A stretch of DNA of 64,000 bases from contig JAIQGF010000008.1 of NCBI GenBank assembly GCA_020072845.1, positions 124,001 to 188,000 on the forward strand, given 5' to 3'. The notes beneath the pieces are model-generated. The model was not told where the DNA came from and searched no databases. It worked only from the letters and a program-made list of their open reading frames with translations. Positions 1-64,000 of the stretch are shown here, one piece after another (positions within the stretch are counted from its first letter, which is position 1; every line of letters starts with the position of its first letter). A program made the translations under genes and the position numbers. The stretch is from Terriglobia bacterium. GTDB taxonomy: Bacteria; Acidobacteriota; Terriglobia; Terriglobales; Acidobacteriaceae.

Positions 1-2747
1 GCTCCACCGTCGCCACCGCCACCGAGATCTACGATTACCTGCGCCTGTTGTTCGCGCGTGTCGGCCGCACCTACTGCATGCAGTGCGGCGCCGAGGTCAA
101 GAAAGATACGGTCGACGAGGTCGCCGGCCGCGTGTTGTCGCTGCCCGAGGGCACGCGCCTGAACGTGCTCTTTCCCTTGCAGCCTCCGGCGGGGCGCGTC
201 ATTGCCCAGGAAGCGAAGTCGCGCGCCCGCAAGAAACCGCTTCCGGCGGCGCAAAAGCTGGACGAGTCGGACCTGCTCAAGGCCACGCTGTTCGAATTGC
301 GCAAGAAGGGCTTCAACCGGCTATTTCAGCGCGGCCAGGTCTTCGAATTCTCCACCCCGGAATCCCTGCTCGACATCAACTTTTCCGAGCCCGTTTTTGT
401 CCTGATGGACCGCATCGTCGTCGCTCCCGACCAGCGCGCTCGCATCGTGGACGCGCTTGAGACCTGCTATCGCGAAGCCGGCGAAGCGATCTTTGAAACG
501 GCGGAAAGCGAGGGACAAGTACCGCAACATCTGCGGTTTGCGAGCCGTTTTGAATGTAAAAGTTGCGGTGTGCGCTACGAGGAGCCCGAGCCCCGCCTGT
601 TCTCCTTCAACAATCCCTACGGCGCCTGTCCCCGCTGCCAGGGCTTCGGCAATACGATTGATTTTGACCTTGACCTGGTGATTCCGGATAAGAGCCTGTC
701 GCTCGGCGAGGGCGCGATTGAACCTTGGACCAAGCCCAAGTATCGCCCACTGTTAAACGATCTCAAGCGCTACGCAAAATCCGCCGGGATTCCTCTCGAC
801 GTGCCCTGGAACCAGCTTTCGCAGGAGCACCAGCAGATCGTGATCGGAGGCGACGGCAAGTTCTGGGGCGTGCGCGGCTTTTTCGCCTACCTGGAGCGCA
901 AGAAATACAAGCTGCACGTCCGCGTCTTCCTCAGCCGTTATCGCGGGTACTCCGTCTGCTCCACCTGTGGCGGCGCCCGCCTGCGCCTGGAAGCGCGGCA
1001 CGTCAAGATTGGCGGCAAGGACATCTGCCAGGTCTGCGCCATGACCGTGGAGCGGGCGGTGCAGTTCTTTTCCAGCCTGGACCTCAGCCCGCAGCAGGCA
1101 GCGGTGGCCGGCAAGATCCTGGAAGAAATCCGCGAGCGCCTGCGCTTCATGTATGACGTCGGCCTTGAGTACCTCACGCTGGACCGACTCTCCTCCACAC
1201 TTTCCGGCGGGGAGGCGCAGCGCATTCAATTAGCTACCTCGCTGGGCTCACGGCTGGTGGGGACCCTGTACGTGCTCGACGAGCCTTCCATCGGCCTGCA
1301 CAGCCGCGACACCACCCGGCTGATCAAAATCCTGCACGACTTGCGCGACCTGGGAAACACCATCCTGGTGGTGGAGCATGATCCCGAGATCATGCGCGCC
1401 GCCGATCGCATTCTCGACCTCGGCCCCGGCGCCGGCGAGAATGGCGGGCGGGTCATCGCCACCGGTACCTATGACGAAATCCGCCGCGCGCCGGCCTCCC
1501 TCACCGGCCGCTATCTCAGCCAGGACCTGCGCATACAAATCCCGCAGCAGCGCCGCAAGCCCGGCATTCAAAAGCTGCAAGTGCTGGGCGCCAGCGCCCA
1601 CAACCTCAAGAACATCGATGTCAGCATTCCTCTGGGAATGATCGTCGCCATCACCGGCGTATCCGGCTCCGGCAAATCCACCCTGGTGCACGATGTCCTG
1701 TACCACGCGCTGGGCTCATCGCTGAAACAGACCAGCGGCGGCGTGCCGCCGCCCGTAAACGGATACGCCGGGCTGCGCGGCGAGCAATTCGTGGACGACG
1801 TCATCCTGGTGGACCAGTCGCCGATCGGCCGCACCCCGCGCTCGAATCCAGTCACGTACATCAAGGCCTTCGACGGCATCCGCGAACTGATGGCTTCCCT
1901 GCCCGAGTCGCAGAAACGCGGCTTCGCCGCCGGACACTTCTCCTTCAACATCCCCGGCGGCCGCTGCGAAACTTGCCAGGGCGACGGCACGGTCACCGTC
2001 GAAATGCAGTTCCTCGCCGACGTCGAATTGATTTGCGAGGAATGCAAGGGCACGCGCTTCAAGCCGGAAGTGCTCGATGTCCGTTATCGCGCCCGCAACA
2101 TCCACGAAATCCTCAACCTCACGGTGCGCGAGGCGCTGCAGTTTTTCCGCGAGGTCCCGAAGATTACCGACAAATTGCGGGTTCTCGATGAAGTGGGGCT
2201 TGGTTATCTACGCCTGGGACAGTCGGCGACCACGCTTTCCGGCGGCGAGGCGCAGCGCATCAAGCTGGCGGCGCATTTGCAGCCGCGCGCCCGCGAGTAC
2301 GTGCGGCAACAGGACCAAGAGGAGCGCCGCCGGCGTCCCCGTGTGCTCTACATCTTCGACGAGCCGACCACCGGACTGCACTTCGACGACGTCAGCAAGC
2401 TGCTGGCCGCCTTCCGCCGCCTGATTGATGCCGGCGGCTCCATCCTGGTCATCGAGCACAATCTCGAGGTCATCAAGGTGGCCGACTGGGTCATCGATCT
2501 CGGTCCCGAGGGCGGCGACCGCGGCGGGCACGTCGTGGCCGCGGGTCCTCCCGAGGCCATCGCGCGCCACGCGAAGTCCTACACCGGAAAATGGCTGGCG
2601 CGCATCTTACCTGCGGCCACGCCATCGCGCGCCACGGCGGCGAGCGCTGCGGACCCCGGGAACGGTAACTCTCGATCTGAATCGCCAGCCCGGGAGCCTG
2701 CGGTCTCGGTTCGCCGGCGCGGCACAGGAACGAATGTCGGCCAATAG
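1..2747 (+). CDS. uvrA: UvrA, excinuclease ABC subunit A (5' end outside window)
   Basis: ATP-dependent damage-recognition subunit of nucleotide excision repair in the cytosol. The open frame runs from base 3 with no start, so the N-terminal Walker A is outside the window. Visible are the first zinc motif (CKSCGVRY ... CPRCQG), the first ABC signature (LSGGEAQRIQLA), Walker B (LDEPSIGLH), the second Walker A (GVSGSGKST), the zinc motif CETCQGDG ... CEECKGTR, a second LSGGEAQRIKLA and a final FDEPTTGLHFDD. A basic insertion (around VRQQDQEERRRRPR, about 2305-2342) precedes the last Walker B. The stop lies inside the next gene, which starts 14 bases upstream of the uvrA end. The family assignment is secure. 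Confidence 0.97.
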   Translation, partial: STVATATEIYDYLRLLFARVGRTYCMQCGAEVKKDTVDEVAGRVLSLPEGTRLNVLFPLQPPAGRVIAQEAKSRARKKPLPAAQKLDESDLLKATLFELRKKGFNRLFQRGQVFEFSTPESLLDINFSEPVFVLMDRIVVAPDQRARIVDALETCYREAGEAIFETAESEGQVPQHLRFASRFECKSCGVRYEEPEPRLFSFNNPYGACPRCQGFGNTIDFDLDLVIPDKSLSLGEGAIEPWTKPKYRPLLNDLKRYAKSAGIPLDVPWNQLSQEHQQIVIGGDGKFWGVRGFFAYLERKKYKLHVRVFLSRYRGYSVCSTCGGARLRLEARHVKIGGKDICQVCAMTVERAVQFFSSLDLSPQQAAVAGKILEEIRERLRFMYDVGLEYLTLDRLSSTLSGGEAQRIQLATSLGSRLVGTLYVLDEPSIGLHSRDTTRLIKILHDLRDLGNTILVVEHDPEIMRAADRILDLGPGAGENGGRVIATGTYDEIRRAPASLTGRYLSQDLRIQIPQQRRKPGIQKLQVLGASAHNLKNIDVSIPLGMIVAITGVSGSGKSTLVHDVLYHALGSSLKQTSGGVPPPVNGYAGLRGEQFVDDVILVDQSPIGRTPRSNPVTYIKAFDGIRELMASLPESQKRGFAAGHFSFNIPGGRCETCQGDGTVTVEMQFLADVELICEECKGTRFKPEVLDVRYRARNIHEILNLTVREALQFFREVPKITDKLRVLDEVGLGYLRLGQSATTLSGGEAQRIKLAAHLQPRAREYVRQQDQEERRRRPRVLYIFDEPTTGLHFDDVSKLLAAFRRLIDAGGSILVIEHNLEVIKVADWVIDLGPEGGDRGGHVVAAGPPEAIARHAKSYTGKWLARILPAATPSRATAASAADPGNGNSRSESPAREPAVSVRRRGTGTNVGQ

Positions 2748-4050
2748 AGGCAAGCTCATCCTGCTGCTCGGTTTGGCCTGCGTGGGCAGTGTCTTCGCGC
2801 AGGAGTCCAAGCCCACCGTGCGCCATCACCGCGTCGCCGAGGATCCCGCGGCCGCCGCCGTGTTCCGGGCCGAAGCGGCGATGGACAAGAACGACTATGC
2901 GGCGGCGGAGTCGGCGCTCAAGCAGGCCGTTGGGCTCGATCCTGAGAATTACCGTGCGTGGTATGACCTCGGCGTCGTTTACAACGCTACTAACCGCACC
3001 GCCGACGCGATCAGCGCTTACCGAAAATCCATCGCGGCGTTTCCCAAGTTGTTCGAGTCCAATTTCAACCTCGGAGTTCTCCTAGGCCGCGCCGGCGATC
3101 CGGAAGCCGTCAAGTACTTGCGCGCCGCCATCGAACTCACTCCAACTGGTAATCGTGACCAGGGCTTGGCCAGCGCCTGGATGACGCTCGGGTATCTGTC
3201 CAAGGGACAGGAACGCGTTGACGCATTTCGCCACGCCGCCGAACTGCAGCCCAAGAACGCTTCTCCTCAAATGCTCGCCACTCCTCACTTACTTGCGGCA
3301 GCAGCAGCCGAGACCATGCACGACCTCGCCACCGCCGAGCAGGAGTACAAGGCCGCCGCCGAGCGGGATCCCAAGTCCGTCGAGGCCGTTGCCGGGCTGG
3401 CCAACATTTACCTGCAAACCAAGCGCCTGCCCGAGGCGGAGTCGGCGCTCCGCAAGTATCTCGCGCTCGATCCGCAGAATGCCAAGGCGCATCTGCAACT
3501 CGGGCGCGTGCTGGCGGCGCAGAAGAAGAACGAAGATGCGCAGTCGGAATTCGAGACCGCCTTGCGCTTCTCGCCCGGCGACGCGGCAGCCAAGCGCGAG
3601 CTGGCCATGCTGTATGTGGACAACAAGCAGTTCGCCAAAGCCGAGCCGCTGTTCCGGGAAGCGCTGCAGAAGGATCCGCGCGACGCCGAACTGCACCACC
3701 GCCTTGCCACCGTGCTGATTGAGCAGCACAAGTTCGAGGAAGCGCAGAACGAATTGCTGCTGGCGGTGAATCTCAAGCCGGACTTCGGCATTGCCTATGG
3801 CGACCTGGCCTTTGCCGCATCGGAGAACAAGAATTACCCGCTCGTGCTGAAGGCGCTGGACGCACGCGCCAGGTACCTCCCGGACATTCCCTTCACCCTG
3901 TTCCTGCGCGCTACCGCCTACGATCATCTGGGAGCGCGTAAAGAGGCGGCTGCCAGCTATCATCAGTTCCTGGCGGCTGCCAACGGACAGTTTCCCGAAC
4001 AGGAATGGCAGGCGCGGCACCGGCTGATTGCCATCGAGCCCAAGAAATAG
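2734..4050 (+). CDS. exported TPR-repeat protein
   Basis: A 438-residue protein with a cleavable signal peptide (basic MSANRGK, hydrophobic LILLLGLACVGSVFA) followed by tandem tetratricopeptide repeats over almost the whole length. The ATG at 2734 is chosen because a GGAA-type ribosome site sits just upstream and the signal peptide begins there; a longer open frame upstream is only the shadow of uvrA. It overlaps uvrA by 14 bases, so translation may be coupled. It is followed after 2 bases by another exported protein, so it probably heads a three-gene operon. TPRs suggest a protein-protein scaffold in the periplasm; the partner is unknown. Confidence 0.85.
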   Translation: MSANRGKLILLLGLACVGSVFAQESKPTVRHHRVAEDPAAAAVFRAEAAMDKNDYAAAESALKQAVGLDPENYRAWYDLGVVYNATNRTADAISAYRKSIAAFPKLFESNFNLGVLLGRAGDPEAVKYLRAAIELTPTGNRDQGLASAWMTLGYLSKGQERVDAFRHAAELQPKNASPQMLATPHLLAAAAAETMHDLATAEQEYKAAAERDPKSVEAVAGLANIYLQTKRLPEAESALRKYLALDPQNAKAHLQLGRVLAAQKKNEDAQSEFETALRFSPGDAAAKRELAMLYVDNKQFAKAEPLFREALQKDPRDAELHHRLATVLIEQHKFEEAQNELLLAVNLKPDFGIAYGDLAFAASENKNYPLVLKALDARARYLPDIPFTLFLRATAYDHLGARKEAAASYHQFLAAANGQFPEQEWQARHRLIAIEPKK

Positions 4051-4052
4051 CG

Positions 4053-4481
4053 ATGAAGAAGCTCTGGATCATCGTCGTTGTGCTGCTCTCGGCTTTGGCG
4101 TGGGCCTCCGACAAGCAGGAGTCCATTGAATCGCTGAAGGCGCGCGCCGGCCTGGCTCAACCCAAGGACCAGGTCGAGCTATTCACCCGTATTGCCGAGC
4201 GGCAGCTCGATTCCCTCGATCAGGCTTATAACGGCGGTACCGTGCGCGAGGCACAGGCGGCGCTGGCCGACGTTGTCACCTACGGGGTCAAAGCCGCAAA
4301 AGTCTCCAGCGAAACCGGCAAGCGGATGAAGCAAACCGAAATCGCCATGCGCAAAATCACCGGCCGCCTGGAAGCGATTCGCAAAACCGTCGAGGTGGAC
4401 GACCGGCCGCCGCTGGCCGACGCCGTTCAAAGACTCGAGACGGCGCGCAGCGAACTCCTCAACCGCATGTTCCGGAAGTGA
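4053..4481 (+). CDS. small exported helical protein
   Basis: 142 residues: a signal peptide (MKKLWIIVVVLLSALAWA), then a mainly alpha-helical, charged domain with no motif I recognise. The start at 4053 lies 2 bases after the TPR gene stop and gives a perfect signal peptide; the upstream in-frame extension lacks one. The spacing of acidic/Arg helices (ERQLDSLDQAYN, later RLETARSELLNRMF) resembles the downstream gene product, suggesting distant paralogs. Second gene of an apparent operon of three exported proteins. Function unknown. Confidence 0.75.
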   Translation: MKKLWIIVVVLLSALAWASDKQESIESLKARAGLAQPKDQVELFTRIAERQLDSLDQAYNGGTVREAQAALADVVTYGVKAAKVSSETGKRMKQTEIAMRKITGRLEAIRKTVEVDDRPPLADAVQRLETARSELLNRMFRK

Positions 4482-4484
4482 GCC

Positions 4485-5033
4485 ATGCGACTACGAAACG
4501 CGATTCTCGCCCTGCTTTTTTGTTCGGCGATCCCGCTGGCGGCCCAGCTTGGAGGCCGCGAGCCGCTCAATGAAAAGGAAATTGACCAGCTGCGCGAGGT
4601 GGCCCAGGAGCCGGACAAGCGCCTCAAGCTGATGGTCGAATTCGCGCGCGCCCGCCTGGCCGCCATCGACCGGCTTCGCAGCGAGGCGCGTCTTGCCGCC
4701 GGTCGCGGACCCCAGGTCCATGACCTGCTGGAAGACTTCACCAAGCTGGTGGACGAGATGGGCGACAATATTGACGACTACGTTGACCGCAAGTACGACC
4801 TGCGCAAGGCGCTGAAGACGGTCATCGACGGCGACACCGAGTTCCAGGCCCAGCTGCGGACGCTCAAGGAACAAGGGCCCGGCGCGGGCGCCAAGGCGGG
4901 CAGCGAGACCGGCGACTACACTTTCGCCCTGCAGAACGCGATCGAGGCGGTCAATTTGAGCCTGGATGATTCGCGCAAGCTCTTGCAGGAACAGGAAATC
5001 GCGTTCAAAGAGGAAAAGAAAAAGAAGAAATAG
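4485..5033 (+). CDS. exported helical protein with Lys-rich tail
   Basis: 182 residues with a signal peptide (MRLRNAILALLFCSAIPLAA) followed by an alpha-helical domain rich in Leu, Glu, Asp and Arg, ending in a run of six lysines. It starts 3 bases after the previous stop (TGA gcc ATG), so it is in the same operon as the TPR protein and the small helical protein. No enzymatic motif is visible. The three genes may form an envelope complex in which the TPR protein is the scaffold; that is inference. Confidence 0.75.
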   Translation: MRLRNAILALLFCSAIPLAAQLGGREPLNEKEIDQLREVAQEPDKRLKLMVEFARARLAAIDRLRSEARLAAGRGPQVHDLLEDFTKLVDEMGDNIDDYVDRKYDLRKALKTVIDGDTEFQAQLRTLKEQGPGAGAKAGSETGDYTFALQNAIEAVNLSLDDSRKLLQEQEIAFKEEKKKKK

Positions 5034-5036
5034 TAA

Positions 5037-5111
5037 CGAGTACTGAGTACCTAGTACCGAACAAAACAGTCCGTGATTTCGAAGTACGGGTCTAGGTACT
5101 CAGTACTCAGT
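5037..5111. repeat. iterated-word hairpin element (word GTACTCA)
   Basis: The left arm (5037-5054, with TACTGAGTACCTAG) is complementary to the right arm (5093-5111, CTAGGTACTCAGTA), separated by about 38 bases. Each arm repeats the word GTACTCA/TGAGTAC. It lies between the end of the exported-protein operon and the SprT-like gene, where it could act as a terminator-like structure. The same architecture recurs elsewhere in the window. Confidence 0.75.
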
Positions 5112-5129
5112 GCTCAGTACTCTGATCCC

Positions 5130-5816
5130 ATGCATCCACGGCTCTTATCCATTCTGCAACGCGCCTATCGCGACCTGCGCCCGCGCGCGCCCATGCCCGA
5201 GTTCCGCGCCGAATTCTTTCCCTTCGCCAACATCAACAACACCATTCGCCTGCGCCAGGGAGTGGTGAAAGTGCGCGTCTCTGACCTGCTGGAAGGCGCG
5301 CCCGACGAAGTGCTCTACGCCATCGCGCACATCCTCATCGCCAAGCTCTACCGCAAACCGATTGATTCCGCGCTGGCGCGCCGTTACCGGCAGCACTGCG
5401 GGCGGCGCGACCTCAGCGCCAAGGCCCACCTGGTGCGGCAGGTGCGCGGGCGCAAGCGCATCGCCAGTGCCCGCGGGCGCGTTTACGACCTGGAAGCCAT
5501 CTTCGAGGAACTCAACACGCGCTTCTTCTTCGGGCTGCTCGCTCGCCCGCAAATGACCTGGAGCCGCGATCGCGCCCGCAACGCCCTCGGCCATTACGAC
5601 CCGGCGCACAACGCCATCGTCGTCAGCCGCGTCTTCGACCGCCCCCAGGTTCCCCGCTACGCCGTCGAGTACATCGTCTACCACGAAATGCTTCACCTCC
5701 GGCACCCGGTCCGGCTGCGCGGCAGCCGCCGTTGCGTCCATCCGCCCCAATTCCAGGCGGACGAAAAGCTCTTCCCCCAGCTTGAGGAGGCGAAGCGTTT
5801 TCTGAAAACCTTGTGA
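5130..5816 (+). CDS. SprT-like zinc metalloprotein
   Basis: 228 residues from the ATG at 5130 (MHPRLLSILQRAYRDLRP). The longer open frame starting at 5073 only translates an intergenic repeat. The C-terminal half carries HExxH in YHEMLHLRHPVR with a further His downstream (CVHPPQF), the arrangement of SprT/YgjP-like zinc peptidase-fold proteins. No signal peptide, so cytosolic. Monocistronic, following a hairpin repeat. The substrate is not predictable; related SprT-like proteins act on proteins bound to DNA, but that should not be transferred here without evidence. Confidence 0.7.
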   Translation: MHPRLLSILQRAYRDLRPRAPMPEFRAEFFPFANINNTIRLRQGVVKVRVSDLLEGAPDEVLYAIAHILIAKLYRKPIDSALARRYRQHCGRRDLSAKAHLVRQVRGRKRIASARGRVYDLEAIFEELNTRFFFGLLARPQMTWSRDRARNALGHYDPAHNAIVVSRVFDRPQVPRYAVEYIVYHEMLHLRHPVRLRGSRRCVHPPQFQADEKLFPQLEEAKRFLKTL

Positions 5817-5892
5817 GTCGCTCTCCGGTCGCGACCGGAGACGAATTCTGACTTCTTACGTCCCGGAATTCCCGCTCAGGCCGCGGTTTTCC

Positions 5893-5912
5893 CCTGTGAC
5901 TGGTGTCACAGG
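5893..5912. promoter_or_regulatory. CRP/FNR-family-like palindrome
   Basis: A perfect 8-bp inverted repeat, CCTGTGACTGGTGTCACAGG, containing TGTGA-N6-TCACA, the consensus architecture of CRP-family operators. It is about 100 bases upstream of the iron-uptake operon and about 60 bases upstream of the Fur-like box. It could alternatively be a hairpin ending the sprT-like transcript, but no T-run follows. Confidence 0.45.
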
Positions 5913-5951
5913 CAACTGTGAGCGTTCGCGTTGACCCGGGTGCGGTGCAGG

Positions 5952-5990
5952 ATTATCATTTTCATAGTTGAAAATGAATTTCAATTTCAT
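5952..5990. promoter_or_regulatory. Fur-box-like operator of the iron operon
   Basis: An AT-rich island in otherwise GC-rich DNA holding overlapping Fur-like half sites. The best is TGAAAATGAATTTCA (5969-5983), a 7-1-7 inverted repeat close to TGATAATnATTATCA, with ATTATCATTTTCAT just upstream. It ends about 24 bases before the FTR1 start. The position and the downstream iron genes support iron-responsive repression. Confidence 0.6.
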
Positions 5991-6013
5991 CTTCGCCGGG
6001 ATGGCCTTTTACC

Positions 6014-7264
6014 ATGCTTGAAGCCCTCATCGTTACCCTGCGCGAGGGGGTCGAGGCCGCGCTCATCGTCGGCATCACCCTCGCCTATATCGCCAAGATC
6101 GGCCGCCCCGACCTGCGCAAGGCCGTCTACGCCGCCCTGGGCGCCGCCTTCGTCGCCAGCATCGCGGTTGCCGTCGTGCTCTCGCGCCTCAGCTTCAACC
6201 AGGATGTCTTCGAAGGCTGGGTCATGCTGGTGGCGGCGGTCTTTGTCGTCACCATGATCATCTTCATGATGCGCACCGGCCGCAGGCTCAAGGGCGATAT
6301 CGAAGGCAAGGTCGGCGGCCTGGCGGCCAAAAGCTCCCGCCTCGGCCTGTTCGCGTTCGTCTTCCTCATGGTGCTGCGCGAAGGCGTGGAAACCGTCCTC
6401 ATCCTTTCCGCCGTCAACCTCAACAGCACCGAGTTGATGAGCTTCCTGGGGACGCTGCTGGGAGTCGCGCTGGCGGTCGTATTCGGCGTGACTTTCGTCA
6501 AGGGCAGCGTGCGCGTCAACCTGCAGAAATTCTTCCGCGTCACCACCGTCATTCTCTTTTTCGTCGCCTTCCAGCTCACGATTTCGGGATTGCACGAGCT
6601 CTCGGAAAACGGCGTGCTTCCCTCCAGCAAGCGTGAGATGTCGGTGATCGGCCCCATCGTGCGCAACGATTTCTTCTTCTTCGTTACCATCCTGGCTCTG
6701 GCCGGCATGATGGTGCTGTTCGAGTATCGCCGCCGCCAGACTCCGGTCGCCGCCACCGCTTCCGGCGCCGAGCGCCGCAAGGCGGAATGGACGGCCAAGC
6801 GCGAGCGCCGGTGGGCCGTGGCTGTCTACGCCAGTTCGTTCTTGTTCATCATGCTGATCACGGCGCAGTTCATCTACGCCAAGAGCGCCAGCGCGCTGTC
6901 GCCGGCGACCGAGGTCACGATCACCCAGGGTCAAGTGCGAATCCCCGTGGCCCAGGTCAACGACGGCGAGCTGCACCGCTATGTCGCCAAAATCGGCGGG
7001 AAAGAGATCCGCTTCTGGCTGATGCGCAAGCCCGACAACAGCATCGGCACCGTGCTCGATGCCTGCGAGATCTGCGGCGACGTCGGTTTCTACAAGAGCG
7101 GCAACACCATCATCTGCAAGAACTGCGCCGCTCCCATCAATCCGCAATCGGTCGGCCAGGCGGGCGGCTGCAATCCCATCCCGCTCAAGGCCACCGCCAC
7201 GGCCGACGCGGTCGTGATCGCCGAGGCGGACCTGGCCGCCAGCGCCCGGTATTTCAAGCACTGA
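6014..7264 (+). CDS. FTR1-family iron permease fused to DUF2318
   Basis: 416 residues. The N-terminal part is an FTR1/EfeU-type membrane permease with several hydrophobic segments and both REGxE iron-ligand motifs (REGVE at residues 10-14 and 122-126). After a last membrane segment near residue 280, the C-terminal domain resembles DUF2318, with paired CxxC motifs at 351/354 and 368/371 and a further Cys at 386. In many bacteria these are separate proteins of the P19/FetMP-type iron system; here they are one polypeptide. It is first in a tight operon with two ABC permeases and an ATPase, downstream of a Fur-like box. Likely role: iron import across the inner membrane, with the cysteine domain possibly handling electrons or metal. 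Confidence 0.88.
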   Translation: MLEALIVTLREGVEAALIVGITLAYIAKIGRPDLRKAVYAALGAAFVASIAVAVVLSRLSFNQDVFEGWVMLVAAVFVVTMIIFMMRTGRRLKGDIEGKVGGLAAKSSRLGLFAFVFLMVLREGVETVLILSAVNLNSTELMSFLGTLLGVALAVVFGVTFVKGSVRVNLQKFFRVTTVILFFVAFQLTISGLHELSENGVLPSSKREMSVIGPIVRNDFFFFVTILALAGMMVLFEYRRRQTPVAATASGAERRKAEWTAKRERRWAVAVYASSFLFIMLITAQFIYAKSASALSPATEVTITQGQVRIPVAQVNDGELHRYVAKIGGKEIRFWLMRKPDNSIGTVLDACEICGDVGFYKSGNTIICKNCAAPINPQSVGQAGGCNPIPLKATATADAVVIAEADLAASARYFKH

Positions 7265-7268
7265 CGCC

Positions 7269-8534
7269 ATGTTTGCCCGCATGCTCTATCAATCGTTCTG
7301 TCGCCAGCGGCGGCGCAAGCTGCTCGCCGGGATCGCCATCACGCTGGGCGTCTCGGTGGCGACCGCGATGATTGCCGTCGCCACCGACATCGGCGACAAG
7401 ATCAACCGCGAGCTGCGCACCTACGGCGCCAACCTCGTGCTCACGCCCGACGAAGACACGCTGAACGTGGAGATCGGCGGCGTCAACCTCAAGCCCGCCA
7501 GCGACGGCGCTTACTTGAACGAATCGGACCTGCTGAGGATCAACGGAATGTTCTGGCAGCACAACGTCGTGGGATTCTCCCCCATGCTGGACGTGCCGGT
7601 TACCATCCACAACGGATCGGCTGCGCAACCAGTGCAGCTTCTCGGAACTTATTTCGCCAAGCGGCTGCCCTTCGGCAAGGAAGGATTCACCACCGGCGTG
7701 CGCACCACGCATCCATGGTGGAAAGTGAGCGGCGCCTGGCCGGATGACGAATCCAGCGATGTTCTGCTCGGCGAGCGCCTGGCGCAGCAACTCGGCCGCA
7801 AACCCGGAGATGAAGTTCAGGTCGCTGGCCGCAACCTCCGCGTGGTGGGCATTCTTTCTTCCGACGGCGCGGAAGATAACCAGATCGTTGTCCCGCTGGC
7901 GCTGGCGCAGCAGATTCTCGGACGTCCCGGCGCGGTCCGGCGCGTGCTTGTCAGCGCCATGACCAAGCCCGAGGATGCGCTCGCCCGTCGCGATCCCAAG
8001 ACCATGTCGCCGGAGCTGTACGATCGCTGGTTCTGCTCGCCCTACGCCAACTCCATCGCCCATGACCTGCAGCAGACCATTCCGCACTCGCGCGCCGAGC
8101 AGATCCGCCAGGTCGCGCAGAATGAAGGCACGGTGCTGGAGCGCATCAAGGGCCTGATGCTGCTGGTGACTTTCGCCGCTCTGCTCGCCTCCGCCCTCGC
8201 GGTCTCGGCCGCCATGGCAACCGCCATCTTCGAGCGCCGCGGCGAGGTCGGGCTGATGAAAGCCCTGGGCGCGGGCAACGCCGCGGTCGCCACCCTGTTC
8301 TTCGCCGAAGCGGCGCTGCTGGCCCTGATCGGCGGCACTGCCGGATTCGCTTTCGGCAACCTCATGGCGCGGCAGATCGGGCGCTGGGTTTTTGATTCCA
8401 GCATCGCCATCCAGCCGGTGCTCTTCCCGGTCGTGATTGCCTTGGCCATTGTCGTGACCTTTGCCGGCAGCGCGGCTTCCATCCGCAAGGCAATGAAGTT
8501 CGAGCCGATCATGGTGCTGCGAGGCGACGCATGA
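7269..8534 (+). CDS. ABC transporter permease, FtsX/MacB type (iron operon)
   Basis: 421 residues. An N-terminal membrane anchor (after MFARMLYQSFCRQRRRK), a large periplasmic domain, then three C-terminal membrane segments typical of FtsX-type permeases, with the cytosolic signature ERRGEVGLMKALGAGNAAV. It starts 4 bases after the FTR1-DUF2318 gene and its stop overlaps the next gene by 4 bases. By analogy with FTR1-DUF2318-ABC clusters (for example the Campylobacter p19 locus), it probably works with the neighbouring permease and ATPase in iron delivery, not antibiotic efflux. Confidence 0.85.
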   Translation: MFARMLYQSFCRQRRRKLLAGIAITLGVSVATAMIAVATDIGDKINRELRTYGANLVLTPDEDTLNVEIGGVNLKPASDGAYLNESDLLRINGMFWQHNVVGFSPMLDVPVTIHNGSAAQPVQLLGTYFAKRLPFGKEGFTTGVRTTHPWWKVSGAWPDDESSDVLLGERLAQQLGRKPGDEVQVAGRNLRVVGILSSDGAEDNQIVVPLALAQQILGRPGAVRRVLVSAMTKPEDALARRDPKTMSPELYDRWFCSPYANSIAHDLQQTIPHSRAEQIRQVAQNEGTVLERIKGLMLLVTFAALLASALAVSAAMATAIFERRGEVGLMKALGAGNAAVATLFFAEAALLALIGGTAGFAFGNLMARQIGRWVFDSSIAIQPVLFPVVIALAIVVTFAGSAASIRKAMKFEPIMVLRGDA

Positions 8535-9652
8535 CTCGTCAACGCACCGGCAGCCGCAACGCGATGTTCTTCCGCATGCTGATGCGGGCCACCATGGTCA
8601 AACCGGGCCGCGTGATCTCGGCGCTGCTGGCCGTGGTAGTGGCCGCGTCGGTCGCCACCGCGATGATGAACCTGTACGTGGATGTCCAGGCCAAGCTCAG
8701 GAAAGAATTCCGCAGCTACGGCGCGAACGTGATTGTGGTCGCGCGTGACGGCCAAACGCTGCCCGCCGAAGCCCTCACCCGCATTGAAAGCGTGCTCGGC
8801 AACCGCGGCCTGGCAGTTCCCTTTGCTTATGCCGTCGCACGCACCGGCAAAGGCGCGCCGGTGGTGGTTGCCGGCACCGACATGGAGCGCGTGCGCAAGC
8901 TGGACGCGTGGTGGTCGGTGACCGCATGGCCCAGCGCGCCACGTTCCGCGCTCATCGGCGCGCACGCGGCGCCCGTCGTCTCGCCCGACAACCAGCCATT
9001 CACGCTGAGTTTCGACAACCGCACCGTGGAACTGACTGCCGCGGGCACGCTGCGCACCGGCGCTGCTGAAGACAGCCGCGTCTACCTCGACCTGAAAGAC
9101 TTCACCGCGTGGACCGGCGTGCAGCCGTCCTCCATCGAGATCGGCGCCGGCGGCACGCCGGAGGAAATCAACGGCATCATCAGCCAACTGGCCACCGCAC
9201 TGCCTGCCGCGGAAGTTCGTCCGGTGCGGCAGATCGTCGAGGGCGAAGCCCGCGTGCTGGGCAAGACGCGCGCCACGCTGCTGGCCGCGGTCAGCATGAT
9301 CATCCTCACCGCCGCGTTATGCGTGCTCGCCACGCTCACCGCCTGGGTGCTCGACCGCCGCCGCGACTTCGCCATCATGAAAGCCCTGGGCGCTTCCGAG
9401 CGCCTGGTCAACGGATTCTTCGCCGCCGAAGCTGCCGCCCTGGGCGCCGCCGGAGCGGTGATAGGATTTGCCATCGGCATTGGGGTGGCGGCCTGGATCG
9501 GTCGCGTCAATTTTCACGCTGCCGTGGTGCCGCGCTTCGGGGTGTTCCCTGCCGTGTTCGCCGGCAGCGTGGCCGTGGCTTTGATCTCGGCTGTGCTGCC
9601 CATCAGCCTATTGCGCCGCGTGCAGCCTGCTACCATTCTGAGGGGAGAGTGA
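8531..9652 (+). CDS. second FtsX/MacB-type ABC permease (iron operon)
   Basis: 373 residues, a paralog of the preceding permease: one N-terminal membrane segment, a periplasmic domain and three C-terminal segments, with DRRRDFAIMKALGASERLV before the penultimate pair. The ATG overlaps the previous stop (ATGA), implying coupled translation and a heteromeric permease. An internal ATG at MFFRML (11 codons in) is an alternative start. The ATPase gene follows after a single base. Confidence 0.85.
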   Translation: MTRQRTGSRNAMFFRMLMRATMVKPGRVISALLAVVVAASVATAMMNLYVDVQAKLRKEFRSYGANVIVVARDGQTLPAEALTRIESVLGNRGLAVPFAYAVARTGKGAPVVVAGTDMERVRKLDAWWSVTAWPSAPRSALIGAHAAPVVSPDNQPFTLSFDNRTVELTAAGTLRTGAAEDSRVYLDLKDFTAWTGVQPSSIEIGAGGTPEEINGIISQLATALPAAEVRPVRQIVEGEARVLGKTRATLLAAVSMIILTAALCVLATLTAWVLDRRRDFAIMKALGASERLVNGFFAAEAAALGAAGAVIGFAIGIGVAAWIGRVNFHAAVVPRFGVFPAVFAGSVAVALISAVLPISLLRRVQPATILRGE

Positions 9653-9653
9653 A

Positions 9654-10889
9654 ATGATCCGGCTCGTCAACGTCGCGAGAGAATATCCGGCGAAAGCCGA
9701 CGCCAATGGCGGTGTCATCAAGGCGCTCGACAATGTTTCGTTGTCGGTGGCGCCCGGCGAATGGCTGGCGATGATGGGTCCTTCGGGCTCGGGAAAATCC
9801 ACGCTGGTCAACCTCATCGGCTGCCTCGATCGGCCGTCGGCGGGCGAAATCTGGCTCGACGGCGAAAATGTTGCCCACCTCTCCGGCTCCGACCTCAACC
9901 GCGTGCGCGCCGAGAAAATCGGCTTCGTCTTCCAGCAGTTCCACCTGATTCCCTACCTGACCGCGCTGGAAAACGTCATGCTGGCGCAGTATTTTCACAG
10001 CATGACCGACGAGCCGGAAGCGCTCAACGCGCTGGAGCGCGTCGGACTGCGCGACCGGGCGCAGCATCTGCCCGCGCACCTTTCCGGCGGCGAGCAGCAG
10101 CGGGTCTGCATCGCGCGCGCCCTGATCAACGATCCCAAGATCGTGCTCGCCGACGAGCCCACCGGCAACCTCGACGCGCTCAACGAAGAGATCGTCATGC
10201 GCCTGCTCCGCGAACTGCACCAGCAGGGCCGGACCATCGTCATGGTGACCCACGATCCAACGGTGGCGCGCATGGCGGACCGGCGCGTCGAGCTGCATCA
10301 CGGAAAAATCGCCGCCAGCGAAACCTTTGCGCTGCGCGACGAAGAGCAGATTGACGAAATCCTGGAGGAAATCTGGGTTCTCCAGGAACACGGCGAAGGC
10401 GCGGAGTTGGGGCGCATGGAAGTCCACGGCCCCGGGACTTTGCCGCCGTCGCTGGCGGTGGAGCGCATGTCCGAGCTGGGACTGGTGACCACCGCGCCGC
10501 ATCCACCGCAGCCGCATGGTCACAAGCACGTGGTGAATCCCTGCCACGACGCCATGATCTACAGCGGCGAAATCCCCCCCGACGGCAGCATGCTGATTGA
10601 GTTCACCGAGCGCGGGCGCAAGCGCGCCGCCGACGTCATCCGCCGGCATCGCCTGGCGGAAATGCTGTTTACCGAAAGCCTGGGCATGATCAACGAAGAC
10701 GAGATCGAACAGCAGGCGTGCAAGTTCGAGCACATCCTCTCACCCGAGGCGACGGAAAAGATCTGCGCGTTCCTCGGCCACCCGAAAACCTGCCCGCACG
10801 GCGCGTCGATTCCCCCCGGCGAGTGCTGCTCGCGGCCCGCGGCGGAGAACATGCAGCGCCTGTTCGCGCCGGCTCGGGCGCGGAAGTAG
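9654..10889 (+). CDS. ABC ATPase fused to a DtxR/MntR-like metal-sensor domain
   Basis: 411 residues. Residues 1-225 are a LolD/MacB-type ATPase: Walker [10 protein letters not shown] (42-50), signature LSGGEQQRV (143-151), Walker B IVLADEPT (163-170) and switch His200. Residues about 229-395 resemble a metalloregulator of the DtxR family: a winged-helix-like part ending [10 protein letters not shown], then [19 protein letters not shown] and CKFEH. The canonical ligand pairs appear to be present: H332/E336 (DtxR H79/E83) and C356/E359/H360 (C102/E105/H106), while E235/E238 align with MntR D8/E11. The C-terminal SH3-like domain is absent; a Cys-rich tail (TCPHG ... ECC) follows. It is last in the iron operon, so iron could directly tune transport or transcription. 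The ATPase call is certain; the sensor call is strong from the motifs. Confidence 0.88.
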
Positions 10890-10918
10890 CTACTCGAAGT
10901 TCGACCTGCTCGAAAGCG

Positions 10919-12952
10919 TCATTTGAGCAACTCGGCAATTTCGTTGCGGCCGAGCGCCTTCGCTCGCTGATACATAGTCAACCTCACCTGACCTAAGCGT
11001 TGATTAGCGTGGGGATCCGCGCCGTGGGCGAGCAGTAGCTTCACCATGCTCACGTCGCCGACAACGATGGCGTCGGTCAAGACTGGTGCGTCGGGGTTGG
11101 CGCCCCGGCTCATGAGAAACCCAGCGGTCTGTTTGTCGTCGGCACGGACGGCCCAGTTCAGAGGCCTCAATTCATGTTTATCGGTCGTGTTCACCAGCGC
11201 CGGATCACTCGCCAGATAGTCCGTCATAAGGTCTCGCCGTCCAAGCATGACGGCCTGAACGAAGGTCGGATGCGGGATATAGGACGCGAGCAACTGGACC
11301 ACGGGGGCGTAGCGGTCGTGATCGAATCCCATGCATGCGACGGCCAGTTGTAGGGGATCTTGGTCGCTCGCGCCTCCGACCGGCCAGAACCGGCGCGTGC
11401 TCGAAGCCGCAAGGGACGGGTCTTCTGCCAGGAACTTTCGCACCGCTTCCGTCTTGCCGAGCTGCAGCGCGTCGAAGAAATTCAATCGGGCGCCGTGCTG
11501 CAGTAACAGGTCGGCGGTAGCTCTCAATTGGGGAACGCGTGCAGCCGCAAAGGCTGCCTCGTCCAGGGCAGTGCGACGGTAAATGTCGGTCACGTTGGGA
11601 TCCGCGCCGCGGCCAAGCAGTAGCGCGACCATTTCGGGGTAGCGAATCGCGTGGCTCAGCGGCGTACTGCCCATGCCGCTGTCCTGCGCATTCACATCAG
11701 CGCCAGCGGCGATCAGCAACGTCGCCAACTCGGGGCCGCGACGGGAGCGGGTTGCGAGCGCGATCATGAGGGGCGTCTGGCCTTCGCGGCCGCGCACATT
11801 CACGAGTGAAGGATCGCCGCGCAGCTCGTCCACCGCTTTCTCGACGTTCCCTTGCCACATCAGTTGGAGAAAAGCCATCCCCTTGGGGGTCGTCGGCCAG
11901 ACCTTGTGGCGCAACGCCGCAGTTGCGTCCTGTATCTGCACGGCGGCGAGCGGGACAACGGCCACGGCGGCGGCCAACAAGGCGGTTAAAGTAAGCCGCG
12001 AGAGCCGGTGGCGCGGTCTGGGTTCCAGGATCGAGCGCAGGCGCCGCTCGAAGCGCGGGCAGCCGGCCATGCCAACGGCGGCGCGGTGCAAGCTGCCAAA
12101 GCGCACGTCCACGGCGAGCGATAGCAGGTCAGACGCATAGTCCGATGCGCGCGCTCCGGCGGCAATGACGGCGTCATCGCAGGCAATTTCACGCTCGACG
12201 CGCATTCGCCTGGTGGCCAGCCAGACGAGGGGGTTATACCAGCAAAGGGCGCATGCCAATCCGGCCAGCATCTGTGAGGCAGTGTCGAATCGCTGGACGT
12301 GGGTTATCTCGTGCAGGAGCACGTGCTCGATCCGCGCCTGGTTCCACTCGATCGCCGACGCGGGTAGTACGATGCGCGCATGCAGGATTCCCCAGGTAAG
12401 CGGGACATCTGACCGCTCACTTACCAAGAGGGTGATGGGCAAGGCAATGCCACGCTCCGCCACGAGACGGTTGAACGTCTGCAACAAGGAGCCGGGAACA
12501 AGATGCCCGCGCGTCGAGATGCGCGCGAGTTGTATGCGCGCCATCAGCATTCGAAACAGCAGAAGCCCTGCACCCAGCAACCACGCACCCGAGAAAAGCG
12601 GCGCCCAGTTGAAATTTCGCGGCGAAGGCACGTGGAGCGGTCGAGCCGGCAAGTTCCCGCTGAACGCAGCCGGCGGCGCCGCTCTTGCCGGTATCGGACC
12701 CGCGGCTTGCCTCCAGGAATCGGTGGAAACGAATTGCGGGGTTCGCAGTTTGTACTGCCAGGGCAATAAAGGACCGGCCACACTAACAACTGTGAGCAGC
12801 ATGGCAACGGCCCACACCAGGTGAAGCGCAGCGCTCGAATGCTTACGCAGCGTGTACGTCACTGCGGCGGCCACCGCGATGATCAGCGAGGATTTGATCA
12901 AGGCGAGCACCACTCCGCCGGGACCACCAAGCGCGATCAGCCATGCCGGCAT
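10919..12952 (-). CDS. BlaR1-like M56 membrane peptidase with C-terminal ankyrin repeats
   Basis: 677 residues. N-terminal membrane segments, then a zinc peptidase domain with HEITHVQRFD (HExxH) and the following EREIACDDAVIAAG typical of M56/BlaR1 proteins, another membrane segment, and a C-terminal half of ankyrin repeats (for example GQTPLMIALATRSRRG, GSTPLSHAIRYPEMVALLL, RTALDEAAFAAA). The ATG at 12952 is chosen over a GTG at 12958 because GGGGAGG lies 5 bases upstream. It is transcribed right after the BlaI-like repressor. BlaR1-type proteins cleave BlaI on signal; here the usual penicillin-sensor domain is replaced by ankyrins, so the signal is probably a protein. Confidence 0.85.
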   Translation of the reverse strand: MPAWLIALGGPGGVVLALIKSSLIIAVAAAVTYTLRKHSSAALHLVWAVAMLLTVVSVAGPLLPWQYKLRTPQFVSTDSWRQAAGPIPARAAPPAAFSGNLPARPLHVPSPRNFNWAPLFSGAWLLGAGLLLFRMLMARIQLARISTRGHLVPGSLLQTFNRLVAERGIALPITLLVSERSDVPLTWGILHARIVLPASAIEWNQARIEHVLLHEITHVQRFDTASQMLAGLACALCWYNPLVWLATRRMRVEREIACDDAVIAAGARASDYASDLLSLAVDVRFGSLHRAAVGMAGCPRFERRLRSILEPRPRHRLSRLTLTALLAAAVAVVPLAAVQIQDATAALRHKVWPTTPKGMAFLQLMWQGNVEKAVDELRGDPSLVNVRGREGQTPLMIALATRSRRGPELATLLIAAGADVNAQDSGMGSTPLSHAIRYPEMVALLLGRGADPNVTDIYRRTALDEAAFAAARVPQLRATADLLLQHGARLNFFDALQLGKTEAVRKFLAEDPSLAASSTRRFWPVGGASDQDPLQLAVACMGFDHDRYAPVVQLLASYIPHPTFVQAVMLGRRDLMTDYLASDPALVNTTDKHELRPLNWAVRADDKQTAGFLMSRGANPDAPVLTDAIVVGDVSMVKLLLAHGADPHANQRLGQVRLTMYQRAKALGRNEIAELLK

Positions 12953-12954
12953 AA

Positions 12955-13326
12955 TCACCTCCCCTGCTCCCGTGCCTGACGCACCATGTTGCGCAGCCGA
13001 TCCAGATCGTTCTGGGTCAGTTTTGCATCGGAAATGTCCAGCAGCGCCGCCATGGCATCCTTCGTGGACCCGCCAAAGAACGTGGCGACCATGTAGCGCA
13101 GCGCGGAGAGCGCCGCCTTGTTGCGTGGAGTTGTGGGGGCGTAGACGTAACGCAGCTTGTCCTGCCGATGGCGTACCAGTCCTTTGCGTTCCAGCAGTGC
13201 GAGCATGCCGCGAACCGCAGAATACGTCGGCGGATTCGGTATCTGTTCGCGCACCTGCGCCACGCCGGCCTCACCGAAACGGTAGAGGATGTCGAGAATC
13301 TGCCTTTCGCGTGGTCCGAGTTTCAT
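12955..13326 (-). CDS. BlaI/MecI/CopY-family repressor
   Basis: 123 residues: an N-terminal winged helix (LGPRERQILDILYRFGEAGVA ... YSAVRGMLALLERKGLV) and a C-terminal dimerisation/cleavage region. The start at 13326 (MKLGP) fits the family; a 3-codon longer start at 13335 would place the start codon inside a palindrome that is probably the operator. It precedes the M56-ankyrin peptidase by 2 bases in the same operon, the classic repressor plus sensor-protease arrangement. Confidence 0.88.
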   Translation of the reverse strand: MKLGPRERQILDILYRFGEAGVAQVREQIPNPPTYSAVRGMLALLERKGLVRHRQDKLRYVYAPTTPRNKAALSALRYMVATFFGGSTKDAMAALLDISDAKLTQNDLDRLRNMVRQAREQGR

Positions 13327-13332
13327 AGATAT

Positions 13333-13371
13333 CATGCTATTCCATTAGCATGTGCCATTACATTAGCATAT
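13333..13371. promoter_or_regulatory. putative BlaI-family operator
   Basis: The sequence CATGCTATTCCATTAGCATG (13333-13352) is an inverted repeat (CATGCTA-N6-TAGCATG). A second half site, CATTAGCATA, lies at 13361-13370. It is immediately upstream of the BlaI-like gene in an AT-rich stretch. Position and symmetry fit autoregulation of the repressor/peptidase operon; no binding evidence is available. Confidence 0.55.
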
Positions 13372-13413
13372 GTCCCGCGAACGTCAAGAGGTTTTAGTTA
13401 CGGAAAGAAAAAG

Positions 13414-13435
13414 GGAGAAGCAGAATAGCTTCTCC
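13414..13435 (-). terminator. rho-independent terminator (leftward)
   Basis: A perfect 8-bp stem GGAGAAGC/GCTTCTCC with a 6-base loop, followed on the minus strand by a T-rich run (CCCTTTTTCTTTCC). It probably ends the CadC-like regulator transcript coming from the right. The hairpin and the adjoining sequence resemble the hairpin at 20197-20226. Confidence 0.6.
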
Positions 13436-13501
13436 ACTTGTTTGCACCAACTACAGCGAATTTCTCTACGTGCGGAAGTAGCGACCGGGCATCGTCACTA
13501 G

Positions 13502-13551
13502 AACTGGTTTCAAGAATCGGTTTTTGGGTAGGGCACGGCTTCAGCCGTGCC
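13502..13551. repeat. REP-like palindromic repeat, copy 1
   Basis: A 50-base unit ending in the hairpin GGCACGGCTTCAGCCGTGCC. A diverged copy with the same order of sequence is at 37377-37426. It lies in the 340-base gap 13327-13665, which otherwise holds only the operator and a terminator; no gene is visible there. Confidence 0.7.
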
Positions 13552-13665
13552 GCTCGAGGCCACAAGAATAGTGGGCTTTAGCCCCTGAGGGACATTTTTT
13601 CTGAGGCGAAAATGTAGTTGTGAAATAAGTTCTAGTCATTAAATGCGAAGCCGGTGGCCGTTCCT

Positions 13666-15591
13666 TTACTGGCCCAACCCAACGCGGCGCAATAACTCCT
13701 GGAAGCGGGGATCGCTGCGCAGCGGATCGTAGATCGGGTCCACCTTCAGGCTGGTGAGCGTGCTGGAATGTTCCTCGTAGGCTTTTTGTAGCCTGGCCAG
13801 CGCTTCGTCTTGGTTGTTCATGCAGATGTACGCCTCTGCGAAAGTCGGGGCTAAATCCAAACGGCCCTCGCGCTTCCACTGTTCCAATTTCGCCAACGCT
13901 TGTCGTGCCTTCGCTGGCTGGCCCGAGCGACTATAGACGCAGACCTCCTTCGCCCAAGGCCATGGTGTAGGTGCGCTTTCAGCGCGGCGCCAGCTTTCGA
14001 TATGGGCGAGCGCGTCGGCGAACCGGCCTTTTTCGACGTACGCGCCGAGAATAAAGTGAGCCCGCGGAAAGTTCGGTTCCATGTCGAGCACGGCACGAAA
14101 TTGCTCGATCGCCTTGTCATACTGCCGCGCGAAATAGAGAATTGCGCCTCGATCGGCGGCAATAATCACGGATAACGGATCCAGGTGGCGCGCGCGCTCG
14201 CTCTCGGCCAGGGCCTCGTCGAAGCGCCCCTGGAAAGCCAGGAATTCGGCATACCAGTGGTGGGCGGTGGCGTAGTTGGGATTCAACTGGATCGCTCGGC
14301 GATATTCTTTCTCGCCGGTTTGCCAATCCCAATCGTACATTTCGGCGATTAGCGCCAGCGAGGTGTGGGCCTCGGCCAAGCCTTCGTCAATTTGCAGAGC
14401 TTTCAGGGCTGCCGTCTGCGCTTTGGGCATTGCTTCATTCGGCGGCGCAAGATAGTAGCTGCTCATCAGCGCATAGGTATCGGCCAGCCCGGCATAGGCG
14501 CGGGCGTATTTGGGATCTTTGGCGATGGCCTGCTCAAAGCATTGGACGGCCTGCTGGAACCCTTGCGGGGTCCTCTTGTTCCAAAAGTAGCGCCCTTTCA
14601 GGTAGAGGTCGTAGGCCTCGTACGACGCTGGAGAGAGCGCGGACGGGCGCGCGGCGGCGGCTGGCTTGTGATCGTCTGCAAAGGTCAGCTGGATTCCTTC
14701 CGCGACTTCCTGCGCGATTTCGCCTTGCAGGAGCAACAAATCCTTCAATTCGCGGTCGTACTCGTGCGCCCAGAGATGGGTCTGGTCGCTGGCCCGAATG
14801 AGCTGGGCGGTGATGCGCACTCGTCCTGAATCGCGCCGCACGCTTCCCTCCAACACATATTGCACGTTCAGGTCGCGGGCAATCCGGTCCAGTTGCTGCG
14901 GGCTGTGTTTGTACGTCATCACCGAGGTGCGCGCGATGACAGCCAGGCGCTGGGGGTCCAGGCGGCCTAGTTGGGTGATCATCTCCTCGGTCAGGCCGTC
15001 GCTGAAGTATTCCTGGCCGGCGTCCCCGGTGAGGTTCTCGAAGGGCAGCACTGCCAGCATCAAGCGTCCGCCCGCCGCTTTCGGGCTGGCCCGGTAGTGG
15101 GACCAGATCAGCCACCCACTGAGCGCAACCGCCAGGGCAACAATGATGCCGAGCGGAATCCCCCAGGGCCGGCGCGCCGATACGCCTGTCCAAGGCACCT
15201 CGACAGGCGTTTCTGGCTCGGTGGCAGGAATTTGTGGCTCGGCTGGGGCTTCGCTTACCGGCGCGACGAAACGGTATCCCTTCCCAGTCACGGTCTGTAT
15301 GAACCGCGGCCGCTCGGGATTGTCCTTCAGGACCTGCCGGATTTTGCGAACGGCGCCGTTGATGCTGTTATCGGTGTCGAGGAAGACGCCGGCGCCCCAA
15401 ATCCGTTCCACAATCTGCTCGCGGGTGACGATGCTGTCCCGTTGCTCGACTAGGAGCAGCAGAAGTTCCGTCGGGATGCGCTCCAGCTTGAGCACACGAC
15501 CGCTGCGGCGCAGCTCGTAGGCGCGCTGGTCGAGCTCAAAATCCTCGCCGAACCTGACTGTTTCCAGGATTCGTACCGGACCGGACGACAT
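13666..15591 (-). CDS. CadC-like membrane transcriptional regulator with TolB-like and TPR domains
   Basis: 641 residues. Residues about 10-115 form an OmpR/PhoB-type winged helix (REQIVERIWGAGVFLDTDNS, then FIQTVTGKGYRFVAPV). A single membrane segment (IPLGIIVALAVALSGWLIW) is near residue 150. A TolB/FlgO-like domain follows (LAVLPFENLTGDAGQEYFSD ... YVLEGSVRRD), then TPRs to the C-terminus. The layout is that of one-component membrane regulators common in Acidobacteria. It is divergent from the large FG-GAP protein gene, sharing a roughly 400-base intergenic region, so control of that gene is plausible. Confidence 0.85.
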   Translation of the reverse strand: MSSGPVRILETVRFGEDFELDQRAYELRRSGRVLKLERIPTELLLLLVEQRDSIVTREQIVERIWGAGVFLDTDNSINGAVRKIRQVLKDNPERPRFIQTVTGKGYRFVAPVSEAPAEPQIPATEPETPVEVPWTGVSARRPWGIPLGIIVALAVALSGWLIWSHYRASPKAAGGRLMLAVLPFENLTGDAGQEYFSDGLTEEMITQLGRLDPQRLAVIARTSVMTYKHSPQQLDRIARDLNVQYVLEGSVRRDSGRVRITAQLIRASDQTHLWAHEYDRELKDLLLLQGEIAQEVAEGIQLTFADDHKPAAAARPSALSPASYEAYDLYLKGRYFWNKRTPQGFQQAVQCFEQAIAKDPKYARAYAGLADTYALMSSYYLAPPNEAMPKAQTAALKALQIDEGLAEAHTSLALIAEMYDWDWQTGEKEYRRAIQLNPNYATAHHWYAEFLAFQGRFDEALAESERARHLDPLSVIIAADRGAILYFARQYDKAIEQFRAVLDMEPNFPRAHFILGAYVEKGRFADALAHIESWRRAESAPTPWPWAKEVCVYSRSGQPAKARQALAKLEQWKREGRLDLAPTFAEAYICMNNQDEALARLQKAYEEHSSTLTSLKVDPIYDPLRSDPRFQELLRRVGLGQ

Positions 15592-15999
15592 ACAACCCCA
15601 GTGGGGGAAGGGATTAAATTCTACACCCGCTACACCAATTCGACTGTTTTCTGCCGCTTAGCGATACACAAAAATTAATGTCTTCGACAGGTCGCCGCTA
15701 TTGCGAACACAGCCCTGGCGCTTCAGCATGGCCGCCACTAGCGAAGCATTCCTCCCCCTGACCTGATACCAGCCCTAATGATTTCGCAAATGGAGAAAAC
15801 TATGCAGCGCGCGATGACGCACCCTCGACTCCTTGTAGCACCAGAATCAGGGCTATCGCAAGGGGGTCTTATCCAGCAACCGGGGCTGCGAAGCGAGGGT
15901 TTCTGGAACCTCGTGGCGCAGCTGTGTAATCCGCACCGTTGGGTTCCTACACCTGTCCGTCTATTGCCGCATGGTCCGGCAAGGAGAGAGGAGTTCGCC
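15592..15999. other. long divergent intergenic/leader region without a gene
   Basis: A region of 408 bases between the CadC-like gene and the FG-GAP protein. An in-frame extension of the FG-GAP gene reaches 15778, but it has no signal peptide and looks non-coding. I see no known riboswitch consensus and no tRNA. It probably holds both divergent promoters. Confidence 0.5.
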
Positions 16000-18900
16000 G
16001 TGAAACGCCCGCACGAAACAGCTCACGTTTCCATCTCAATCAAAACCAAGTGGCCTACGGGCCTCAAGCAAGTCTTAGTTGTGCTAGGTGCTGTGTTGGC
16101 CTTGGCCGGACTATGTTCGGCCGGGCTTGCCGCGCAGAGTCTGCCGTCTGCTCCGGCGAAAACTTGTTCGCAGGCCGCGCCCGTCGCAGGACAAGACCGC
16201 GCGTGCAAAGACCTCTCGAGCCTGCCGGTGGCCGCTCAGCGGACTATTTCCCGTGCTTTGGGTGGGGACGATGCGCGCTACCGCATGGTGCCGGCCGCAG
16301 GCGGAACCCATGCGGAAAATCCGCAGCACGCGCTGACGGTGGATTTCACACCGCAGGGCGTCGCGGTGCATAGCGGAACGGCACGTTGGGGGATGGCACT
16401 GCTAGGCTATGGCTACGGTGAGGCGCTTCGTCCGGTGCCTGTTTCGGCTCCGAAGGCGAACGCGAACCTTGTAGAGTACAGGCGTGGGGCGCTGACAGAG
16501 TGGTACGTGAATGGTCCATTCGGTGTTGAGCAGGGTTTTACGCTGGCAGAACGGCCGGGGAAGGCCAACGGCTCACCGTTGACGCTTGCGCTCGCGTTGA
16601 GCGGAAACATGGCGTCCACGGTAGATTCTGGTCGGAAGGCTTTGGCGCTTGCGGGAGAGGGGGGAGCCGCGCTGCATTACGCGGGATTGGCAGCTTATGA
16701 TGCGGTGGGCCGCGAGCTTCGGGCTTGGCTCGAATTGCACGGCGACCGGTTGTTGCTGCGGGTGGACGATGCCGGCGCTCAGTACCCGGTCGTCGTAGAC
16801 CCGTTCGTTCAGCAGGCCAAGCTGACGGCCTCGGACGGCGCGGTCGGCGACCAGTTCGGCGGCTCGGTGGCCATCAGCGGCGACGGCGACACGGTGGTGG
16901 CCGGAGCGCCTGGAGTCAGCTCTGGTCAAGGTGCGGCGTATGTGTTTGTCAAGTTGGGGACGGCCTGGGCGCAGAATGCCAAGCTGACGGCCTCCGACGG
17001 CGTGGCTGGCGACCACTTCGGCTACTCGGTGGCCGTCAGCGGCAACGGCGACACGGTGGTGGCCGGAGCGCCTTATGCCAACATTAGCCTCAAACCTTTT
17101 CAAGGGGCGGTGTATGTGTTCGCCAAGCCATCAGGCGGGTGGGCGGACACATCGACTTTCGATGTCAAGCTGACGCCCTCGGATGATGCCTTCGCCAGCG
17201 GGCTTGGCTTCTCGGTGGCCATCAGCGGCGACACGCTGGTGGCCGGGGCACCTGGAGACAGCTCTGGTCAAGGGGCGGTGTATGTGTTCGCCAAGCCATC
17301 AGGCGGGTGGGCGACAACTTCGACTTTCGTCGCCAAACTGACGGCCTCGGACGGCGCGGCCGGCGACGACCTCGGCGACTCGGTGGCCATCAGCGGCGAC
17401 ACGCTGGTGGCCGGGGCACTTAATGCCACGGTCGACGCCGACGCTTTAATACATCAGGGGGCGGCGTATGTGTTTGTCAAGCCGGGGACGGGCTGGGCGA
17501 CCCCATCGAGCTTTGGTGCCAAGCTGACGGCCTACGACGGCGCGGACGGCGACGATTTCGGCATCTCGGTGGCCATCAGCGGCGACGGCGACACGGTGGT
17601 GGCCGGAGCGCCTTTTGCCAAGGTCGTCGGCTCCAGCGCTTCTCAAGGGGCGGCGTATGTGTTTGTCAACTCGGGGACGGTCTGGGCGCAGAATGCCACG
17701 CTGACCTCCAACGGGGAGGACGGCGACCAGTTCGGCGGCTCGGTGGCCATCAGCGGCGACGGCGACACGGTGGTGGCCGGGGCACCTAATGCCACGGTCG
17801 ACCTCAACGCTTCAATACATCAAGGGGCGGCGTATGTGTTTGTTAAGCCGGTGTCGATCTACCCGAACACATCGACTTTCGATGTCAAGCTGACGGCCTC
17901 GGATGATGCCCCCGAAATCCGGCTTGGCCTCTCGGTGGCCATCAGCGGTGCCACGCTGGCGACCGACACGGTGGTGGCCGGGGCACCTAACAACGCTTTA
18001 ATACATCAAGGGGCGGCGTATGTGTTTTCTAATTTGAACAACTCGGCGCCGACATTCACGTTCGACCTGTCGACCCTGCTGGCGAAGACGTTTGGCAATC
18101 CGCCATTCCCCGTTGCCAGCTACGCGAGCACAAACAGCACCGGGACAATCTCGTTTGTGCTGGGGACCGGGAGCGTCGGTTGCGCGGTCACTTTGGGCGG
18201 CCAGGTAACAATCACCGGCGCGGCGGTGGGCGGTAATTTCTGCGTCATCGCGGCATCGCTGGCCGCTGACGCCACCTACGCGGCGGCGGGTCCGCTCTCG
18301 CAATCGTTCCATATCGCCCTGGCGACGCCGACAATCAGCATCAGCAACCTTCCGAGCAACGCGATGTTCGGCGGGAGCTTTACGCCGGCATATGCAAACA
18401 CTGGCGACGGCGCTACTTCCGTGACATCCAGCACAACCACCACCTGCACCGTCGCGTTGGACGGTTCGGTCAAGTTCATACATGTTGGTACGTGTACGCT
18501 GACGGCGCATGCCGCGGCGGATGCGAACTACAACGCTGCAACCGGCGCCCTCCAGTCGTTCAAAATTGCCGGAGCGACGCCGACGATAAGTATCAACAAC
18601 CTTCCGAGCAACGCTACGTTCGGCGGGAGCTTTACGGCTACATATGCATACGCCGGTAATGGAATCACGTTTGCGACATCGGGCACGCTGAGCCCTTGCC
18701 TGGCGATCGGCAGCAGAGTCTTCTTCGTGGGCACCGGCACCTGTACGCTGACGGCACACGCCACGGCGACAGCAAACTATGCGGCCGCGACCGGCAGCCC
18801 CCAGCAGTTCACGATTGCCAAAGCAACCACGAAGATCAGCATCAAGAACATTCCAGGGAATGCAGAGAACGGTCGGAGGTTTACGCCGCTGTATAACTAC

Positions 18901-19074
18901 ATTGGTGACGGGACTCCCTCGGTGACATCGAGCACGCTCGGCGCCTGCACGGTGTCCAGAACTGTCGTCAACTTTATACATACCGGCACGTGCACACTAA
19001 CGGCAGCGGCCACCGCAGGCACCAACTATGCGGCCGTGACCGGCAACCCTCAATCGTTCACGATCAAGAAGTAA
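16000..19074 (+). CDS. large exported FG-GAP beta-propeller and Ig-like repeat protein
   Basis: 1024 residues from a GTG at 16000, chosen because AAGGAGAGAGGAG ends 6 bases upstream and a signal peptide follows (LKQVLVVLGAVLALAGLCSA). Residues about 270-680 hold seven tandem FG-GAP repeats of 55-65 residues with the core SVAISGDGDTVVAGAP, each ending in QGAxYVF; seven blades match an integrin-like propeller. The C-terminal third holds Ig/MBG-like repeats of about 85 residues (NLPSNAxFGGSF ... GTCTLTA), each with a likely disulphide. There is no sorting motif or C-terminal membrane anchor. Likely a secreted or surface adhesion/matrix protein. It is divergent from the CadC-like regulator; the partner is unknown. 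Confidence 0.85.
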   Translation: MKRPHETAHVSISIKTKWPTGLKQVLVVLGAVLALAGLCSAGLAAQSLPSAPAKTCSQAAPVAGQDRACKDLSSLPVAAQRTISRALGGDDARYRMVPAAGGTHAENPQHALTVDFTPQGVAVHSGTARWGMALLGYGYGEALRPVPVSAPKANANLVEYRRGALTEWYVNGPFGVEQGFTLAERPGKANGSPLTLALALSGNMASTVDSGRKALALAGEGGAALHYAGLAAYDAVGRELRAWLELHGDRLLLRVDDAGAQYPVVVDPFVQQAKLTASDGAVGDQFGGSVAISGDGDTVVAGAPGVSSGQGAAYVFVKLGTAWAQNAKLTASDGVAGDHFGYSVAVSGNGDTVVAGAPYANISLKPFQGAVYVFAKPSGGWADTSTFDVKLTPSDDAFASGLGFSVAISGDTLVAGAPGDSSGQGAVYVFAKPSGGWATTSTFVAKLTASDGAAGDDLGDSVAISGDTLVAGALNATVDADALIHQGAAYVFVKPGTGWATPSSFGAKLTAYDGADGDDFGISVAISGDGDTVVAGAPFAKVVGSSASQGAAYVFVNSGTVWAQNATLTSNGEDGDQFGGSVAISGDGDTVVAGAPNATVDLNASIHQGAAYVFVKPVSIYPNTSTFDVKLTASDDAPEIRLGLSVAISGATLATDTVVAGAPNNALIHQGAAYVFSNLNNSAPTFTFDLSTLLAKTFGNPPFPVASYASTNSTGTISFVLGTGSVGCAVTLGGQVTITGAAVGGNFCVIAASLAADATYAAAGPLSQSFHIALATPTISISNLPSNAMFGGSFTPAYANTGDGATSVTSSTTTTCTVALDGSVKFIHVGTCTLTAHAAADANYNAATGALQSFKIAGATPTISINNLPSNATFGGSFTATYAYAGNGITFATSGTLSPCLAIGSRVFFVGTGTCTLTAHATATANYAAATGSPQQFTIAKATTKISIKNIPGNAENGRRFTPLYNYIGDGTPSVTSSTLGACTVSRTVVNFIHTGTCTLTAAATAGTNYAAVTGNPQSFTIKK

Positions 19075-19083
19075 TAGCGTCCT

Positions 19084-19107
19084 GGAGGGGAGCTTCGGCT
19101 CCCCCTC
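19084..19107 (+). terminator. possible terminator hairpin
   Basis: A stem GGGGAGC/GCTCCCC with a stable TTCG loop, 10 bases after the FG-GAP gene stop. The following sequence (CTCTTGG) is only weakly T-rich, so termination is plausible but not certain. Confidence 0.45.
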
Positions 19108-19285
19108 TTGGCGCTGTAGTCGTCGATCGTGTCGCCCTCGCTGTCCGTGGGGCGGGGGCGGGTATCCGGCTTTTCCAGGCGCAAGGCAGATCTAAAACCT
19201 CATTCTGCTTGTATTTGCTACAGCGAATTGCTCTAGCTGCGCTCTGAAGCTTTCTGAAGTCTTCGCGAATTTAAAGGAGAACATT

Positions 19286-20170
19286 ATGACCATGACCCGG
19301 AAGTTTTACCTGATGGTGGCGGTGGCCACGGCATTCGCATTGGCTGCGAGTTCGGCACACGCGGCCGAGACGACGAACAGGCTCGCCTCAAACAGGCTGG
19401 CAACAAACAGGCTCGCAACGAACAAGCTGGCGTCGAACAAACTCGCCTCGAATGCGCTCTCCTCGACCCGCCTCATAGCCCACAACGCCAGTGCGGAGCT
19501 CCTCGCGACGGCAGACGGCCGAGACGTCTACAGCTATCTGATCAGCTGCGCGCTCCCCGCCGGGACGACGATCCAGGCGACGATCGCCGGCGCGCCGGAC
19601 AGCGGTCCGCCTGACACCAGCTATACGTGCAGCAATGGGGTGTGCGTGTTCGACGGCTCGATCGGCCTCGCCGAATACTGGGTCGATCACCGGCTGGCGC
19701 CGAAGGACCAGCGCTGGGTGAGCGCGTGTATCTTCGCGCGCGTAAACGCCCATGACACCGCAGAGCCGATCTCCCTGCGCGGCCCGCACGACAGCCTGAC
19801 GGTCAGCGCCGGTGAGGCCGCAACCTTTACGCTGCAAGAGGGCGCGTTCTACGGCAACCTGTTCACCGGCGATGATCCGATCGACTGGAACGCCTGCCGC
19901 GGCAAAGACCAGGCAGCGGGTGAGTTCGGCGGACTCGTGGACCGCGATTGCGCCGAGCCTGACCCCCTCGACCCCACCCACACCCAGTGCGGCTTCAATT
20001 ACGCCGGAGACTGCGCCGATTACACGCCGGTGTTCCCGAGTCCGTACGCGTGCAAGAGCTTCGATACCGAGCTGGGGACCTTTGGCGACTGCCACAACAA
20101 GGCCGGAGCAGGCCACTGGCCGGCGTCGAAGACGTACCGCGAGGTGATCACAACGTACGTGCCGAACTGA
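19286..20170 (+). CDS. secreted protein with N[RK]LA[ST] pentapeptide repeats
   Basis: 294 residues; the start has an ideal ribosome site (AAAGGAGA, 6 bases upstream) and a signal peptide (FYLMVAVATAFALAASSAHA). Directly after cleavage come about seven five-residue repeats of the form N(R/K)LA(S/T), followed by a Cys-containing globular domain with conserved-looking segments (YLISCALPAG, QRWVSACIFARVN, EGAFYGNLF). The domain resembles, from memory, exported proteins of myxobacteria that carry N-terminal Asn-rich pentads, but I cannot confirm homology. It is flanked by hairpin terminators, so monocistronic. Function unknown. Confidence 0.75.
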   Translation: MTMTRKFYLMVAVATAFALAASSAHAAETTNRLASNRLATNRLATNKLASNKLASNALSSTRLIAHNASAELLATADGRDVYSYLISCALPAGTTIQATIAGAPDSGPPDTSYTCSNGVCVFDGSIGLAEYWVDHRLAPKDQRWVSACIFARVNAHDTAEPISLRGPHDSLTVSAGEAATFTLQEGAFYGNLFTGDDPIDWNACRGKDQAAGEFGGLVDRDCAEPDPLDPTHTQCGFNYAGDCADYTPVFPSPYACKSFDTELGTFGDCHNKAGAGHWPASKTYREVITTYVPN

Positions 20171-20196
20171 TCCGCAACGCTTCAGCGCAAAAACCT

Positions 20197-20226
20197 AAAG
20201 GGAGAAGTCGGCTAGCTTCTCCCTTT
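20197..20226. terminator. bidirectional terminator hairpin
   Basis: A perfect 11-bp stem AAAGGGAGAAG/CTTCTCCCTTT with an 8-base loop, between the convergent secreted-protein gene (plus) and TonB-like gene (minus). A T-rich tract (TTTATTTGTTT) follows on the plus strand and another (CCCTTTAGGTTTTT) on the minus strand. Confidence 0.75.
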
Positions 20227-20252
20227 ATTTGTTTCAACTACAGAAGATCTCT

Positions 20253-21269
20253 CTAGTAAAGCCTGAAGTTTACCTCGACGTTGATCTGCACCGCCACCGG
20301 GCGCCCGTCCTTCATCGCCGGCTCGAACTTCCATTGCCGCACCGCCTCAATCGCTTTCTGGTCCAGCCCCAAGCCGAGCGAGCGAGCGACCTTCAGGTTC
20401 TGCGGACGACCGTACTGGTCCACAATCAGCCACAGCACCACCGTGCCCTGGTACTTGGCCTTGCGGGCTTCTTCCGAGTACTCGGGATCGGGCGTGGAGA
20501 GGGCGCGCGGAGCGGATACGCCGCCGCCGACCCTGAACAAGCCGCCGCCAATGCCTCCACCGCGGCCGGGGCCGACACCCGGTCCTTCACCGGAGCCGAC
20601 GCCGCCGCCGGAGCCTGAACCGATGCCGCCGCCCGACCCGGTGCCGTTGGAGGGTGGACCGTTCGGATATGCCGACTTGGGATCGCCGAAATTGGGCATC
20701 GCCAACTGCGCCATCTTCACTTGCGGAGGCACCACCACCGTGGGTTCCATCGGGAGCTTGGGATGGTCGTTGCGGATGACCATCGCCGGGGGCGTGAACT
20801 GCTCCATCGCGAACTTGGGCAACTTTCCCTTGGGAGCGGGCAGCTTGTCGCGATCACCGCCGCCACCGCCACCGCCGATGGTGTCGTTCTTTTTCGAAGA
20901 CAGCGGCATGTACTGCGAAATGTCGGGAGCAACCAGGGTCACCGTTTCGTGCTTCGCTTCCTTCACTACCCGGGCGCCGGCCAGCGAGACACCAATGATC
21001 CCGCCAATCACCAGCACGTGCAGCAGGGTCGAGCCCACCGCGCCGCGCTTCTTGTAGTTGTACGCACCCCAGATCTCGTGCACCGGGACAGGCTTGGATG
21101 TCAGGTGCAGGGGCGGAAGCTTCTCGGGATGGCGCCAGTCGTGGATTTGCCGCCGCAGCGACTGCCACAGCGAGAGGTCGAATTGATCGCTGGGAAGCAG
21201 CAGGTTCAACTCGGGTATTTCCTGCCCCCGAACCTGGTTCTCCGATGGAATCAAATTCTCATGTGCCAT
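20253..21269 (-). CDS. TonB-like energy-transducing protein
   Basis: 338 residues. A cytosolic N-terminal stretch of about 75 residues, a single membrane segment (GSTLLHVLVIGGIIGVSLAG), a periplasmic Gly/Pro-rich linker (TGSGGGIGSGSGGGVGSG) and a C-terminal TonB domain (DPEYSEEARKAKYQGTVVLW ... IEAVRQWKFEPAMKDGRPV). TonB proteins transmit proton-motive energy to outer-membrane receptors; no ExbB/ExbD or receptor gene lies nearby. The N-terminal extension is longer than in classical TonB and is typical of diverse TonB-family proteins. The 240 bases upstream (21270-21510) contain nothing recognisable. Confidence 0.85.
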   Translation of the reverse strand: MAHENLIPSENQVRGQEIPELNLLLPSDQFDLSLWQSLRRQIHDWRHPEKLPPLHLTSKPVPVHEIWGAYNYKKRGAVGSTLLHVLVIGGIIGVSLAGARVVKEAKHETVTLVAPDISQYMPLSSKKNDTIGGGGGGGDRDKLPAPKGKLPKFAMEQFTPPAMVIRNDHPKLPMEPTVVVPPQVKMAQLAMPNFGDPKSAYPNGPPSNGTGSGGGIGSGSGGGVGSGEGPGVGPGRGGGIGGGLFRVGGGVSAPRALSTPDPEYSEEARKAKYQGTVVLWLIVDQYGRPQNLKVARSLGLGLDQKAIEAVRQWKFEPAMKDGRPVAVQINVEVNFRLY

Positions 21270-21510
21270 AAGTGCGTGTTATCCCGGGTTCAATGCTTGT
21301 GGCCCGTTTGCTCCTGTTTGATGCTTCACCTGACCAGGAAGATGAGCACATTTGGTGCCAGCTTCTCGCAGCTAGACCCCACCCTGCCCACCTGTGCACT
21401 TAGGCTAACACTGTCTTGCCGCAGGAGTCGCGGTACGGTCGCCGTAATACGAAAGATTTACATGGTGACGACAATAATTGCGGAGTTACCCAGGGGGACA
21501 TGTACCTCTG

Positions 21511-21592
21511 GTGATCGGATGATCGGGCGATCGGGTGATTGAAATTTTCGATGCAGGTCATCAGATCACCCGATCACCAGATCACCCGATTG
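21511..21592. repeat. iterated-word hairpin element (word GATCGGGT)
   Basis: The left arm (about 21511-21541) reiterates GATCGGGT-like words and the right arm (about 21560-21590) reiterates their complement (GATCACCC), with a loop around GAAATTTTCGATGCAGG. It sits directly upstream of the ileS promoter region. Confidence 0.75.
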
Positions 21593-21607
21593 AAAGCATG
21601 AACTCGC

Positions 21608-21613
21608 TATAAT
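21608..21613 (+). promoter_or_regulatory. putative -10 element of ileS
   Basis: A perfect TATAAT, 36 bases before the ileS GTG, in a short AT-rich patch after the hairpin repeat. No good -35 at 17 bp spacing is visible; TTGAAA at 21590-21595 is too close. Confidence 0.35.
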
Positions 21614-21649
21614 GAAAAGATTACCCCTGATCGCGGAGACAAGACCGGA

Positions 21650-24490
21650 GTGCCGCAAGAACTGAAAGCCACGCTCAACCTGCCGAAAACCGAGTTTTCG
21701 ATGAAGGCCAACCTGCCTCAGAACGAGCCCAAAATGCTCGCCCGCTGGGAGCAGATGCGAATTTACGACCTCATCCGGCAGGCGCGTCGCGGCGCGCCCA
21801 TGTACGTCCTGCACGACGGGCCTCCGTACTCCAACGGACCCATCCACCTCGGTACCGCGCTCAACAAGACGGTGAAGGACTTCATCGTGAAGTCCAAGAC
21901 CATGGCGGGCTTCGATTCGCCCTACCTGCCGGGCTGGGACTGCCACGGCCTGCCCATCGAGATCAAGGTGGATGAGGCGCTGGGGCGCAAGAAGCTGGAG
22001 ATGGACCCGCTCCAGGTGCGGCAGGCGTGCCGCGAATACGCGGAAAAATATCTCGACCTGCAGCGCGAGCAGTTTAAGCGCATCGGCGTGTTCGGCCGCT
22101 GGGAGCGCCCCTACTCCACCATGGCCCCCGAGTACGAGGCGGTGGTCATTGACGCGTTGTTCAAGTTCATTGACCAGGACGCCGTGTACAAGGGCCTTCG
22201 TCCCGTCTATTGGTGCATTCACGACGAAACGGCGCTGGCGGAAGCTGAGGTCGAGTACAAGAACCACGTCAGCCCGTCCATCTGGGTGAAGTACCGCATG
22301 ACGAGTGATCCAGCGAAGTTGGACGCGGCGCTTGCGGGCAGGAAAGTTTCCACCATCATCTGGACCACCACCCCGTGGACGCTGCCCGCTTCGATGGCGG
22401 TCGCATTCCATCCGGAGGAGGAGTACGTCGCGCTGGAATCGGGCGGCGAGTTGTACATCGTCGCCGACAAACTGGCGCAGATCACCGCGGAAAAATGCGG
22501 GCTGCAGCGCAACCCGGTCGCGCGCTTCCCCGGCCGCATGCTGGAGCACACCACCTACGCGCATCCCTTCCTCGAGCGCCAGATCCTGGGCGTGCTCGCT
22601 GAGTACGTGCACATGGAAGAAGGCACGGGCGCGGTGCATACCGCTCCCTCGCACGGCGCCGACGATTTTTACACCGGGCAGAAATACAACCTCGACCAGA
22701 CCTGCAACGTGGACGAGGCCGGACGCCTGCGCCACGGCTTGCCGGAGTACGAGGGCAAGAAAGTCTTTCAGGCGAACGATTCCATCGTCGAGTTGCTCAA
22801 GAGCCGAGGAGTGCTCTTGCACCTGGAGAAAATCGAGCACTCCTATCCGCACTGCTGGCGCTGCCACCATCCCGTGATCTTCCGCGCGACCGAGCAGTGG
22901 TTCATTTCCATGGAAGCGAAAATTGGCGCCGGCACCCTGCGCAGCCGCGCGCTAGAGGAAATCAAGAAAGTGCGCTGGGATCCGGCCTGGGGCGAAGAGC
23001 GCATTTCCAACATGATCGCCACCCGGCCCGACTGGTGCATCTCCCGCCAGCGGGTGTGGGGCGTGCCCATCGCCATCATCTTCTGCGAAGGCTGCGACGA
23101 ATTCCTGCGCGCGCCGGAAGTGCAGCGCGCCATCGTGGAACTGTTCCGGCGCGAGGGTTCGGATGCATGGTACCGGCTAAAGCCGGAGGAGATTGTCCCC
23201 GCGGGAACCCGGTGCGCCAAGTGCGGCGGCACGCAGTTCCGCAAGGAAATGGACATCGTGGACGTGTGGTTCGAATCCGGATCGAGCTACCTGGCAGTGC
23301 AGTCCGCCGAGCCCGATCTGCCGTGGCCGTCCGGCATGTACATCGAAGGCGGCGACCAATACCGCGGCTGGTTCCACTCTTCCCTGCTGTGCTCCATCGG
23401 CGCGCGCAATTCGGCGCCCTACCGAACGGTCGGCACCATCGGCTGGACGCTCGACATGCAAGGCCGCGCCATGCACAAGTCGCTCGGCAACGACGTGGAC
23501 CCAGTGGATATCGCCAACCGTATGGGGGCCGAGATCGTGCGCCTGTGGGTCGCGTCGGTGGACTTCCGCGAAGACGTGCGCTCCGACGAAACCCTGATGC
23601 AGCGTATCGCGGAGACCTATCGCAAGATCCGCAACACCTTCCGCTACATTGTCAGCAACCTGTACGATTTCGAGCCGCAGCGTGACGCCGTTTCCTTCGC
23701 CGACATGGAGTTTCTCGACCGCGTGGCGCTGGCGCAGACCGCCGAACTCGCGCAGCGCGTGCTGGCCTGGTACGACGACTTTCTCTTCCATCGCGTCTTC
23801 CAGGACGTAAACGAATTTTGCGTGGACGCGCTCAGCAAAACATTTTTCGACGTGCTCAAAGACCGCCTCTACACCTACGCGCCCAACTCGCGCGCCCGGC
23901 GCTCGGCACAGACCGCCATCTGGCGCATCGGTGAGGCGCTGGCTCGCTTGTTGGCGCCCCTGATGAGCTTTACTGCCGAAGAGGTCTGGGGATTCCTGCC
24001 AAAGGTTGCCGGTCGCGAACCGAGCGTCCATTTGGCGACGTTTCCGCAACCCGAGAGCATCCCCGGCGAGGGCTTCTCGCTCACCAGCAAGGAGACGCTG
24101 GCGCTGCATTCGGAATGGCAGGACTTGTCACGCGTTCGCGACGAGGTGCTGAAGGCACTGGAAGCGGCCCGTAACCAGAAGCTGATCGGTTCCGCGCTGG
24201 AGGCCGAAGTGCGGCTGAGCGTGCCTGAGTCGCTGCTCGCGTTGGTGCAGCGCCACGAAAAGGATTTGCGCTACTTGTTCATCGTTTCCAGCGTCCAATT
24301 AGAAGCGGCGCCTTCGGGAAACGGCAGCGGCAGCGGGATTAGTGTTGAAATCCGCAAGGCTCCCGGCCAAAAATGTGAGCGCTGCTGGAATTACTCCGCC
24401 CAAGTGGGCAGTGATCCCAGGTATCCGACGGTCTGCGAACGCTGCAGCGCGGCCCTGAAGGAGATCGAAACGGGAGCTCATGGACGCTAG
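21650..24490 (+). CDS. ileS: isoleucyl-tRNA synthetase
   Basis: 946 residues from a GTG; charges tRNA-Ile in the cytosol. The class I HIGH-type motif is GPIHLGTA (residues 63-70), the KMSKS-type motif is MHKSLGN near residue 607, the editing domain lies between, and a C-terminal zinc ribbon CERCWNYSAQVG ... CERCSAAL ends the protein. Length and motif order match bacterial IleS with the C-terminal zinc. It overlaps lspA by 11 bases, the common ileS-lspA operon. Confidence 0.97.
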   Translation: MPQELKATLNLPKTEFSMKANLPQNEPKMLARWEQMRIYDLIRQARRGAPMYVLHDGPPYSNGPIHLGTALNKTVKDFIVKSKTMAGFDSPYLPGWDCHGLPIEIKVDEALGRKKLEMDPLQVRQACREYAEKYLDLQREQFKRIGVFGRWERPYSTMAPEYEAVVIDALFKFIDQDAVYKGLRPVYWCIHDETALAEAEVEYKNHVSPSIWVKYRMTSDPAKLDAALAGRKVSTIIWTTTPWTLPASMAVAFHPEEEYVALESGGELYIVADKLAQITAEKCGLQRNPVARFPGRMLEHTTYAHPFLERQILGVLAEYVHMEEGTGAVHTAPSHGADDFYTGQKYNLDQTCNVDEAGRLRHGLPEYEGKKVFQANDSIVELLKSRGVLLHLEKIEHSYPHCWRCHHPVIFRATEQWFISMEAKIGAGTLRSRALEEIKKVRWDPAWGEERISNMIATRPDWCISRQRVWGVPIAIIFCEGCDEFLRAPEVQRAIVELFRREGSDAWYRLKPEEIVPAGTRCAKCGGTQFRKEMDIVDVWFESGSSYLAVQSAEPDLPWPSGMYIEGGDQYRGWFHSSLLCSIGARNSAPYRTVGTIGWTLDMQGRAMHKSLGNDVDPVDIANRMGAEIVRLWVASVDFREDVRSDETLMQRIAETYRKIRNTFRYIVSNLYDFEPQRDAVSFADMEFLDRVALAQTAELAQRVLAWYDDFLFHRVFQDVNEFCVDALSKTFFDVLKDRLYTYAPNSRARRSAQTAIWRIGEALARLLAPLMSFTAEEVWGFLPKVAGREPSVHLATFPQPESIPGEGFSLTSKETLALHSEWQDLSRVRDEVLKALEAARNQKLIGSALEAEVRLSVPESLLALVQRHEKDLRYLFIVSSVQLEAAPSGNGSGSGISVEIRKAPGQKCERCWNYSAQVGSDPRYPTVCERCSAALKEIETGAHGR

Positions 24491-25004
24491 AACCAGCAAC
24501 GGGATCCACGCCAAGCGCAAGTACCACTTCCTGATTGCCGTCCTGGTGATCGTGTTGGACCGGATGAGCAAGTGGCTGGTGGCCGGCAACATCACCCTCC
24601 ACGACAGTATTTCCGTCCTGCCCGGCTTCTTCCGTCTGACGCATGTGCAGAACAGCGGCGCGGCCTTCGGGCTGTTTGCCGAGTCATCGTCGGAGTGGAA
24701 GGTCGCGATCCTGATTCTCTTCTCCATTCTGGCGCTGGCCGTGGTTTCTGCGCTGCTGTGGAAGAACAGCCATAGCATGACCGTCACTGGGGTCGGTCTG
24801 GCACTCATCCTTGGCGGTGCCGTGGGGAATCTTTGGGACCGCCTGCTGACCGGCCATGTCGTCGACTTCTTCGACTTCTACCTCGGCAGCTATCACTGGC
24901 CGGCCTTCAACGTTGCCGACAGCGCCATCGTGATTGGAGCGCTGCTGCTGGTGGCCGAGATCCTCTTCGCCAGATCCCCGGCTGAGCAGAAGGCAGTTCG
25001 ATAA
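24480..25004 (+). CDS. lspA: lipoprotein signal peptidase II
   Basis: 174 residues with four membrane segments. Family motifs are present: LDRMSKWLV, NSGAAFGLF, GAVGNLWDRL with a catalytic Asp in VDFFDF, and the second catalytic Asp in WPAFNVADSAI. It removes the signal peptide of prolipoproteins after lipidation in the inner membrane. It is translationally overlapped with ileS and its transcript ends at a long hairpin directly after the stop. Confidence 0.95.
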   Translation: MDARTSNGIHAKRKYHFLIAVLVIVLDRMSKWLVAGNITLHDSISVLPGFFRLTHVQNSGAAFGLFAESSSEWKVAILILFSILALAVVSALLWKNSHSMTVTGVGLALILGGAVGNLWDRLLTGHVVDFFDFYLGSYHWPAFNVADSAIVIGALLLVAEILFARSPAEQKAVR

Positions 25005-25005
25005 T

Positions 25006-25071
25006 GGTCTATCGGTCTATCAGTCGATGGGTCGGGCAGTTTGTGCCCCGCGACCGATAGACCGATAGACC
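25006..25071. repeat. iterated-word hairpin element (word GGTCTATC) between convergent genes
   Basis: 21-base arms (25006-25026 and 25051-25071) pair with one mismatch; each arm contains GGTCTATC reiterated. The loop is 24 bases. It lies 1 base after the lspA stop and about 20 bases before the end of the convergent S9 peptidase gene, so it could terminate both transcripts, although no T-run follows. Confidence 0.8.
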
Positions 25072-25089
25072 GACAGACCACCAATTGAG

Positions 25090-27024
25090 CTACTGTTTCA
25101 CGCTTGTCAGTAGCTTCTTCTCGGCGTCGCTTGGCGGCTCAAACTTGCCGCCCAGATATTTCGCCAGAAACTCTTCGCTGGCGGCATTGAATGCCATGCG
25201 GTTCTCCGGGCGCGCGAAGCCGTGGCCTTCGTCCGGGAAGACGAAATATTCCACCGTCTTCTGGTTTTTCCGCATGGCGCCAACGATCTGATCGCTTTCC
25301 GCCTTGTTGACCCGCGGATCATTTGCGCCCTGTCCGATGAGCAGCGGGGCCTTGATCTGGTCCGCCTTGAACAAAGGGGACTGTGACTTCAGGAACGCCT
25401 CGTCCTCACCCATCCGCCGGTGGAAGATGGAGAGTAGAGTCGCCCAATACGGCGGGATGGTTTTCAGCAGAGTATTCAAGTTGGAAGGTCCGACAATATC
25501 CACCCCGCAGGTGAAGGCCTCGGGAGCGAAGGTAACGCCCGCCAGGGTGGCATAGCCGCCGTAGCTGCCGCCCATGATGCAGACCTTCTTGCCATCCGCC
25601 ACGCCCCGCTTCACCGCCCAATCTTTCGCGTCCAGCAGATCGGTGTGCATGGCGCCCGCCCACTGCCGGTCACCGGCATTGAGATAGCGCTTGCCGTATC
25701 CGGTGGAGCCGCGGAAATTCGGCTGCAACACGGCGTAGCCACGGTTGGCGAGCCATTGCGCATACGGGTTGTACCCCCACAGGTCCCGTCCCCACGGACC
25801 ACCGTGTGGAAATACCACCATGGGAAGATTCTTCGCGTCACGGCCGGCGGGAGTGGTCAGGTAGCCGTAGATGAGCATGCCGTCTCGCGCCTTGTACTCA
25901 ATCGGCTTGACCTTGGCGAGCTTGTATTTCTCCAGTTGTGGCCGGTTGCTGAACAGCATGGTCGCGGTGCCCGCGCTGCGGTCGTACAGGTAGTAATAGA
26001 TCGGAGCATCATCGCCCTCGAAGGTCACGATCCACTTGTCATCCGCCAGGTCGCGGCTCAGATTGCTGATGTCGGCGTCGCGGACCTTTTTCAACGCCTC
26101 GAAATCCGCTTGCAGGCTCTTGTCCAGAATCTGGAATTCGCGGCGCTCGCGGAGGTACACCACCGCCTCCAGCTTGTTGGTTTTGGGGTGGGTCACGACA
26201 AAGGAAACGTCGAACTGCGGATCCTCGGAGATAACCGTACGCTTTCCCGTCGCTATATCTACCGAGACCAGGCGGGCGGCATTGGCATCCAGCGAGGTGA
26301 TGACCAACAGTGCATTATTGTCCGGAGAAAAGGAGTCCACGTTGCCCAGCGTCTCTTCCGGACCCCATTTAATCAATTCGCGCCAGGGCGAGGTGGCGTT
26401 GTTGCGGACGCGGATCACGGTTCCGCCATCCGGCGTAGCGACCTGCGCCGCCCGCACCTGCAGGCCGTGGTCCGATTGCCATCCGGTCACGTCGCCCGGG
26501 TTCTCGGTATCGAGGGAAAGCTTGCCGGTTTTCAAGTCCGCGCGATAGACGTCGAACAGCTTGGGATCGCGCTTGTTGAGCTGGATCAGCGCCTCGTCGG
26601 GGTGCGTGGCTTCCAGGGCGACGATGTCGGCGCGGACCTTTTCAAACGGCGTCAAGTCGCGCGTCTGCTTGCTGGCCAGGTTGGTCTGATAAACGCGCCA
26701 GTTTTCGTCGCCACCCTGGTCCTGCGCATACAGGACGTTGCTGGAATCGAACTGCCAGGAAAAGTTGCGGATGCCGCGCTTGCGGTCGCTGGTAATCGCG
26801 TGATCGTCGCTCTTGCCCAGCGTCCGTACCCAGATGTTGAGCACACCCTGGTCGGGCGCTAGATAGGCCAGCATTTTGCCGTCGGGCGAAATCTGCGGCA
26901 AGGCCCGTTCGGGATTGCCAAAAATAACGCTGCGCGGAATCAGAGGGGCTTGCGCCTGTGGGAATGCGCTCAGCGACAGCAGCAGGCACGCAAGCAGGAC
27001 AGCGGCAGTTCGAATCAGCTTCAT
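25090..27024 (-). CDS. exported S9-family peptidase (prolyl-oligopeptidase/acylaminoacyl type)
   Basis: 644 residues. The start at 27024 is supported by GGGAGG upstream and a signal peptide (LIRTAAVLLACLLLSLSAF). The N-terminal half is a WD/TolB-like propeller (ALPQISPDGKMLAYLAPDQG, NISWQFDSS-like blades). The C-terminal alpha/beta-hydrolase domain has nucleophile motif MGGSYGGYATLAG, Asp in GANDPRV and His in DEGHGFARPEN. Periplasmic dipeptidyl/oligopeptide hydrolysis is likely. Convergent with lspA; apparently monocistronic. Confidence 0.9.
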   Translation of the reverse strand: MKLIRTAAVLLACLLLSLSAFPQAQAPLIPRSVIFGNPERALPQISPDGKMLAYLAPDQGVLNIWVRTLGKSDDHAITSDRKRGIRNFSWQFDSSNVLYAQDQGGDENWRVYQTNLASKQTRDLTPFEKVRADIVALEATHPDEALIQLNKRDPKLFDVYRADLKTGKLSLDTENPGDVTGWQSDHGLQVRAAQVATPDGGTVIRVRNNATSPWRELIKWGPEETLGNVDSFSPDNNALLVITSLDANAARLVSVDIATGKRTVISEDPQFDVSFVVTHPKTNKLEAVVYLRERREFQILDKSLQADFEALKKVRDADISNLSRDLADDKWIVTFEGDDAPIYYYLYDRSAGTATMLFSNRPQLEKYKLAKVKPIEYKARDGMLIYGYLTTPAGRDAKNLPMVVFPHGGPWGRDLWGYNPYAQWLANRGYAVLQPNFRGSTGYGKRYLNAGDRQWAGAMHTDLLDAKDWAVKRGVADGKKVCIMGGSYGGYATLAGVTFAPEAFTCGVDIVGPSNLNTLLKTIPPYWATLLSIFHRRMGEDEAFLKSQSPLFKADQIKAPLLIGQGANDPRVNKAESDQIVGAMRKNQKTVEYFVFPDEGHGFARPENRMAFNAASEEFLAKYLGGKFEPPSDAEKKLLTSVKQ

Positions 27025-27140
27025 GCGGAAACCTCCCGGCTCCAGGACGGTAACTTCAAAGCAGAATTGTACGCATTGATGGGTACGAAGGTGAACCGCA
27101 GTTAGTTCCCGCAACTTCCGACCAGCTAAAAGGGATCAGA

Positions 27141-27180
27141 CAGTTTCAGTTTCAGCCGGCCGTTTCTGAAACTGAAACTG
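27141..27180. repeat. iterated-word hairpin element (word CAGTTT)
   Basis: Perfect 15-base arms (CAGTTTCAGTTTCAG at 27141-27155 and its complement at 27166-27180) with a 10-base loop. It lies upstream of the S9 peptidase and just downstream of the truncated slt copy. Single arms of the same word occur at 29313, 31607, 34483 and 37337. Confidence 0.8.
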
Positions 27181-27196
27181 AAACTCGAAACTGCTT

Positions 27197-27327
27197 TTAC
27201 GGCGTTCCGTACAGCCGCTTGTACACGGTCGCGTTGCGCAGCACCGATTGCACGTATTCGCGCGTTTCGGTGAACGGGATGGACTCCACGAATTCCATCG
27301 CGTCGCGGTACTTGCCGTTCGCCAGCC
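27197..27327 (-). pseudogene. duplicated 3'-end fragment of the lytic transglycosylase gene
   Basis: Bases 27201-27327 match 29338-29464, the 3' end of the intact slt-like gene, at 124 of 127 positions, including the last codons (VYKRLYGTP) and a stop at 27197-27199. Upstream of 27327 the similarity stops abruptly and the reading frame runs into unrelated sequence. The fragment has no catalytic region. The stretch 27328-27477 holds no gene I can support. Confidence 0.85.
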
Positions 27328-27477
27328 GTCCTCGTTCTGGCCAATCTTCACCATGGCTTCGATGGCTCTGGCCAGCCGACTCACGTCGGTCACGGACCCG
27401 GTAATGGGAGAGCTCCCCATCGCCGCGGCACCACAGCCCTCCCAGTGGATTTCCCCAGGGCAGCGGCCGGCCAAGGG

Positions 27478-28293
27478 TCACCGCAGCAGAAGCGTTTTCG
27501 TGGACAAGCGAATCTCAGTTACGGTGGCGAACTTGTCATCGTCTTTGTGGATCACCTGGGCGTCCTTCACCTCATTGCTCTGCGTCACGATCTCCACCTT
27601 GGTCGAAATCAGACTCTTCTCAGGATTGACCTTGTTCCCGGCAAAGAAGTAGACCTCGCCCTTGCTGTCCGGGCGCTCCAGAAGCACGATCTGATAGTCG
27701 CCCGGCTTCAGATCGACCTCATTGACGCGCATCATGTGGTCGAGCTTGACCGCGATTTTGTTGTTCTTTTGCTGCTCGATCTCAGCTTCGGCCTTCTTGC
27801 GTTCCGCCGCCAAGTCCTTCCACTGCTTGCCTGTTAATTTCCGTAGCTCGTCGAGAAAGCTGGCGTGGTCGCTTTTCCCAAGTTCGAAAACCACATCCTT
27901 CTTTTCTCCGTTCTGTTCGAAGGCGATGGTTACGAAGTGTTTGGTGGCTTTGCTGCTCGCCAACAGAAGACCGCCGAGTGGGCTGGCCGCCATCAGAGCA
28001 ACACCGCCCTTGGTACGGTGATGGGAGCGGTTGTCGTAGCTCACCTCGGTGATTGAGGACAGCGGAATCGTATTAGGAGTTCCCTTCTCTATCTGCCATA
28101 CAAGCTTTTCTGCATCGGGGAGAGTCAACTGCACGCTGGTGCCACGCGTGATCGCCGCATCCCCGAGTTCGTACTTGGCGGCCCACGTTTTCGTCACCGG
28201 CTTTCCCTGGGTCGACACCTTTTCTTGTGCGAGGCCAACCAGAGTGAGACTCAGGAGCAGGACCAGAGCGAGGCTGACTTTCTTGGTGAACAT
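27478..28293 (-). CDS. exported protein of unknown function
   Basis: 271 residues with a signal peptide (VSLALVLLLSLTLVGLA). The first half contains a possible small beta-rich domain (LVWQIEKG ... PLSSITEVSYDNRS ... HFVTIAFEQNGEKKDVVFEL) resembling PH-like folds, followed by a charged helix with ERKKAEAEIEQQKNNK and a C-terminal beta region. It follows the DUF4410-like gene after 14 bases on the same strand, and the pair lies inside the segment bounded by the slt 3'-end duplication. Function unknown. Confidence 0.65.
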   Translation of the reverse strand: MFTKKVSLALVLLLSLTLVGLAQEKVSTQGKPVTKTWAAKYELGDAAITRGTSVQLTLPDAEKLVWQIEKGTPNTIPLSSITEVSYDNRSHHRTKGGVALMAASPLGGLLLASSKATKHFVTIAFEQNGEKKDVVFELGKSDHASFLDELRKLTGKQWKDLAAERKKAEAEIEQQKNNKIAVKLDHMMRVNEVDLKPGDYQIVLLERPDSKGEVYFFAGNKVNPEKSLISTKVEIVTQSNEVKDAQVIHKDDDKFATVTEIRLSTKTLLLR

Positions 28294-28307
28294 ACCGTTC
28301 CTCCTTG

Positions 28308-28811
28308 CTAAAAGAATCGTTGCTTGGTGACCTTGGCGATTTCCTTGGCGATGCTACGCGTGACGTCGATGGACTCACGAGCGCGAAGACCAGCGAGTTC
28401 CACCTCGGCTTTGAGGTCATCTTCAACCAGCACTCTTCCGGTTGCAGCGTCGATGAACTTGATATGAGCTGCAATCCTGGTTTTCGCACGGAAAAAACCC
28501 CAGTCGCTGCCCCCCTGGAATTCGGTGACCTTCGTGGTCAATTGCAGCAGAGGAAGACCCGGATCGGCGGGCTTCTCCCCTTCGCGGAGCACCTCCTTGA
28601 ACTTACCGATTTGCAACAGAGCCAAAGCCGTTTCCTGCATCAGCGCGCGTTGGAAGGACTTGGGCATGTTGGTCCCCTGCCCAAATTCAAACTGCTTCAC
28701 CTCAATGACTTGGTACTTGCTTTTTTCAATGATCTGCGCGAGAGCCACGGTAGACACTGCTTGCAACAGCACCCAGACCAGTCGGGTTCGCAGTCTGAGT
28801 GAATGGAGCAT
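28308..28811 (-). CDS. exported DUF4410-like protein
   Basis: 167 residues starting at 28811, preceded by GAAGGGGA and followed by a hydrophobic N-terminus (TRLVWVLLQAVSTVALA). The body (ALMQETALALLQIGKFKEVL ... LLQLTTKVTEFQGGSDWGFF ... IKFIDAATGRVLVEDDLKAE) resembles envelope proteins of the DUF4410 type, in which a protein family member computes a variant of ... G-F-x-x-V followed by a beta sheet. The family call is from memory and tentative. First gene of a two-gene unit with the unknown exported protein downstream. Confidence 0.6.
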   Translation of the reverse strand: MLHSLRLRTRLVWVLLQAVSTVALAQIIEKSKYQVIEVKQFEFGQGTNMPKSFQRALMQETALALLQIGKFKEVLREGEKPADPGLPLLQLTTKVTEFQGGSDWGFFRAKTRIAAHIKFIDAATGRVLVEDDLKAEVELAGLRARESIDVTRSIAKEIAKVTKQRFF

Positions 28812-28929
28812 GTATGTCCCCTTCCCGGATAGCACGCTGCTGGAGGGGTCAGGATGGCAGAACAATCGCCCAAGTTCCTAACCGGGCGGTTCAGCAGGAA
28901 TTCCCTTTTTCAGCTCTGAATCCCCGCAA

Positions 28930-29240
28930 TCATACTGCCCGTGAGCGATTTCGCAAGGCCGGAGATGCATCTGCGAACGAAATGCGCGGCGCTGCCGTGC
29001 CATTTTGGGCTGCACCGCATGCTAGCTCTACGACATCCCCAATATCCAAATCGACTGGCGGCCATTCCAAGCCAACGTTCTCCGTTTCTAGGGATGTGTC
29101 GGTCGCCACGACGCGCAACTTTCTGGAGGGTCACTGCCTTTGGGATGCTCAAGCATGTTCAGGTGCGCATTTAGGTAGCCCGGGCTCGGTAATGAAGCAA
29201 TGAAGCGAGAAACCCCGTTGACAGACACGGATAACCGCAT
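28930..29240 (-). pseudogene. frameshifted small hypothetical gene
   Basis: Read leftward, one frame starts at 29240 (MRLSVSVNGVSRFIASLPSP ... HPKGSDPPE) and stops making sense near 29115. The next frame continues with KLRVVATDTSLETENVGLEW and PPVDLDIGDVVEL to a stop at 28930. The two halves read as one coherent small protein if a single base is missing near GAAAGTTGC (about 29113-29121). This is either a true pseudogene or a sequencing/assembly error. The product family is unknown. It occupies most of the 28866-29333 gap. Confidence 0.55.
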
Positions 29241-29333
29241 GTTTTCGAACTCCTGCGGCTCAGCTCTGCCTCGGGCGCGTCCTTCAGAAGTTGTTGGAAC
29301 CGGGACCGACAAACTGAAACTCGATAAGCTGTC

Positions 29334-31607
29334 TTATGGCGTTCCGTACAGCCGCTTGTACACGGTCGCGTTGCGCAGCACCGATTGCACGTATTCGCGC
29401 GTTTCGGTGAACGGGATGGACTCTACGAATTCCATCGCGTCGCGATACTTGCCGATCGCCAGCCACGCCTCCACCCGGTCGGTGCCCGCGTTGTACGCCG
29501 CCAGCGCGTATTCCACGTGCCCGTTGAAGTGGTCCACCAGTTCGCGGAAGTAGCGCGTCCCGAGTTGCAGGTTGAAGTCCGGCGCCAGCAGTTGTTGGCT
29601 GGAAAAGCCGCGAACCTTCATCGAGCGCGCCAGTTTTTTCCCCGTGCTGGGCAGCACCTGCATCAGGCCGAAGGCGTTGGCGTGCGAGATCGCCTCGGGA
29701 TTGAATTCCGATTCCTGCCGTATTAGCGACGCCACCAGGAACGGATCCAACCCGTTGCTCGAGGAATATCTTTTCAGGTCCGTCCACCACGGCCGCGGAA
29801 ACAGGTCCTCCCAGTACGGACGCGGCAGCGCTTCCAGGTCCATGGCCAGGTACGCCGGCACGGCGCGTTTCAGCACCTGGAGCGCGCGGTAGTACTGGCC
29901 GTTGTCGCGGTAAAGGCGCGCCATTTCCGCCGTTGCCCAGGACGCCCCGCCCTCCTCGGCCGCCGTCTTCAGTTCGCGTTCCGCGAATTCGGTCAAGCCG
30001 CCGTTCTGCAGAAGCTGCGCCTTCTGCGCGCGCAGATCGTCCGCCGGCGGCTCCACCCGCGTGTACGCCGAGGTCAATTGGATCGGCGGAATTTTTTCCA
30101 GCACCGGATCGGCAGCCGGCGGGCTCGCCTGCTTCAGGTCCAGCAAGCGCGTGCGCGCCAGGTCGGCGTAATAGTAGTTCCGGAACCGCTGCGAGAGTTT
30201 CTGGTAATAGACCCGCGCCTTGGGAGAATTCTGTTCCTCCTCGGCCAGCCGCGCGCGCCAGTACACCGCCGCCGGCACCTGCTGCGATCCCGGATAGAGC
30301 GCGATCTGCTCCTCGAAGCCCTGGCGTGCGGCGTCGGCGCGTCCCTGCCGCAGGTTCAGCCACGCCACCTTCCAGTGGGCGTAGGGCGCCAGCTTGCCCT
30401 GCGGAAAGCGCTCCGTGATCTCGCGATAGAAATCAATGGCGCGATCGTAGTCATTGCGCAGCAGGAACATGTTTCCGGCGGTGAGCAGCGCCTGCTCCAG
30501 CCAGCCGCTGGTGGGCGCCGCCTGCCGGATTTGCGCCAGCGTGCCCAGGAAACGGTCGTCATCGTTGGCGGAGCGCGCAATCTCGGCGAGGTAGAACAAG
30601 CGCTCGCCGTTCAGCTCGCCGGGCGGAAGCGCCAGGCCCTCCAGCATGGCACGGGCTTGGCGGTCGTCGCCGCTGCGGTGGATCGCCCCGGCGAGAGCGA
30701 CCTCGACCGCCGGACGCTCCTCCGGCGTTGCCAGCTCCCGCAATGCTCGCAACTCCTGCACCGCCTCGCGATACCGTTTCGCCTGCGCGAACTGGTCGGC
30801 GCGAGCTTTCTGCAGCGCATAATTGGCGCCCAGCCCGCCCGCGGAATTCAGCAACTTGCCGGCATCGTCGGCTTCGGCGGCCAGCGGCGTGGAGAAATAC
30901 ATGTGGCGCAGCACGTCCGCGCCGCGCGCCGCGTCACCGGAACGAAGCAGTGCGCGCCCGTAGGCGAATTCCAGGTCGGAGCGGTAGGGACGCCGGTACT
31001 TTTCCAGCAGCGTCGCCGCCTGCGCCGGATCTCCGGACGTGACCAGCGCATTGCCATAGTTCACCGCCGCATCGCGCACGAAGATCGAATCCGGGTACTT
31101 GGTGGTGAAATCGCTCAGGCTGGCAATGGCCAAGTCGGTTTGGCCCGTCGCCTGGTAAGACGCCCCCAGGAAATACGCCGTGTAGTCCGCCAGGTCCCCG
31201 GCGCGCGCCTGCGCCAGCTTCAAAGGCGCAATCGCCTTCGCCGGTTCGTGGTCGAGGATATGCGCGTAGCCGAGCGCCAGGTTCGCCAGCACCCCGGCAT
31301 CGTCGTGCGCGTGCTTGCGCGCGTACGCCTCCACCCCCGCATAGGCAGCCGGACTGCGGTTATCGAGCAACTGCCGCGCCATCGGCTTCAGTTCGGCGGA
31401 GGCGACAAACGCGCGGCGCATGCGCCGGATGCGCTGTGGGCTGACCGTCTTTTTGCGCTTGGCCTTGGACTTCGCCTTGGTGCGCGACGGTTTCGCGGAT
31501 TTCTTGCTGGTGGACTTGGGGGAAGGGTCCGCAGTCTGCGCAGAAAAAGCAGACGTGCAGAACAGCGCTGCGATGGCGACGACTAACAGGAACCGGGTAC
31601 GCACCAC
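29334..31607 (-). CDS. soluble-type lytic transglycosylase (Slt70-like) with TPR-like N-terminus
   Basis: 757 residues. A signal peptide (FLLVVAIAALFCTSAFSA), a Lys/Ser-rich linker, a long alpha-superhelical TPR-like region (for example DLADYTAYFLGASYQATGQ), and a C-terminal GH23 domain. The catalytic Glu is in IRQESEFNPEAISHANAFGL, followed by MQVLPSTG and YALAAYNAGTDRV. It cleaves peptidoglycan to 1,6-anhydro-muropeptides in the periplasm, which links it to nagZ and anmK further along the window. Its last 127 bases are duplicated at 27201-27327. Confidence 0.93.
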   Translation of the reverse strand: MVRTRFLLVVAIAALFCTSAFSAQTADPSPKSTSKKSAKPSRTKAKSKAKRKKTVSPQRIRRMRRAFVASAELKPMARQLLDNRSPAAYAGVEAYARKHAHDDAGVLANLALGYAHILDHEPAKAIAPLKLAQARAGDLADYTAYFLGASYQATGQTDLAIASLSDFTTKYPDSIFVRDAAVNYGNALVTSGDPAQAATLLEKYRRPYRSDLEFAYGRALLRSGDAARGADVLRHMYFSTPLAAEADDAGKLLNSAGGLGANYALQKARADQFAQAKRYREAVQELRALRELATPEERPAVEVALAGAIHRSGDDRQARAMLEGLALPPGELNGERLFYLAEIARSANDDDRFLGTLAQIRQAAPTSGWLEQALLTAGNMFLLRNDYDRAIDFYREITERFPQGKLAPYAHWKVAWLNLRQGRADAARQGFEEQIALYPGSQQVPAAVYWRARLAEEEQNSPKARVYYQKLSQRFRNYYYADLARTRLLDLKQASPPAADPVLEKIPPIQLTSAYTRVEPPADDLRAQKAQLLQNGGLTEFAERELKTAAEEGGASWATAEMARLYRDNGQYYRALQVLKRAVPAYLAMDLEALPRPYWEDLFPRPWWTDLKRYSSSNGLDPFLVASLIRQESEFNPEAISHANAFGLMQVLPSTGKKLARSMKVRGFSSQQLLAPDFNLQLGTRYFRELVDHFNGHVEYALAAYNAGTDRVEAWLAIGKYRDAMEFVESIPFTETREYVQSVLRNATVYKRLYGTP

Positions 31608-31616
31608 AGTTTCAGT

Positions 31617-32777
31617 TTACCCTGAAAATCCTTCGCCGAGCAGGGATGGATCATCATTCGCCAGGATGCGGATCAGTTCCTGGGTGAAATAGTTGCCGCT
31701 GGACGCCGAAGTCGAACCGTACCGCTTGTCGTAGGTGGCACGGCTCTTGTCAATGTCGTCCCTCAGGCGCGCATAGAGGTCCTTGTGCGTGCGGCCCTCG
31801 ACCACCTTCAACTGGTTGTAGAGCTTGATTTCATCCACCAGCAGCTTGGCGAAGCGGCGGGCTTTCTTGTGCACCTCTTCCTCTTCCGGCGACATGCCCG
31901 CCGGCGCCGCGGCGGGCGCGGGCGGAGCCGCTGGCTCCATGGCGGGCGTAGGGACGTATTCCGGCGCGGGGGCGGGCGCGGCGGCCACCGCTGCCGGAGT
32001 GAATGCCGGCTCGGGCGAGGGCTCCGCCGACGTCACGGCGTACGCCGGTGGCGCCGGTTCCATCGCAGGAGCGGGATGCGGTTCCGCCGCGGCGTCAGCA
32101 TGGACATGATGCCCCACTTCATGCTCCACGGGTGCAGCGCCACTCTTGCGTGCCCCCATGATTTCCAGCCACATGCCGGTGCAGTGCACCAGCGCTTCCA
32201 TCGCCGAGGGGTCCAGCTTTCCGCCGGGCCGGACTCCGGCATCGACATACACCAGGGCGGCGACCTTCTCGCGAATGGACAAAGGCAGCACCAGCGCGTT
32301 GGTCCCATCGGCGGGAGCGCCGTAGGTCGAAACGAACTGCGCGTCAAATTCAGCCGACGATCCCGCCGCCGGAACGCGGTCGTGATACGCGCGCGCGGCC
32401 AGGCCGGAGTTCAAGTCCAGCGCCACCGCCTTGATACCCTCGTTGTGTTCCGTGCCGGTGGCGCGCCAGCCCGTCGCCACTCCGGCGCGGATGACGAATA
32501 ACGCGGCGCGCTCGGCGAACTTCGACGTGCCCTCCAGCAGCGATCCGAGGATGTCGACCTGGGTGGTGGCATCGAGGATGGAGTTGATGGCCGCGTTCAG
32601 CAGGTCGATGGGTGCGCCGCCCGGGGAAGCGGCAGGCGCCGCTTCGGCCGGCGTCATTTGCTCCAATTGCTCGCATGCCTTATCGACGAGCTCGCCCTTC
32701 AGCGCGGTGACGTGGGTTGCCAGGCTCGCGCTCACCACGCGTTCGATGATCTCCCGGATGTGCTTGCTCTCCCCCAT
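31617..32777 (-). CDS. GAF-domain protein with Ala/Pro-rich linker
   Basis: 386 residues from the ATG at 32777, preceded by GAAGGAG at the right distance. An N-terminal helical region, a GAF-like sensor domain (INSILDATTQVDILGSLLEG ... ERAALFVIRAG), a long Ala/Pro-rich linker (about residues 235-310), and a conserved C-terminal helix block (ARRFAKLLVDEIKLYNQLKV ... IDKSRATYDKRYG). No kinase, cyclase or phosphodiesterase domain is present, so it probably works as a ligand-binding or scaffolding signalling protein. It is 9 bases from the slt-like gene on the same strand; co-transcription is possible. Confidence 0.7.
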   Translation of the reverse strand: MGESKHIREIIERVVSASLATHVTALKGELVDKACEQLEQMTPAEAAPAASPGGAPIDLLNAAINSILDATTQVDILGSLLEGTSKFAERAALFVIRAGVATGWRATGTEHNEGIKAVALDLNSGLAARAYHDRVPAAGSSAEFDAQFVSTYGAPADGTNALVLPLSIREKVAALVYVDAGVRPGGKLDPSAMEALVHCTGMWLEIMGARKSGAAPVEHEVGHHVHADAAAEPHPAPAMEPAPPAYAVTSAEPSPEPAFTPAAVAAAPAPAPEYVPTPAMEPAAPPAPAAAPAGMSPEEEEVHKKARRFAKLLVDEIKLYNQLKVVEGRTHKDLYARLRDDIDKSRATYDKRYGSTSASSGNYFTQELIRILANDDPSLLGEGFSG

Positions 32778-33019
32778 TCGACTCCTTCCCCTGATGCGGC
32801 CCACGGGCGCGCTTCGGCGCGGACTGCGGCGATTATATGAACTCAAAACTCAGTGTCAATGCGTGGTAACAAAATCCGGGCCGGCGAATCCAACTGGAGA
32901 ACCCTGGAAATTTTGCGAAAAGCGCAAGCCACGGCAAAACATGGATGTGCTCCGACATCCAAATCGGTAGAATAGCGGTTTCCGGCTTAGCGCCTGCAAA
33001 TCTTTGAATCGGGAGCCCG

Positions 33020-33646
33020 ATGGGAGCCATCCAAAAATTGAATGAGCCGGTTTTCGACGAACTGAAACTGGTGCGTGCCGCGAAGGCGGGCGATATCGGC
33101 GCCTTCGAGCAGCTGGTTCAGCGTTACGACCGGAACGTCTTTCGCATCGCGCAGCATATTACGCAGAACCGCGAGGATGCCGAAGACGTCGTCCAGGACG
33201 CGTTCCTGAAAGCCTACGAGAATCTCAAGAATTTTCAGGAGCAGTCCAAGTTTTACACCTGGCTGGTGCGGATTGCGGTGAACGAAGCGCTGATGCGCTT
33301 GCGGCGCCGCCGGCCGGAACGCATGGTGTCCCTCGACGAAGAGGTCAAGACCGAAGAGGACAGCATGCCGCGGGAGGTCGCGGATTGGAGTCCCAACCCC
33401 GAGCAGCTCTACACGCAATCGGAGTTACGCGACATCCTCACCAAGACGATCCAGGGATTGCCTTCCAGCTTTCGCACGGTGTTTGTGCTGCGCGACGTGG
33501 AAGGGCTCTCCACTGAAGAGACCGCGGAGGCCCTGGACTTGAGTATTCCGGCGGTGAAATCGCGCTTGCTGCGGGCACGTTTGCAGTTGCGCGAGAGGCT
33601 GAATAAGTACTTTCGAAAGCGCAAGAGCGGAGACGGCAAAAAGTGA
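33020..33646 (+). CDS. ECF-type RNA polymerase sigma factor
   Basis: 208 residues with region 2 (LVQRYDRNVFRIAQHITQNR EDAEDVVQDAFLKAY) and region 4 (LPSSFRTVFVLRDVEGLSTE ... IPAVKSRLLRARLQLRERL) as in RpoE-type sigma-70 factors. A GGGAG ribosome site precedes the ATG. Its stop overlaps the start of the anti-sigma gene by 4 bases (GTGA), which is typical of coupled sigma/anti-sigma synthesis. Probably responds to an envelope signal. Confidence 0.93.
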   Translation: MGAIQKLNEPVFDELKLVRAAKAGDIGAFEQLVQRYDRNVFRIAQHITQNREDAEDVVQDAFLKAYENLKNFQEQSKFYTWLVRIAVNEALMRLRRRRPERMVSLDEEVKTEEDSMPREVADWSPNPEQLYTQSELRDILTKTIQGLPSSFRTVFVLRDVEGLSTEETAEALDLSIPAVKSRLLRARLQLRERLNKYFRKRKSGDGKK

Positions 33647-33882
33647 ATTGCTCGGATTTCTTGAAAGAGTTGACGGACTACCTGGACGAAAGCCTCGATG
33701 CCCGTACACGGACCGAGTTGGAAGAACATCTGCAGTGGTGCCACAACTGTTTCGTCATCTGCAACACCACCAAGAAGACCATCGAGATTTACCGCGACTC
33801 CCAACTTTACGAACTGCCCGACGACCTCCGCACCCGCTTGCGCACCGCCATCGTCGCCAAGTGCCAGCACAAAAAGGCCTAA
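33643..33882 (+). CDS. zinc-finger anti-sigma factor (soluble ZAS type)
   Basis: 79 residues from a GTG overlapping the sigma-factor stop. It contains Cys3 and the HxxxCxxC motif in HLQWCHNC, diagnostic of the zinc-binding anti-sigma domain. No membrane segment follows, so it is a soluble cytosolic inhibitor of the adjacent sigma factor and could be released by a thiol or metal signal. Only the domain itself is present. Confidence 0.88.
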   Translation: MNCSDFLKELTDYLDESLDARTRTELEEHLQWCHNCFVICNTTKKTIEIYRDSQLYELPDDLRTRLRTAIVAKCQHKKA

Positions 33883-34054
33883 CCGACCGCCGCCGACTTT
33901 TCCACAGCGCTTTTCGCTGGCTCCCAAAATGAACAATCCACAGTTATTTCAGTGGCGACGTTCAACGAACCTTTTCCGGCTGGGCGGAATCTAATAATCT
34001 ACTGGGCTGAAAACTTTCGCTCGACTTCCGGGGCCCATTGTGAGGGGTAGGTCC

Positions 34055-34297
34055 ATGATCATCAGAGACATCATCGATGTGTTGTTCGGCTGCTCCCACA
34101 AGCACTACAGTTTCCCGATCACTGCCAGGCCGGGACAACGCCGCAGCCCCGCGGCTGCCGTGACCGGCACGTATGTGGTTTGCCTCGATTGCGGCCAGGA
34201 GTTTGCTTACGATTGGCAGGAGATGAAGTTCGTCACGGCGCGTGCGAAGGCCGGCGAACTGGCCGAAGCAGCCGAACCGTTTGCCAAATCTGCCTGA
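34055..34297 (+). CDS. small Cys-containing hypothetical protein
   Basis: 80 residues from the ATG at 34055 (GGGGTAGG upstream); a GTG at 34040 is a weaker alternative. It has CSHKHY near the N-terminus and VVCLDCGQEF in the middle, suggesting a small metal-binding fold. No signal peptide or membrane segment. It follows the sigma/anti-sigma pair by 172 bases, so a functional connection is not established. Function unknown. Confidence 0.6.
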   Translation: MIIRDIIDVLFGCSHKHYSFPITARPGQRRSPAAAVTGTYVVCLDCGQEFAYDWQEMKFVTARAKAGELAEAAEPFAKSA

Positions 34298-34456
34298 CGG
34301 GCAGCTTTATCCCTTCTTGGGGAGATGCCGACTTTGCCGAAGCGGGGCGCTTGCCCTCGACCTTTGGATTCCGGCGAAGCGCTCGGCCTGCCACATCCCT
34401 GCTCTGTCGTTGCCAGGTGATACCCCAAACTCGCCGGGTGATACCCCCAAAAAGTA

Positions 34457-34485
34457 ACCGGCAGCCCAGGCTGCCGGTCTTTTCT
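34457..34485 (+). terminator. rho-independent terminator
   Basis: A 9-bp stem ACCGGCAGC/GCTGCCGGT with loop CCAG, followed by CTTTTC. It lies between the small Cys protein (plus) and the M48 peptidase (minus). Confidence 0.65.
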
Positions 34486-34505
34486 GAAACTGAAAACCGA
34501 AACTC

Positions 34506-35684
34506 TTAGTCGTTATCTCTCCGCTTCAGCGTCGGACGATCGTCGTCGTTGCTGCCGCTGTCCTGGCCGCTGCCGGTCTTCTTGCTGTTGTCGGCCGTGG
34601 TGCGCCGCAGCGTAGGACGTCCTTCCTTGTCCTCGGGGCCAGTCATCTTGCGGCGGTTCTCGATCGCCGCCAGCCGCGTCTTCACGTCGTCGAACTCGGA
34701 GGTGTTGATGATGTACTGGTCACGCGCCGGCAGCACCTTTGCGATCTCGTCCTGGCTCTTGGTGATTCGGTCCGGCGTCTGCGGATGGGTGGCAAACGCC
34801 TTCGCCAGTGTCCCCGGCTTCTTCTTCTCCTTCGCCTGGATTTTTTCGAAGAATGAGATGAACGCCTGCGGGTCGTAGCCGGACTTGTACATGTACTCCA
34901 GCCCGAGGTAATCGGCCTCGGCCTCGAAGCCGCGCGAGAACGACAGGAACGTCAGCGGCAGTCCCAAACCGGCCGCCGAGCGGATGGCGTAGCCGATCCC
35001 GCCGCCGACGAAGATGAGCGGAATGGTCGCAATATTCGCAAACTGCGCACGCGTCATCTGCCGGGTTGCGTGGCGTGCGGCGACGTGCGCGATCTCGTGT
35101 GCCATCACCCCCGCCAGTTCCGCCTCGTCATCCGCGGCCAGGATTAGCCCCGAGTTGACGTAAAAGAACCCGCCGGGCAGCGCGAAGGCGTTCAACTCGT
35201 CGGAGTCAACCACCTTGATGGTAAACGGCACGCGCGCGTCGGAGTTCCGCACCAGATTTTGTCCAATCCGGTTGACGTACTCGGTCACGACCGGGTCCTG
35301 CACCAGTTTCACGCTGGCTTCCACCTGCGCCGCGTACTCCTTGCCCATCGCGATCTCTTTTTCCAGCGAGTACCAGTTGCCCAGCCCCTTGCCGCTGCCG
35401 ATCTTGCGGTTGCCGATAGCATCAATGTCGTTCTTGCCGCCGTCGTGCGTCTCTTTCGGCGGATTCGCCACCTGTGGAACAAGGCCGTCATTCTGCAGTT
35501 GCTTGTCGGTCGTGGTCCCCTTCGAATCCGCGGTCTGCGAGTCCGCGGTCTGCGGCGTGCCGGTCACCGGAGGGGCCCCGGTAGGATTCGGGTTCTGGGC
35601 GTCGGGAGTGCTCTGCGCAATCGTGCACGGCGCCAGGGTCGCTACCAGCAACGCAGTCACCAGCGTATAGGCGCGAAACTTCAT
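34506..35684 (-). CDS. exported M48-family metallopeptidase (BepA-like)
   Basis: 392 residues. The ATG at 35684 has AAAGGAAG upstream and opens a signal peptide (YTLVTALLVATLAPCTIA). The peptidase domain has HEIAHVAARH (HExxH) and the third ligand region FEAEADYLGLEYM, with FYVNSGLILAADDEAELAGV in front, the M48B pattern. The C-terminus is charged with two TLRR/TLKR-type segments. Likely a periplasmic outer-membrane protein quality protease. Apparently monocistronic. Confidence 0.88.
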   Translation of the reverse strand: MKFRAYTLVTALLVATLAPCTIAQSTPDAQNPNPTGAPPVTGTPQTADSQTADSKGTTTDKQLQNDGLVPQVANPPKETHDGGKNDIDAIGNRKIGSGKGLGNWYSLEKEIAMGKEYAAQVEASVKLVQDPVVTEYVNRIGQNLVRNSDARVPFTIKVVDSDELNAFALPGGFFYVNSGLILAADDEAELAGVMAHEIAHVAARHATRQMTRAQFANIATIPLIFVGGGIGYAIRSAAGLGLPLTFLSFSRGFEAEADYLGLEYMYKSGYDPQAFISFFEKIQAKEKKKPGTLAKAFATHPQTPDRITKSQDEIAKVLPARDQYIINTSEFDDVKTRLAAIENRRKMTGPEDKEGRPTLRRTTADNSKKTGSGQDSGSNDDDRPTLKRRDND

Positions 35685-36050
35685 GGTGCACTTCCTTTGA
35701 GGTTGCTTGCCGACGAGCTGATTAGCTTCCATTATACCGCCGAAATATGCTGCCGAAACTCAGCAGCGTCCGCCAGGGCCGCGGCCCGCTGTGTCGCCAG
35801 TCTATGGTTGGATGTGCCTTCCGACCATCGGGACACAGTCAATTCTCCCCGGGTACTTGGGCCAAGCCTTCCCCCTTGGATTGAACCCGCCGCCGCGCAA
35901 CAAGTCTCGCAGGGACGAATATGTATCCGTAGTACCATCTCGTCCGCCTCTGAAGTGCCCAGTCCCGAGTCGATGGCGAGCCAGGAACATGCCACTCGAA
36001 ATTTCATCGCTCGGCACTCGGTACTAGGTACTCAGCACTAGGAGTTCCCC
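35685..36050. other. intergenic region with one-arm word repeat
   Basis: No gene visible in 366 bases between the divergent M48 and aminotransferase genes. Bases 36012-36041 contain a single arm of the GTACTCA-word repeat (CACTCGGTACTAGGTACTCA). The rest is unremarkable and must contain both promoters. Confidence 0.5.
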
Positions 36051-37331
36051 ATGCTCGACCGCAGGTCCTTTCTTTTCAATACCGCAGGTATCGCAGCCGC
36101 GCTGGCCGCCGCTCCGCGCCTGCTGGCGCAGTGCAGCCTCGAGCCTACCCTGCCCGACGCCGCTCTTTATGCCCGCGATGAAGACGCCTACTGGCGCGAG
36201 GTGCGCAAGCAGTTCCTCATCCCCGCCGACGAAATCTATCTCAACAACGGCACCGTGGGCTCCTCCCCTGCCCCGGTCATCCAGGCGGTCATGGACGGTT
36301 ATCACGCCACCGAAACCATGGCGCAGAGCGATCCCGAGGATTACCCCATCTGGGGCTACGGGCCATTCAACGAATTCCGCGACCCGCTGGCGGCCTTCGT
36401 CGGCGCCACCCGCGACGAAATCGCGCTTCTGCGCAACGCCACGGAGGCCAACAACTTCATGATCCATGGCTTCGACATGAAGCCCGGCGACGAGGTTCTC
36501 ATCAGCAACCAGGAGCATCCCAGCGGCGAGGAGCCTTGGCAGCTGAAGGCCAAGCGCTATGGCGTGGTGGTCCGCAAATTCGAAATTCCCCGTCCGCTGA
36601 TCTCCCCCGCCGACGTGCTCAACCGCATCAACGACGCCATCTCCCCGCGCACCCGCGCCATCTTCATCAGCCACATCACTACCGACACCGGGGTCGTGCT
36701 CCCGATCAAGGAAATTTGCGCGCTGGCGCGCAGCAAGGGCCTGGTCTCGATGGTGGACGGCGCGCACGTCACCGGCATGATGCAGCTCAATATCCGCGAG
36801 CTTGGCTGCGACATGTACAGCTCCAGCCCGCATAAATGGCTGATGGCGCCCAAAGGCAGCGGATTCCTCTACGTGCGCGAGGAGATGCAGGACCGGCTGT
36901 GGAGCACCGTCACCACCGCCGGCTGGGACGATCCCAAGCTCAAGGCAGAGCGTTTCCAGCGCATCGGATCGTCCAACGTGCCGTCGCTGTGGGGTTTCCG
37001 CGCGGCCCTGGACTTCGCCAACAAGATCGGCATGGACCGCATCGAGCGCCGCCACCGCGCGCTGGCCGACTACGCCATGGCCGGAATGAGCCGGCGCGGC
37101 GTCGAATCCTGGACCTCGCCCGACCCAGCGCTGCGCTGCGCCATCGCCACCTTCAACATCGCTCCCATCCAGATCTACGAACTCGAAAACGCGCTGTGGA
37201 AGCAATACCGCATCCGTATCCGCGGCGGCGGACCCTCCAAAATCCGGCTCTCCACTCCCTACTATTTGCAAAAAGCGGAGATCGATCGTTTTCTCGAGAA
37301 GTTTGACGAGTACAAGCGGAAGAAGGGGTAG
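36051..37331 (+). CDS. Tat-exported class V aminotransferase-like PLP enzyme
   Basis: 426 residues. The N-terminus is a twin-arginine signal (DRRSFLFNTAGIAAALAA). The body is a fold-type I PLP enzyme: NNGTVGSSP near the N-terminus, HITTDTGVVLPI, VDGAHVTGM and the Schiff-base Lys in SSSPHKWLMAPKGSGFLYV. It resembles isopenicillin-N-epimerase/cysteine-desulfurase-like enzymes of class V. Export of a folded, cofactor-loaded enzyme fits the Tat route. Substrate unknown; no biosynthetic cluster surrounds it. Confidence 0.85.
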   Translation: MLDRRSFLFNTAGIAAALAAAPRLLAQCSLEPTLPDAALYARDEDAYWREVRKQFLIPADEIYLNNGTVGSSPAPVIQAVMDGYHATETMAQSDPEDYPIWGYGPFNEFRDPLAAFVGATRDEIALLRNATEANNFMIHGFDMKPGDEVLISNQEHPSGEEPWQLKAKRYGVVVRKFEIPRPLISPADVLNRINDAISPRTRAIFISHITTDTGVVLPIKEICALARSKGLVSMVDGAHVTGMMQLNIRELGCDMYSSSPHKWLMAPKGSGFLYVREEMQDRLWSTVTTAGWDDPKLKAERFQRIGSSNVPSLWGFRAALDFANKIGMDRIERRHRALADYAMAGMSRRGVESWTSPDPALRCAIATFNIAPIQIYELENALWKQYRIRIRGGGPSKIRLSTPYYLQKAEIDRFLEKFDEYKRKKG

Positions 37332-37336
37332 AGAGT

Positions 37337-37426
37337 TTCAGTTTCAGTTTCGGTTTCAGTTTCAGTTGAAGAACGTAACTGGTATCAAAAATCGATCCAT
37401 GGGTAGGGCTCGGCTTCAGCCGTGCC
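37337..37426. repeat. CAGTTT word repeat plus REP-like palindrome, copy 2
   Basis: Bases 37337-37366 reiterate GTTTCA-type words in one direction only. Bases 37377-37426 are the second copy of the 50-base unit seen at 13502-13551, ending in the hairpin CGGCTTCAGCCG. Confidence 0.7.
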
Positions 37427-37504
37427 GGACAGGCCCTTTATTCTTGTCATTCCGGGCGCAGCGAGGAATCTAGGTTTTTTTGTGGACGAGGAGAGGTGTC
37501 CGGC

Positions 37505-37885
37505 CTACGTCGAGCGCAAATTTTCCGACCGCTCCGATGGCTCAATCGTCGAAGCGCCGTGCAGGCTCAGGATCTCGATCCTGGTGGCGCGCCACTCGCC
37601 GTTCTTGTCCTGCTGCGCCGTCACCCGCACCTCGGCGCCGGTGCCGATGGACAGCGCCGGCATTTTCTGCCTTTCGCTGACAGGTACCGCCTCGGAATAC
37701 ACCACCTGTGCGCGGCTGATGCCCACCCGACGCACCTGTCCGTTCGTGCTCTTCATGTACATCCATCCCGGCGTCATGTCGGGGCCGTGAATCACCACAC
37801 CGCGGAAGGTCCCCGGCGTGTCAGCCCACAAGTAAGTGGCCACCAACAGAAGTGCGAGGAAGGTCGGCACTGCCATCTTGCGCAT
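37505..37885 (-). CDS. small exported protein of unknown function
   Basis: 126 residues from the ATG at 37885, which gives a short basic N-terminus and hydrophobic core (VPTFLALLLVATYLWA). A GTG 8 codons upstream (37909) is an alternative and the choice is uncertain. The mature part is a small beta-rich domain (GTFRGVVIHGPDMTPGWMYM ... RVTAQQDKNGEWRATRIEIL), OB-fold-like in appearance. Function unknown. Confidence 0.6.
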   Translation of the reverse strand: MRKMAVPTFLALLLVATYLWADTPGTFRGVVIHGPDMTPGWMYMKSTNGQVRRVGISRAQVVYSEAVPVSERQKMPALSIGTGAEVRVTAQQDKNGEWRATRIEILSLHGASTIEPSERSENLRST

Positions 37886-37967
37886 GGCAGATTCGATGCC
37901 GGACCCCACGGCCCGGGTTACGAAAAAAAAATTCCACCCCTCACGCCTGCAGCCTGGAGCCTGAAGC

Positions 37968-39407
37968 CTAGTCGTAATACTCCAGCCCCAAATGCGTGAT
38001 CAGCGACTCGCCCTTCAGGTGGCGCAGCGTGTTCTTCAGCTTCATCAACTGGATAAACAGATCGTGCTCGGGGTAGAGCCCCGGCGCCGACATCGGCGAC
38101 TTGAAATAGAAGCTCAGCCACTCCTGGATGCCGAGCCCGCACAGCTCGGAGCTGCGCTTCGCCAGGTCGAGAAATAGCACCAGGTCGAGCACGATGGGCG
38201 CCGCCAGAATGGAATCGCGGCACAGGAAGTCCACCTTGATCTGCATCGGATAGCCCAGCCATCCGAAGATATCAATATTGTCCCAGCCTTCCTTGTTGTC
38301 GCCGCGCGGCGGGTAGTAATTGATCCTCACCTTGTGGCAGATATTGCCGTAAAGCTGCGGGTACAGCTCCGGCTGCAGGATGTGCTCCAGCACCGACAGC
38401 TTCGATTCTTCCTTAGTCTTGAACGAGCCGGGATCGTCCAGCACCTCGCCGTCGCGGTTGCCCAGAATGTTGGTGGAGAACCATCCGCTCAGCCCGAGCA
38501 TGCGCGCCTTGAAGCCGGGCGCCAGGATTGTCTTCAGCAGCGTTTGTCCGGTCTTGTAATCCTTGCCGCAAATCGGCGCCTGGTTGCGCCGCGACAACTC
38601 GTGCATCGCCGGGATGTCCACCGTCAGGTTGGGCGCGCCGTTGGCGTAGGGCACGCCTTCCGACAGCGCCGCATAGGCATAGATCATCGAAGGCGCGATG
38701 TTCTCATCGTTCTTCGCCAGTGCCTGTTCGAACGACTTCACCGTCTGGTGCACCGCCGTCGGCTGCAGGAAGGTTTCGGTCGAGCCGCACCAGATCATGA
38801 TCAGCCGCGAGGCGCCGGAACTCTTCTTGAAATCGCGGATGTCGTCCCTCACCTGCTCGGCGAGGTCCATCTTCGTTTTGCCCTTCTTGACGTTGGGGCC
38901 GTCCAGCTTCTTGACGTATTGGCGGTCGAACACCGCCGGGCGCGGCTTGATCTGCGAGAGGAATGGCTTGATGTTGTCGAGCAGTTCTTTTTCCAGCACG
39001 CCCGCCTTGCGCGCTGCCGCGTACATATCGTCCTCGAACGGGTCCCAGCCGGTGAACACCAGGTCGTTGATCTCGGCCAGCGGCACAAAGTCGCCGATGC
39101 GCGGCGAACGCCCGTCCGTCCGTTTGCCCAGGCGGATAGTGCCCATCTGGGTCAGCGATCCGATCGGGTGCGCCAGTCCTCGGCGCACTGCCTGCACCCC
39201 GGCCACGAACGTGGTCGCCACCGCGCCCATGCCCGGAATCATCACCCCCAACTTCCCTTCCGCCGGTGCAATCGCGCTCGCGGCCACGTGCGCCGCGGGC
39301 TTGCTCATCGGGGTCCGCGATGCCGCGGATCTGCTCGACTCCGGCTTACTCGACTGGTGTGCTTTTGCCGCCGATTTCCTACTCGTCTGCTTCTTGCTTG
39401 TCGCCAT
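37968..39407 (-). CDS. myo-inositol-1-phosphate synthase family protein
   Basis: 479 residues from the third of three consecutive starts (ATG at 39407), which has GGAAG 5 bases upstream. A Lys/Ser-rich N-terminal tail of about 50 residues precedes a Rossmann-type NAD-binding start (GVMIPGMGAVATTFVAG), then conserved INO1-like segments (FVPLAEINDLVFTGWDPFED, PICGKDYKTGQTLLKT, NILGNRDGEVLDDP). INO1 converts glucose-6-phosphate to inositol phosphate for inositol lipids or solutes. It is divergent from the SDR gene by 87 bases. Confidence 0.88.
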   Translation of the reverse strand: MATSKKQTSRKSAAKAHQSSKPESSRSAASRTPMSKPAAHVAASAIAPAEGKLGVMIPGMGAVATTFVAGVQAVRRGLAHPIGSLTQMGTIRLGKRTDGRSPRIGDFVPLAEINDLVFTGWDPFEDDMYAAARKAGVLEKELLDNIKPFLSQIKPRPAVFDRQYVKKLDGPNVKKGKTKMDLAEQVRDDIRDFKKSSGASRLIMIWCGSTETFLQPTAVHQTVKSFEQALAKNDENIAPSMIYAYAALSEGVPYANGAPNLTVDIPAMHELSRRNQAPICGKDYKTGQTLLKTILAPGFKARMLGLSGWFSTNILGNRDGEVLDDPGSFKTKEESKLSVLEHILQPELYPQLYGNICHKVRINYYPPRGDNKEGWDNIDIFGWLGYPMQIKVDFLCRDSILAAPIVLDLVLFLDLAKRSSELCGLGIQEWLSFYFKSPMSAPGLYPEHDLFIQLMKLKNTLRHLKGESLITHLGLEYYD

Positions 39408-39494
39408 CATCACTTCCGCAAGTCAGAATGAATTCAAAACCATTTATCTTCTCGTATCGCGTCCGCTTTTGCAATTACACTGGCGCAGCCCGCG

Positions 39495-40343
39495 TTGCCA
39501 GCACCGTCCAAACTCGCCCTCATCACCGGCTCCTCCAGCGGCATCGGGCTGCTGACCGCCGTCACCCTTGCCTGCCGCGGCTATCGCGTCGTTGCCACCA
39601 TGCGTGACCTCAACCGCCGCTCGCTCCTCGACGATGCCGCGAAAAACGCCGGCATCGCCGATCGCCTCGACGTCCGCGCCCTCGACATCTCCAATTTCGA
39701 CTCCATTCCCCGCGTCATCAACGAAATTCTGCGCGACCACTCGCGCATTGACGTGCTGGTGAACAATGCCGGCTTCGCCTTTGCCGGCTTCGTCGAGGAC
39801 ATCCGCCTCGCCGAACTCCGCCAGCAGATGGACACCAACTTCTTCGGCCACGTCGCCATCACTCAGGCTGTGCTGCCCGCCATGCGCGCGCAACGCTCGG
39901 GCCACATCATCATGGTTTCGTCGGAAAGCGGCCGCATGGGCTCGCCCGGCATCGGCAGCTACTCTGCATCGAAATTCGCGCTCGAGGGCTGGAGCGAAAC
40001 CCTGCGCCTGGAGACCCGTGCGCTCGGCATCAAGGTCGTGCTGGTCGAACCCGGCGCCTTCAAGACCGACATCTGGGACCGCAACGCGCGCCTGAATGAA
40101 GTGCTGGTCACCGGCAACTCGCCCAACCAGGAGCGTGGTCGCAAGTTGAAGGAATGGGCCGTGACTCTGCCCAAGGCCGACCCGCAACGCGTTGCCGACC
40201 TCATCGCCCGCATCGCCGCCGATCCCAATCCGCGCCTGCGCTACATGATCGGCCGCGACGCTCTGACGCGCTGGTGGCTGCGCAACCTGCTGCCCTGGAA
40301 GTGGTACGAGAGGCTGGTGCTGCGGAAAGTCGGTCTGGAGTAA
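39495..40343 (+). CDS. short-chain dehydrogenase/reductase
   Basis: 282 residues from a TTG. Classical SDR motifs: TGSSSGIG nucleotide-binding loop, NNAG, catalytic Ser in MVSSESG and YSASK. The C-terminal region with WWLRNLLPWKWYERLVLR is typical of retinol-dehydrogenase-like SDRs. NAD(P)-dependent oxidation or reduction of an unknown substrate in the cytosol or at the membrane. It is divergent from the INO1-like gene, but a shared pathway is only a guess. Confidence 0.88.
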   Translation: MPAPSKLALITGSSSGIGLLTAVTLACRGYRVVATMRDLNRRSLLDDAAKNAGIADRLDVRALDISNFDSIPRVINEILRDHSRIDVLVNNAGFAFAGFVEDIRLAELRQQMDTNFFGHVAITQAVLPAMRAQRSGHIIMVSSESGRMGSPGIGSYSASKFALEGWSETLRLETRALGIKVVLVEPGAFKTDIWDRNARLNEVLVTGNSPNQERGRKLKEWAVTLPKADPQRVADLIARIAADPNPRLRYMIGRDALTRWWLRNLLPWKWYERLVLRKVGLE

Positions 40344-40353
40344 ACAAAAACCC

Positions 40354-40429
40354 AACCGCGGATTTCCGCGGATCAAGGAAGAAAGGTTTTGGTTTTCAGA
40401 TCCGTGAGAATCCGTGGGAATCCGTAGTT
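40354..40429. repeat. iterated-word hairpin element (word CCGCGGAT)
   Basis: The left arm (40354-40373) reiterates CCGCGGAT; the right arm (40399-40429) reiterates ATCCGTG. It is located between the convergent SDR and DUF3592-like genes. A close relative lies at 41503-41585. Confidence 0.75.
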
Positions 40430-40436
40430 GAGTTCG

Positions 40437-40832
40437 TTACGACGCGATCTCCGCCGCCGCGCCGATCACTTCCGCCAGGTTCTCCTCCAGCAACAGCGAC
40501 GTCCCGCTTTCCCCGCGCTTGTAACGCACCTGCACCGTGCAATCCTTCACCGCCCGCACGAACCCCGCCGCCGACTCCGCGTCGGAAAACGACCGCCGGT
40601 AATATCCCGCGTAGTACTGCCCGCCGACGACATAGGAATATGCCAGGTCGGCTACGAAGTAACGGCTTGTTCCGGTATTGGGCTGGCGCCACTCGGCGCG
40701 CTCCACGCGGCCTTCCGCCAGCGGCCATTGCCGCGCCGCTCGCCGCCGCAACCATTGCCAGCCGCGTTCTGCCAGCACCGCAAGAAAGATCGCCAGCACG
40801 AAGATGCCGGACTGCTGGACTTCAGGTGCCAC
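40437..40832 (-). CDS. DUF3592-like membrane protein
   Basis: 131 residues from a GTG at 40832 with GGGAG 6-7 bases upstream; the longer frame to 40940 lacks such support. One N-terminal membrane segment (SGIFVLAIFLAVLAERGWQW), a W-P-x-A-E-G-R-V segment, a beta domain (RYFVADLAYSYVVGGQYYAG) and VRYKRGESG near the C-terminus, as in DUF3592 proteins. Function unknown. Confidence 0.6.
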   Translation of the reverse strand: MAPEVQQSGIFVLAIFLAVLAERGWQWLRRRAARQWPLAEGRVERAEWRQPNTGTSRYFVADLAYSYVVGGQYYAGYYRRSFSDAESAAGFVRAVKDCTVQVRYKRGESGTSLLLEENLAEVIGAAAEIAS

Positions 40833-40954
40833 TGCCTGCTCCCGGTTTGCTGCATCCCAGCGTACGCGGCTGCCGCACATCGCGCTGTGACCAACATCAC
40901 ACCGGGGTGGCAAGCGGCTGTTCCGCGTATACTCGCCCATGTCGGAGCATGATC

Positions 40955-41506
40955 ATGCGTCTCGCGTTTGTCGCCCTGATGGTTCTCGCGCTTGCTGCCG
41001 CCGCCCCCGCGCAACAGGGGCGCCGCTCGCGCCCGCCGGCGCGATCCTCCCAGCACCCACTCGAAGAAGATCAGAAGGCCATCGCCGAACTGCAGCGCCG
41101 CGATATCGAGGCCAACATGGCGCTCGATACCGAAAAGCTCCTTGCCCTGCGGACCGACGATGTCGTTTACCTCGTGCCCGGGCGCGCGCCGCTGGTCGGA
41201 CAGGATGCCGTCCGCAAGTACCTGGGAGAAATCCGCGCTCAGCTTGCCAACTGGGACATGCTCGCCTACGAGGAAAGCTGGCAGGAGGTGCAGGTGGTCG
41301 GCGACTTTGCGTTCGAGTGGGGAACGGTCAACATCCGCGCCCGGCAGGAGGGCGAGAAGCGCGAGTCGGCGGCGGTGCGAAATATCATGCAGGTTCTCCG
41401 CCGCCAGCCGGATGGTGATTGGAAGATTTCGCGCGCCATCTGGAACATCCAGTCACCGCCGCCCGCGCCGCCACCGGCGAAGCCTCCGGAAAAACCAAAG
41501 GATTAA
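40955..41506 (+). CDS. exported DUF4440/SnoaL-like protein
   Basis: 183 residues; ATG at 40955 with GGAG at 40944-40947. A signal peptide (LAFVALMVLALAAAAPA) and a cystatin-like NTF2 fold (IAELQRRDIEANMALDTEKL ... FAFEWGTVNIRARQ ... DWKISRAIWNIQS) as in DUF4440 proteins. It ends in a Pro-rich tail. The stop codon lies inside the left arm of the following repeat. Ligand or enzymatic role unknown. Confidence 0.75.
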   Translation: MRLAFVALMVLALAAAAPAQQGRRSRPPARSSQHPLEEDQKAIAELQRRDIEANMALDTEKLLALRTDDVVYLVPGRAPLVGQDAVRKYLGEIRAQLANWDMLAYEESWQEVQVVGDFAFEWGTVNIRARQEGEKRESAAVRNIMQVLRRQPDGDWKISRAIWNIQSPPPAPPPAKPPEKPKD

Positions 41507-41585
41507 CCGCGGATTTTCGCGGATTCACACGGATCAATTGCATTTCTGTTCCGATCCGCGTAGATCCGCGGCAATCCGTGGTTAA
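41503..41585. repeat. iterated-word hairpin element (word CCGCGGAT), second locus
   Basis: 33-base imperfect arms (41503-41535 and 41553-41585) built from CGCGGAT words. The element contains the stop codon of the DUF4440 gene (41504-41506), so it abuts or was inserted at the end of that gene. A single-arm CCTCTGTG word lies shortly after at 41647-41663. Confidence 0.8.
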
Positions 41586-41663
41586 GCTTTTTCTTGCGTT
41601 CCGAAATCGGCAATCGGCAATCGAAAATGAATTTGCCTTTTGCTACCTCTGTGTCCTCTGTGG

Positions 41664-42335
41664 CTAAGCTCCCGGGGACTCATTCGCGCCGATCCGGTGC
41701 TGCCAGCGCGACCACACGAACCACGCGGCGCCTACCACGATCACTGCCAGGATCACGGCGTCGAAGCGGTGAAACCAGGTCTTGAGCCGCGGGTCGGTTT
41801 CCCATTTTTCCCCCAGCACGCGCCCGACATAGGCCAGCATCAGGCACCAGGGAAACGAGCCCACAAAGGTGTACACGTGGAAGCGCAGCCGCGGCATGTG
41901 CGCGATCCCCGCCGGCAGCGCGATGAACGTGCGCACCACCGGCAGCAGCCGGCTGATGAACACCGCGCTGCTTCCGTAGCGGTGAAAGAAGCGGTCCGCC
42001 CAGTCCAGTTCCCGCTTGCTCAACAGGATGTAGACGCCGTATTTCTCCACCAGCGGACGTCCGCCGTAGTAGCCGATCTCGTAGGCGATCACCGATCCCA
42101 CGTTGCAGCCGAGCGCGCCGAATATCGCCACCAAGAACAGCGTGAAGGGCTCGCGCCCGTACTGCGCGGCAATCGAGGAAATCGTCAGCGCGCCGGAGAA
42201 CGGCATGATCACTTCCGACGGCAGCGGAATGCAGGCGGACTCAATTGCCATCAGCGCCACAATGCCGGGATATCCCAGCCGCGAGATGACGGAAATAATG
42301 AAGGCGCTCAGCGCCGCGATGATGTTGGCAATCAT
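41664..42335 (-). CDS. DedA-family membrane protein
   Basis: 223 residues with several membrane segments. DedA signatures: PLPSEVIMPFSGAL near the N-terminus, GYYGGRPLVEKYG, and SRLLPVVRTFIALPAGIAHM in the second half. Family members support membrane homeostasis and are proposed lipid flippases (undecaprenyl phosphate or phospholipid). The upstream region is a hairpin repeat. No linked pathway genes. Confidence 0.9.
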   Translation of the reverse strand: MIANIIAALSAFIISVISRLGYPGIVALMAIESACIPLPSEVIMPFSGALTISSIAAQYGREPFTLFLVAIFGALGCNVGSVIAYEIGYYGGRPLVEKYGVYILLSKRELDWADRFFHRYGSSAVFISRLLPVVRTFIALPAGIAHMPRLRFHVYTFVGSFPWCLMLAYVGRVLGEKWETDPRLKTWFHRFDAVILAVIVVGAAWFVWSRWQHRIGANESPGA

Positions 42336-42340
42336 GAAGA

Positions 42341-42421
42341 CAGTACCGAGTACCTAGTACCGAGCACCGAGCGCGCGCATCCGATTGTTGCTCAGTACTC
42401 AGTACTCGGTACTCAGTACTA
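42341..42421. repeat. iterated-word hairpin element (word GTACTCA), second locus
   Basis: The left arm (42341-42371) and right arm (42391-42421) are long complementary strings of GTACCGA/GTACTCA words. It lies between the DedA gene start and the end of the next minus-strand gene, whose stop codon (42419-42421) is inside the right arm. Confidence 0.8.
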
Positions 42422-42646
42422 GAAATCCTGCGAGTCCTGAGTAAAGGTATATCCCGGAAGGCTTGCGCCCTCGTTGCTCTTCTGCACCTTGACGCGCACT
42501 GTGTCGGTAGTGGCGGCGGTCGAGTCGGCAATGCGCAGGATCGCCCACTGCGTGAACACTTCGGTATACACCTTGGTGACCAGGAAATTTTGCGCCGTCT
42601 GGTCGTTGCGCCACACTTGCCCGAGCTGGATGGACTTCACCGCCAT
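42419..42646 (-). CDS. small hypothetical protein
   Basis: 75 residues, no signal peptide and no membrane segment. The composition is that of a compact soluble beta/alpha domain (SIQLGQVWRNDQTAQNFLVT ... ADSTAATTDTVRVKV). The last residues (TQDSQDF) are encoded just before the repeat. I do not recognise the family. The coding call rests on codon usage and a plausible protein-like sequence. Confidence 0.5.
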   Translation of the reverse strand: MAVKSIQLGQVWRNDQTAQNFLVTKVYTEVFTQWAILRIADSTAATTDTVRVKVQKSNEGASLPGYTFTQDSQDF

Positions 42647-42804
42647 GGTGTTGCCAGATTACAGCAGTGAGAGAGCAAGCAACAAGTCGCTAATTGGGTG
42701 ATCGGTTGTCGGTTATTCTTTGCCGGCGATCGGTGGTTCGGAATCGCGATAAACGGATGCGTGCATAATTTCGTTGCTCTGGAGGTTCGCCTGTCGAAAA
42801 CCGC

Positions 42805-43671
42805 CTACCGTTTTTCCGGCAGCTTCCCCTCCAGCAGCCCGCCCAGCGCCGCCGCCGGCACCCTCACTCCCACCATGAACTGCCCGAACAGCGCGTACAC
42901 CGCGCTGACCTCGTCGAAGCGCATCTCGTAAATCAGCTTCTTGAACACCAGCGGATCGTCGGCGAACAAGTCAACGCCCCATTCCCAGTCGTCAAAGCCG
43001 ATGGAGCCGGTGATGATCTGGCGCACCGTTCCCGCATAGCGCCGCCCGATCTTCCCGTGCTCGTCCATCTGCCGCTGGCGCTCTTCGATGGGCAGCGTGT
43101 ACCAGTTCTTCTCCTCGCCCCGGCGGCGGTCCATAGGGTAAAAGCAAACGTAGCGCGCGGCGGGAATTTCCGGCCACAGGCGCGGCTTCATCGCTTCTTT
43201 TTGCCGCTCCGTGGCGTCCGCAATTTCCTTGTTCCACTCCGCCGAGTGCGGTTCGACGCCGCGTTCGCGCAGCGTGCGATAGAGCTTCACCGAAGACTCG
43301 TACAGGCCCAACTCCACCACCGACAGGTACGACTTCGTAATCTCCAGGTATTCCGCCAGCGCCGTGCGCCCTAGTTCCAGCTCGATCTGTTTCAACTCGT
43401 CGAAGCTGTTTCGAAAGTGGACCAGCATCAGGTCGCCCTTGTGTCCCAGCACCGAATACAGCGCACTCTGTTGGGGCTCCAGCCTTTGCAGGACGGCCGT
43501 GGCTTCGGCGGCGATCCGGGAACGCTCCGCAGGCGTCAACTTCCGCCATTCCGGCCAGCGGAAGCGCGCCACCTGGTGCAGCACACTGGCGCCCTCCAGG
43601 GTCAGCGGTACGGGAAAAAGCTCGGTGGGCAAGGATTTCCGGCGGGCCTCGCCTCTGATCGAAGATGCCAT
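42805..43671 (-). CDS. hemQ: coproheme decarboxylase HemQ (chlorite dismutase family)
   Basis: 288 residues from the ATG at 43671 (GGGAGTTGAGG upstream). Chlorite-dismutase-fold protein with HemQ landmarks: RYVCFYPMDRRRGEEKNWYT, the proximal heme His in MDEHGKIGRRYAG, and GSIGFDDWEWGVDLF. It lacks the catalytic Arg context of true chlorite dismutases as far as can be judged, so heme synthesis by the coproporphyrin route is the likely role. It is divergent from a second chlorite-dismutase-like gene and close to the hem cluster. Confidence 0.85.
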   Translation of the reverse strand: MASSIRGEARRKSLPTELFPVPLTLEGASVLHQVARFRWPEWRKLTPAERSRIAAEATAVLQRLEPQQSALYSVLGHKGDLMLVHFRNSFDELKQIELELGRTALAEYLEITKSYLSVVELGLYESSVKLYRTLRERGVEPHSAEWNKEIADATERQKEAMKPRLWPEIPAARYVCFYPMDRRRGEEKNWYTLPIEERQRQMDEHGKIGRRYAGTVRQIITGSIGFDDWEWGVDLFADDPLVFKKLIYEMRFDEVSAVYALFGQFMVGVRVPAAALGGLLEGKLPEKR

Positions 43672-43812
43672 CCTCAACTCCCGAAAACAAACTTGCATCC
43701 TGCTGCCGGCATCCATTCTACTCGTGAGGCTCGAAATCTACGCCCCGGAGATGTGCTCGCCTGCCCGCGCGCATCTGTTAATATTCCTGGCCGGCAGACA
43801 CGAGGACGTTTC

Positions 43813-44523
43813 ATGCCCGAACCCACGCATCGCGACCCGCCGGAACCGCGCCGCCAGGTGGTCAGCTTCACCTTTTACAAGGTTCAGCCGGAATGGCGGC
43901 GGCTGCCGGCGGCGGACAAGGCGGAGCACCGCCGCGAGTTCGCCTCCGTCATCGGCAAATGGCGCCAGAGCGAACAGATGACCGTGCTCACCTATTCGCT
44001 CTCCGGCCTGCGCGCCGAGGTCGACATGATGTTGTGGCGCATCTGCTATTCCCTGGATTGTCTGCAGCAGATGCAGGGCGAACTGATGCGCACGCACCTG
44101 GGCGCCTACCTGGAAACGCCGCACTCCTACCTCGCCATGACCCGCCACTCGCAATATAAGATCGGCCGGGGAGGTCACGACGGAAACGCCATCAAGTGTG
44201 GCGGCTATCGCTACGCTTCGGTGCTGCCGTTCACCAAAACGCGCGCCTGGTATCAACTGGCGTTTGAGGAGCGCCAGCGCATCGTCAACGAGTACCGTGA
44301 CGCCATCGCCGACTTTCCCCGGGTGCGCATGAACACGCTTTACTCCTTCGGCATTGACGACCAGGAATTCGTGCTGGTCTTTGAGAGCGATCACCCCGCC
44401 GACATTGTGGACTTGAAAATGCGCCTCCGCGAAACCGAGAATGCAGTCTATATCCAGCAGGACACGCCCGTGTTCACCGGCATCCAGTGCGATGCCGACC
44501 AGATGTTGGAGCAGTTGGGGTGA
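43813..44523 (+). CDS. divergent chlorite-dismutase-family paralog lacking the heme His
   Basis: 236 residues. The fold markers of the neighbouring HemQ recur in order (QVVSFTFYKVQPEWRRL, YRYASVLPFTKTRAWYQLAF, EERQRIVNEYRDAIAD, FGIDDQEFVLVFES), but where HemQ has EHGKIG this protein has EYRDAI, so the proximal His is absent. It is therefore unlikely to be a standard HemQ. It may bind heme differently or act as a chaperone or sensor. Its stop overlaps the ATG of endonuclease III (TGATG). Confidence 0.75.
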   Translation: MPEPTHRDPPEPRRQVVSFTFYKVQPEWRRLPAADKAEHRREFASVIGKWRQSEQMTVLTYSLSGLRAEVDMMLWRICYSLDCLQQMQGELMRTHLGAYLETPHSYLAMTRHSQYKIGRGGHDGNAIKCGGYRYASVLPFTKTRAWYQLAFEERQRIVNEYRDAIADFPRVRMNTLYSFGIDDQEFVLVFESDHPADIVDLKMRLRETENAVYIQQDTPVFTGIQCDADQMLEQLG

Positions 44524-45401
44524 TGGCACGCGGCATCGTTCCCCGTCAGCCGTCCAAGAGCGGACGCCAGGAGGGCCGCCGAGCCCCGGTGCGCGCTACC
44601 CCGCCCCTTCAGAAATCATCGCGCCCGCCGCGCTTCAAGCCTCCGGTGAAATCAGGAGCCAAAACCAAGCGCCCGGCGAAGACCGTAACTCCGAAATCAC
44701 CCAAGTCTTCTGCGAGGGTGCTGTACGATCCGCTGGCGCCGCAGCGCGTGCAGGAAATCCTGACGCGGCTCGATGCCACCTATCCCAACGCCACCTGCGC
44801 GCTCCACCACAACAACGCGTGGGAGCTGCTGGTGGCAACCATCCTCTCGGCGCAGTGCACCGACGTACGCGTCAACTTGACCACGCCTGAGTTCTTCCGC
44901 AAATATCCCACGGTGCACGCGGTCGCCGCCCTGAAGCCGGAGCAACTGGAACCCGACATTCGCTCCACCGGCTTCTTCCGCAACAAAGCCAAATCGGTGG
45001 TCGGCGCGGCGAAAATAATTGTCAGCGATTTCGGCGGCGAAGTGCCCTCGGAGATGGGGCAGTTGCTGACCCTGCCCGGCGTGGCGCGCAAGACGGCCAA
45101 CGTCCTGCTCGGCACATGGTTCCACAAGAACGAAGGCGTGGTGGTGGACACCCACGTGTACCGTATCTCGCGGCGCCTGGAGCTGACCACCAACACCGAT
45201 CCCAACAAGATCGAGCAGGACCTGGTGCGCATCATCCCGCGCGAGCGCTGGACCAGCTTCAGCCACCAGGTGATCTGGCACGGGCGCAGGCTGTGCACGG
45301 CGCGCTCGCCCAAGTGCGTGGATTGTCCGCTGGAGTCTGTCTGCCACGCCGCCGACAAGACCTGGAACACGGTAGATATCCACAAGACCGCCAAGCCGTA
45401 G
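44523..45401 (+). CDS. nth: endonuclease III
   Basis: 292 residues. A basic, Lys/Pro/Arg-rich N-terminal tail of about 65 residues precedes the HhH-GPD glycosylase: catalytic Lys in LPGVARKTANVLL, Asp in VVVDTHVYRISRRL, and the 4Fe-4S motif C-x6-C-x2-C-x5-C (CTARSPKCVDCPLESVC). It removes oxidised pyrimidines from DNA. The long tail is unusual against the typical 210-residue enzyme. Overlaps the upstream chlorite-dismutase-like gene by 1 base. Confidence 0.95.
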   Translation: MARGIVPRQPSKSGRQEGRRAPVRATPPLQKSSRPPRFKPPVKSGAKTKRPAKTVTPKSPKSSARVLYDPLAPQRVQEILTRLDATYPNATCALHHNNAWELLVATILSAQCTDVRVNLTTPEFFRKYPTVHAVAALKPEQLEPDIRSTGFFRNKAKSVVGAAKIIVSDFGGEVPSEMGQLLTLPGVARKTANVLLGTWFHKNEGVVVDTHVYRISRRLELTTNTDPNKIEQDLVRIIPRERWTSFSHQVIWHGRRLCTARSPKCVDCPLESVCHAADKTWNTVDIHKTAKP

Positions 45402-45515
45402 CTTCCGCTCGGAGTAGCTCGGAAGCAGACTTTCGGGGTCGGTGGTGAGATGGCTGTTATCGACAGTTGGCGCGCATTGCTGGAACTTGGCCCCGCCTCG
45501 GCGTAAAGTGCTGCC

Positions 45516-46031
45516 GTGAAACTCTCTACTTTGCTGGCTGTATTCTTCGTGCTTTTATTCCCCACTCTGGCGTTAGGTCAAACAGAAAATACGCCGTGGA
45601 AGGAATACGTTTTCGCGTCAGACGGGTTTGCACTAACTCTCCCGTATGAGCCGAAGCCGCACCCAGACGCAAACGTTGCGGACGCGATGGTGTACACCGT
45701 CAATCTCCCCGACGCCGCCACAGTGACGTTAAGAGTTCTGCATCAGCCGCGCGATTGCCGCAATACATTACAACAGTTGAAGGACGGAGCACTAAGCGGC
45801 AGAGCGCCTGGGGCAGACGCTTCCTCGGTGAAAGATGTGACCATCGATGGGCATCCCGGACTGGAATATCGGTGGAACGTGAGCCCCTCTAGGGCTGTGC
45901 TGGAACGCCATTACTGCGTAGATGGGCGTTTCTACACATTCTCGACTGGATGGCTCAGTGCTCGTCCCTTGCCACCGACAGCGATGCGGGTCTTGAAATC
46001 GTTTCGGCTCGTGACCCGGGATTCGCGATGA
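45516..46031 (+). CDS. exported protein of unknown function
   Basis: 171 residues from a GTG at 45516. A signal peptide (STLLAVFFVLLFPTLALG) and a mature domain with VFASDGFALTLPYEPKPHPD and VTIDGHPGLEYRWN, resembling small periplasmic proteins with a PsbP/MOG1-like fold, a tentative comparison. Two Cys could pair. Convergent with hemD. Function unknown. Confidence 0.65.
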   Translation: MKLSTLLAVFFVLLFPTLALGQTENTPWKEYVFASDGFALTLPYEPKPHPDANVADAMVYTVNLPDAATVTLRVLHQPRDCRNTLQQLKDGALSGRAPGADASSVKDVTIDGHPGLEYRWNVSPSRAVLERHYCVDGRFYTFSTGWLSARPLPPTAMRVLKSFRLVTRDSR

Positions 46032-46162
46032 TGGTCAACTGTTGATAAATTCGCCTCATCACTAGGAACCGTTTTAGATTATGTGGGACTCGACGCAGTT
46101 TGCCGCGAGCGGGACTCGGCTGGAGATCCGACTCGCTCGCAGACGCAAGCCGCAGCAACGAT

Positions 46163-46957
46163 CTACAAGGACGTAGCGATCATCGCCACCAGGCTCGGGA
46201 TGGTGTACTCGCGAGCTTCGATGTCCACCCGCAGACCATGCTGGCGCATCGTCTCCGAAGTCACCGGCCCGATGGAAGCCAGCTTCGTGCCGGTGAGCAG
46301 CGCCTGGTTTCCCTTCCCTAGCAGGTCGAGGAAATTCTTTACCGTCGAGGAACTGGTAAACGTGATGACGTCGGGTTTGCGGCGCGGGTCGCGCAGCACC
46401 TTCGCCAGCTCCGTGCGCGACGATTCGGGCAGCACGGTTTCGTAGGCCTCGATCACGTCCACCTTGGCCCCGGCCTTGATGAGTTCGTTCGGGATCACGT
46501 CGCGCGCTACCTTGGCGCGGACCAGCAGCACGCGCTTGCCTTTGACCTCGGGCTTCAGTTCGGCGACCACGGCTTCGGCGACGTATTCTTCCGGCATGAC
46601 GTCCACCGGCAGGCCGCGCTTTTCGATCGCCTTGCGCGTCGCCGGGCCGATGGCGGCGATGTTCAGATGCAGCAGGTCGGCCTCGCTCTTGCCCAGCTTG
46701 GCCAGCCGCGCGAACAGCGCCTGCACGCCGTTGACGCTGGTCAGGATGAGCCAGTCGTAATCCAGCAGGCGGGCGATCGCCTGGTCGAGCGCGCGCCACG
46801 ACGCGGGCTCGCGGATCTCGATGAACGGGATTTCGATCACCTCGGCGCCGAGCAGGCGCAGCGCGTCGGAGAGCGCGCTGGCCTGGTGACGCGCGCGCCC
46901 TACCAGTACGCGACGCCCCGCCAGCGGCCGGGTTGGAATGTCAGCGCTTGCGTTCAT
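46163..46957 (-). CDS. hemD: uroporphyrinogen-III synthase
   Basis: 264 residues, bilobal HemD fold: PLAGRRVLVGRARHQAS start, DWLILTSVNGVQALF, AAIGPATRKAIEKRG, then VLLVRAK and ITFTSSSTVKNFLDLLGKG, and LASIGPVTSETMRQHGLRVD. It cyclises hydroxymethylbilane to uroporphyrinogen III. It follows hemC on the same strand after a 179-base gap filled with word repeats, so it may have its own promoter. Confidence 0.93.
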   Translation of the reverse strand: MNASADIPTRPLAGRRVLVGRARHQASALSDALRLLGAEVIEIPFIEIREPASWRALDQAIARLLDYDWLILTSVNGVQALFARLAKLGKSEADLLHLNIAAIGPATRKAIEKRGLPVDVMPEEYVAEAVVAELKPEVKGKRVLLVRAKVARDVIPNELIKAGAKVDVIEAYETVLPESSRTELAKVLRDPRRKPDVITFTSSSTVKNFLDLLGKGNQALLTGTKLASIGPVTSETMRQHGLRVDIEAREYTIPSLVAMIATSL

Positions 46958-47025
46958 GACGGAGTCGATGGCCCAATGTCGATGGTCTATGGCCCATACT
47001 CGATTCGATTTCCCTGACGACTGAC

Positions 47026-47144
47026 GACTGGAGACTGACGACTGATTTCACGGTTTAAGTCGTTGGTCACTTGATCGCTAGTCCGTTCCCGCTTCGCTCT
47101 TGCTGACGACTGAAGACTGGAGACTGACGACTGATTTCACGGTT
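47026..47144. repeat. direct word repeats in the hemC-hemD gap
   Basis: An identical 30-base unit (GACTGGAGACTGACGACTGA then TTTCACGGTT) occurs at 47026-47055 and 47115-47144. The second copy contains the last codons and stop of hemC. Related CTGACGACTG words extend both copies leftward. Confidence 0.75.
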
Positions 47145-48072
47145 GCTGCGGGGCCGCGGCGGTTTCGCCGTAAACTTCCTGCAGGATGCGGTCGCCGCCG
47201 CGCTCCAGCAGCCGCTTGCCCACCATTTCCCCAAGCTTTTGGGGATCGTTGCCCGACTGATTTTCCCGCAACACCTTCGACCCATCCGGACGCGCCACCA
47301 CGGCGGTCAGGTGCAGCACGCCGTCCTTCATTTCGGCATACGCCCCGATCGGCACCTGGCATCCGCCGCCGAGCTGGTTCAGCAGCGCGCGCTCGCAGGT
47401 GGTCGCGGCGCGCGCGGCCGCATCATTCAGAAACTCCAGATGAGCGCCGGTTGGCGCATCGCCGCTGCGAATCTCGATGCCCAGCGCTCCCTGTCCCACC
47501 GCGGGGCACATCACCTCCACCGGCAAAATCGCGCGAATCCACTCCGTGCGGCCCAGGCGATTCAGCCCGGCAGCGGCGAGAATGATGGCGTCGTACTCGC
47601 CTTCTTCCAACTTTCGCAGGCGTGTGTCCACGTTGCCGCGCAGCGGAAAGATGTTCAGGTCGGGACGCATCGCCTTGAGCTGCGCCTGGCGCCGCAGGCT
47701 GCTGGTGCCCACCCGCGAGCGCTGCGGCAGGTCGTCAATGCCGGTGAAATGCCGCGCCAGGAAAGCATCGCGTGGGTTTTCGCGCTTGGTGATGGCGGCC
47801 ACCTGGAATTCTGGCGCCAGCTCCGTCGGCAGGTCTTTCAGGCTGTGCACCGCCAGGTCCACGCGCCCATCGAGCAGCGCTTCTTCGATCTCCTTGGTGA
47901 ACATGCCCTTGGTGCCGACCTTGGCGAGGGCGACGTCGGTAATCTTGTCGCCGGTCGTCTTGATGATTTCCAGTTCCACTTCGTGCCCGCGCGCCTGCAG
48001 CAGTCCGGAAATGTGGTTGGCCTGCCAGAGCGCGAGTTGCGACCCGCGCGAGCCGATGCGCAGGCGCGCCAT
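47137..48072 (-). CDS. hemC: porphobilinogen deaminase (hydroxymethylbilane synthase)
   Basis: 311 residues. It begins [15 protein letters not shown] and has [31 protein letters not shown] and the dipyrromethane-cofactor Cys in [13 protein letters not shown]. It polymerises four porphobilinogens. Its start overlaps the hemA stop by 1 base and it precedes hemD. The C-terminal residues (AAAPQQP) run into a repeat. Confidence 0.95.
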
Positions 48073-49376
48073 CAGCGCTTCGCTCCGTTGGCCGCCGACT
48101 CCGCTTTTTCTTCTTCCGCTTTGTGCTTCAGGTTGAACAGCCGCCGCACCACGTCAATCACCGTGGTGCCCTGCTCTTCGCGTGCCGCCGTTTTCAGCGT
48201 GGTGATCGGGGTATGCATGATCTTGTTGATGATCCCGCGGCTCATCGCCTCAATCGCCATCTCCTGCTCCGGCGAGAGCTCGCCCAGCCGGCCGCGCACG
48301 CGGTCGATTTCGGCCTGGCGGATCGTCTCCAGGTGCTCCTGCAGCGAGACGATCGTCGGCACCACGTCCAGCGTCTGCATCCGCGCCAGGAAACGCTCGA
48401 CCTCTTCGTTGATGATGTCTTCCGCGCGTTCTGCCTCGCGGTGCCGGTCGGCGACGTGCGTGCTGACCACCTGCTGCAGGTCGTCAATGTCGTACACGAA
48501 GATCCCGTCCAGCTTGTTGACCTCGGGATCCACATCGCGCGGGACGGCAATATCGATGAAGAACATCGGGCGGTTACGCCGGCGGGCGAGGAACTTCTCG
48601 CCGTGCTCGCGGCGGAAAATCGCCACCGGCGCGCCGGTCGAGGTGATGACGATGTCGGCCTTGTCGGCCGAATCGTAGAGCTGGTCCCAGGGCAGCGCCT
48701 GCCCGTTGAATTTGCGTGCCAGGTTCTGCGCCCGCTCCAGCGTCCGGTTGTACACGAAGATCGAACCGGCGCCGTGCGCCAGCAGGTGGCGCGCCGCCAG
48801 TTCGCACATCTTCCCGGCGCCCACCAGCATGACGGTCTTGCCCGTCAGGCTGCCGAAGATTTTTTTCGCCAGTTCCACCGCCACCGATGCCACCGACACC
48901 GCCGAGCTGCCCACCGCCGTCTCGGTGCGGACTTTCTTGGCCACCGCAAAGGCGCGCGTCACCAGCGCGTCGAGCTGCGAATTGACCGCACCCACGGCGC
49001 GGGCCACCGCGTAAGCTTCCTTCACCTGCCCTAGCACCTGCGGTTCCCCCACCACCATCGAGTCCAGACTGGCCGTCACCCGGAACAGGTGGCGTATGAC
49101 GTCCTTGTCGGTGTACTCGTAAAGGTGCTGGTCGAACTGCCGCGGATCAACCTGGAAATATTTCCCGAGAAACGCGCGCAGGTCGGCGCCGCCATTGCGC
49201 GAGCGCGCCAGCAGTTCCACCCGATTGCAGGTGGAAACAATCATCGCTTCTTCGATCCCGGGATGCTGCGCGAACTGCTGCACCGCGGCGGGCAGCTTCG
49301 ATTCCGAGATCGCGAACCTCTCCCTCACCTCCAGGGGCGCGGTGCGATGGTTCACTCCGATGAGTTGCAACGTCAT
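48072..49376 (-). CDS. hemA: glutamyl-tRNA reductase
   Basis: 434 residues. [14 protein letters not shown], catalytic Cys50 in [17 protein letters not shown]-binding [17 protein letters not shown] and a C-terminal dimerisation helix region. It makes glutamate-1-semialdehyde, the first committed step of the C5 tetrapyrrole path. It overlaps the ccsA/hemX-like gene by 4 bases and hemC by 1, so hemX-hemA-hemC are coupled. Confidence 0.96.
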
Positions 49377-50194
49377 TGCGCGATGAACCTGTGAACTCCG
49401 CTAAAGTAATTGGCCGCCCAGGCGCCGACCGCCGCGATGAAGGCAAAGGTTGCCAGGTACGCGGCCCTCTTCCCGCGCCAGCCGGAATTCCAGCGCGTGT
49501 ACAACAGCACCATGTAAACCGCCCACATCAGCAGCGACAGCAGGATCTTGGCATCCAGGAAGTACATCGGCCCGAAATGCTCCTGCGCGATCACCGAGCC
49601 GGCGATCAGCCCGAAGGTCATGAAGGGAAAGCCCAGCAGCAGCGACTTGTAGCCGATGTCGTCGATCACCTCCAGCGCCGGCAGCCTGGAAAGATAGCCT
49701 GCCAGGTGCTTGGCCTTCAGGCTGCGCTCCTGCAGCAGGTACAGAATGCTGGCGCCGAAACTGAGGAACAGCGCGGCGTAGCCGGTGAAGATGAGCGCGA
49801 TGTGGGCAAAGATCCAGCCGCTGCGCATCAGCTTGGTTTCGAACAGCGGCGGCCCCTGCGCGATCGAGGAGGCGAAGGTCAGCAAAAACGCCAGCGGGAA
49901 AACGAAAATTCCCGGCGAGAGCGTCCGGTAGCGCGCGTACACCAGCAGGAAAAACGCCAGGATCACGAACGCCAGCAGCGATTCCGATTCATGAATGGAC
50001 ACCAGCGTCAGGGTGAGGTGGCCGGTGGTCATGGCGCTCTCCGCCAGCGAGACAAAGTGGAACACCATGCCCAGGCCGAGCGCGGGAAGCACCACCTTCG
50101 ACAGGAAATTGCAGGGACGGCTCACCGCCGCCGTCGCCCACAACAGGCCGATGGCGTAGAAACCGACCGCGACTTTTAACCATAACAGCGGCAT
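49373..50194 (-). CDS. CcsA/HemX-like membrane protein
   Basis: 273 residues, about eight membrane segments, from the ATG at 50194 (MPLLWLKVAVGFYAIGLLWA); the longer open frame is non-coding. It resembles the CcsA/CcmC cytochrome-assembly fold (HIALIFTGYAALFLSFGASI ... LDAKILLSLLMWAVYMVLLY), but the tryptophan-rich WWD heme-handling motif is degenerate (EHFGPMYFLD). With hemA immediately downstream, this matches HemX, which in Bacillus modulates HemA levels; a cytochrome-c role is the alternative. Confidence 0.82.
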   Translation of the reverse strand: MPLLWLKVAVGFYAIGLLWATAAVSRPCNFLSKVVLPALGLGMVFHFVSLAESAMTTGHLTLTLVSIHESESLLAFVILAFFLLVYARYRTLSPGIFVFPLAFLLTFASSIAQGPPLFETKLMRSGWIFAHIALIFTGYAALFLSFGASILYLLQERSLKAKHLAGYLSRLPALEVIDDIGYKSLLLGFPFMTFGLIAGSVIAQEHFGPMYFLDAKILLSLLMWAVYMVLLYTRWNSGWRGKRAAYLATFAFIAAVGAWAANYFSGVHRFIAQ

Positions 50195-50392
50195 AAGCTC
50201 GGCCGCCTGCGCAGCGGCACGGACCCGGAACGCGGACCCGGAACGCGCTGCTTTTGCGCGTTCTGGGGTGCCTGTAGGCGGGAAGCTACGATTATAGCCC
50301 CGTGCTACACCGCCATGGTGCGTGCCGGCGGCACCAAGGTGCAACGGACGTGGTCACATTGGGCCGTGACCAGCGTCACCACGCGTTCGCCG

Positions 50393-50749
50393 CTACTCGA
50401 TCCCCAGCCCGCTGAGCAGTTCGCCCAGTTCGCCGGCATCCAGGCTAAGGTGGCGTCCGGACTTCCGCATGTCTGCAATGTCGTCGAACCCGCGCAGCAG
50501 GCGCAGCTTGGCCGCGGCGTATTGCTCCGGCTCGGTGAGGGCCCGCCCGTGCGACGACGCCCATCCGCTCACCGCCGCATCGGTGACAAATACACTCACC
50601 GCAAACTTGGTCTTGCGGTCGGAACTGACGTCGAAGACGAACTCCGTCCCCGGGGCCTCCTCGGGCAACGCGCGCCGCTTGCCCACGAAGTAGTACTCGT
50701 AAACATAGCCGGTCTGCGCGCTGTGGGTCTTGAGTCGGCGAACAGTCAT
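50393..50749 (-). CDS. hypothetical protein
   Basis: 118 residues, soluble, no signal peptide. Sequence features: GYVYEYYFVGKRRA, FVFDVSSDRKTKFAVSVFVT, YAAAKLRLLRGFDDI. The family was not recognised. It is on the same strand as the hem cluster but 200 bases upstream of it, so probably transcribed on its own. Confidence 0.6.
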   Translation of the reverse strand: MTVRRLKTHSAQTGYVYEYYFVGKRRALPEEAPGTEFVFDVSSDRKTKFAVSVFVTDAAVSGWASSHGRALTEPEQYAAAKLRLLRGFDDIADMRKSGRHLSLDAGELGELLSGLGIE

Positions 50750-50811
50750 AAACAGGGCGGTAGAAACCAGCCCGACACGTAAGTGCCGGGAAAGCTCCTA
50801 GAAAAGGATCG

Positions 50812-50974
50812 GAGTCCCGTAGGTGTCTGTGTCATAGCTCGATTTCGCGCGTTGCAGTGGTCCAAAAGCGAACCGAAACCAGCCGCGGAGCGGCGAAATT
50901 CGTTAGCCCAGCGCGGCAGCGCTGGGTAAAGTGGACCAAAAAGCGCACGGCTATGACGCAGACACCGTAGGGAC
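50812..50974. repeat. MITE-like element with terminal inverted repeats, copy A
   Basis: Terminal 25-base inverted repeats (50814-50838 and 50950-50974, 21 of 25 matching) bound about 160 bases with an internal hairpin (GCCCAGCGC/GCGCTGGGT). The left 122 bases recur at 62943-63064 with 4 mismatches. No open frame inside. It fills most of the 50750-51025 gap. Confidence 0.75.
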
Positions 50975-51025
50975 GGCACAAAATGCCTGAGCCTGGCCGG
51001 GATTTCCACGGAGCCAGTTCGCCCG

Positions 51026-52012
51026 TTAGCCTTCCACCGAAATCTCGCGCAGCCGCGCCGCCGCCGTTTCCGATGTCACCGGCGTGAAGTACACCTCCTT
51101 GAAGGTGTACGACTTCGCGGTCTTGGGCAGTAGCGGCAGGATTTCGATGTGCCAGTGGTAATCGTCGTCAATCGTCTTCCAGTAGTTGAGGATTTCCGAG
51201 CGATGCAGCGTGTTGGGCGCGGTGTGCACCACCAGGTGGAACTGTTCGGTCACGGCGCGAATGCGCAGCAGCGTGCGCCGCAGCAGTGCGCTCAGGTCGC
51301 GGGTGCCGCCGGGCCGCTGCACGGTGCGCTCAAAGAATGCCTCGTGCGTGCGCGGCATGATCCAGGTCTCGTACGGCACGCGCGGCGCATACGGGCAGAG
51401 CGAAATGTAGTCGCCGCGATTTTCCACCATGCGCGTCGCCTGCTGCTCCTCCTGCGCGATGATGTCGCAGAAGACGCAGCGCTCTTTTTGCTGGAAGTAC
51501 TCGCGCCCGGCGCGCAGTTCATAGAGAACCCGGCGAGGCACGAAGGTGCTGGCCGTAATCTGCGACGTCGGGTGCTCGAATTCCTGTCCCGCCATCGGAC
51601 CGTGATTCTTGAAGACGGTGACGTACTTGAAACGCCGGTCGCGCTTGAGGTCTTGAATGCGGTGGGCGATCAGCACCAGGAACTCGTCAATTTCGGCGTC
51701 GGATGCCCTCCACAGGTGCCCGTCGTGGCGCGGGTTCTCCACCAGCACCTCGTGCGCGCCCACCGGGCGCATGCGGTCGTAGAGACCGTCCCCACGCCGC
51801 TGCGGCTCGCCTTCGATGTGGTACAGCGGGTGGGGATGAACCACCGCGCGTGCCGACCATGGGCCGCCGTCGATCGAAGGCCGCGTGGCGATGACGTGGG
51901 TCGCGTCCTTCGAAGCGGGACAAAAATGGCAGCGGGTTTCACCGGCCGGCGTGGGCATGTCATCGCCGGTGATCACCCAGGAGCGTGTTATCGGATCTTT
52001 GCGCAGTTCCAT
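51026..52012 (-). CDS. galT: galactose-1-phosphate uridylyltransferase
   Basis: 328 residues from the ATG at 52012 (MELRKDPITRSWVITG). Zinc cysteines CHFC and CVFC, VVHPHPLYHIEG, ENPRHDGH and the HxH-containing DDYHWHIEILPLL support GalT. It transfers UMP between UDP-glucose and galactose-1-phosphate (Leloir pathway). No galK or galE is adjacent. It is divergent from mutS. Confidence 0.9.
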   Translation of the reverse strand: MELRKDPITRSWVITGDDMPTPAGETRCHFCPASKDATHVIATRPSIDGGPWSARAVVHPHPLYHIEGEPQRRGDGLYDRMRPVGAHEVLVENPRHDGHLWRASDAEIDEFLVLIAHRIQDLKRDRRFKYVTVFKNHGPMAGQEFEHPTSQITASTFVPRRVLYELRAGREYFQQKERCVFCDIIAQEEQQATRMVENRGDYISLCPYAPRVPYETWIMPRTHEAFFERTVQRPGGTRDLSALLRRTLLRIRAVTEQFHLVVHTAPNTLHRSEILNYWKTIDDDYHWHIEILPLLPKTAKSYTFKEVYFTPVTSETAAARLREISVEG

Positions 52013-52162
52013 TGGACTTAGGAAAACACCCTCTTCCGCGCGCGTCAACCTCGGCAGCGTTGCTGAACGGCGCAGCGGTGGCGAGCATTGTACGCAAAAA
52101 GTGTCTTCCAGGAGTAGCGGCGCCCCCGCAGCTTGCTATAATCCGCGCAAGTTTTGCCGCCG

Positions 52163-54862
52163 ATGGACGAGTCTTCCACCCCGAAGCCCGTGGCCGATAC
52201 CGCGCCCGACGCGCCGCAGAATGCTTCCGCCGAGCCGGGGACGCCGTTGATGCGCCAGTATTCGGCCATCAAGAAGGAACATCCCGCGGCGCTGTTGTTC
52301 TTCCGCCTGGGCGATTTCTACGAGCTGTTTTTCGAAGACGCCGTGGTGGCCGCGCGTGAGCTCCAGATCACGCTCACCTCGCGCAACAAGGAGAAAGGTA
52401 TCGCGGTGCCGATGTGTGGCGTGCCTTACCACGCCGCCGAAGGCTACATTGCCAAGCTGATCAGGAAGGGATACAAGGTCGCCATTTGCGATCAGATGGA
52501 AGACCCGCGCTTAGCCAAGAAGCTGGTGAAGCGTGCGGTCACCCGCGTGGTGACCCCGGGTACGGCCGCCGATTCCACGCTCAGCTCCGACGAAAATAAT
52601 TTTCTTGCCGCCGTCGCGCGGCTCGACCGTGGCCGGCCGGCCGCGCTGCTGGCGGGTTTTGCCGTGCTCGATCTTTCCACCGGAGAATTTCGCGCCACCC
52701 AGTTCACCGGCGAAACCGCCGAGCGCCGCGTGCTCGAAGAATTGGAACAATTGCGCCCGCGCGAGGTCTTGTTCGGCTCCACCCTGCCGCTGTTTGAGTT
52801 GTCGGCTCGCGGCGGCGCCCGCACCGCCTATGGCTGGGCCGAGACCCCGCTGGATGACTGGGTCTTCTCCCCCGATTACGCCATTCCCCTGGTCGAAAAC
52901 CATTTTGGCGTGCTCTCGCTCGAAGGCTTCGGGCTGGCCGGACGGCCGGCGGCTGCTGCGGCCGCGGGCGCCATCCTGCATTACGTGCGCAGCACGCAAC
53001 GCGGCACCCTGGACCACGTGGACCGCATCGGCTTCTACGAGCGCCAGAACTGCCTGGTGCTGGACGCGGTGACGGTGCGCAACCTCGAGCTGGTGGAGCC
53101 GCTGTTGACCGGCTCCGGCGACGCCGTCACTTTGTTTCGTGCCATCGATCACAGCCTTACGCCCATGGGCAAGCGCCTGCTGCGCGCCTGGATGCTGCGC
53201 CCGGTCATCGATGCAGCGGAAATCAATGCGCGCCTGGACGCCGTCGCAGAGCAGGTGCGCGCCACCGTCGAGCGCGAGGAGTTGAGGCGTGCCCTCGATG
53301 GCGTCCTCGACATCGAGCGCCTGCTCAGCCGGATCACGCTGGAGACGGCAAACCCGCGCGACCTTCTGGCGCTGGCGGCGTCCCTCGCCCGGCTGCCTGG
53401 AATCCGCGCAGCGCTGGCGCGGTTCAAATGCGAGCGCATGGCATCGCTTTTGGCATCGGTGGACGATCTGGCCGACCTGCGGGCGCGCATCGAGAGCACT
53501 TTGGTCGAGGAACCGCCGCTCACCCTCACCGATGGCGGCGTGATCCGCGCCGCGATTGACGCCGAATTGGACGAACTGCGCACCCTCAGCCGCAACAGCA
53601 AGCAGTTCGTGGCGCAGATCGAGGAACGCGAGCGCCAGCGCACCGGCATCGGCTCGCTGAAGGTCAAATTCAATTCCGTCTTCGGCTACTACATCGAGAT
53701 CAGCAAGGCGAATCAGCACCTGGCGCCGCCCGACTACGAGCGCAAGCAGACGCTGGTCAATGCCGAGCGTTTCACCACCCCCGAGCTGAAGCAGTACGAG
53801 GCGAAAATCCTCGATGCGCAGGAAAAGATTGTCGAGATCGAGCGGCGGCTGTTCGCCGAGCTGCGCGCCGCCATCGCCGGCCAGGCCAAGCGCATTCGCC
53901 AGACCGCGCTCGCCGTAGCCCAGGTGGACGTGCTCGCCGGACTGGCCTACCTGGCGGCCAATAGCAATTATTGCCGGCCGGAATTCTCCGACAGCGGCGA
54001 GATCGAGATCCGCGAGGGCCGTCACCCCGTCGTCGAGCGCCCGGAACTCACCGGCAGCAACGACCGCTTCGTGCCCAACGATCTCTACCTGAATTCCACC
54101 AGCGACACTATCCTCATTCTCACCGGGCCCAACATGGGCGGCAAGTCAACCTACCTGCGGCAGGCGGCGCTCATCGTGATTCTGGCGCAGATGGGATCGT
54201 TTGTGCCGGCGCGCTCGGCGCGGCTCTCGGTGGTGGACCGCATCTTTACCCGCATCGGCGCCAGCGACAACCTGGCGCGCGGACGTTCCACGTTCATGGT
54301 CGAGATGACCGAGACCGCCGCCATTCTGAACACCGCCACGCCCAATTCGCTGATCCTGCTCGACGAGGTCGGGCGCGGCACCGCTACCTACGACGGGCTG
54401 GCGATTGCCTGGGCGGCCATCGAGTACATCCACGCCCGCACCCGCGCGAAAACCCTCTTCGCCACCCATTATCACGAGCTCACGGAACTGGCCGACCAGC
54501 TTTCCGGCGTGAAGAATTATCACGTGTCCGTTAAGGAGACCGCCGGTGGCATCGTGTTTCTGCGCAAGGTAGAGCCCGGCGCCGCCGATCGCAGTTATGG
54601 CATCGAGGTCGCCAAGCTGGCGGGTTTGCCTCCCGAGGTAATCGGGCGCGCCCGCGAGGTGCTGGCCGAGCACGAGTCGGCCGAGCATCGCCTCACCAGC
54701 CAATTGGCCTCCGACGAACTCCAGCCCGGCTCGGTGCAGCTCACCATGTTCACCCCGCTTTCGCAGAAAATCGTGGACCAGTTGCGCGAGACCGATCTCG
54801 ACCGCCTCACCCCGCTGGAAGCCCTCAACCTGCTGCACGCCCTCAAGCAGCAGGTAAAGTGA
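52163..54862 (+). CDS. mutS: DNA mismatch repair protein MutS
   Basis: 899 residues from the ATG at 52163; a TTG three codons upstream (52154) is an alternative. The mismatch-binding domain has [20 protein letters not shown] (the conserved Phe-x-Glu near GDFYELF), followed by core and lever domains and the ATPase with Walker [22 protein letters not shown], Walker [12 protein letters not shown] and [10 protein letters not shown]. The C-terminal dimerisation part is present. MutL is not in the window. Confidence 0.96.
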
Positions 54863-54980
54863 CTATGGAGATTTCGCTTCTACAGCAAAAGGCACAAACT
54901 GGCGAATTTGGAGAAGTCGACAAAGCAAGGGTTACATCGGAAATACGCGGAAGTAAGAGCGCGCAGCGCGACAGAATATG

Positions 54981-55042
54981 TAGCCCCCGGCGTAAGCCGG
55001 GGGTAGCTGTCCACCAAAGAGACTAGCCCGCTTCAGCGGGCG
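54981..55042. repeat. two REP-like hairpins
   Basis: CCCCCGGC-GTAA-GCCGGGGG (54984-55003) and GCCCGCT-TC-AGCGGGC (55026-55041) follow mutS in tandem, each preceded by a TAG and followed by a GACAGAA-like or GTCCACC-like tail. They may form a terminator or mRNA end. The rest of the 220-base gap holds no gene. Confidence 0.6.
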
Positions 55043-55081
55043 ACAGAAGATTATACTCATGTATTACCTTAGGAATCATAA

Positions 55082-56194
55082 GTGGCGCAAACAAAACTAA
55101 ATAGCTTAGACCTCCGCCAACAGGTCGGCCAGCTCCTCCTCATGGGCTTTGACGGCACCGAAGCCTCCGCCCGCCTGCGCTCCGTGTTCGCCACTCTTCA
55201 GCCCGGCGGCATCATCCTGTTCAAGCGCAACATCACCGCCGCGCGCCAGACCTGGGAACTGTTGCGCGAATCGCAGAAGTGCGTCAGCACGCCGGCGTTC
55301 CTATGCGTGGACCTGGAAGGCGGTACCGTAGACCGCCTCAAAGATGTCATCGCGCCCGCGCCGTCGGTCGCCGACATCGCCGCCAGCGGCAACAAGAAAC
55401 TATTCCGCCTCCACGGCCGCGTGCTGGGAGACGAGTGTCGCCTGCTCGGATTCAACGTGGACTTCGCGCCCGTGGTGGACCTCGGGCTGGAGCCGTCGCG
55501 GAAGGTGCTGACCTCGCGCACCGCCTCCGACGATCCCAAAAAAATGGTGGCCTACGCGCGTGAATTTTTGCGCGGTCTCAAGGACGCGCACGTACTCGGT
55601 TGCGGCAAGCATTTTCCCGGGCTCGGCGCGGCCAAACTGGACACGCACAAAGATCTGCCGGCCATCGCCACTCCCGCCGCCCGCCTGATGAAGGAAGACC
55701 TCTACCCATATCGCGAACTGCACCGCCAGATGCCATTTATCATGGTTGCGCACGCAGCCTATCCAAGTATCACCAAGGACAATACGCCAGCGAGCCTGTC
55801 GCGCAAGTGGATCACCGAAATTCTGCGCAAGCGCATCGGCTACCGCGGGCTCATTCTTTGCGATGACTTGGAAATGGGCGGCGTGCTGTCGGCGGCGCCG
55901 ATCGAAGTGGCCGCGGTCGAGACGCTGAAGGCCGGCGCCGACATCTTCATGGTCTGTCACAACGAAGAAAAAGTCTGGCGCGCGTACCAGGCGGTGTTGA
56001 CCGAAGCGGAGCGCGATCGCCGCTTTGCCCGCATGGTCGCCGACAAAGCGCGGCGCGTGCTGGCGTTCAAGCGACGCGCGCGCGAGCTCAAGCGCCATGC
56101 GCCTGCGCCCACCGATCGAGCCGTAGACCGCCTCCGCCGCCGGCTCTGGGAGCTGTGCGAAGAAGCGCGGATGGTCGCAGCGGCAGGAGATTAG
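55082..56194 (+). CDS. nagZ: beta-N-acetylglucosaminidase (GH3, NagZ)
   Basis: 370 residues from a GTG. GH3 NagZ signatures: LLLMGFDG, GGIILFKRNI, CVDLEGGTVDRL, NVDFAPVVDLG, GKHFPGLGAAKLDTHKDLP (catalytic His-Asp loop) and the nucleophile Asp in LILCDDLEMGGV. No signal peptide, so it cleaves GlcNAc from imported anhydro-muropeptides in the cytosol. A C-terminal extension of about 30 residues is repeated as a remnant at 56319-56414. Upstream of anmK, forming a recycling pair. Confidence 0.93.
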   Translation: MAQTKLNSLDLRQQVGQLLLMGFDGTEASARLRSVFATLQPGGIILFKRNITAARQTWELLRESQKCVSTPAFLCVDLEGGTVDRLKDVIAPAPSVADIAASGNKKLFRLHGRVLGDECRLLGFNVDFAPVVDLGLEPSRKVLTSRTASDDPKKMVAYAREFLRGLKDAHVLGCGKHFPGLGAAKLDTHKDLPAIATPAARLMKEDLYPYRELHRQMPFIMVAHAAYPSITKDNTPASLSRKWITEILRKRIGYRGLILCDDLEMGGVLSAAPIEVAAVETLKAGADIFMVCHNEEKVWRAYQAVLTEAERDRRFARMVADKARRVLAFKRRARELKRHAPAPTDRAVDRLRRRLWELCEEARMVAAAGD

Positions 56195-56200
56195 TCTTTA

Positions 56201-56317
56201 CCACCGAGACACCGAGGCCACCGAGGCCCACCGAGAATTTGTTTTCCTTTTTTGTATTTCTCGGTGATTCTCTGTGTTCTCGGTGTCTCGGTGGTGAAGC
56301 GGGAATCTGAGGAGCGA
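56201..56317. repeat. iterated-word hairpin element (word CACCGAG), copy 1
   Basis: The left arm 56201-56235 reiterates CACCGAG; the right arm 56260-56294 reiterates CTCGGTG, with a T-rich loop. Bases 56219-56317 are identical in length and sequence to 56423-56521 (99 bases). Located just after nagZ. Confidence 0.85.
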
Positions 56318-56318
56318 G

Positions 56319-56414
56319 GCGCCTACGCCCAACGGGGAGACGGTGGCCCGATTGCGGCACGAAGTGCAGGAGCTGAGCGAACAAGCGCGTCTGGTCTCGG
56401 CAGCGAACGCTTAG
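56319..56414 (+). pseudogene. remnant duplicate of the nagZ 3' end
   Basis: Read from 56319, 31 codons give APTPNGETVARLRHE and VQELSEQARLVSAANA before TAG. This aligns with the nagZ C-terminus ([31 protein letters not shown]) without gaps, with about half of the positions identical. No start and no catalytic domain. It lies between the two 99-base identical repeats. Confidence 0.75.
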
Positions 56415-56420
56415 TCCGTT

Positions 56421-56521
56421 AGCACCGAGGCCCACCGAGAATTTGTTTTCCTTTTTTGTATTTCTCGGTGATTCTCTGTGTTCTCGGTGTCTCGGTGGTG
56501 AAGCGGGAATCTGAGGAGCGA
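56421..56521. repeat. iterated-word hairpin element (word CACCGAG), copy 2
   Basis: Contains the second identical 99-base unit (56423-56521). It ends 2 bases before the anmK start, so the anmK ribosome-binding region (GAGGAGCGAAC) is supplied by the end of the repeat. Confidence 0.85.
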
Positions 56522-56523
56522 AC

Positions 56524-57681
56524 TTGATCGTCGCCGGCGTAATGAGCGGCACTTCGGCGGACGGCATTGACGTCGCCGTCGTGCGCGTGCTCGGGCGCGG
56601 ATTTCGCACCCGCTTTGAATTGCTCCACCACCAGGCGTTTCCTTATTCGCCGCGCGTTCGCCGGGCCGTGCTCGCCATGATGAACGCAGACCATGCCAGT
56701 GTCGCCGATTTGGCGCGGCTCAATTTCCTGCTCGGCGATCTGTACGCCGACGCCGTTCGCGCCTCGGCCAAGCATGCGCACCTTGCCGTGGATCTGGTCG
56801 GCTGCCACGGCCAGACCCTCTACCACCAGGGCACAGCGCGCGCCTACCTGGGCCGCAACATCGCTTGCACCTGGCAAACCGGTGAAGGTGCGGTGATCGC
56901 GGCGCGCGCCGGCGTCCCGGTGGTCAGCGATTTCCGCCCCGCCGACATGGCCGCCGGCGGCACGGGCGCGCCCCTGGTTCCCTTCCTCGATTACCTTCTC
57001 TATCGCCACCGCCGCCGCGGGCGCATCGTGCAGAACATCGGCGGCATTGCCAACCTCACCGCCATTCCCGCAAAAGCGCCGCCCGAGCAGGTCATCGCCT
57101 TCGACACCGGGCCCGGCAACATGGTGATAGACGCGGTCACCGAGCGCCTCTTTGCCCGGCCCTACGACCGCGACGGGCGGATCGCTGCCCGCGGGCGCGT
57201 GCTCGACGTGGTCGTGTCGGAACTCATGCGGCAACCGTTCTTCCGCCGGCCTCCGCCCAAGACCGCCGGGCGCGAGGAGTTCGGGCGCGAGTTCGTCGCC
57301 GGCTTTCTCCGCCGCTGCCACCGAGCGCGCAAGGAAGATGTGGTCGCCACTGCCACCGCGTTGACCGCCTACTCGATTGCCGATGCGGTGCGCGCCTTCG
57401 TGGCGCCGGCCGGCGATAAGCGCTTCCGGGAAATGATCATCTCCGGCGGCGGCGCGAAAAATGACACGCTCATGTCCATGCTCGCCGCCGAATTGACCGG
57501 CCTCAAGCTGCGCACCTCCGACGAATTCGGCCTGCCGTCGGAGGCCAAGGAGGCGGTGGCATTCGCCATCCTCGCCTATCAGACCTGGCGCCGGGTGCCT
57601 TCCAACATTCCCGCCGCCACCGGCGCCAAGCACCCCGCCGTGCTGGGCAAGATCTCGTATCCTTACACCAATGCCGATTAA
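56524..57681 (+). CDS. anmK: anhydro-N-acetylmuramic acid kinase
   Basis: 385 residues from a TTG. AnmK landmarks: VMSGTSADGIDVAVV, VGCHGQTLYHQG, FDTGPGNMVIDAV, DRDGRIAARG and SGGGAKNDTLMSMLA. It phosphorylates and opens anhydroMurNAc, the product of NagZ on anhydro-muropeptides. It follows nagZ and overlaps the peptide-binding lipoprotein gene by 11 bases. The ribosome site appears to come from the repeat upstream. Confidence 0.94.
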   Translation: MIVAGVMSGTSADGIDVAVVRVLGRGFRTRFELLHHQAFPYSPRVRRAVLAMMNADHASVADLARLNFLLGDLYADAVRASAKHAHLAVDLVGCHGQTLYHQGTARAYLGRNIACTWQTGEGAVIAARAGVPVVSDFRPADMAAGGTGAPLVPFLDYLLYRHRRRGRIVQNIGGIANLTAIPAKAPPEQVIAFDTGPGNMVIDAVTERLFARPYDRDGRIAARGRVLDVVVSELMRQPFFRRPPPKTAGREEFGREFVAGFLRRCHRARKEDVVATATALTAYSIADAVRAFVAPAGDKRFREMIISGGGAKNDTLMSMLAAELTGLKLRTSDEFGLPSEAKEAVAFAILAYQTWRRVPSNIPAATGAKHPAVLGKISYPYTNAD

Positions 57682-59221
57682 CCACAGAGGGCACAGAGGC
57701 TCACGTAGTTTGGTTTTCTTCGTCCTCTGTGTCCTCTGTGGCTTGCTTTTTTTCGGCTGCTCGAAAAAGCCGCCCGCCGACACCCTGGTGATGATCATCG
57801 AGACCAGCCCCACTAACCTCGATCCGCGCGTCGGCATTGACGCCTATTCGGAGCGCATTGACGAGCTGCTCTTCGACGCGCTCGTCCATCGCGACGACCA
57901 CTTCAACCTGCAGCCCTGGCTCGCCACCAGTTGGGACGTTCCCGACCCGCTGACCTACGTCTTCCACCTGCGCCGCGACGCGCGCTTCCACGACGGCCGC
58001 CCGCTCACCGCGCGCGACGTCAAGTGGACCTTCGACTCCATCATGAACCGCAGCGTGCGCACGGTGAAGACCGGCACCTACCGCTTCGTGGACCGCATTG
58101 ACGCCCCCGACGACGCCACCGTCATCTTTCATCTCAAGGAGCCCTGGGCATCGCTGCTGTGGAACGTGGCTAATGGCGCGATCGGAATCGTTCCCTACGG
58201 CAGCGGCCCCGATTTCTACCGCAACCCGATCGGCTCGGGCCCGTTCCGGTTAATCAGCAATCAGCAGGACCGCGAAGTGGTGATCGAGCGCAATGAGCAG
58301 TACTGGCGCGAACGGCCGCGCGTCGCTCGCGTGCGTTTCACGGTCGTGCCCGATACCACCACACGCGCGCTCGAGCTCCGCAAGGGCAGCGCCGATGTCG
58401 CGCTCAATTCGCTCACCGCCGACATGGTGCTCGCCCTCCGCCGCGATCCCAAGCTCGTGGTCCAGCAGACTCCCGGCACCGTGCTCGCTTATGTGGCGAT
58501 GAATCTTCGCGATCCCATTCTCAAGGATGTGCGCGTCCGGCGGGCGCTGGCCTACGCGCTCGACCGCCGCCCGCTCATCCATTACCTGTGGCGCGACGAG
58601 GCGCGCCCCGCCTACAGCATCCTTCCCACGCAGTCGTGGGCTTTCACCTCGGACCTGCCGACCTATGACTGCAATCCGCAGCGCGCCCGCGAATTGCTCG
58701 ACCAGGCCGGATACCGCGCCACCAACGGCGTGCGTTTCCACCTCACCATGAAAACCTCCACCGAGGAGACCTCGCGCCTGCTGGCGGCCGTACTGCAGCA
58801 GCAATGGCGCGCCATCGGCGTCGAACTCGATATCAAGACCTTCGAGTTCGCCACCTTTTTTGCCGACGTGCAGAAGGGCGCCTTCCAGCTCTACTCGCTG
58901 CGCTGGATCGGCGGCAACAATGATCCTGACATGTTTCAGTACGCCTTCCATTCTTCCTTCACGCCGCCGGCGGGGGCCAACCGCAGTCATTACTCCAACC
59001 CCGAGGTGGACCGGCTAATCGACTCCGGCCGCCGCGAAGTCGATCCCGAGAAGCGCAGGCAGCTTTACGCCCGCCTCCAGCAACTGCTTGCCGAAGATCT
59101 GCCCTACATTGATCTGTGGTATCTCGACAACGTGGTGGTGCACTCCCGGCGCACCAGCAACTTCACCATCAGCCCGCCGGGCAATTACGATTTCCTGACC
59201 ACCGTCGAACTGCACCAGTAA
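57671..59221 (+). CDS. peptide/nickel-type ABC substrate-binding lipoprotein (SBP family 5)
   Basis: 516 residues. The N-terminus is a lipoprotein signal with lipobox LFFGC (Cys30). The body is a DppA/OppA-like binding protein: LVMIIETSPTNLDPRVGIDA, LTYVFHLRRDARFHDGRPLT, NPIGSGPFRL, VRRALAYALDRRPL, DLPYIDLWY. Its ATG overlaps anmK by 11 bases. No permease or ATPase genes are adjacent, so the partner is elsewhere. Context suggests muropeptide or peptide uptake for cell-wall recycling, but this is inference. The signal peptide is encoded by a hairpin repeat. Confidence 0.88.
   Translation: MPINHRGHRGSRSLVFFVLCVLCGLLFFGCSKKPPADTLVMIIETSPTNLDPRVGIDAYSERIDELLFDALVHRDDHFNLQPWLATSWDVPDPLTYVFHLRRDARFHDGRPLTARDVKWTFDSIMNRSVRTVKTGTYRFVDRIDAPDDATVIFHLKEPWASLLWNVANGAIGIVPYGSGPDFYRNPIGSGPFRLISNQQDREVVIERNEQYWRERPRVARVRFTVVPDTTTRALELRKGSADVALNSLTADMVLALRRDPKLVVQQTPGTVLAYVAMNLRDPILKDVRVRRALAYALDRRPLIHYLWRDEARPAYSILPTQSWAFTSDLPTYDCNPQRARELLDQAGYRATNGVRFHLTMKTSTEETSRLLAAVLQQQWRAIGVELDIKTFEFATFFADVQKGAFQLYSLRWIGGNNDPDMFQYAFHSSFTPPAGANRSHYSNPEVDRLIDSGRREVDPEKRRQLYARLQQLLAEDLPYIDLWYLDNVVVHSRRTSNFTISPPGNYDFLTTVELHQ
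57682..57741. repeat. iterated-word hairpin (word CCACAGAGG) inside a coding region
   Basis: 18-base arms (57682-57699 and 57724-57741) pair with one mismatch. The left arm encodes HRGHRG and the right arm encodes LCVLCG of the lipoprotein signal peptide. The same word as a single arm occurs at 41647-41663 outside any gene. Confidence 0.8.
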
Positions 59222-59222
59222 A

Positions 59223-59354
59223 CGTCGTTGGTCGTTAGTCGTTAGCCGAGTTCGTCCGGAAATTGCGAACGACAAACGACCACCGACTGCCTTTGCCGTC
59301 GACCGTCGACCGTCGACTCTTTTCCCATCGACCATCGACCAACGACCATCGACG
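59223..59354. repeat. iterated-word inverted repeats (words GTCGTT and CGACC)
   Basis: The left arm CGTCGTTGGTCGTTAGTCGT (59223-59242) is complementary to right segments around 59266-59286 and 59326-59354. CGTCGACC words are tandem between them. It fills the gap between the lipoprotein gene and the YmdB-type gene. Confidence 0.7.
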
Positions 59355-59394
59355 TTTTTCCCCGTGTTACCATCCAAGGTTTAAGGTCCCCACC

Positions 59395-60207
59395 GTGCGC
59401 ATTCTCTTTATCGGCGATATCTTCGGACGCCCCGGGCGCGTCAGCGTGCGCGAGCACCTGCCGGCGTTCGTCAAGCAACGCCCCGTTGATCTGGTCATCG
59501 CCAACGCCGAAAACGCCGCCGGCGGATTCGGCATCACGCCCTCCATCATCGACGAACTCTTCGAGCTCAACATCGCGGTGCTCACCACCGGCAATCACAT
59601 CTGGGACAAGCGCGAGATCATCGAGTATTTCCAGTCGGCGAACGGCAATCCGCACAGCCCGGCGCGCCGCGTCTTGCGTCCCGCCAACTATCCCGCGGGC
59701 ACTCCCGGCGTGGGATTTTTCGAAGGCGCCGTGGGCAAAGTCCCCTACGCCGTCATCAACCTGCAAGGCCGCGTCTTCCTGCCGCAGAACGACGATCCCT
59801 TCCGCGTCGCCGACGCCTTGATCGAGAAAACCAAGGCCAAAGTCATCCTGGTTGACATGCACGCGGAAGCGACCTCGGAGAAGGTCGCCATGGGCTGGTA
59901 TCTCGACGGCCGCGTCACCGCCGTGCTCGGCACCCACACTCATATCCCGACCGCGGACACGCGCATTCTTCCCGGCGGCACCGCCTATCAGACCGATGTC
60001 GGCATGACCGGGCCCTACGACAGCGTCATCGGGGTGCAGAAGGAGTTGGTGATCCAGCGCTTCCTCACCAACATGCCGGCGCGCTGGGAGGCCGCCCACG
60101 CCGACGTCCATTTCTGCGGCGTTTACCTGGAGTGCGACGACGTCACCGGCCGCGCCACCGCGGTGGAGCGCATCATGATCCCCGGCCGCCAGGGCGCCAG
60201 CCTGTAA
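59395..60207 (+). CDS. YmdB-type metallophosphoesterase (TIGR00282 family)
   Basis: 270 residues from a GTG at 59395 (MRILFIGDIFGRPGR); the open frame upstream translates repeats. Metal ligands: Asp in GDIFGRPGR, ANAENAAGGFG, TTGNHIWDKREI and LGTHTHIPTADT, with TDVGMTGPYDSVIG near the C-terminus. B. subtilis YmdB hydrolyses cyclic nucleotides and influences RNA levels and biofilm; the same chemistry is likely here. Cytosolic, probably monocistronic. Confidence 0.92.
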   Translation: MRILFIGDIFGRPGRVSVREHLPAFVKQRPVDLVIANAENAAGGFGITPSIIDELFELNIAVLTTGNHIWDKREIIEYFQSANGNPHSPARRVLRPANYPAGTPGVGFFEGAVGKVPYAVINLQGRVFLPQNDDPFRVADALIEKTKAKVILVDMHAEATSEKVAMGWYLDGRVTAVLGTHTHIPTADTRILPGGTAYQTDVGMTGPYDSVIGVQKELVIQRFLTNMPARWEAAHADVHFCGVYLECDDVTGRATAVERIMIPGRQGASL

Positions 60208-60380
60208 CCCAGTGACCAGTTATCATGGGCTTTGATTGCATCCGCCAACCGCCCAGCGACCCTAGTTTCCAGTTCGTGCAGCGTGTTAACCAAGCACCAG
60301 ACTGAGCCCTGTTCCCCCTTTCCTGGAGGTGTTGTAATGTGAGCTCCGGGTTTCAGCCCTGAATAAAGAAAGGACGCGAT

Positions 60381-60770
60381 ATGAAGCGAACGTTAGCCGC
60401 ACTGCTCAGTTTGGCATTGTTGTCGTTGGTGGCAATGGTTTATGCCCAGGAGACCGTCAAGGACGCTGCCAAGGATACGAAACAAGCTACGACGAAGGCC
60501 GCGAAAACGACAGCGCACGCTACCGGCAAAGCGGCTGCAAAGACCGCGGACACCACGAAGGTTGCCGCCACGGACACCGCGCATGGTACCAAGAAGGTCG
60601 TCCACAAGACGGCGCACGCCACCGGCAAAGCGGCAGACAAGACTGCCGCTGCCGGCAAGGATGTGGGGAAGGGCACGGAAACGGCAGCCAAGAAAACCGG
60701 CCAGGGGGTCAAGAAGGGGACCAAGGGAGTCGGCCACGAGGTCGAAAAAGGCGTGAAGAAGACCGAGTAA
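60381..60770 (+). CDS. exported Lys/Ala/Thr-rich low-complexity protein
   Basis: 129 residues: a signal peptide (LAALLSLALLSLVAMVYA) then a highly basic low-complexity region of imperfect repeats such as KTAHATGKAADKT and TKKVVHKTAHATGKA. The composition resembles histone H1-like or LEA-like proteins. GAAAGGA precedes the ATG. It is followed by a strong terminator. A periplasmic polycationic protein could bind nucleic acid, polyphosphate or peptidoglycan; the function is unknown. Confidence 0.7.
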   Translation: MKRTLAALLSLALLSLVAMVYAQETVKDAAKDTKQATTKAAKTTAHATGKAAAKTADTTKVAATDTAHGTKKVVHKTAHATGKAADKTAAAGKDVGKGTETAAKKTGQGVKKGTKGVGHEVEKGVKKTE

Positions 60771-60800
60771 GACAGTCGCCGGTCGCTAGTTGTCAGTTTT

Positions 60801-60829
60801 CGCGGGCCGAGAAGGCCCGCGATTTTTTT
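60801..60829 (+). terminator. strong rho-independent terminator
   Basis: Stem CGCGGGCC/GGCCCGCG with loop GAGAA, followed by ATTTTTTTG, 30 bases after the Lys-rich protein stop. Confidence 0.85.
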
Positions 60830-60959
60830 GGGACTCCATCTCTTGATTCGGAACTCACAAGTCCCGCGCCTGAATCCCGACTTTTGCCTGCGTTGCTCTA
60901 CCAAGCTCCTGCCCACCGCCCGTGTTGCGCATCTGCCGCCAGCGGTTACAATTCCAACC

Positions 60960-62816
60960 ATGCGCCGTCTTGCCGCGACCCTCGTCCTGTTCTGCTCTGC
61001 GGCCTGGGCGCAGTCTGCACCGCAGCCCGCCAATCCCGACCTGGAAGCGTTGAAGCAATGCGCGCAGCAGCGCACGCCCGCAACCTGTGGCGTGTCCAAG
61101 CAGGAACTGAAGCAAGGTCAGCGCGATTTCGCCCGCGGCCTCAAGCTGCAGAAGGCGGGCAAGTCGGACGAGGCTTTTGACGCCTTCGATGCCGCTGCCC
61201 GTGTCGTCCCGCGCAACCTTGAGTACGCCACTGCCCGCGAGATTATCCGCCAGAAGTTGATTTACGATCACGTCCAGAAGGGCAATTCCCTGCTGCTCGA
61301 GGACAAGGAAATCGCCGCCGCCGCCGAGTTTCGCCAGGCGCTGCAACTCGATCCCAACAATTCCTTCGCCCTGCAGCAGCTCGCCGCCGCCGCCGCACAC
61401 AAGCCTCCGCCGGGCCCACACGAATTTCTGGTAGTGGATGATCCCGGCGAGCTGCGCCTTCAGCCGCTCAACGATTCGCGGCATGACTTCCATTTCCGGG
61501 GCGATACCCGCGCCCTCTACCAAGCCATCGGCAAGGCTTTCGGCGTCGCCCCGCAATTCGACGAAACCGTAGTCAGCCGCCAAGTTCGCTTTGACCTGGA
61601 AGACGCCGACTTCCGCACCGCCATGCGCGTGGCCGGCCTGATGAGCAAGAGTTCCTGGACGCCGCTGTCGGCGCGCGAGTTCCTCGTGTATGCCGACAAC
61701 GCGCAAAACCGCGCCCAGTTCGAGCGCTTGTCGCTGCGCACCTTCTTCGTGCCCGACGCGGCCGCCCCGCAGGATCTCTCCGAGATCGTCAACGTGCTGC
61801 GCACCGTCTTCGAAATCCGCTTCATCACGCCGCAGAATGCGACCTCCACCCTTGTGGTTCGCGCGCCGCGCCCCATCCTCGACGCCGCCACCGCCTTCCT
61901 GGCAGCGCTCGATCAATCGCGCCCGCAGGTGATGCTCGACTTCCAGGTTTACGAGATCAGCCGCTCCCTCATGCGCAGTTTCGGCCTCACCATGCCGCTG
62001 CAGTGGCAGACTTTCAGCCTGAACGCTGCGGCGCTGGCGGCGTTGCAGCAGCCCAACGTACAGGACGCGATCAACCAACTCATCGCCTCCGGCGGCATCA
62101 ACGCGGCCAACACCACCGCCATTGCCGCCCTGCTGGCGCAACTCCAGAGCCAGTCGCAAAGCCCCCTCCTGCAGCAGCCCTTCGCTACTTTCGGCGGCGG
62201 CCAGACGCTTACCGCCCTGGCTGTTCCGCCGATTTCGGTGAATTTCTCGCGCAACGAGTCGCAGGTCTCCAGCCTTCAGCACATGACGCTGCGGGCCTCC
62301 CACGGCAACGCCGCCACCATGCGCATCGGCGCGCGCTATCCCATCCTGAACTCGACCTTCGCCCCCATCTACAACTCGCCCGCCATTGCGCAGGTCATTC
62401 AGAACAACAGCTTCATCGCGCCCTTCCCTTCCTTCAACTTTGAAGACCTGGGACTGCTCGTCAAAGCGACTCCGCAGATTCACGGCGCCACCGATGTCCG
62501 CCTGGAATTGAGTGTTGAAGTGAAGGCGCTGAGTGCGCAGTCCTTCAACGGTGTGCCCGTGATCAGCAACCGCGCCTATACCGGCACCATTAGCATCAAG
62601 GATGGCGAAGCCGGCGTGATCGCGGGGATGTTGGATGTTGAGGAGCAGAACACGCTGACCGGACTGCCGGGTGTGGCGCGCCTGCCGCTGCTCGGCACCC
62701 TCACCTCCAGTCACAACCCGCAGAAGAGATCCACCGAGCTGATCATCCTGATCACGCCCCACCTGACCCGCATCCGCGAAGCCAGGCCGAAGACCATCAC
62801 CATTCCTAGCAGCTAG
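60960..62816 (+). CDS. secretin-like (GspD/PilQ family) protein with TPR-like N-terminus
   Basis: 618 residues from the ATG at 60960, which opens a signal peptide (RLAATLVLFCSAAWAQ); the longer frame is unsupported. A TPR-like region (about 60-150), secretin N-domains (HFRGDTRALYQAIGKAFGVA, FFVPDAAAPQDLSEIVNVLR), and the C-terminal secretin core (VMLDFQVYEISRS ... GTISIKDGEAGVIAGMLD, LPLLGTLTSS, TELIILITPHLTRI). It would form or assist an outer-membrane channel. No GspE/F or pilus genes are nearby. Confidence 0.82.
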   Translation: MRRLAATLVLFCSAAWAQSAPQPANPDLEALKQCAQQRTPATCGVSKQELKQGQRDFARGLKLQKAGKSDEAFDAFDAAARVVPRNLEYATAREIIRQKLIYDHVQKGNSLLLEDKEIAAAAEFRQALQLDPNNSFALQQLAAAAAHKPPPGPHEFLVVDDPGELRLQPLNDSRHDFHFRGDTRALYQAIGKAFGVAPQFDETVVSRQVRFDLEDADFRTAMRVAGLMSKSSWTPLSAREFLVYADNAQNRAQFERLSLRTFFVPDAAAPQDLSEIVNVLRTVFEIRFITPQNATSTLVVRAPRPILDAATAFLAALDQSRPQVMLDFQVYEISRSLMRSFGLTMPLQWQTFSLNAAALAALQQPNVQDAINQLIASGGINAANTTAIAALLAQLQSQSQSPLLQQPFATFGGGQTLTALAVPPISVNFSRNESQVSSLQHMTLRASHGNAATMRIGARYPILNSTFAPIYNSPAIAQVIQNNSFIAPFPSFNFEDLGLLVKATPQIHGATDVRLELSVEVKALSAQSFNGVPVISNRAYTGTISIKDGEAGVIAGMLDVEEQNTLTGLPGVARLPLLGTLTSSHNPQKRSTELIILITPHLTRIREARPKTITIPSS

Positions 62817-63271
62817 TAGATGGTAGATGGTAGTTGGTACGTAGAAACACAGCCCCGTAGGGGCGAACGCTAGTAGCCCAGAGCCTGCCCTGAGCGAAGT
62901 CGAAGGGGCGCCAGCCCTGGGAGAACATTCACAAATAATTCAGAGTCCCGTAGGAGTCTGTGTCATAGCTTGATTTCGCGCGTTGCCGTGGTCCAAAAGC
63001 GAACCGAAACCAGCCGCGGAGCGGCGAAATTCGTTAGCCCAGCGCGGCAGCGCTGGGAAAAGTGAACAGAATTATCGAGCGCCAGCGGCGCGGCACAGTT
63101 CTCCTACAGACTCGCCACCCCTGGGGAAACATCCACAAATACCCAGAGTCCCGTAGAGCCTGCCCTGAACGCAGTCGAAGGGGACGGCACGAAGCAACCT
63201 GGCGGACTTTCAACTCGGCCAAAACCGCTGAATCACCTGCGAATTCCGCCACCCTAACTCCTAACTTCTAA
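62817..63271. repeat. composite repeat region with MITE-like copy B
   Basis: Contains 62943-63064, a 122-base near-copy of the 50812 element. It also holds two copies of a unit running AACATTCACAAATA-like to AGAGTCCCGTAG (about 62918 and 63126) and two copies of CCTGCCCTGAGCGAAGTCGA-like sequence (62885 and 63159). No gene is visible in these 455 bases. Confidence 0.7.
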
Positions 63272-64000
63272 CTACTTCGCTTGCTGCGTCGCCATGAAAT
63301 CCGCGATCTTCTTCAACTGCTCGGGCGGCAACTGCCCGAGGTTGCTGATCCTGCGCCCGCCGATAAACAGCGTGGGCGTGCCGGTTATCTCCATTTCCTT
63401 CCCCAGCTCAACCGACTGTTTCACCCGCTCCGCGGTTGCCGGCTGATTGGCGCACGCCGCCACCTTCTGCCCATCCACGCCCGCCGCCGCCGCCAGCGCT
63501 TGCAGCTTGGCCGTCGCTTTCTTGCCCGCATCCTCGGTGTTGTTGGTGTCGGCGGTGAGCTGTTCCTGCGCGCCGTACACTGCTTCCAAGAATTTCCAGA
63601 ACGCCGCCGGATTTTCGCGGTGCACGCACTCGCCGTACTCCGCCGCCGCGAACGCCCAGTGGTGCATCTGCGTCAGCGGAAATTGCTGGAACACGAAGCG
63701 GGCGCTGGGTGCGTCGGCCAACAGCTTCTGGATCACCGGCAACGCCGCCTTGCACGCCGGGCATTGCAGGTCGGCAAACTCGACGATCGTCACCGGAGCA
63801 TTGGCCGGCCCGCGCGACGGCCCGTTGATGCCCTTCTGCAGCTTGGTGCGGTTGGCCGCGAACGGGTCGGCGGCGAACGGAATCAATTCGCCCATCAGCG
63901 CATGCTTGCCGTCGGCTGTCACCAGGAACGCCACCGGCCCGCGACCCTGCGGCGTGTTCACCAGCACCACCACTTGCGTCAGGTCCGACACCGCGTGCGG
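63272..64000 (-). CDS. DsbA-like thioredoxin-fold protein (5' end outside window)
   Basis: The frame is open to the window edge, so the N-terminus and any signal peptide are missing. The thioredoxin-like domain starts GPANAPVTIVEFADLQCPAC (active site CPAC), with an inserted helical domain (FPLTQMHHWAFAAAEYGECV) and the cis-Pro region EITGTPTLFIGGRRI, as in DSBA/thioredoxin_4 proteins. Disulphide exchange in the periplasm is likely. Extra Cys residues (GECVH, ACANQ) are present in the helical part. Confidence 0.88.
   Translation of the reverse strand, partial: PHAVSDLTQVVVLVNTPQGRGPVAFLVTADGKHALMGELIPFAADPFAANRTKLQKGINGPSRGPANAPVTIVEFADLQCPACKAALPVIQKLLADAPSARFVFQQFPLTQMHHWAFAAAEYGECVHRENPAAFWKFLEAVYGAQEQLTADTNNTEDAGKKATAKLQALAAAAGVDGQKVAACANQPATAERVKQSVELGKEMEITGTPTLFIGGRRISNLGQLPPEQLKKIADFMATQQAK

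Follow-up and report, generated by a model that had tools for sequence, protein, structure and literature searches.

A DtxR-type metal-binding domain fused to the ABC ATPase of an FTR1/FtrD-type iron-uptake operon and its possible role in iron feedback

The DNA analysed here (the window, a stretch of 64,000 nucleotides from a Terriglobia bacterium) contains an FTR1/FtrD-type iron-uptake operon whose ABC ATPase continues in frame into a domain derived from the metal-dependent regulators of the DtxR family. This domain has largely lost its DNA-reading part. We give roughly even chances to the reading that it serves as a sensor, no longer DNA-binding, through which iron feeds back on the ATPase; the pump probably feels the iron that it helps to import and slows itself. 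Taken together, the fused architecture, the ligands of DtxR type and the setting among iron-import genes would be fitted best by allosteric metal sensing by the ATPase.

The gene occupies 9654-10889 on the forward strand as a single uninterrupted frame of 411 amino acids. Residues 1 to about 222 match the ABC ATPase profile PF00005 (E 2.7e-36), and model alignment and motif conservation assign this part (residues 1-222, 9654..10319) to the MacB/LolD/MJ0796 type. Residues 318-387 (10605..10814) match PF02742 (Fe_dep_repr_C), the DtxR-family metal-binding/dimerisation domain, at 69 of its 70 positions (E 2.7e-27; 95 bits for a cut-off of 27); this assignment agrees with the alignment to IdeR-type chains and with conservation. 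When the C-terminal part alone was searched against the PDB, DtxR/IdeR chains were returned (best E 2.4e-13). The fusion of an ABC ATPase to a DtxR-type domain, proposed in the preliminary description, is therefore present in one frame, with the qualification that only the C-terminal DtxR profile is recognised: the N-terminal one, PF01325, gives no match in the window protein at E ≤ 1. All 44 proteins of our fusion alignment (the window protein and 43 fused homologues, L083 and L126 being left out because their gene starts are missing) match PF02742.

The ATPase was described from the outset as a complete LolD-type enzyme, and the alignment agrees. Its catalytic motifs are intact, with Walker A K48, Q95, S144 and H200 each found in 44/44 rows and D167 and E168 each in 43/44, the remaining row having a gap. 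An AlphaFold2 model of the fusion (mean pLDDT 84.1, pTM 0.61) superposes through its ATPase on MJ0796 (Z 30.6, rmsd 2.0, 223 residues aligned) and on MacB (Z 30.3, rmsd 1.8, 224 aligned). The structure rank lists for the whole fusion model contain ATPases throughout and no DtxR among the matches listed, a comparison that hardly probes the C-terminal domain. Within the genus, every segment except the tail is under purifying selection (dN/dS 0.00-0.16). Since the frame is intact and under purifying selection and the fusion recurs in many genomes, chance and a broken-frame or assembly artefact were both rejected.

The fused gene closes an operon in which it is preceded, all on the forward strand, by an FTR1 iron permease fused in frame to an FtrD-like Cys-rich domain (6014..7264; PF03239 E 1.9e-36, PF10080 E 2.5e-30), an FtsX/MacB-type ABC permease (7269..8534; PF02687 E 1.8e-16, PF12704 E 4.1e-15) and a second, FtsX-type permease (8531..9652; PF02687 E 2e-17). 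REGVE occurs twice in the FTR1 part and CxxC twice in the FtrD part. No P19 gene lies between the FTR1 and FtrD-like parts in the window, both being encoded by one ORF, and no thioredoxin or FMN-binding gene was recognised among the large ORFs after the ATPase, where the next large ORF runs on the minus strand (10919-12958). By eye, this ORF resembles a BlaR1/M56 metalloprotease with ankyrin repeats, and a small BlaI/MecI-like ORF (12955-13335) adjoins it. On the other side, a SprT-like metalloprotease gene (5073-5816, also recognised by eye) stands directly upstream of the operon; a similar ORF is found upstream of FTR1 in loci L146 and L149, and on the opposite strand in L145.

Upstream of the operon we found a Fur-like inverted repeat (5970..5988). 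It agrees at 14 of 19 positions with the E. coli Fur consensus, a score reached by 1 of 200 dinucleotide shuffles in a test that stands per region, 24 regions having been tested. The same site occurs upstream of FTR1 in six further regions of the 24, three of the six from the window's genus; a 14/19 site is absent from the other 17, including all four regions of a genus, g4, whose operons are described below. Two of the g4 loci (L178 and L179) have a palindrome-like GACCAAWTTRGTC upstream of the operon instead of the Fur-like repeat, and regulation may be rewired there. The source genome encodes one Fur and a DtxR-type protein with a canonical helix-turn-helix (HTH) (L002). With these two proteins in the genome and a Fur-like site at the operon, transcription therefore has its own regulators. 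A search of the same genome with PF02421 gave seven matches (best 52.6 bits), which we take to be other GTPases.

H332, E336, C356, E359 and H360 had been named as DtxR-family landmarks, and alignment to DtxR/IdeR places them correctly, at positions that correspond to H79, E83, C102, E105 and H106 of DtxR. In the 44-row alignment H332 and E336 are invariant, and C356, E359 and H360 are kept in 41, 43 and 42 rows, respectively; these rows were partly selected for the ligands, because the seed peptides of the scan ([EQ]ACxFEHIL and RR[HQ]RLAExLF) cover these residues. We therefore also give the counts for 19 fusions chosen by domain similarity (L034 being omitted for its near-identity with the window's genus): all 19 have the C/E/H triad, E336 and the Cys motif described below, and H332 is present in 15/19 with Gln in the other four. 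The Cys motif, W241 and E245 lie outside the seed peptides. Four fusions depart from the triad, with Asp for Glu in L068, no Cys in L074, and neither Cys nor His in L114 and L120. Because L074, L114 and L120 lack C356, and two of them H360 as well, the DtxR-type Fe site cannot be essential everywhere.

A further pair, E235 and E238, had been likened to the MntR site. In a hand alignment with MntR, they fall on MntR D8 and E11, so that the positions stood; conservation held for E238 (37/44) and failed for E235, which is kept in just 11/44 fusions, His occupying the position in 29/44. A conserved MntR-type site at E235/E238 is weakened accordingly. The position of DtxR H98, E352 in the window protein, is also variable (His in 26/44, Glu in 7/44). 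In 24 rows 235 and 352 are both His, and in six they are both Glu, counts that ignore kinship; it looks as if there are two ligand styles.

The C-terminal part also carries a motif that the preliminary description had missed, C371-x8-C380-P-H382-G-x2-IP-x-G-x-C391-C392 (10764..10829). C371, C380, H382, C391 and C392 are each present in 44/44 fusions, and homologues without an ATPase have the four Cys in 33/33 and the His in 32/33. L074, L114 and L120 all retain the four Cys despite their damaged DtxR site. The motif was found in 0/12 canonical DtxR-type controls, although L002 and L187-L189 have CPHG with no CC, and the IdeR-type chains compared have no Cys at these positions. Residues 371-390 are modelled confidently in the fusion (block pLDDT 95 and 93); in the model of an unfused homologue the motif has pLDDT < 50. 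We take it to be a subfamily signature and a candidate second metal or Fe-S site. The C-x8-C-x10-CC spacing is not known from any cluster motif.

Another group of potential ligands, a His/Cys-rich insert in the wing (10500..10547; H283..H288-x-H290-K-x3-N295-x-C297-H298), was found in 9 of 65 fusion sequences of a redundant set, six from the window's family plus L136, L140 and L142, which group with that family in the ATPase tree. Among the sequences tested the insert is thus confined to the window's family and close kin, and it may be a third metal-binding element. Model confidence is low at residues 294-309.

Between the ATPase and the metal-binding domain lies a degenerate winged-helix region (residues 225-317, 10326..10604), delimited by AlphaFold2 secondary structure, by conservation and by its score against a profile of canonical DtxR HTH sequences. 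The model has a helix at 227-245, in which D234, W241 and E245 are invariant, a helix at 265-274 and strands at 278-282 and 313-317. The winged helix that had been expected in a structure model is thus represented by remnant helices and strands, with HTH helix 2 nearly absent: residues 252-254 alone are helical at its expected place (block pLDDT about 76). Against the HTH profile, 12 canonical proteins of the same phylum score 71-121 bits (leave-one-out), the window protein 13.3 bits, the 45 fusions and the window together 7.2-25.8 bits and the 33 unfused homologues 12.5-23.2 bits; shuffled fusion sequences reach at most 5.0 bits (216 of 300 scored). No PF01325 match was seen for the 44 fusions among the matches listed, which comprise 25 of 65 families, and six of the 33 unfused homologues match it weakly (best E 0.017). 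In the model of one of these homologues, L106, all three HTH helices are kept (4-21, 27-33 and 39-46), together with the wing strands. Descent from a winged helix is clear, and the fold has decayed further in the fusion. Conservation in the 44-row alignment follows the same division: the mean frequency of the majority residue is 0.80 in the metal domain, 0.77 in the ATPase and 0.47 in the HTH core, and the columns conserved at 95% number 32/75, 94/222 and 0/37, respectively. The FeoA/SH3 part is missing from the fusions, no more than 22 residues following the CC in 45 of them.

When the C-terminal part was searched in 396 genomes of the window's phylum, 176 matched at E ≤ 1e-8. Among the 30 top-ranking places, 20 share their frame with an ABC ATPase, the window and its genus being counted with them, and the other 10 do not; the fused proteins belong to eight families of the phylum set (f1, f19, f23, f44, f49, f61, f67 and f81). 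A scan of genome contigs with the aligned C-terminal parts gave 467 relatives, of which 80 were kept. Forty-five of these are ATPase-DtxR fusions, every one from a record with a title such as Acidobacteria, Terriglobia or Acidiferrales. The other 35 include L130 and L134, in which a contig end cuts the gene and which were set apart by sequence as probable cut fusions, and leave 33 homologues without an ATPase, 27 of them in records titled Nitrospirae/Nitrospirota or Thermodesulfovibri-. Most of the fusions stand in such an FTR1 operon: 39 of the 45 fused loci have FTR1, FtrD and both permeases in the order of the window, and the remaining six begin inside the operon (two with FtrD and both permeases, two with both permeases, two with none of these). 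In the window's family, seven of seven additional operons with the fusion are complete. A single-genome oddity was rejected on this recurrence across the phylum genomes and among the kept relatives. Also rejected as extra fusions were other DtxR C-domain matches in long frames; the 12 places read, with frames of up to 899 aa, have the look of canonical DtxR-type proteins preceded by open sequence.

The whole protein, searched in 247 genomes, found a close ATPase in 34 acidobacterial genomes at E ≤ 1e-75: 17 have the fused form (the window, G001, G086, G204, 12 others read, and G094 from its coordinates alone), 16 the unfused form, and G055 makes up the number. The 16 comprise 14 genomes of genus g4 together with G008 and G042. 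In a quick IQ-TREE analysis of 105 ATPase domains, with SH-aLRT support only, the FTR1-linked ATPases separate from their paralogues (support 98), and the fused/unfused label needs two changes. The unfused rows are L174 (G008) and L182 (G042), both on long branches near the unresolved base, and a g4 clade of 12 rows (support 100), which lies closest to the fused proteins from the window's own family (support 87). One early gain and one loss in g4 would fit this tree, in which the order at the base is not firm. All four g4 operons read (L178, L179, L180 and L183) contain FTR1-FtrD and both permeases, and their ATPase, of 246-260 aa, lacks the domain. The operon is kept there without the domain, which is therefore dispensable, as expected of a regulator rather than of a core part.

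The 33 unfused homologues all have PF02742 and a FeoA domain (PF04023). FeoB adjoins eight of them (L096, L099, L106, L122, L125, L128, L138 and L139), and a Fur gene is also near in five of these eight loci. For the other 25 no FeoB was found in the locus, four of the 25 having less than 3 kb upstream, and FeoB adjacency was not borne out as a rule. Seven of the 25 loci were read, and in six of them (L100, L067, L071, L079, L108 and L129; not L133) a gene that by eye is radical-SAM-like precedes the homologue. The archaeal locus L106 (2541-5809) contains FeoB, a small protein with, by eye, zinc-ribbon-like CxxC pairs, the Cys-motif DtxR-FeoA protein and, after it, a second DtxR-type ORF, which argues that the unfused homologue is not simply the regulator. 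Locus L139 (137-4012) lines up Fur, two ORFs that make up FeoB, the DtxR-FeoA protein with its Cys motif and an FTR1 permease. The L106 model matches MntR over residues 6-88 (Z 10.9, rmsd 2.3, 83 aligned) and IdeR over its whole length (Foldseek E 1.3e-10); the rmsd to IdeR is 19.8, and the placement of the L106 domains is therefore different or poor.

Iron feedback on the ATPase could work as follows. Iron entry via FTR1 would raise cytosolic Fe(II) or the Fe-S supply, and the sensor would bind Fe(II) or Fe-S at the DtxR-type site, at the Cys motif or at both. The PF02742-type fold is the dimerisation domain of DtxR. The sensor domains of two ATPase subunits might then pair, or change their pairing, and paired sensors would hold the ATPases in an inactive arrangement so that uptake slows. 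This logic would be that of transinhibition by MetN C2 and ModC, with an unrelated sensor fold. Here we infer which metal binds, that the domains dimerise, that binding inhibits instead of activating and, where we invoke one, the Fe-S cluster. The observations that favour feedback include the setting of the fusions in iron-uptake operons, the conserved ligands and Cys motif, the g4 operons that do without the domain, FeoA in all unfused homologues and FeoB beside eight of them, a metal domain that equals the ATPase in conservation, unlike the HTH core, and separate Fur and DtxR-type regulators in the genome. Against it speak the variation of E235 and of E352, the H98 equivalent, the loss of C356 in L074, L114 and L120, the 25 unfused homologues whose loci show no FeoB, and the absence of the domain from 16 of the 34 acidobacterial genomes in which a close ATPase was found, one genus accounting for 14 of the 16. 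In MacB/LolD-type transporters the ATPases are generally seen as motors of mechanotransmission, not of classical import. For this reason, and because the substrate of the permeases of the C. jejuni system is called unknown in PMC6083913, sensing of what is imported assumes coupling of the ATPase to FTR1.

The main rival of iron feedback on the ATPase is a sensor of oxygen or redox state, in which the Cys motif would hold an Fe-S cluster (or act as a Zn/thiolate switch) and its state would set the activity or stability of the ATPase, with the DtxR site secondary. The four Cys argue for it, invariant as they are in fusions and unfused homologues, absent from the controls and kept by the three fusions that lose parts of the DtxR site, and so do the confident model of residues 371-390 in the fusion and the FeoB neighbours of 8/33 unfused homologues. 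FeoC offers a precedent: according to PMC10710835, its Fe-S cluster is damaged by oxygen and it protects FeoB. The unfamiliar spacing, the pLDDT below 50 in the unfused homologue's model and the chance that the Cys form a structural Zn site speak against it, and we regard this rival as rather doubtful, though serious. As a structural add-on, the domain might simply stabilise the ATPase dimer, its metal sites being structural; the DtxR C-domain is a dimerisation domain, and the Cys motif could be a structural Zn site. Sensor ligands besides the Cys are kept in nearly all members, and g4 keeps the system without the domain; a purely structural add-on is for these reasons very unlikely.

Two further alternatives give the domain a different task. 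As an iron acceptor or chaperone without regulation, it would take Fe(II) from FTR1 at the membrane and hand it on, a role that would suit an iron-import operon and a protein with two candidate metal sites and, in the window's family, a His/Cys-rich loop. Such a carrier would be hard to reconcile with g4, where the operon is kept without it, or with its place on the ATPase and not on FTR1, which is itself fused to FtrD here; we hold it to be unlikely. The preliminary description had also raised the possibility of a moonlighting DNA-binding repressor of the operon. In such a case the C-terminal half would bind DNA and repress at high iron. PF02742 is normally found in repressors, the winged-helix remnant reaches 7-26 bits where shuffled sequences stop at 5, and the unfused proteins have three HTH helices in one model and six weak PF01325 matches. 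The HTH of the fusions is, however, degenerate and variable (13 bits against 71-121, no core column of 37 conserved, no PF01325 match in the window protein), and a moonlighting repressor is therefore unlikely. With the FeoA/SH3 part gone, and separate DtxR-type and Fur proteins and a Fur-like site before the operon, this proposal is not supported and is highly improbable.

Discussion of iron uptake in bacteria centres mostly on Fur or DtxR as transcriptional regulators. Iron feedback on the ATPase, if true, would be a direct and fast action of iron itself on an importer, and would show a gene regulator turning into an allosteric transporter part. Tentatively, and with less confidence than we have in that feedback, a wider scheme may be proposed, in which the domain is a portable brake of iron importers. 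A DtxR regulator would have lost DNA reading and gained an invariant four-Cys site, perhaps for Fe-S; in several phyla it would stand near FeoB as a partner linked to FeoA, and in many families of Acidobacteriota it would be built into the FTR1-linked ABC ATPase, providing direct post-translational iron feedback in both. If this is true, iron importers of two unrelated kinds would share one attached brake. The fused operons and the g4 operon without the domain form a natural pair that makes the question testable without engineering.

Judged by its sequence, the window's operon is an FTR1/P19-type iron-uptake system of the C. jejuni kind. According to PMC6083913, C. jejuni 1649-1656 are FTR1, P19, a membrane protein, permeases 1652 and 1653, ATPase 1654 and two thioredoxins. 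A Fur box precedes these genes, 33 species from six phyla have homologues, and deletion of 1651-1656 impairs iron acquisition. The two systems share the order FTR1, FtrD-like membrane protein, permease, permease, ATPase, as well as a Fur box upstream, in the window a Fur-like repeat. They differ in that FTR1 and FtrD are one protein in the window, with no P19 between them and no thioredoxin gene recognised beside the ATPase, and in that passages of PMC6083913 give 1654 as a cytoplasmic ATPase and speak of no sensor domain. An E. coli plasmid operon (CP088784.1, L206) has the same order (FTR1, iron transporter, Fe-S protein, permease, permease, ATPase, TlpA); its ATPase, 58.8% identical over residues 20-223, has 231 aa and ends without the domain. 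Among plasmid records 834 match the protein at E ≤ 1e-60, and none covers 80% of the query.

The fused domain shares with IdeR, DtxR and MntR the PF02742 domain and the primary ligands, and differs from them by its diverged HTH, the added Cys motif, the missing FeoA/SH3 part and the attached ATPase. The FeoA-bearing DtxR-like proteins beside FeoB have the same metal domain, Cys motif and low HTH score but are separate proteins that keep FeoA; PMC8980893 mentions that combinations of FeoA with DtxR domains were set aside. FeoC, a small winged-helix protein with Fe-S Cys and a partner of FeoB, can be likened by description to the winged-helix remnant and Cys motif of the window protein. The Cys of the latter, however, lie after the metal domain. 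Of the unfused homologues, 8/33 stand beside FeoB. The closest analogues in logic are MetNI and ModABC, for which PMC10710835 describes a C-terminal sensor on the ABC ATPase (MetN, ModC) that feeds back on transport. They resemble the window protein in having an extra C-terminal domain with ligand sites on the ATPase (predicted sites in the window protein), and their sensor folds and ligands (methionine; molybdate/tungstate) are not of DtxR type. No description of an ABC ATPase joined to a DtxR domain was found among the papers listed in searches of the open-licence PMC literature. An ABC ATPase with a C-terminal sensor is a known kind of protein; its DtxR origin, its Cys site and its iron context are new to us.
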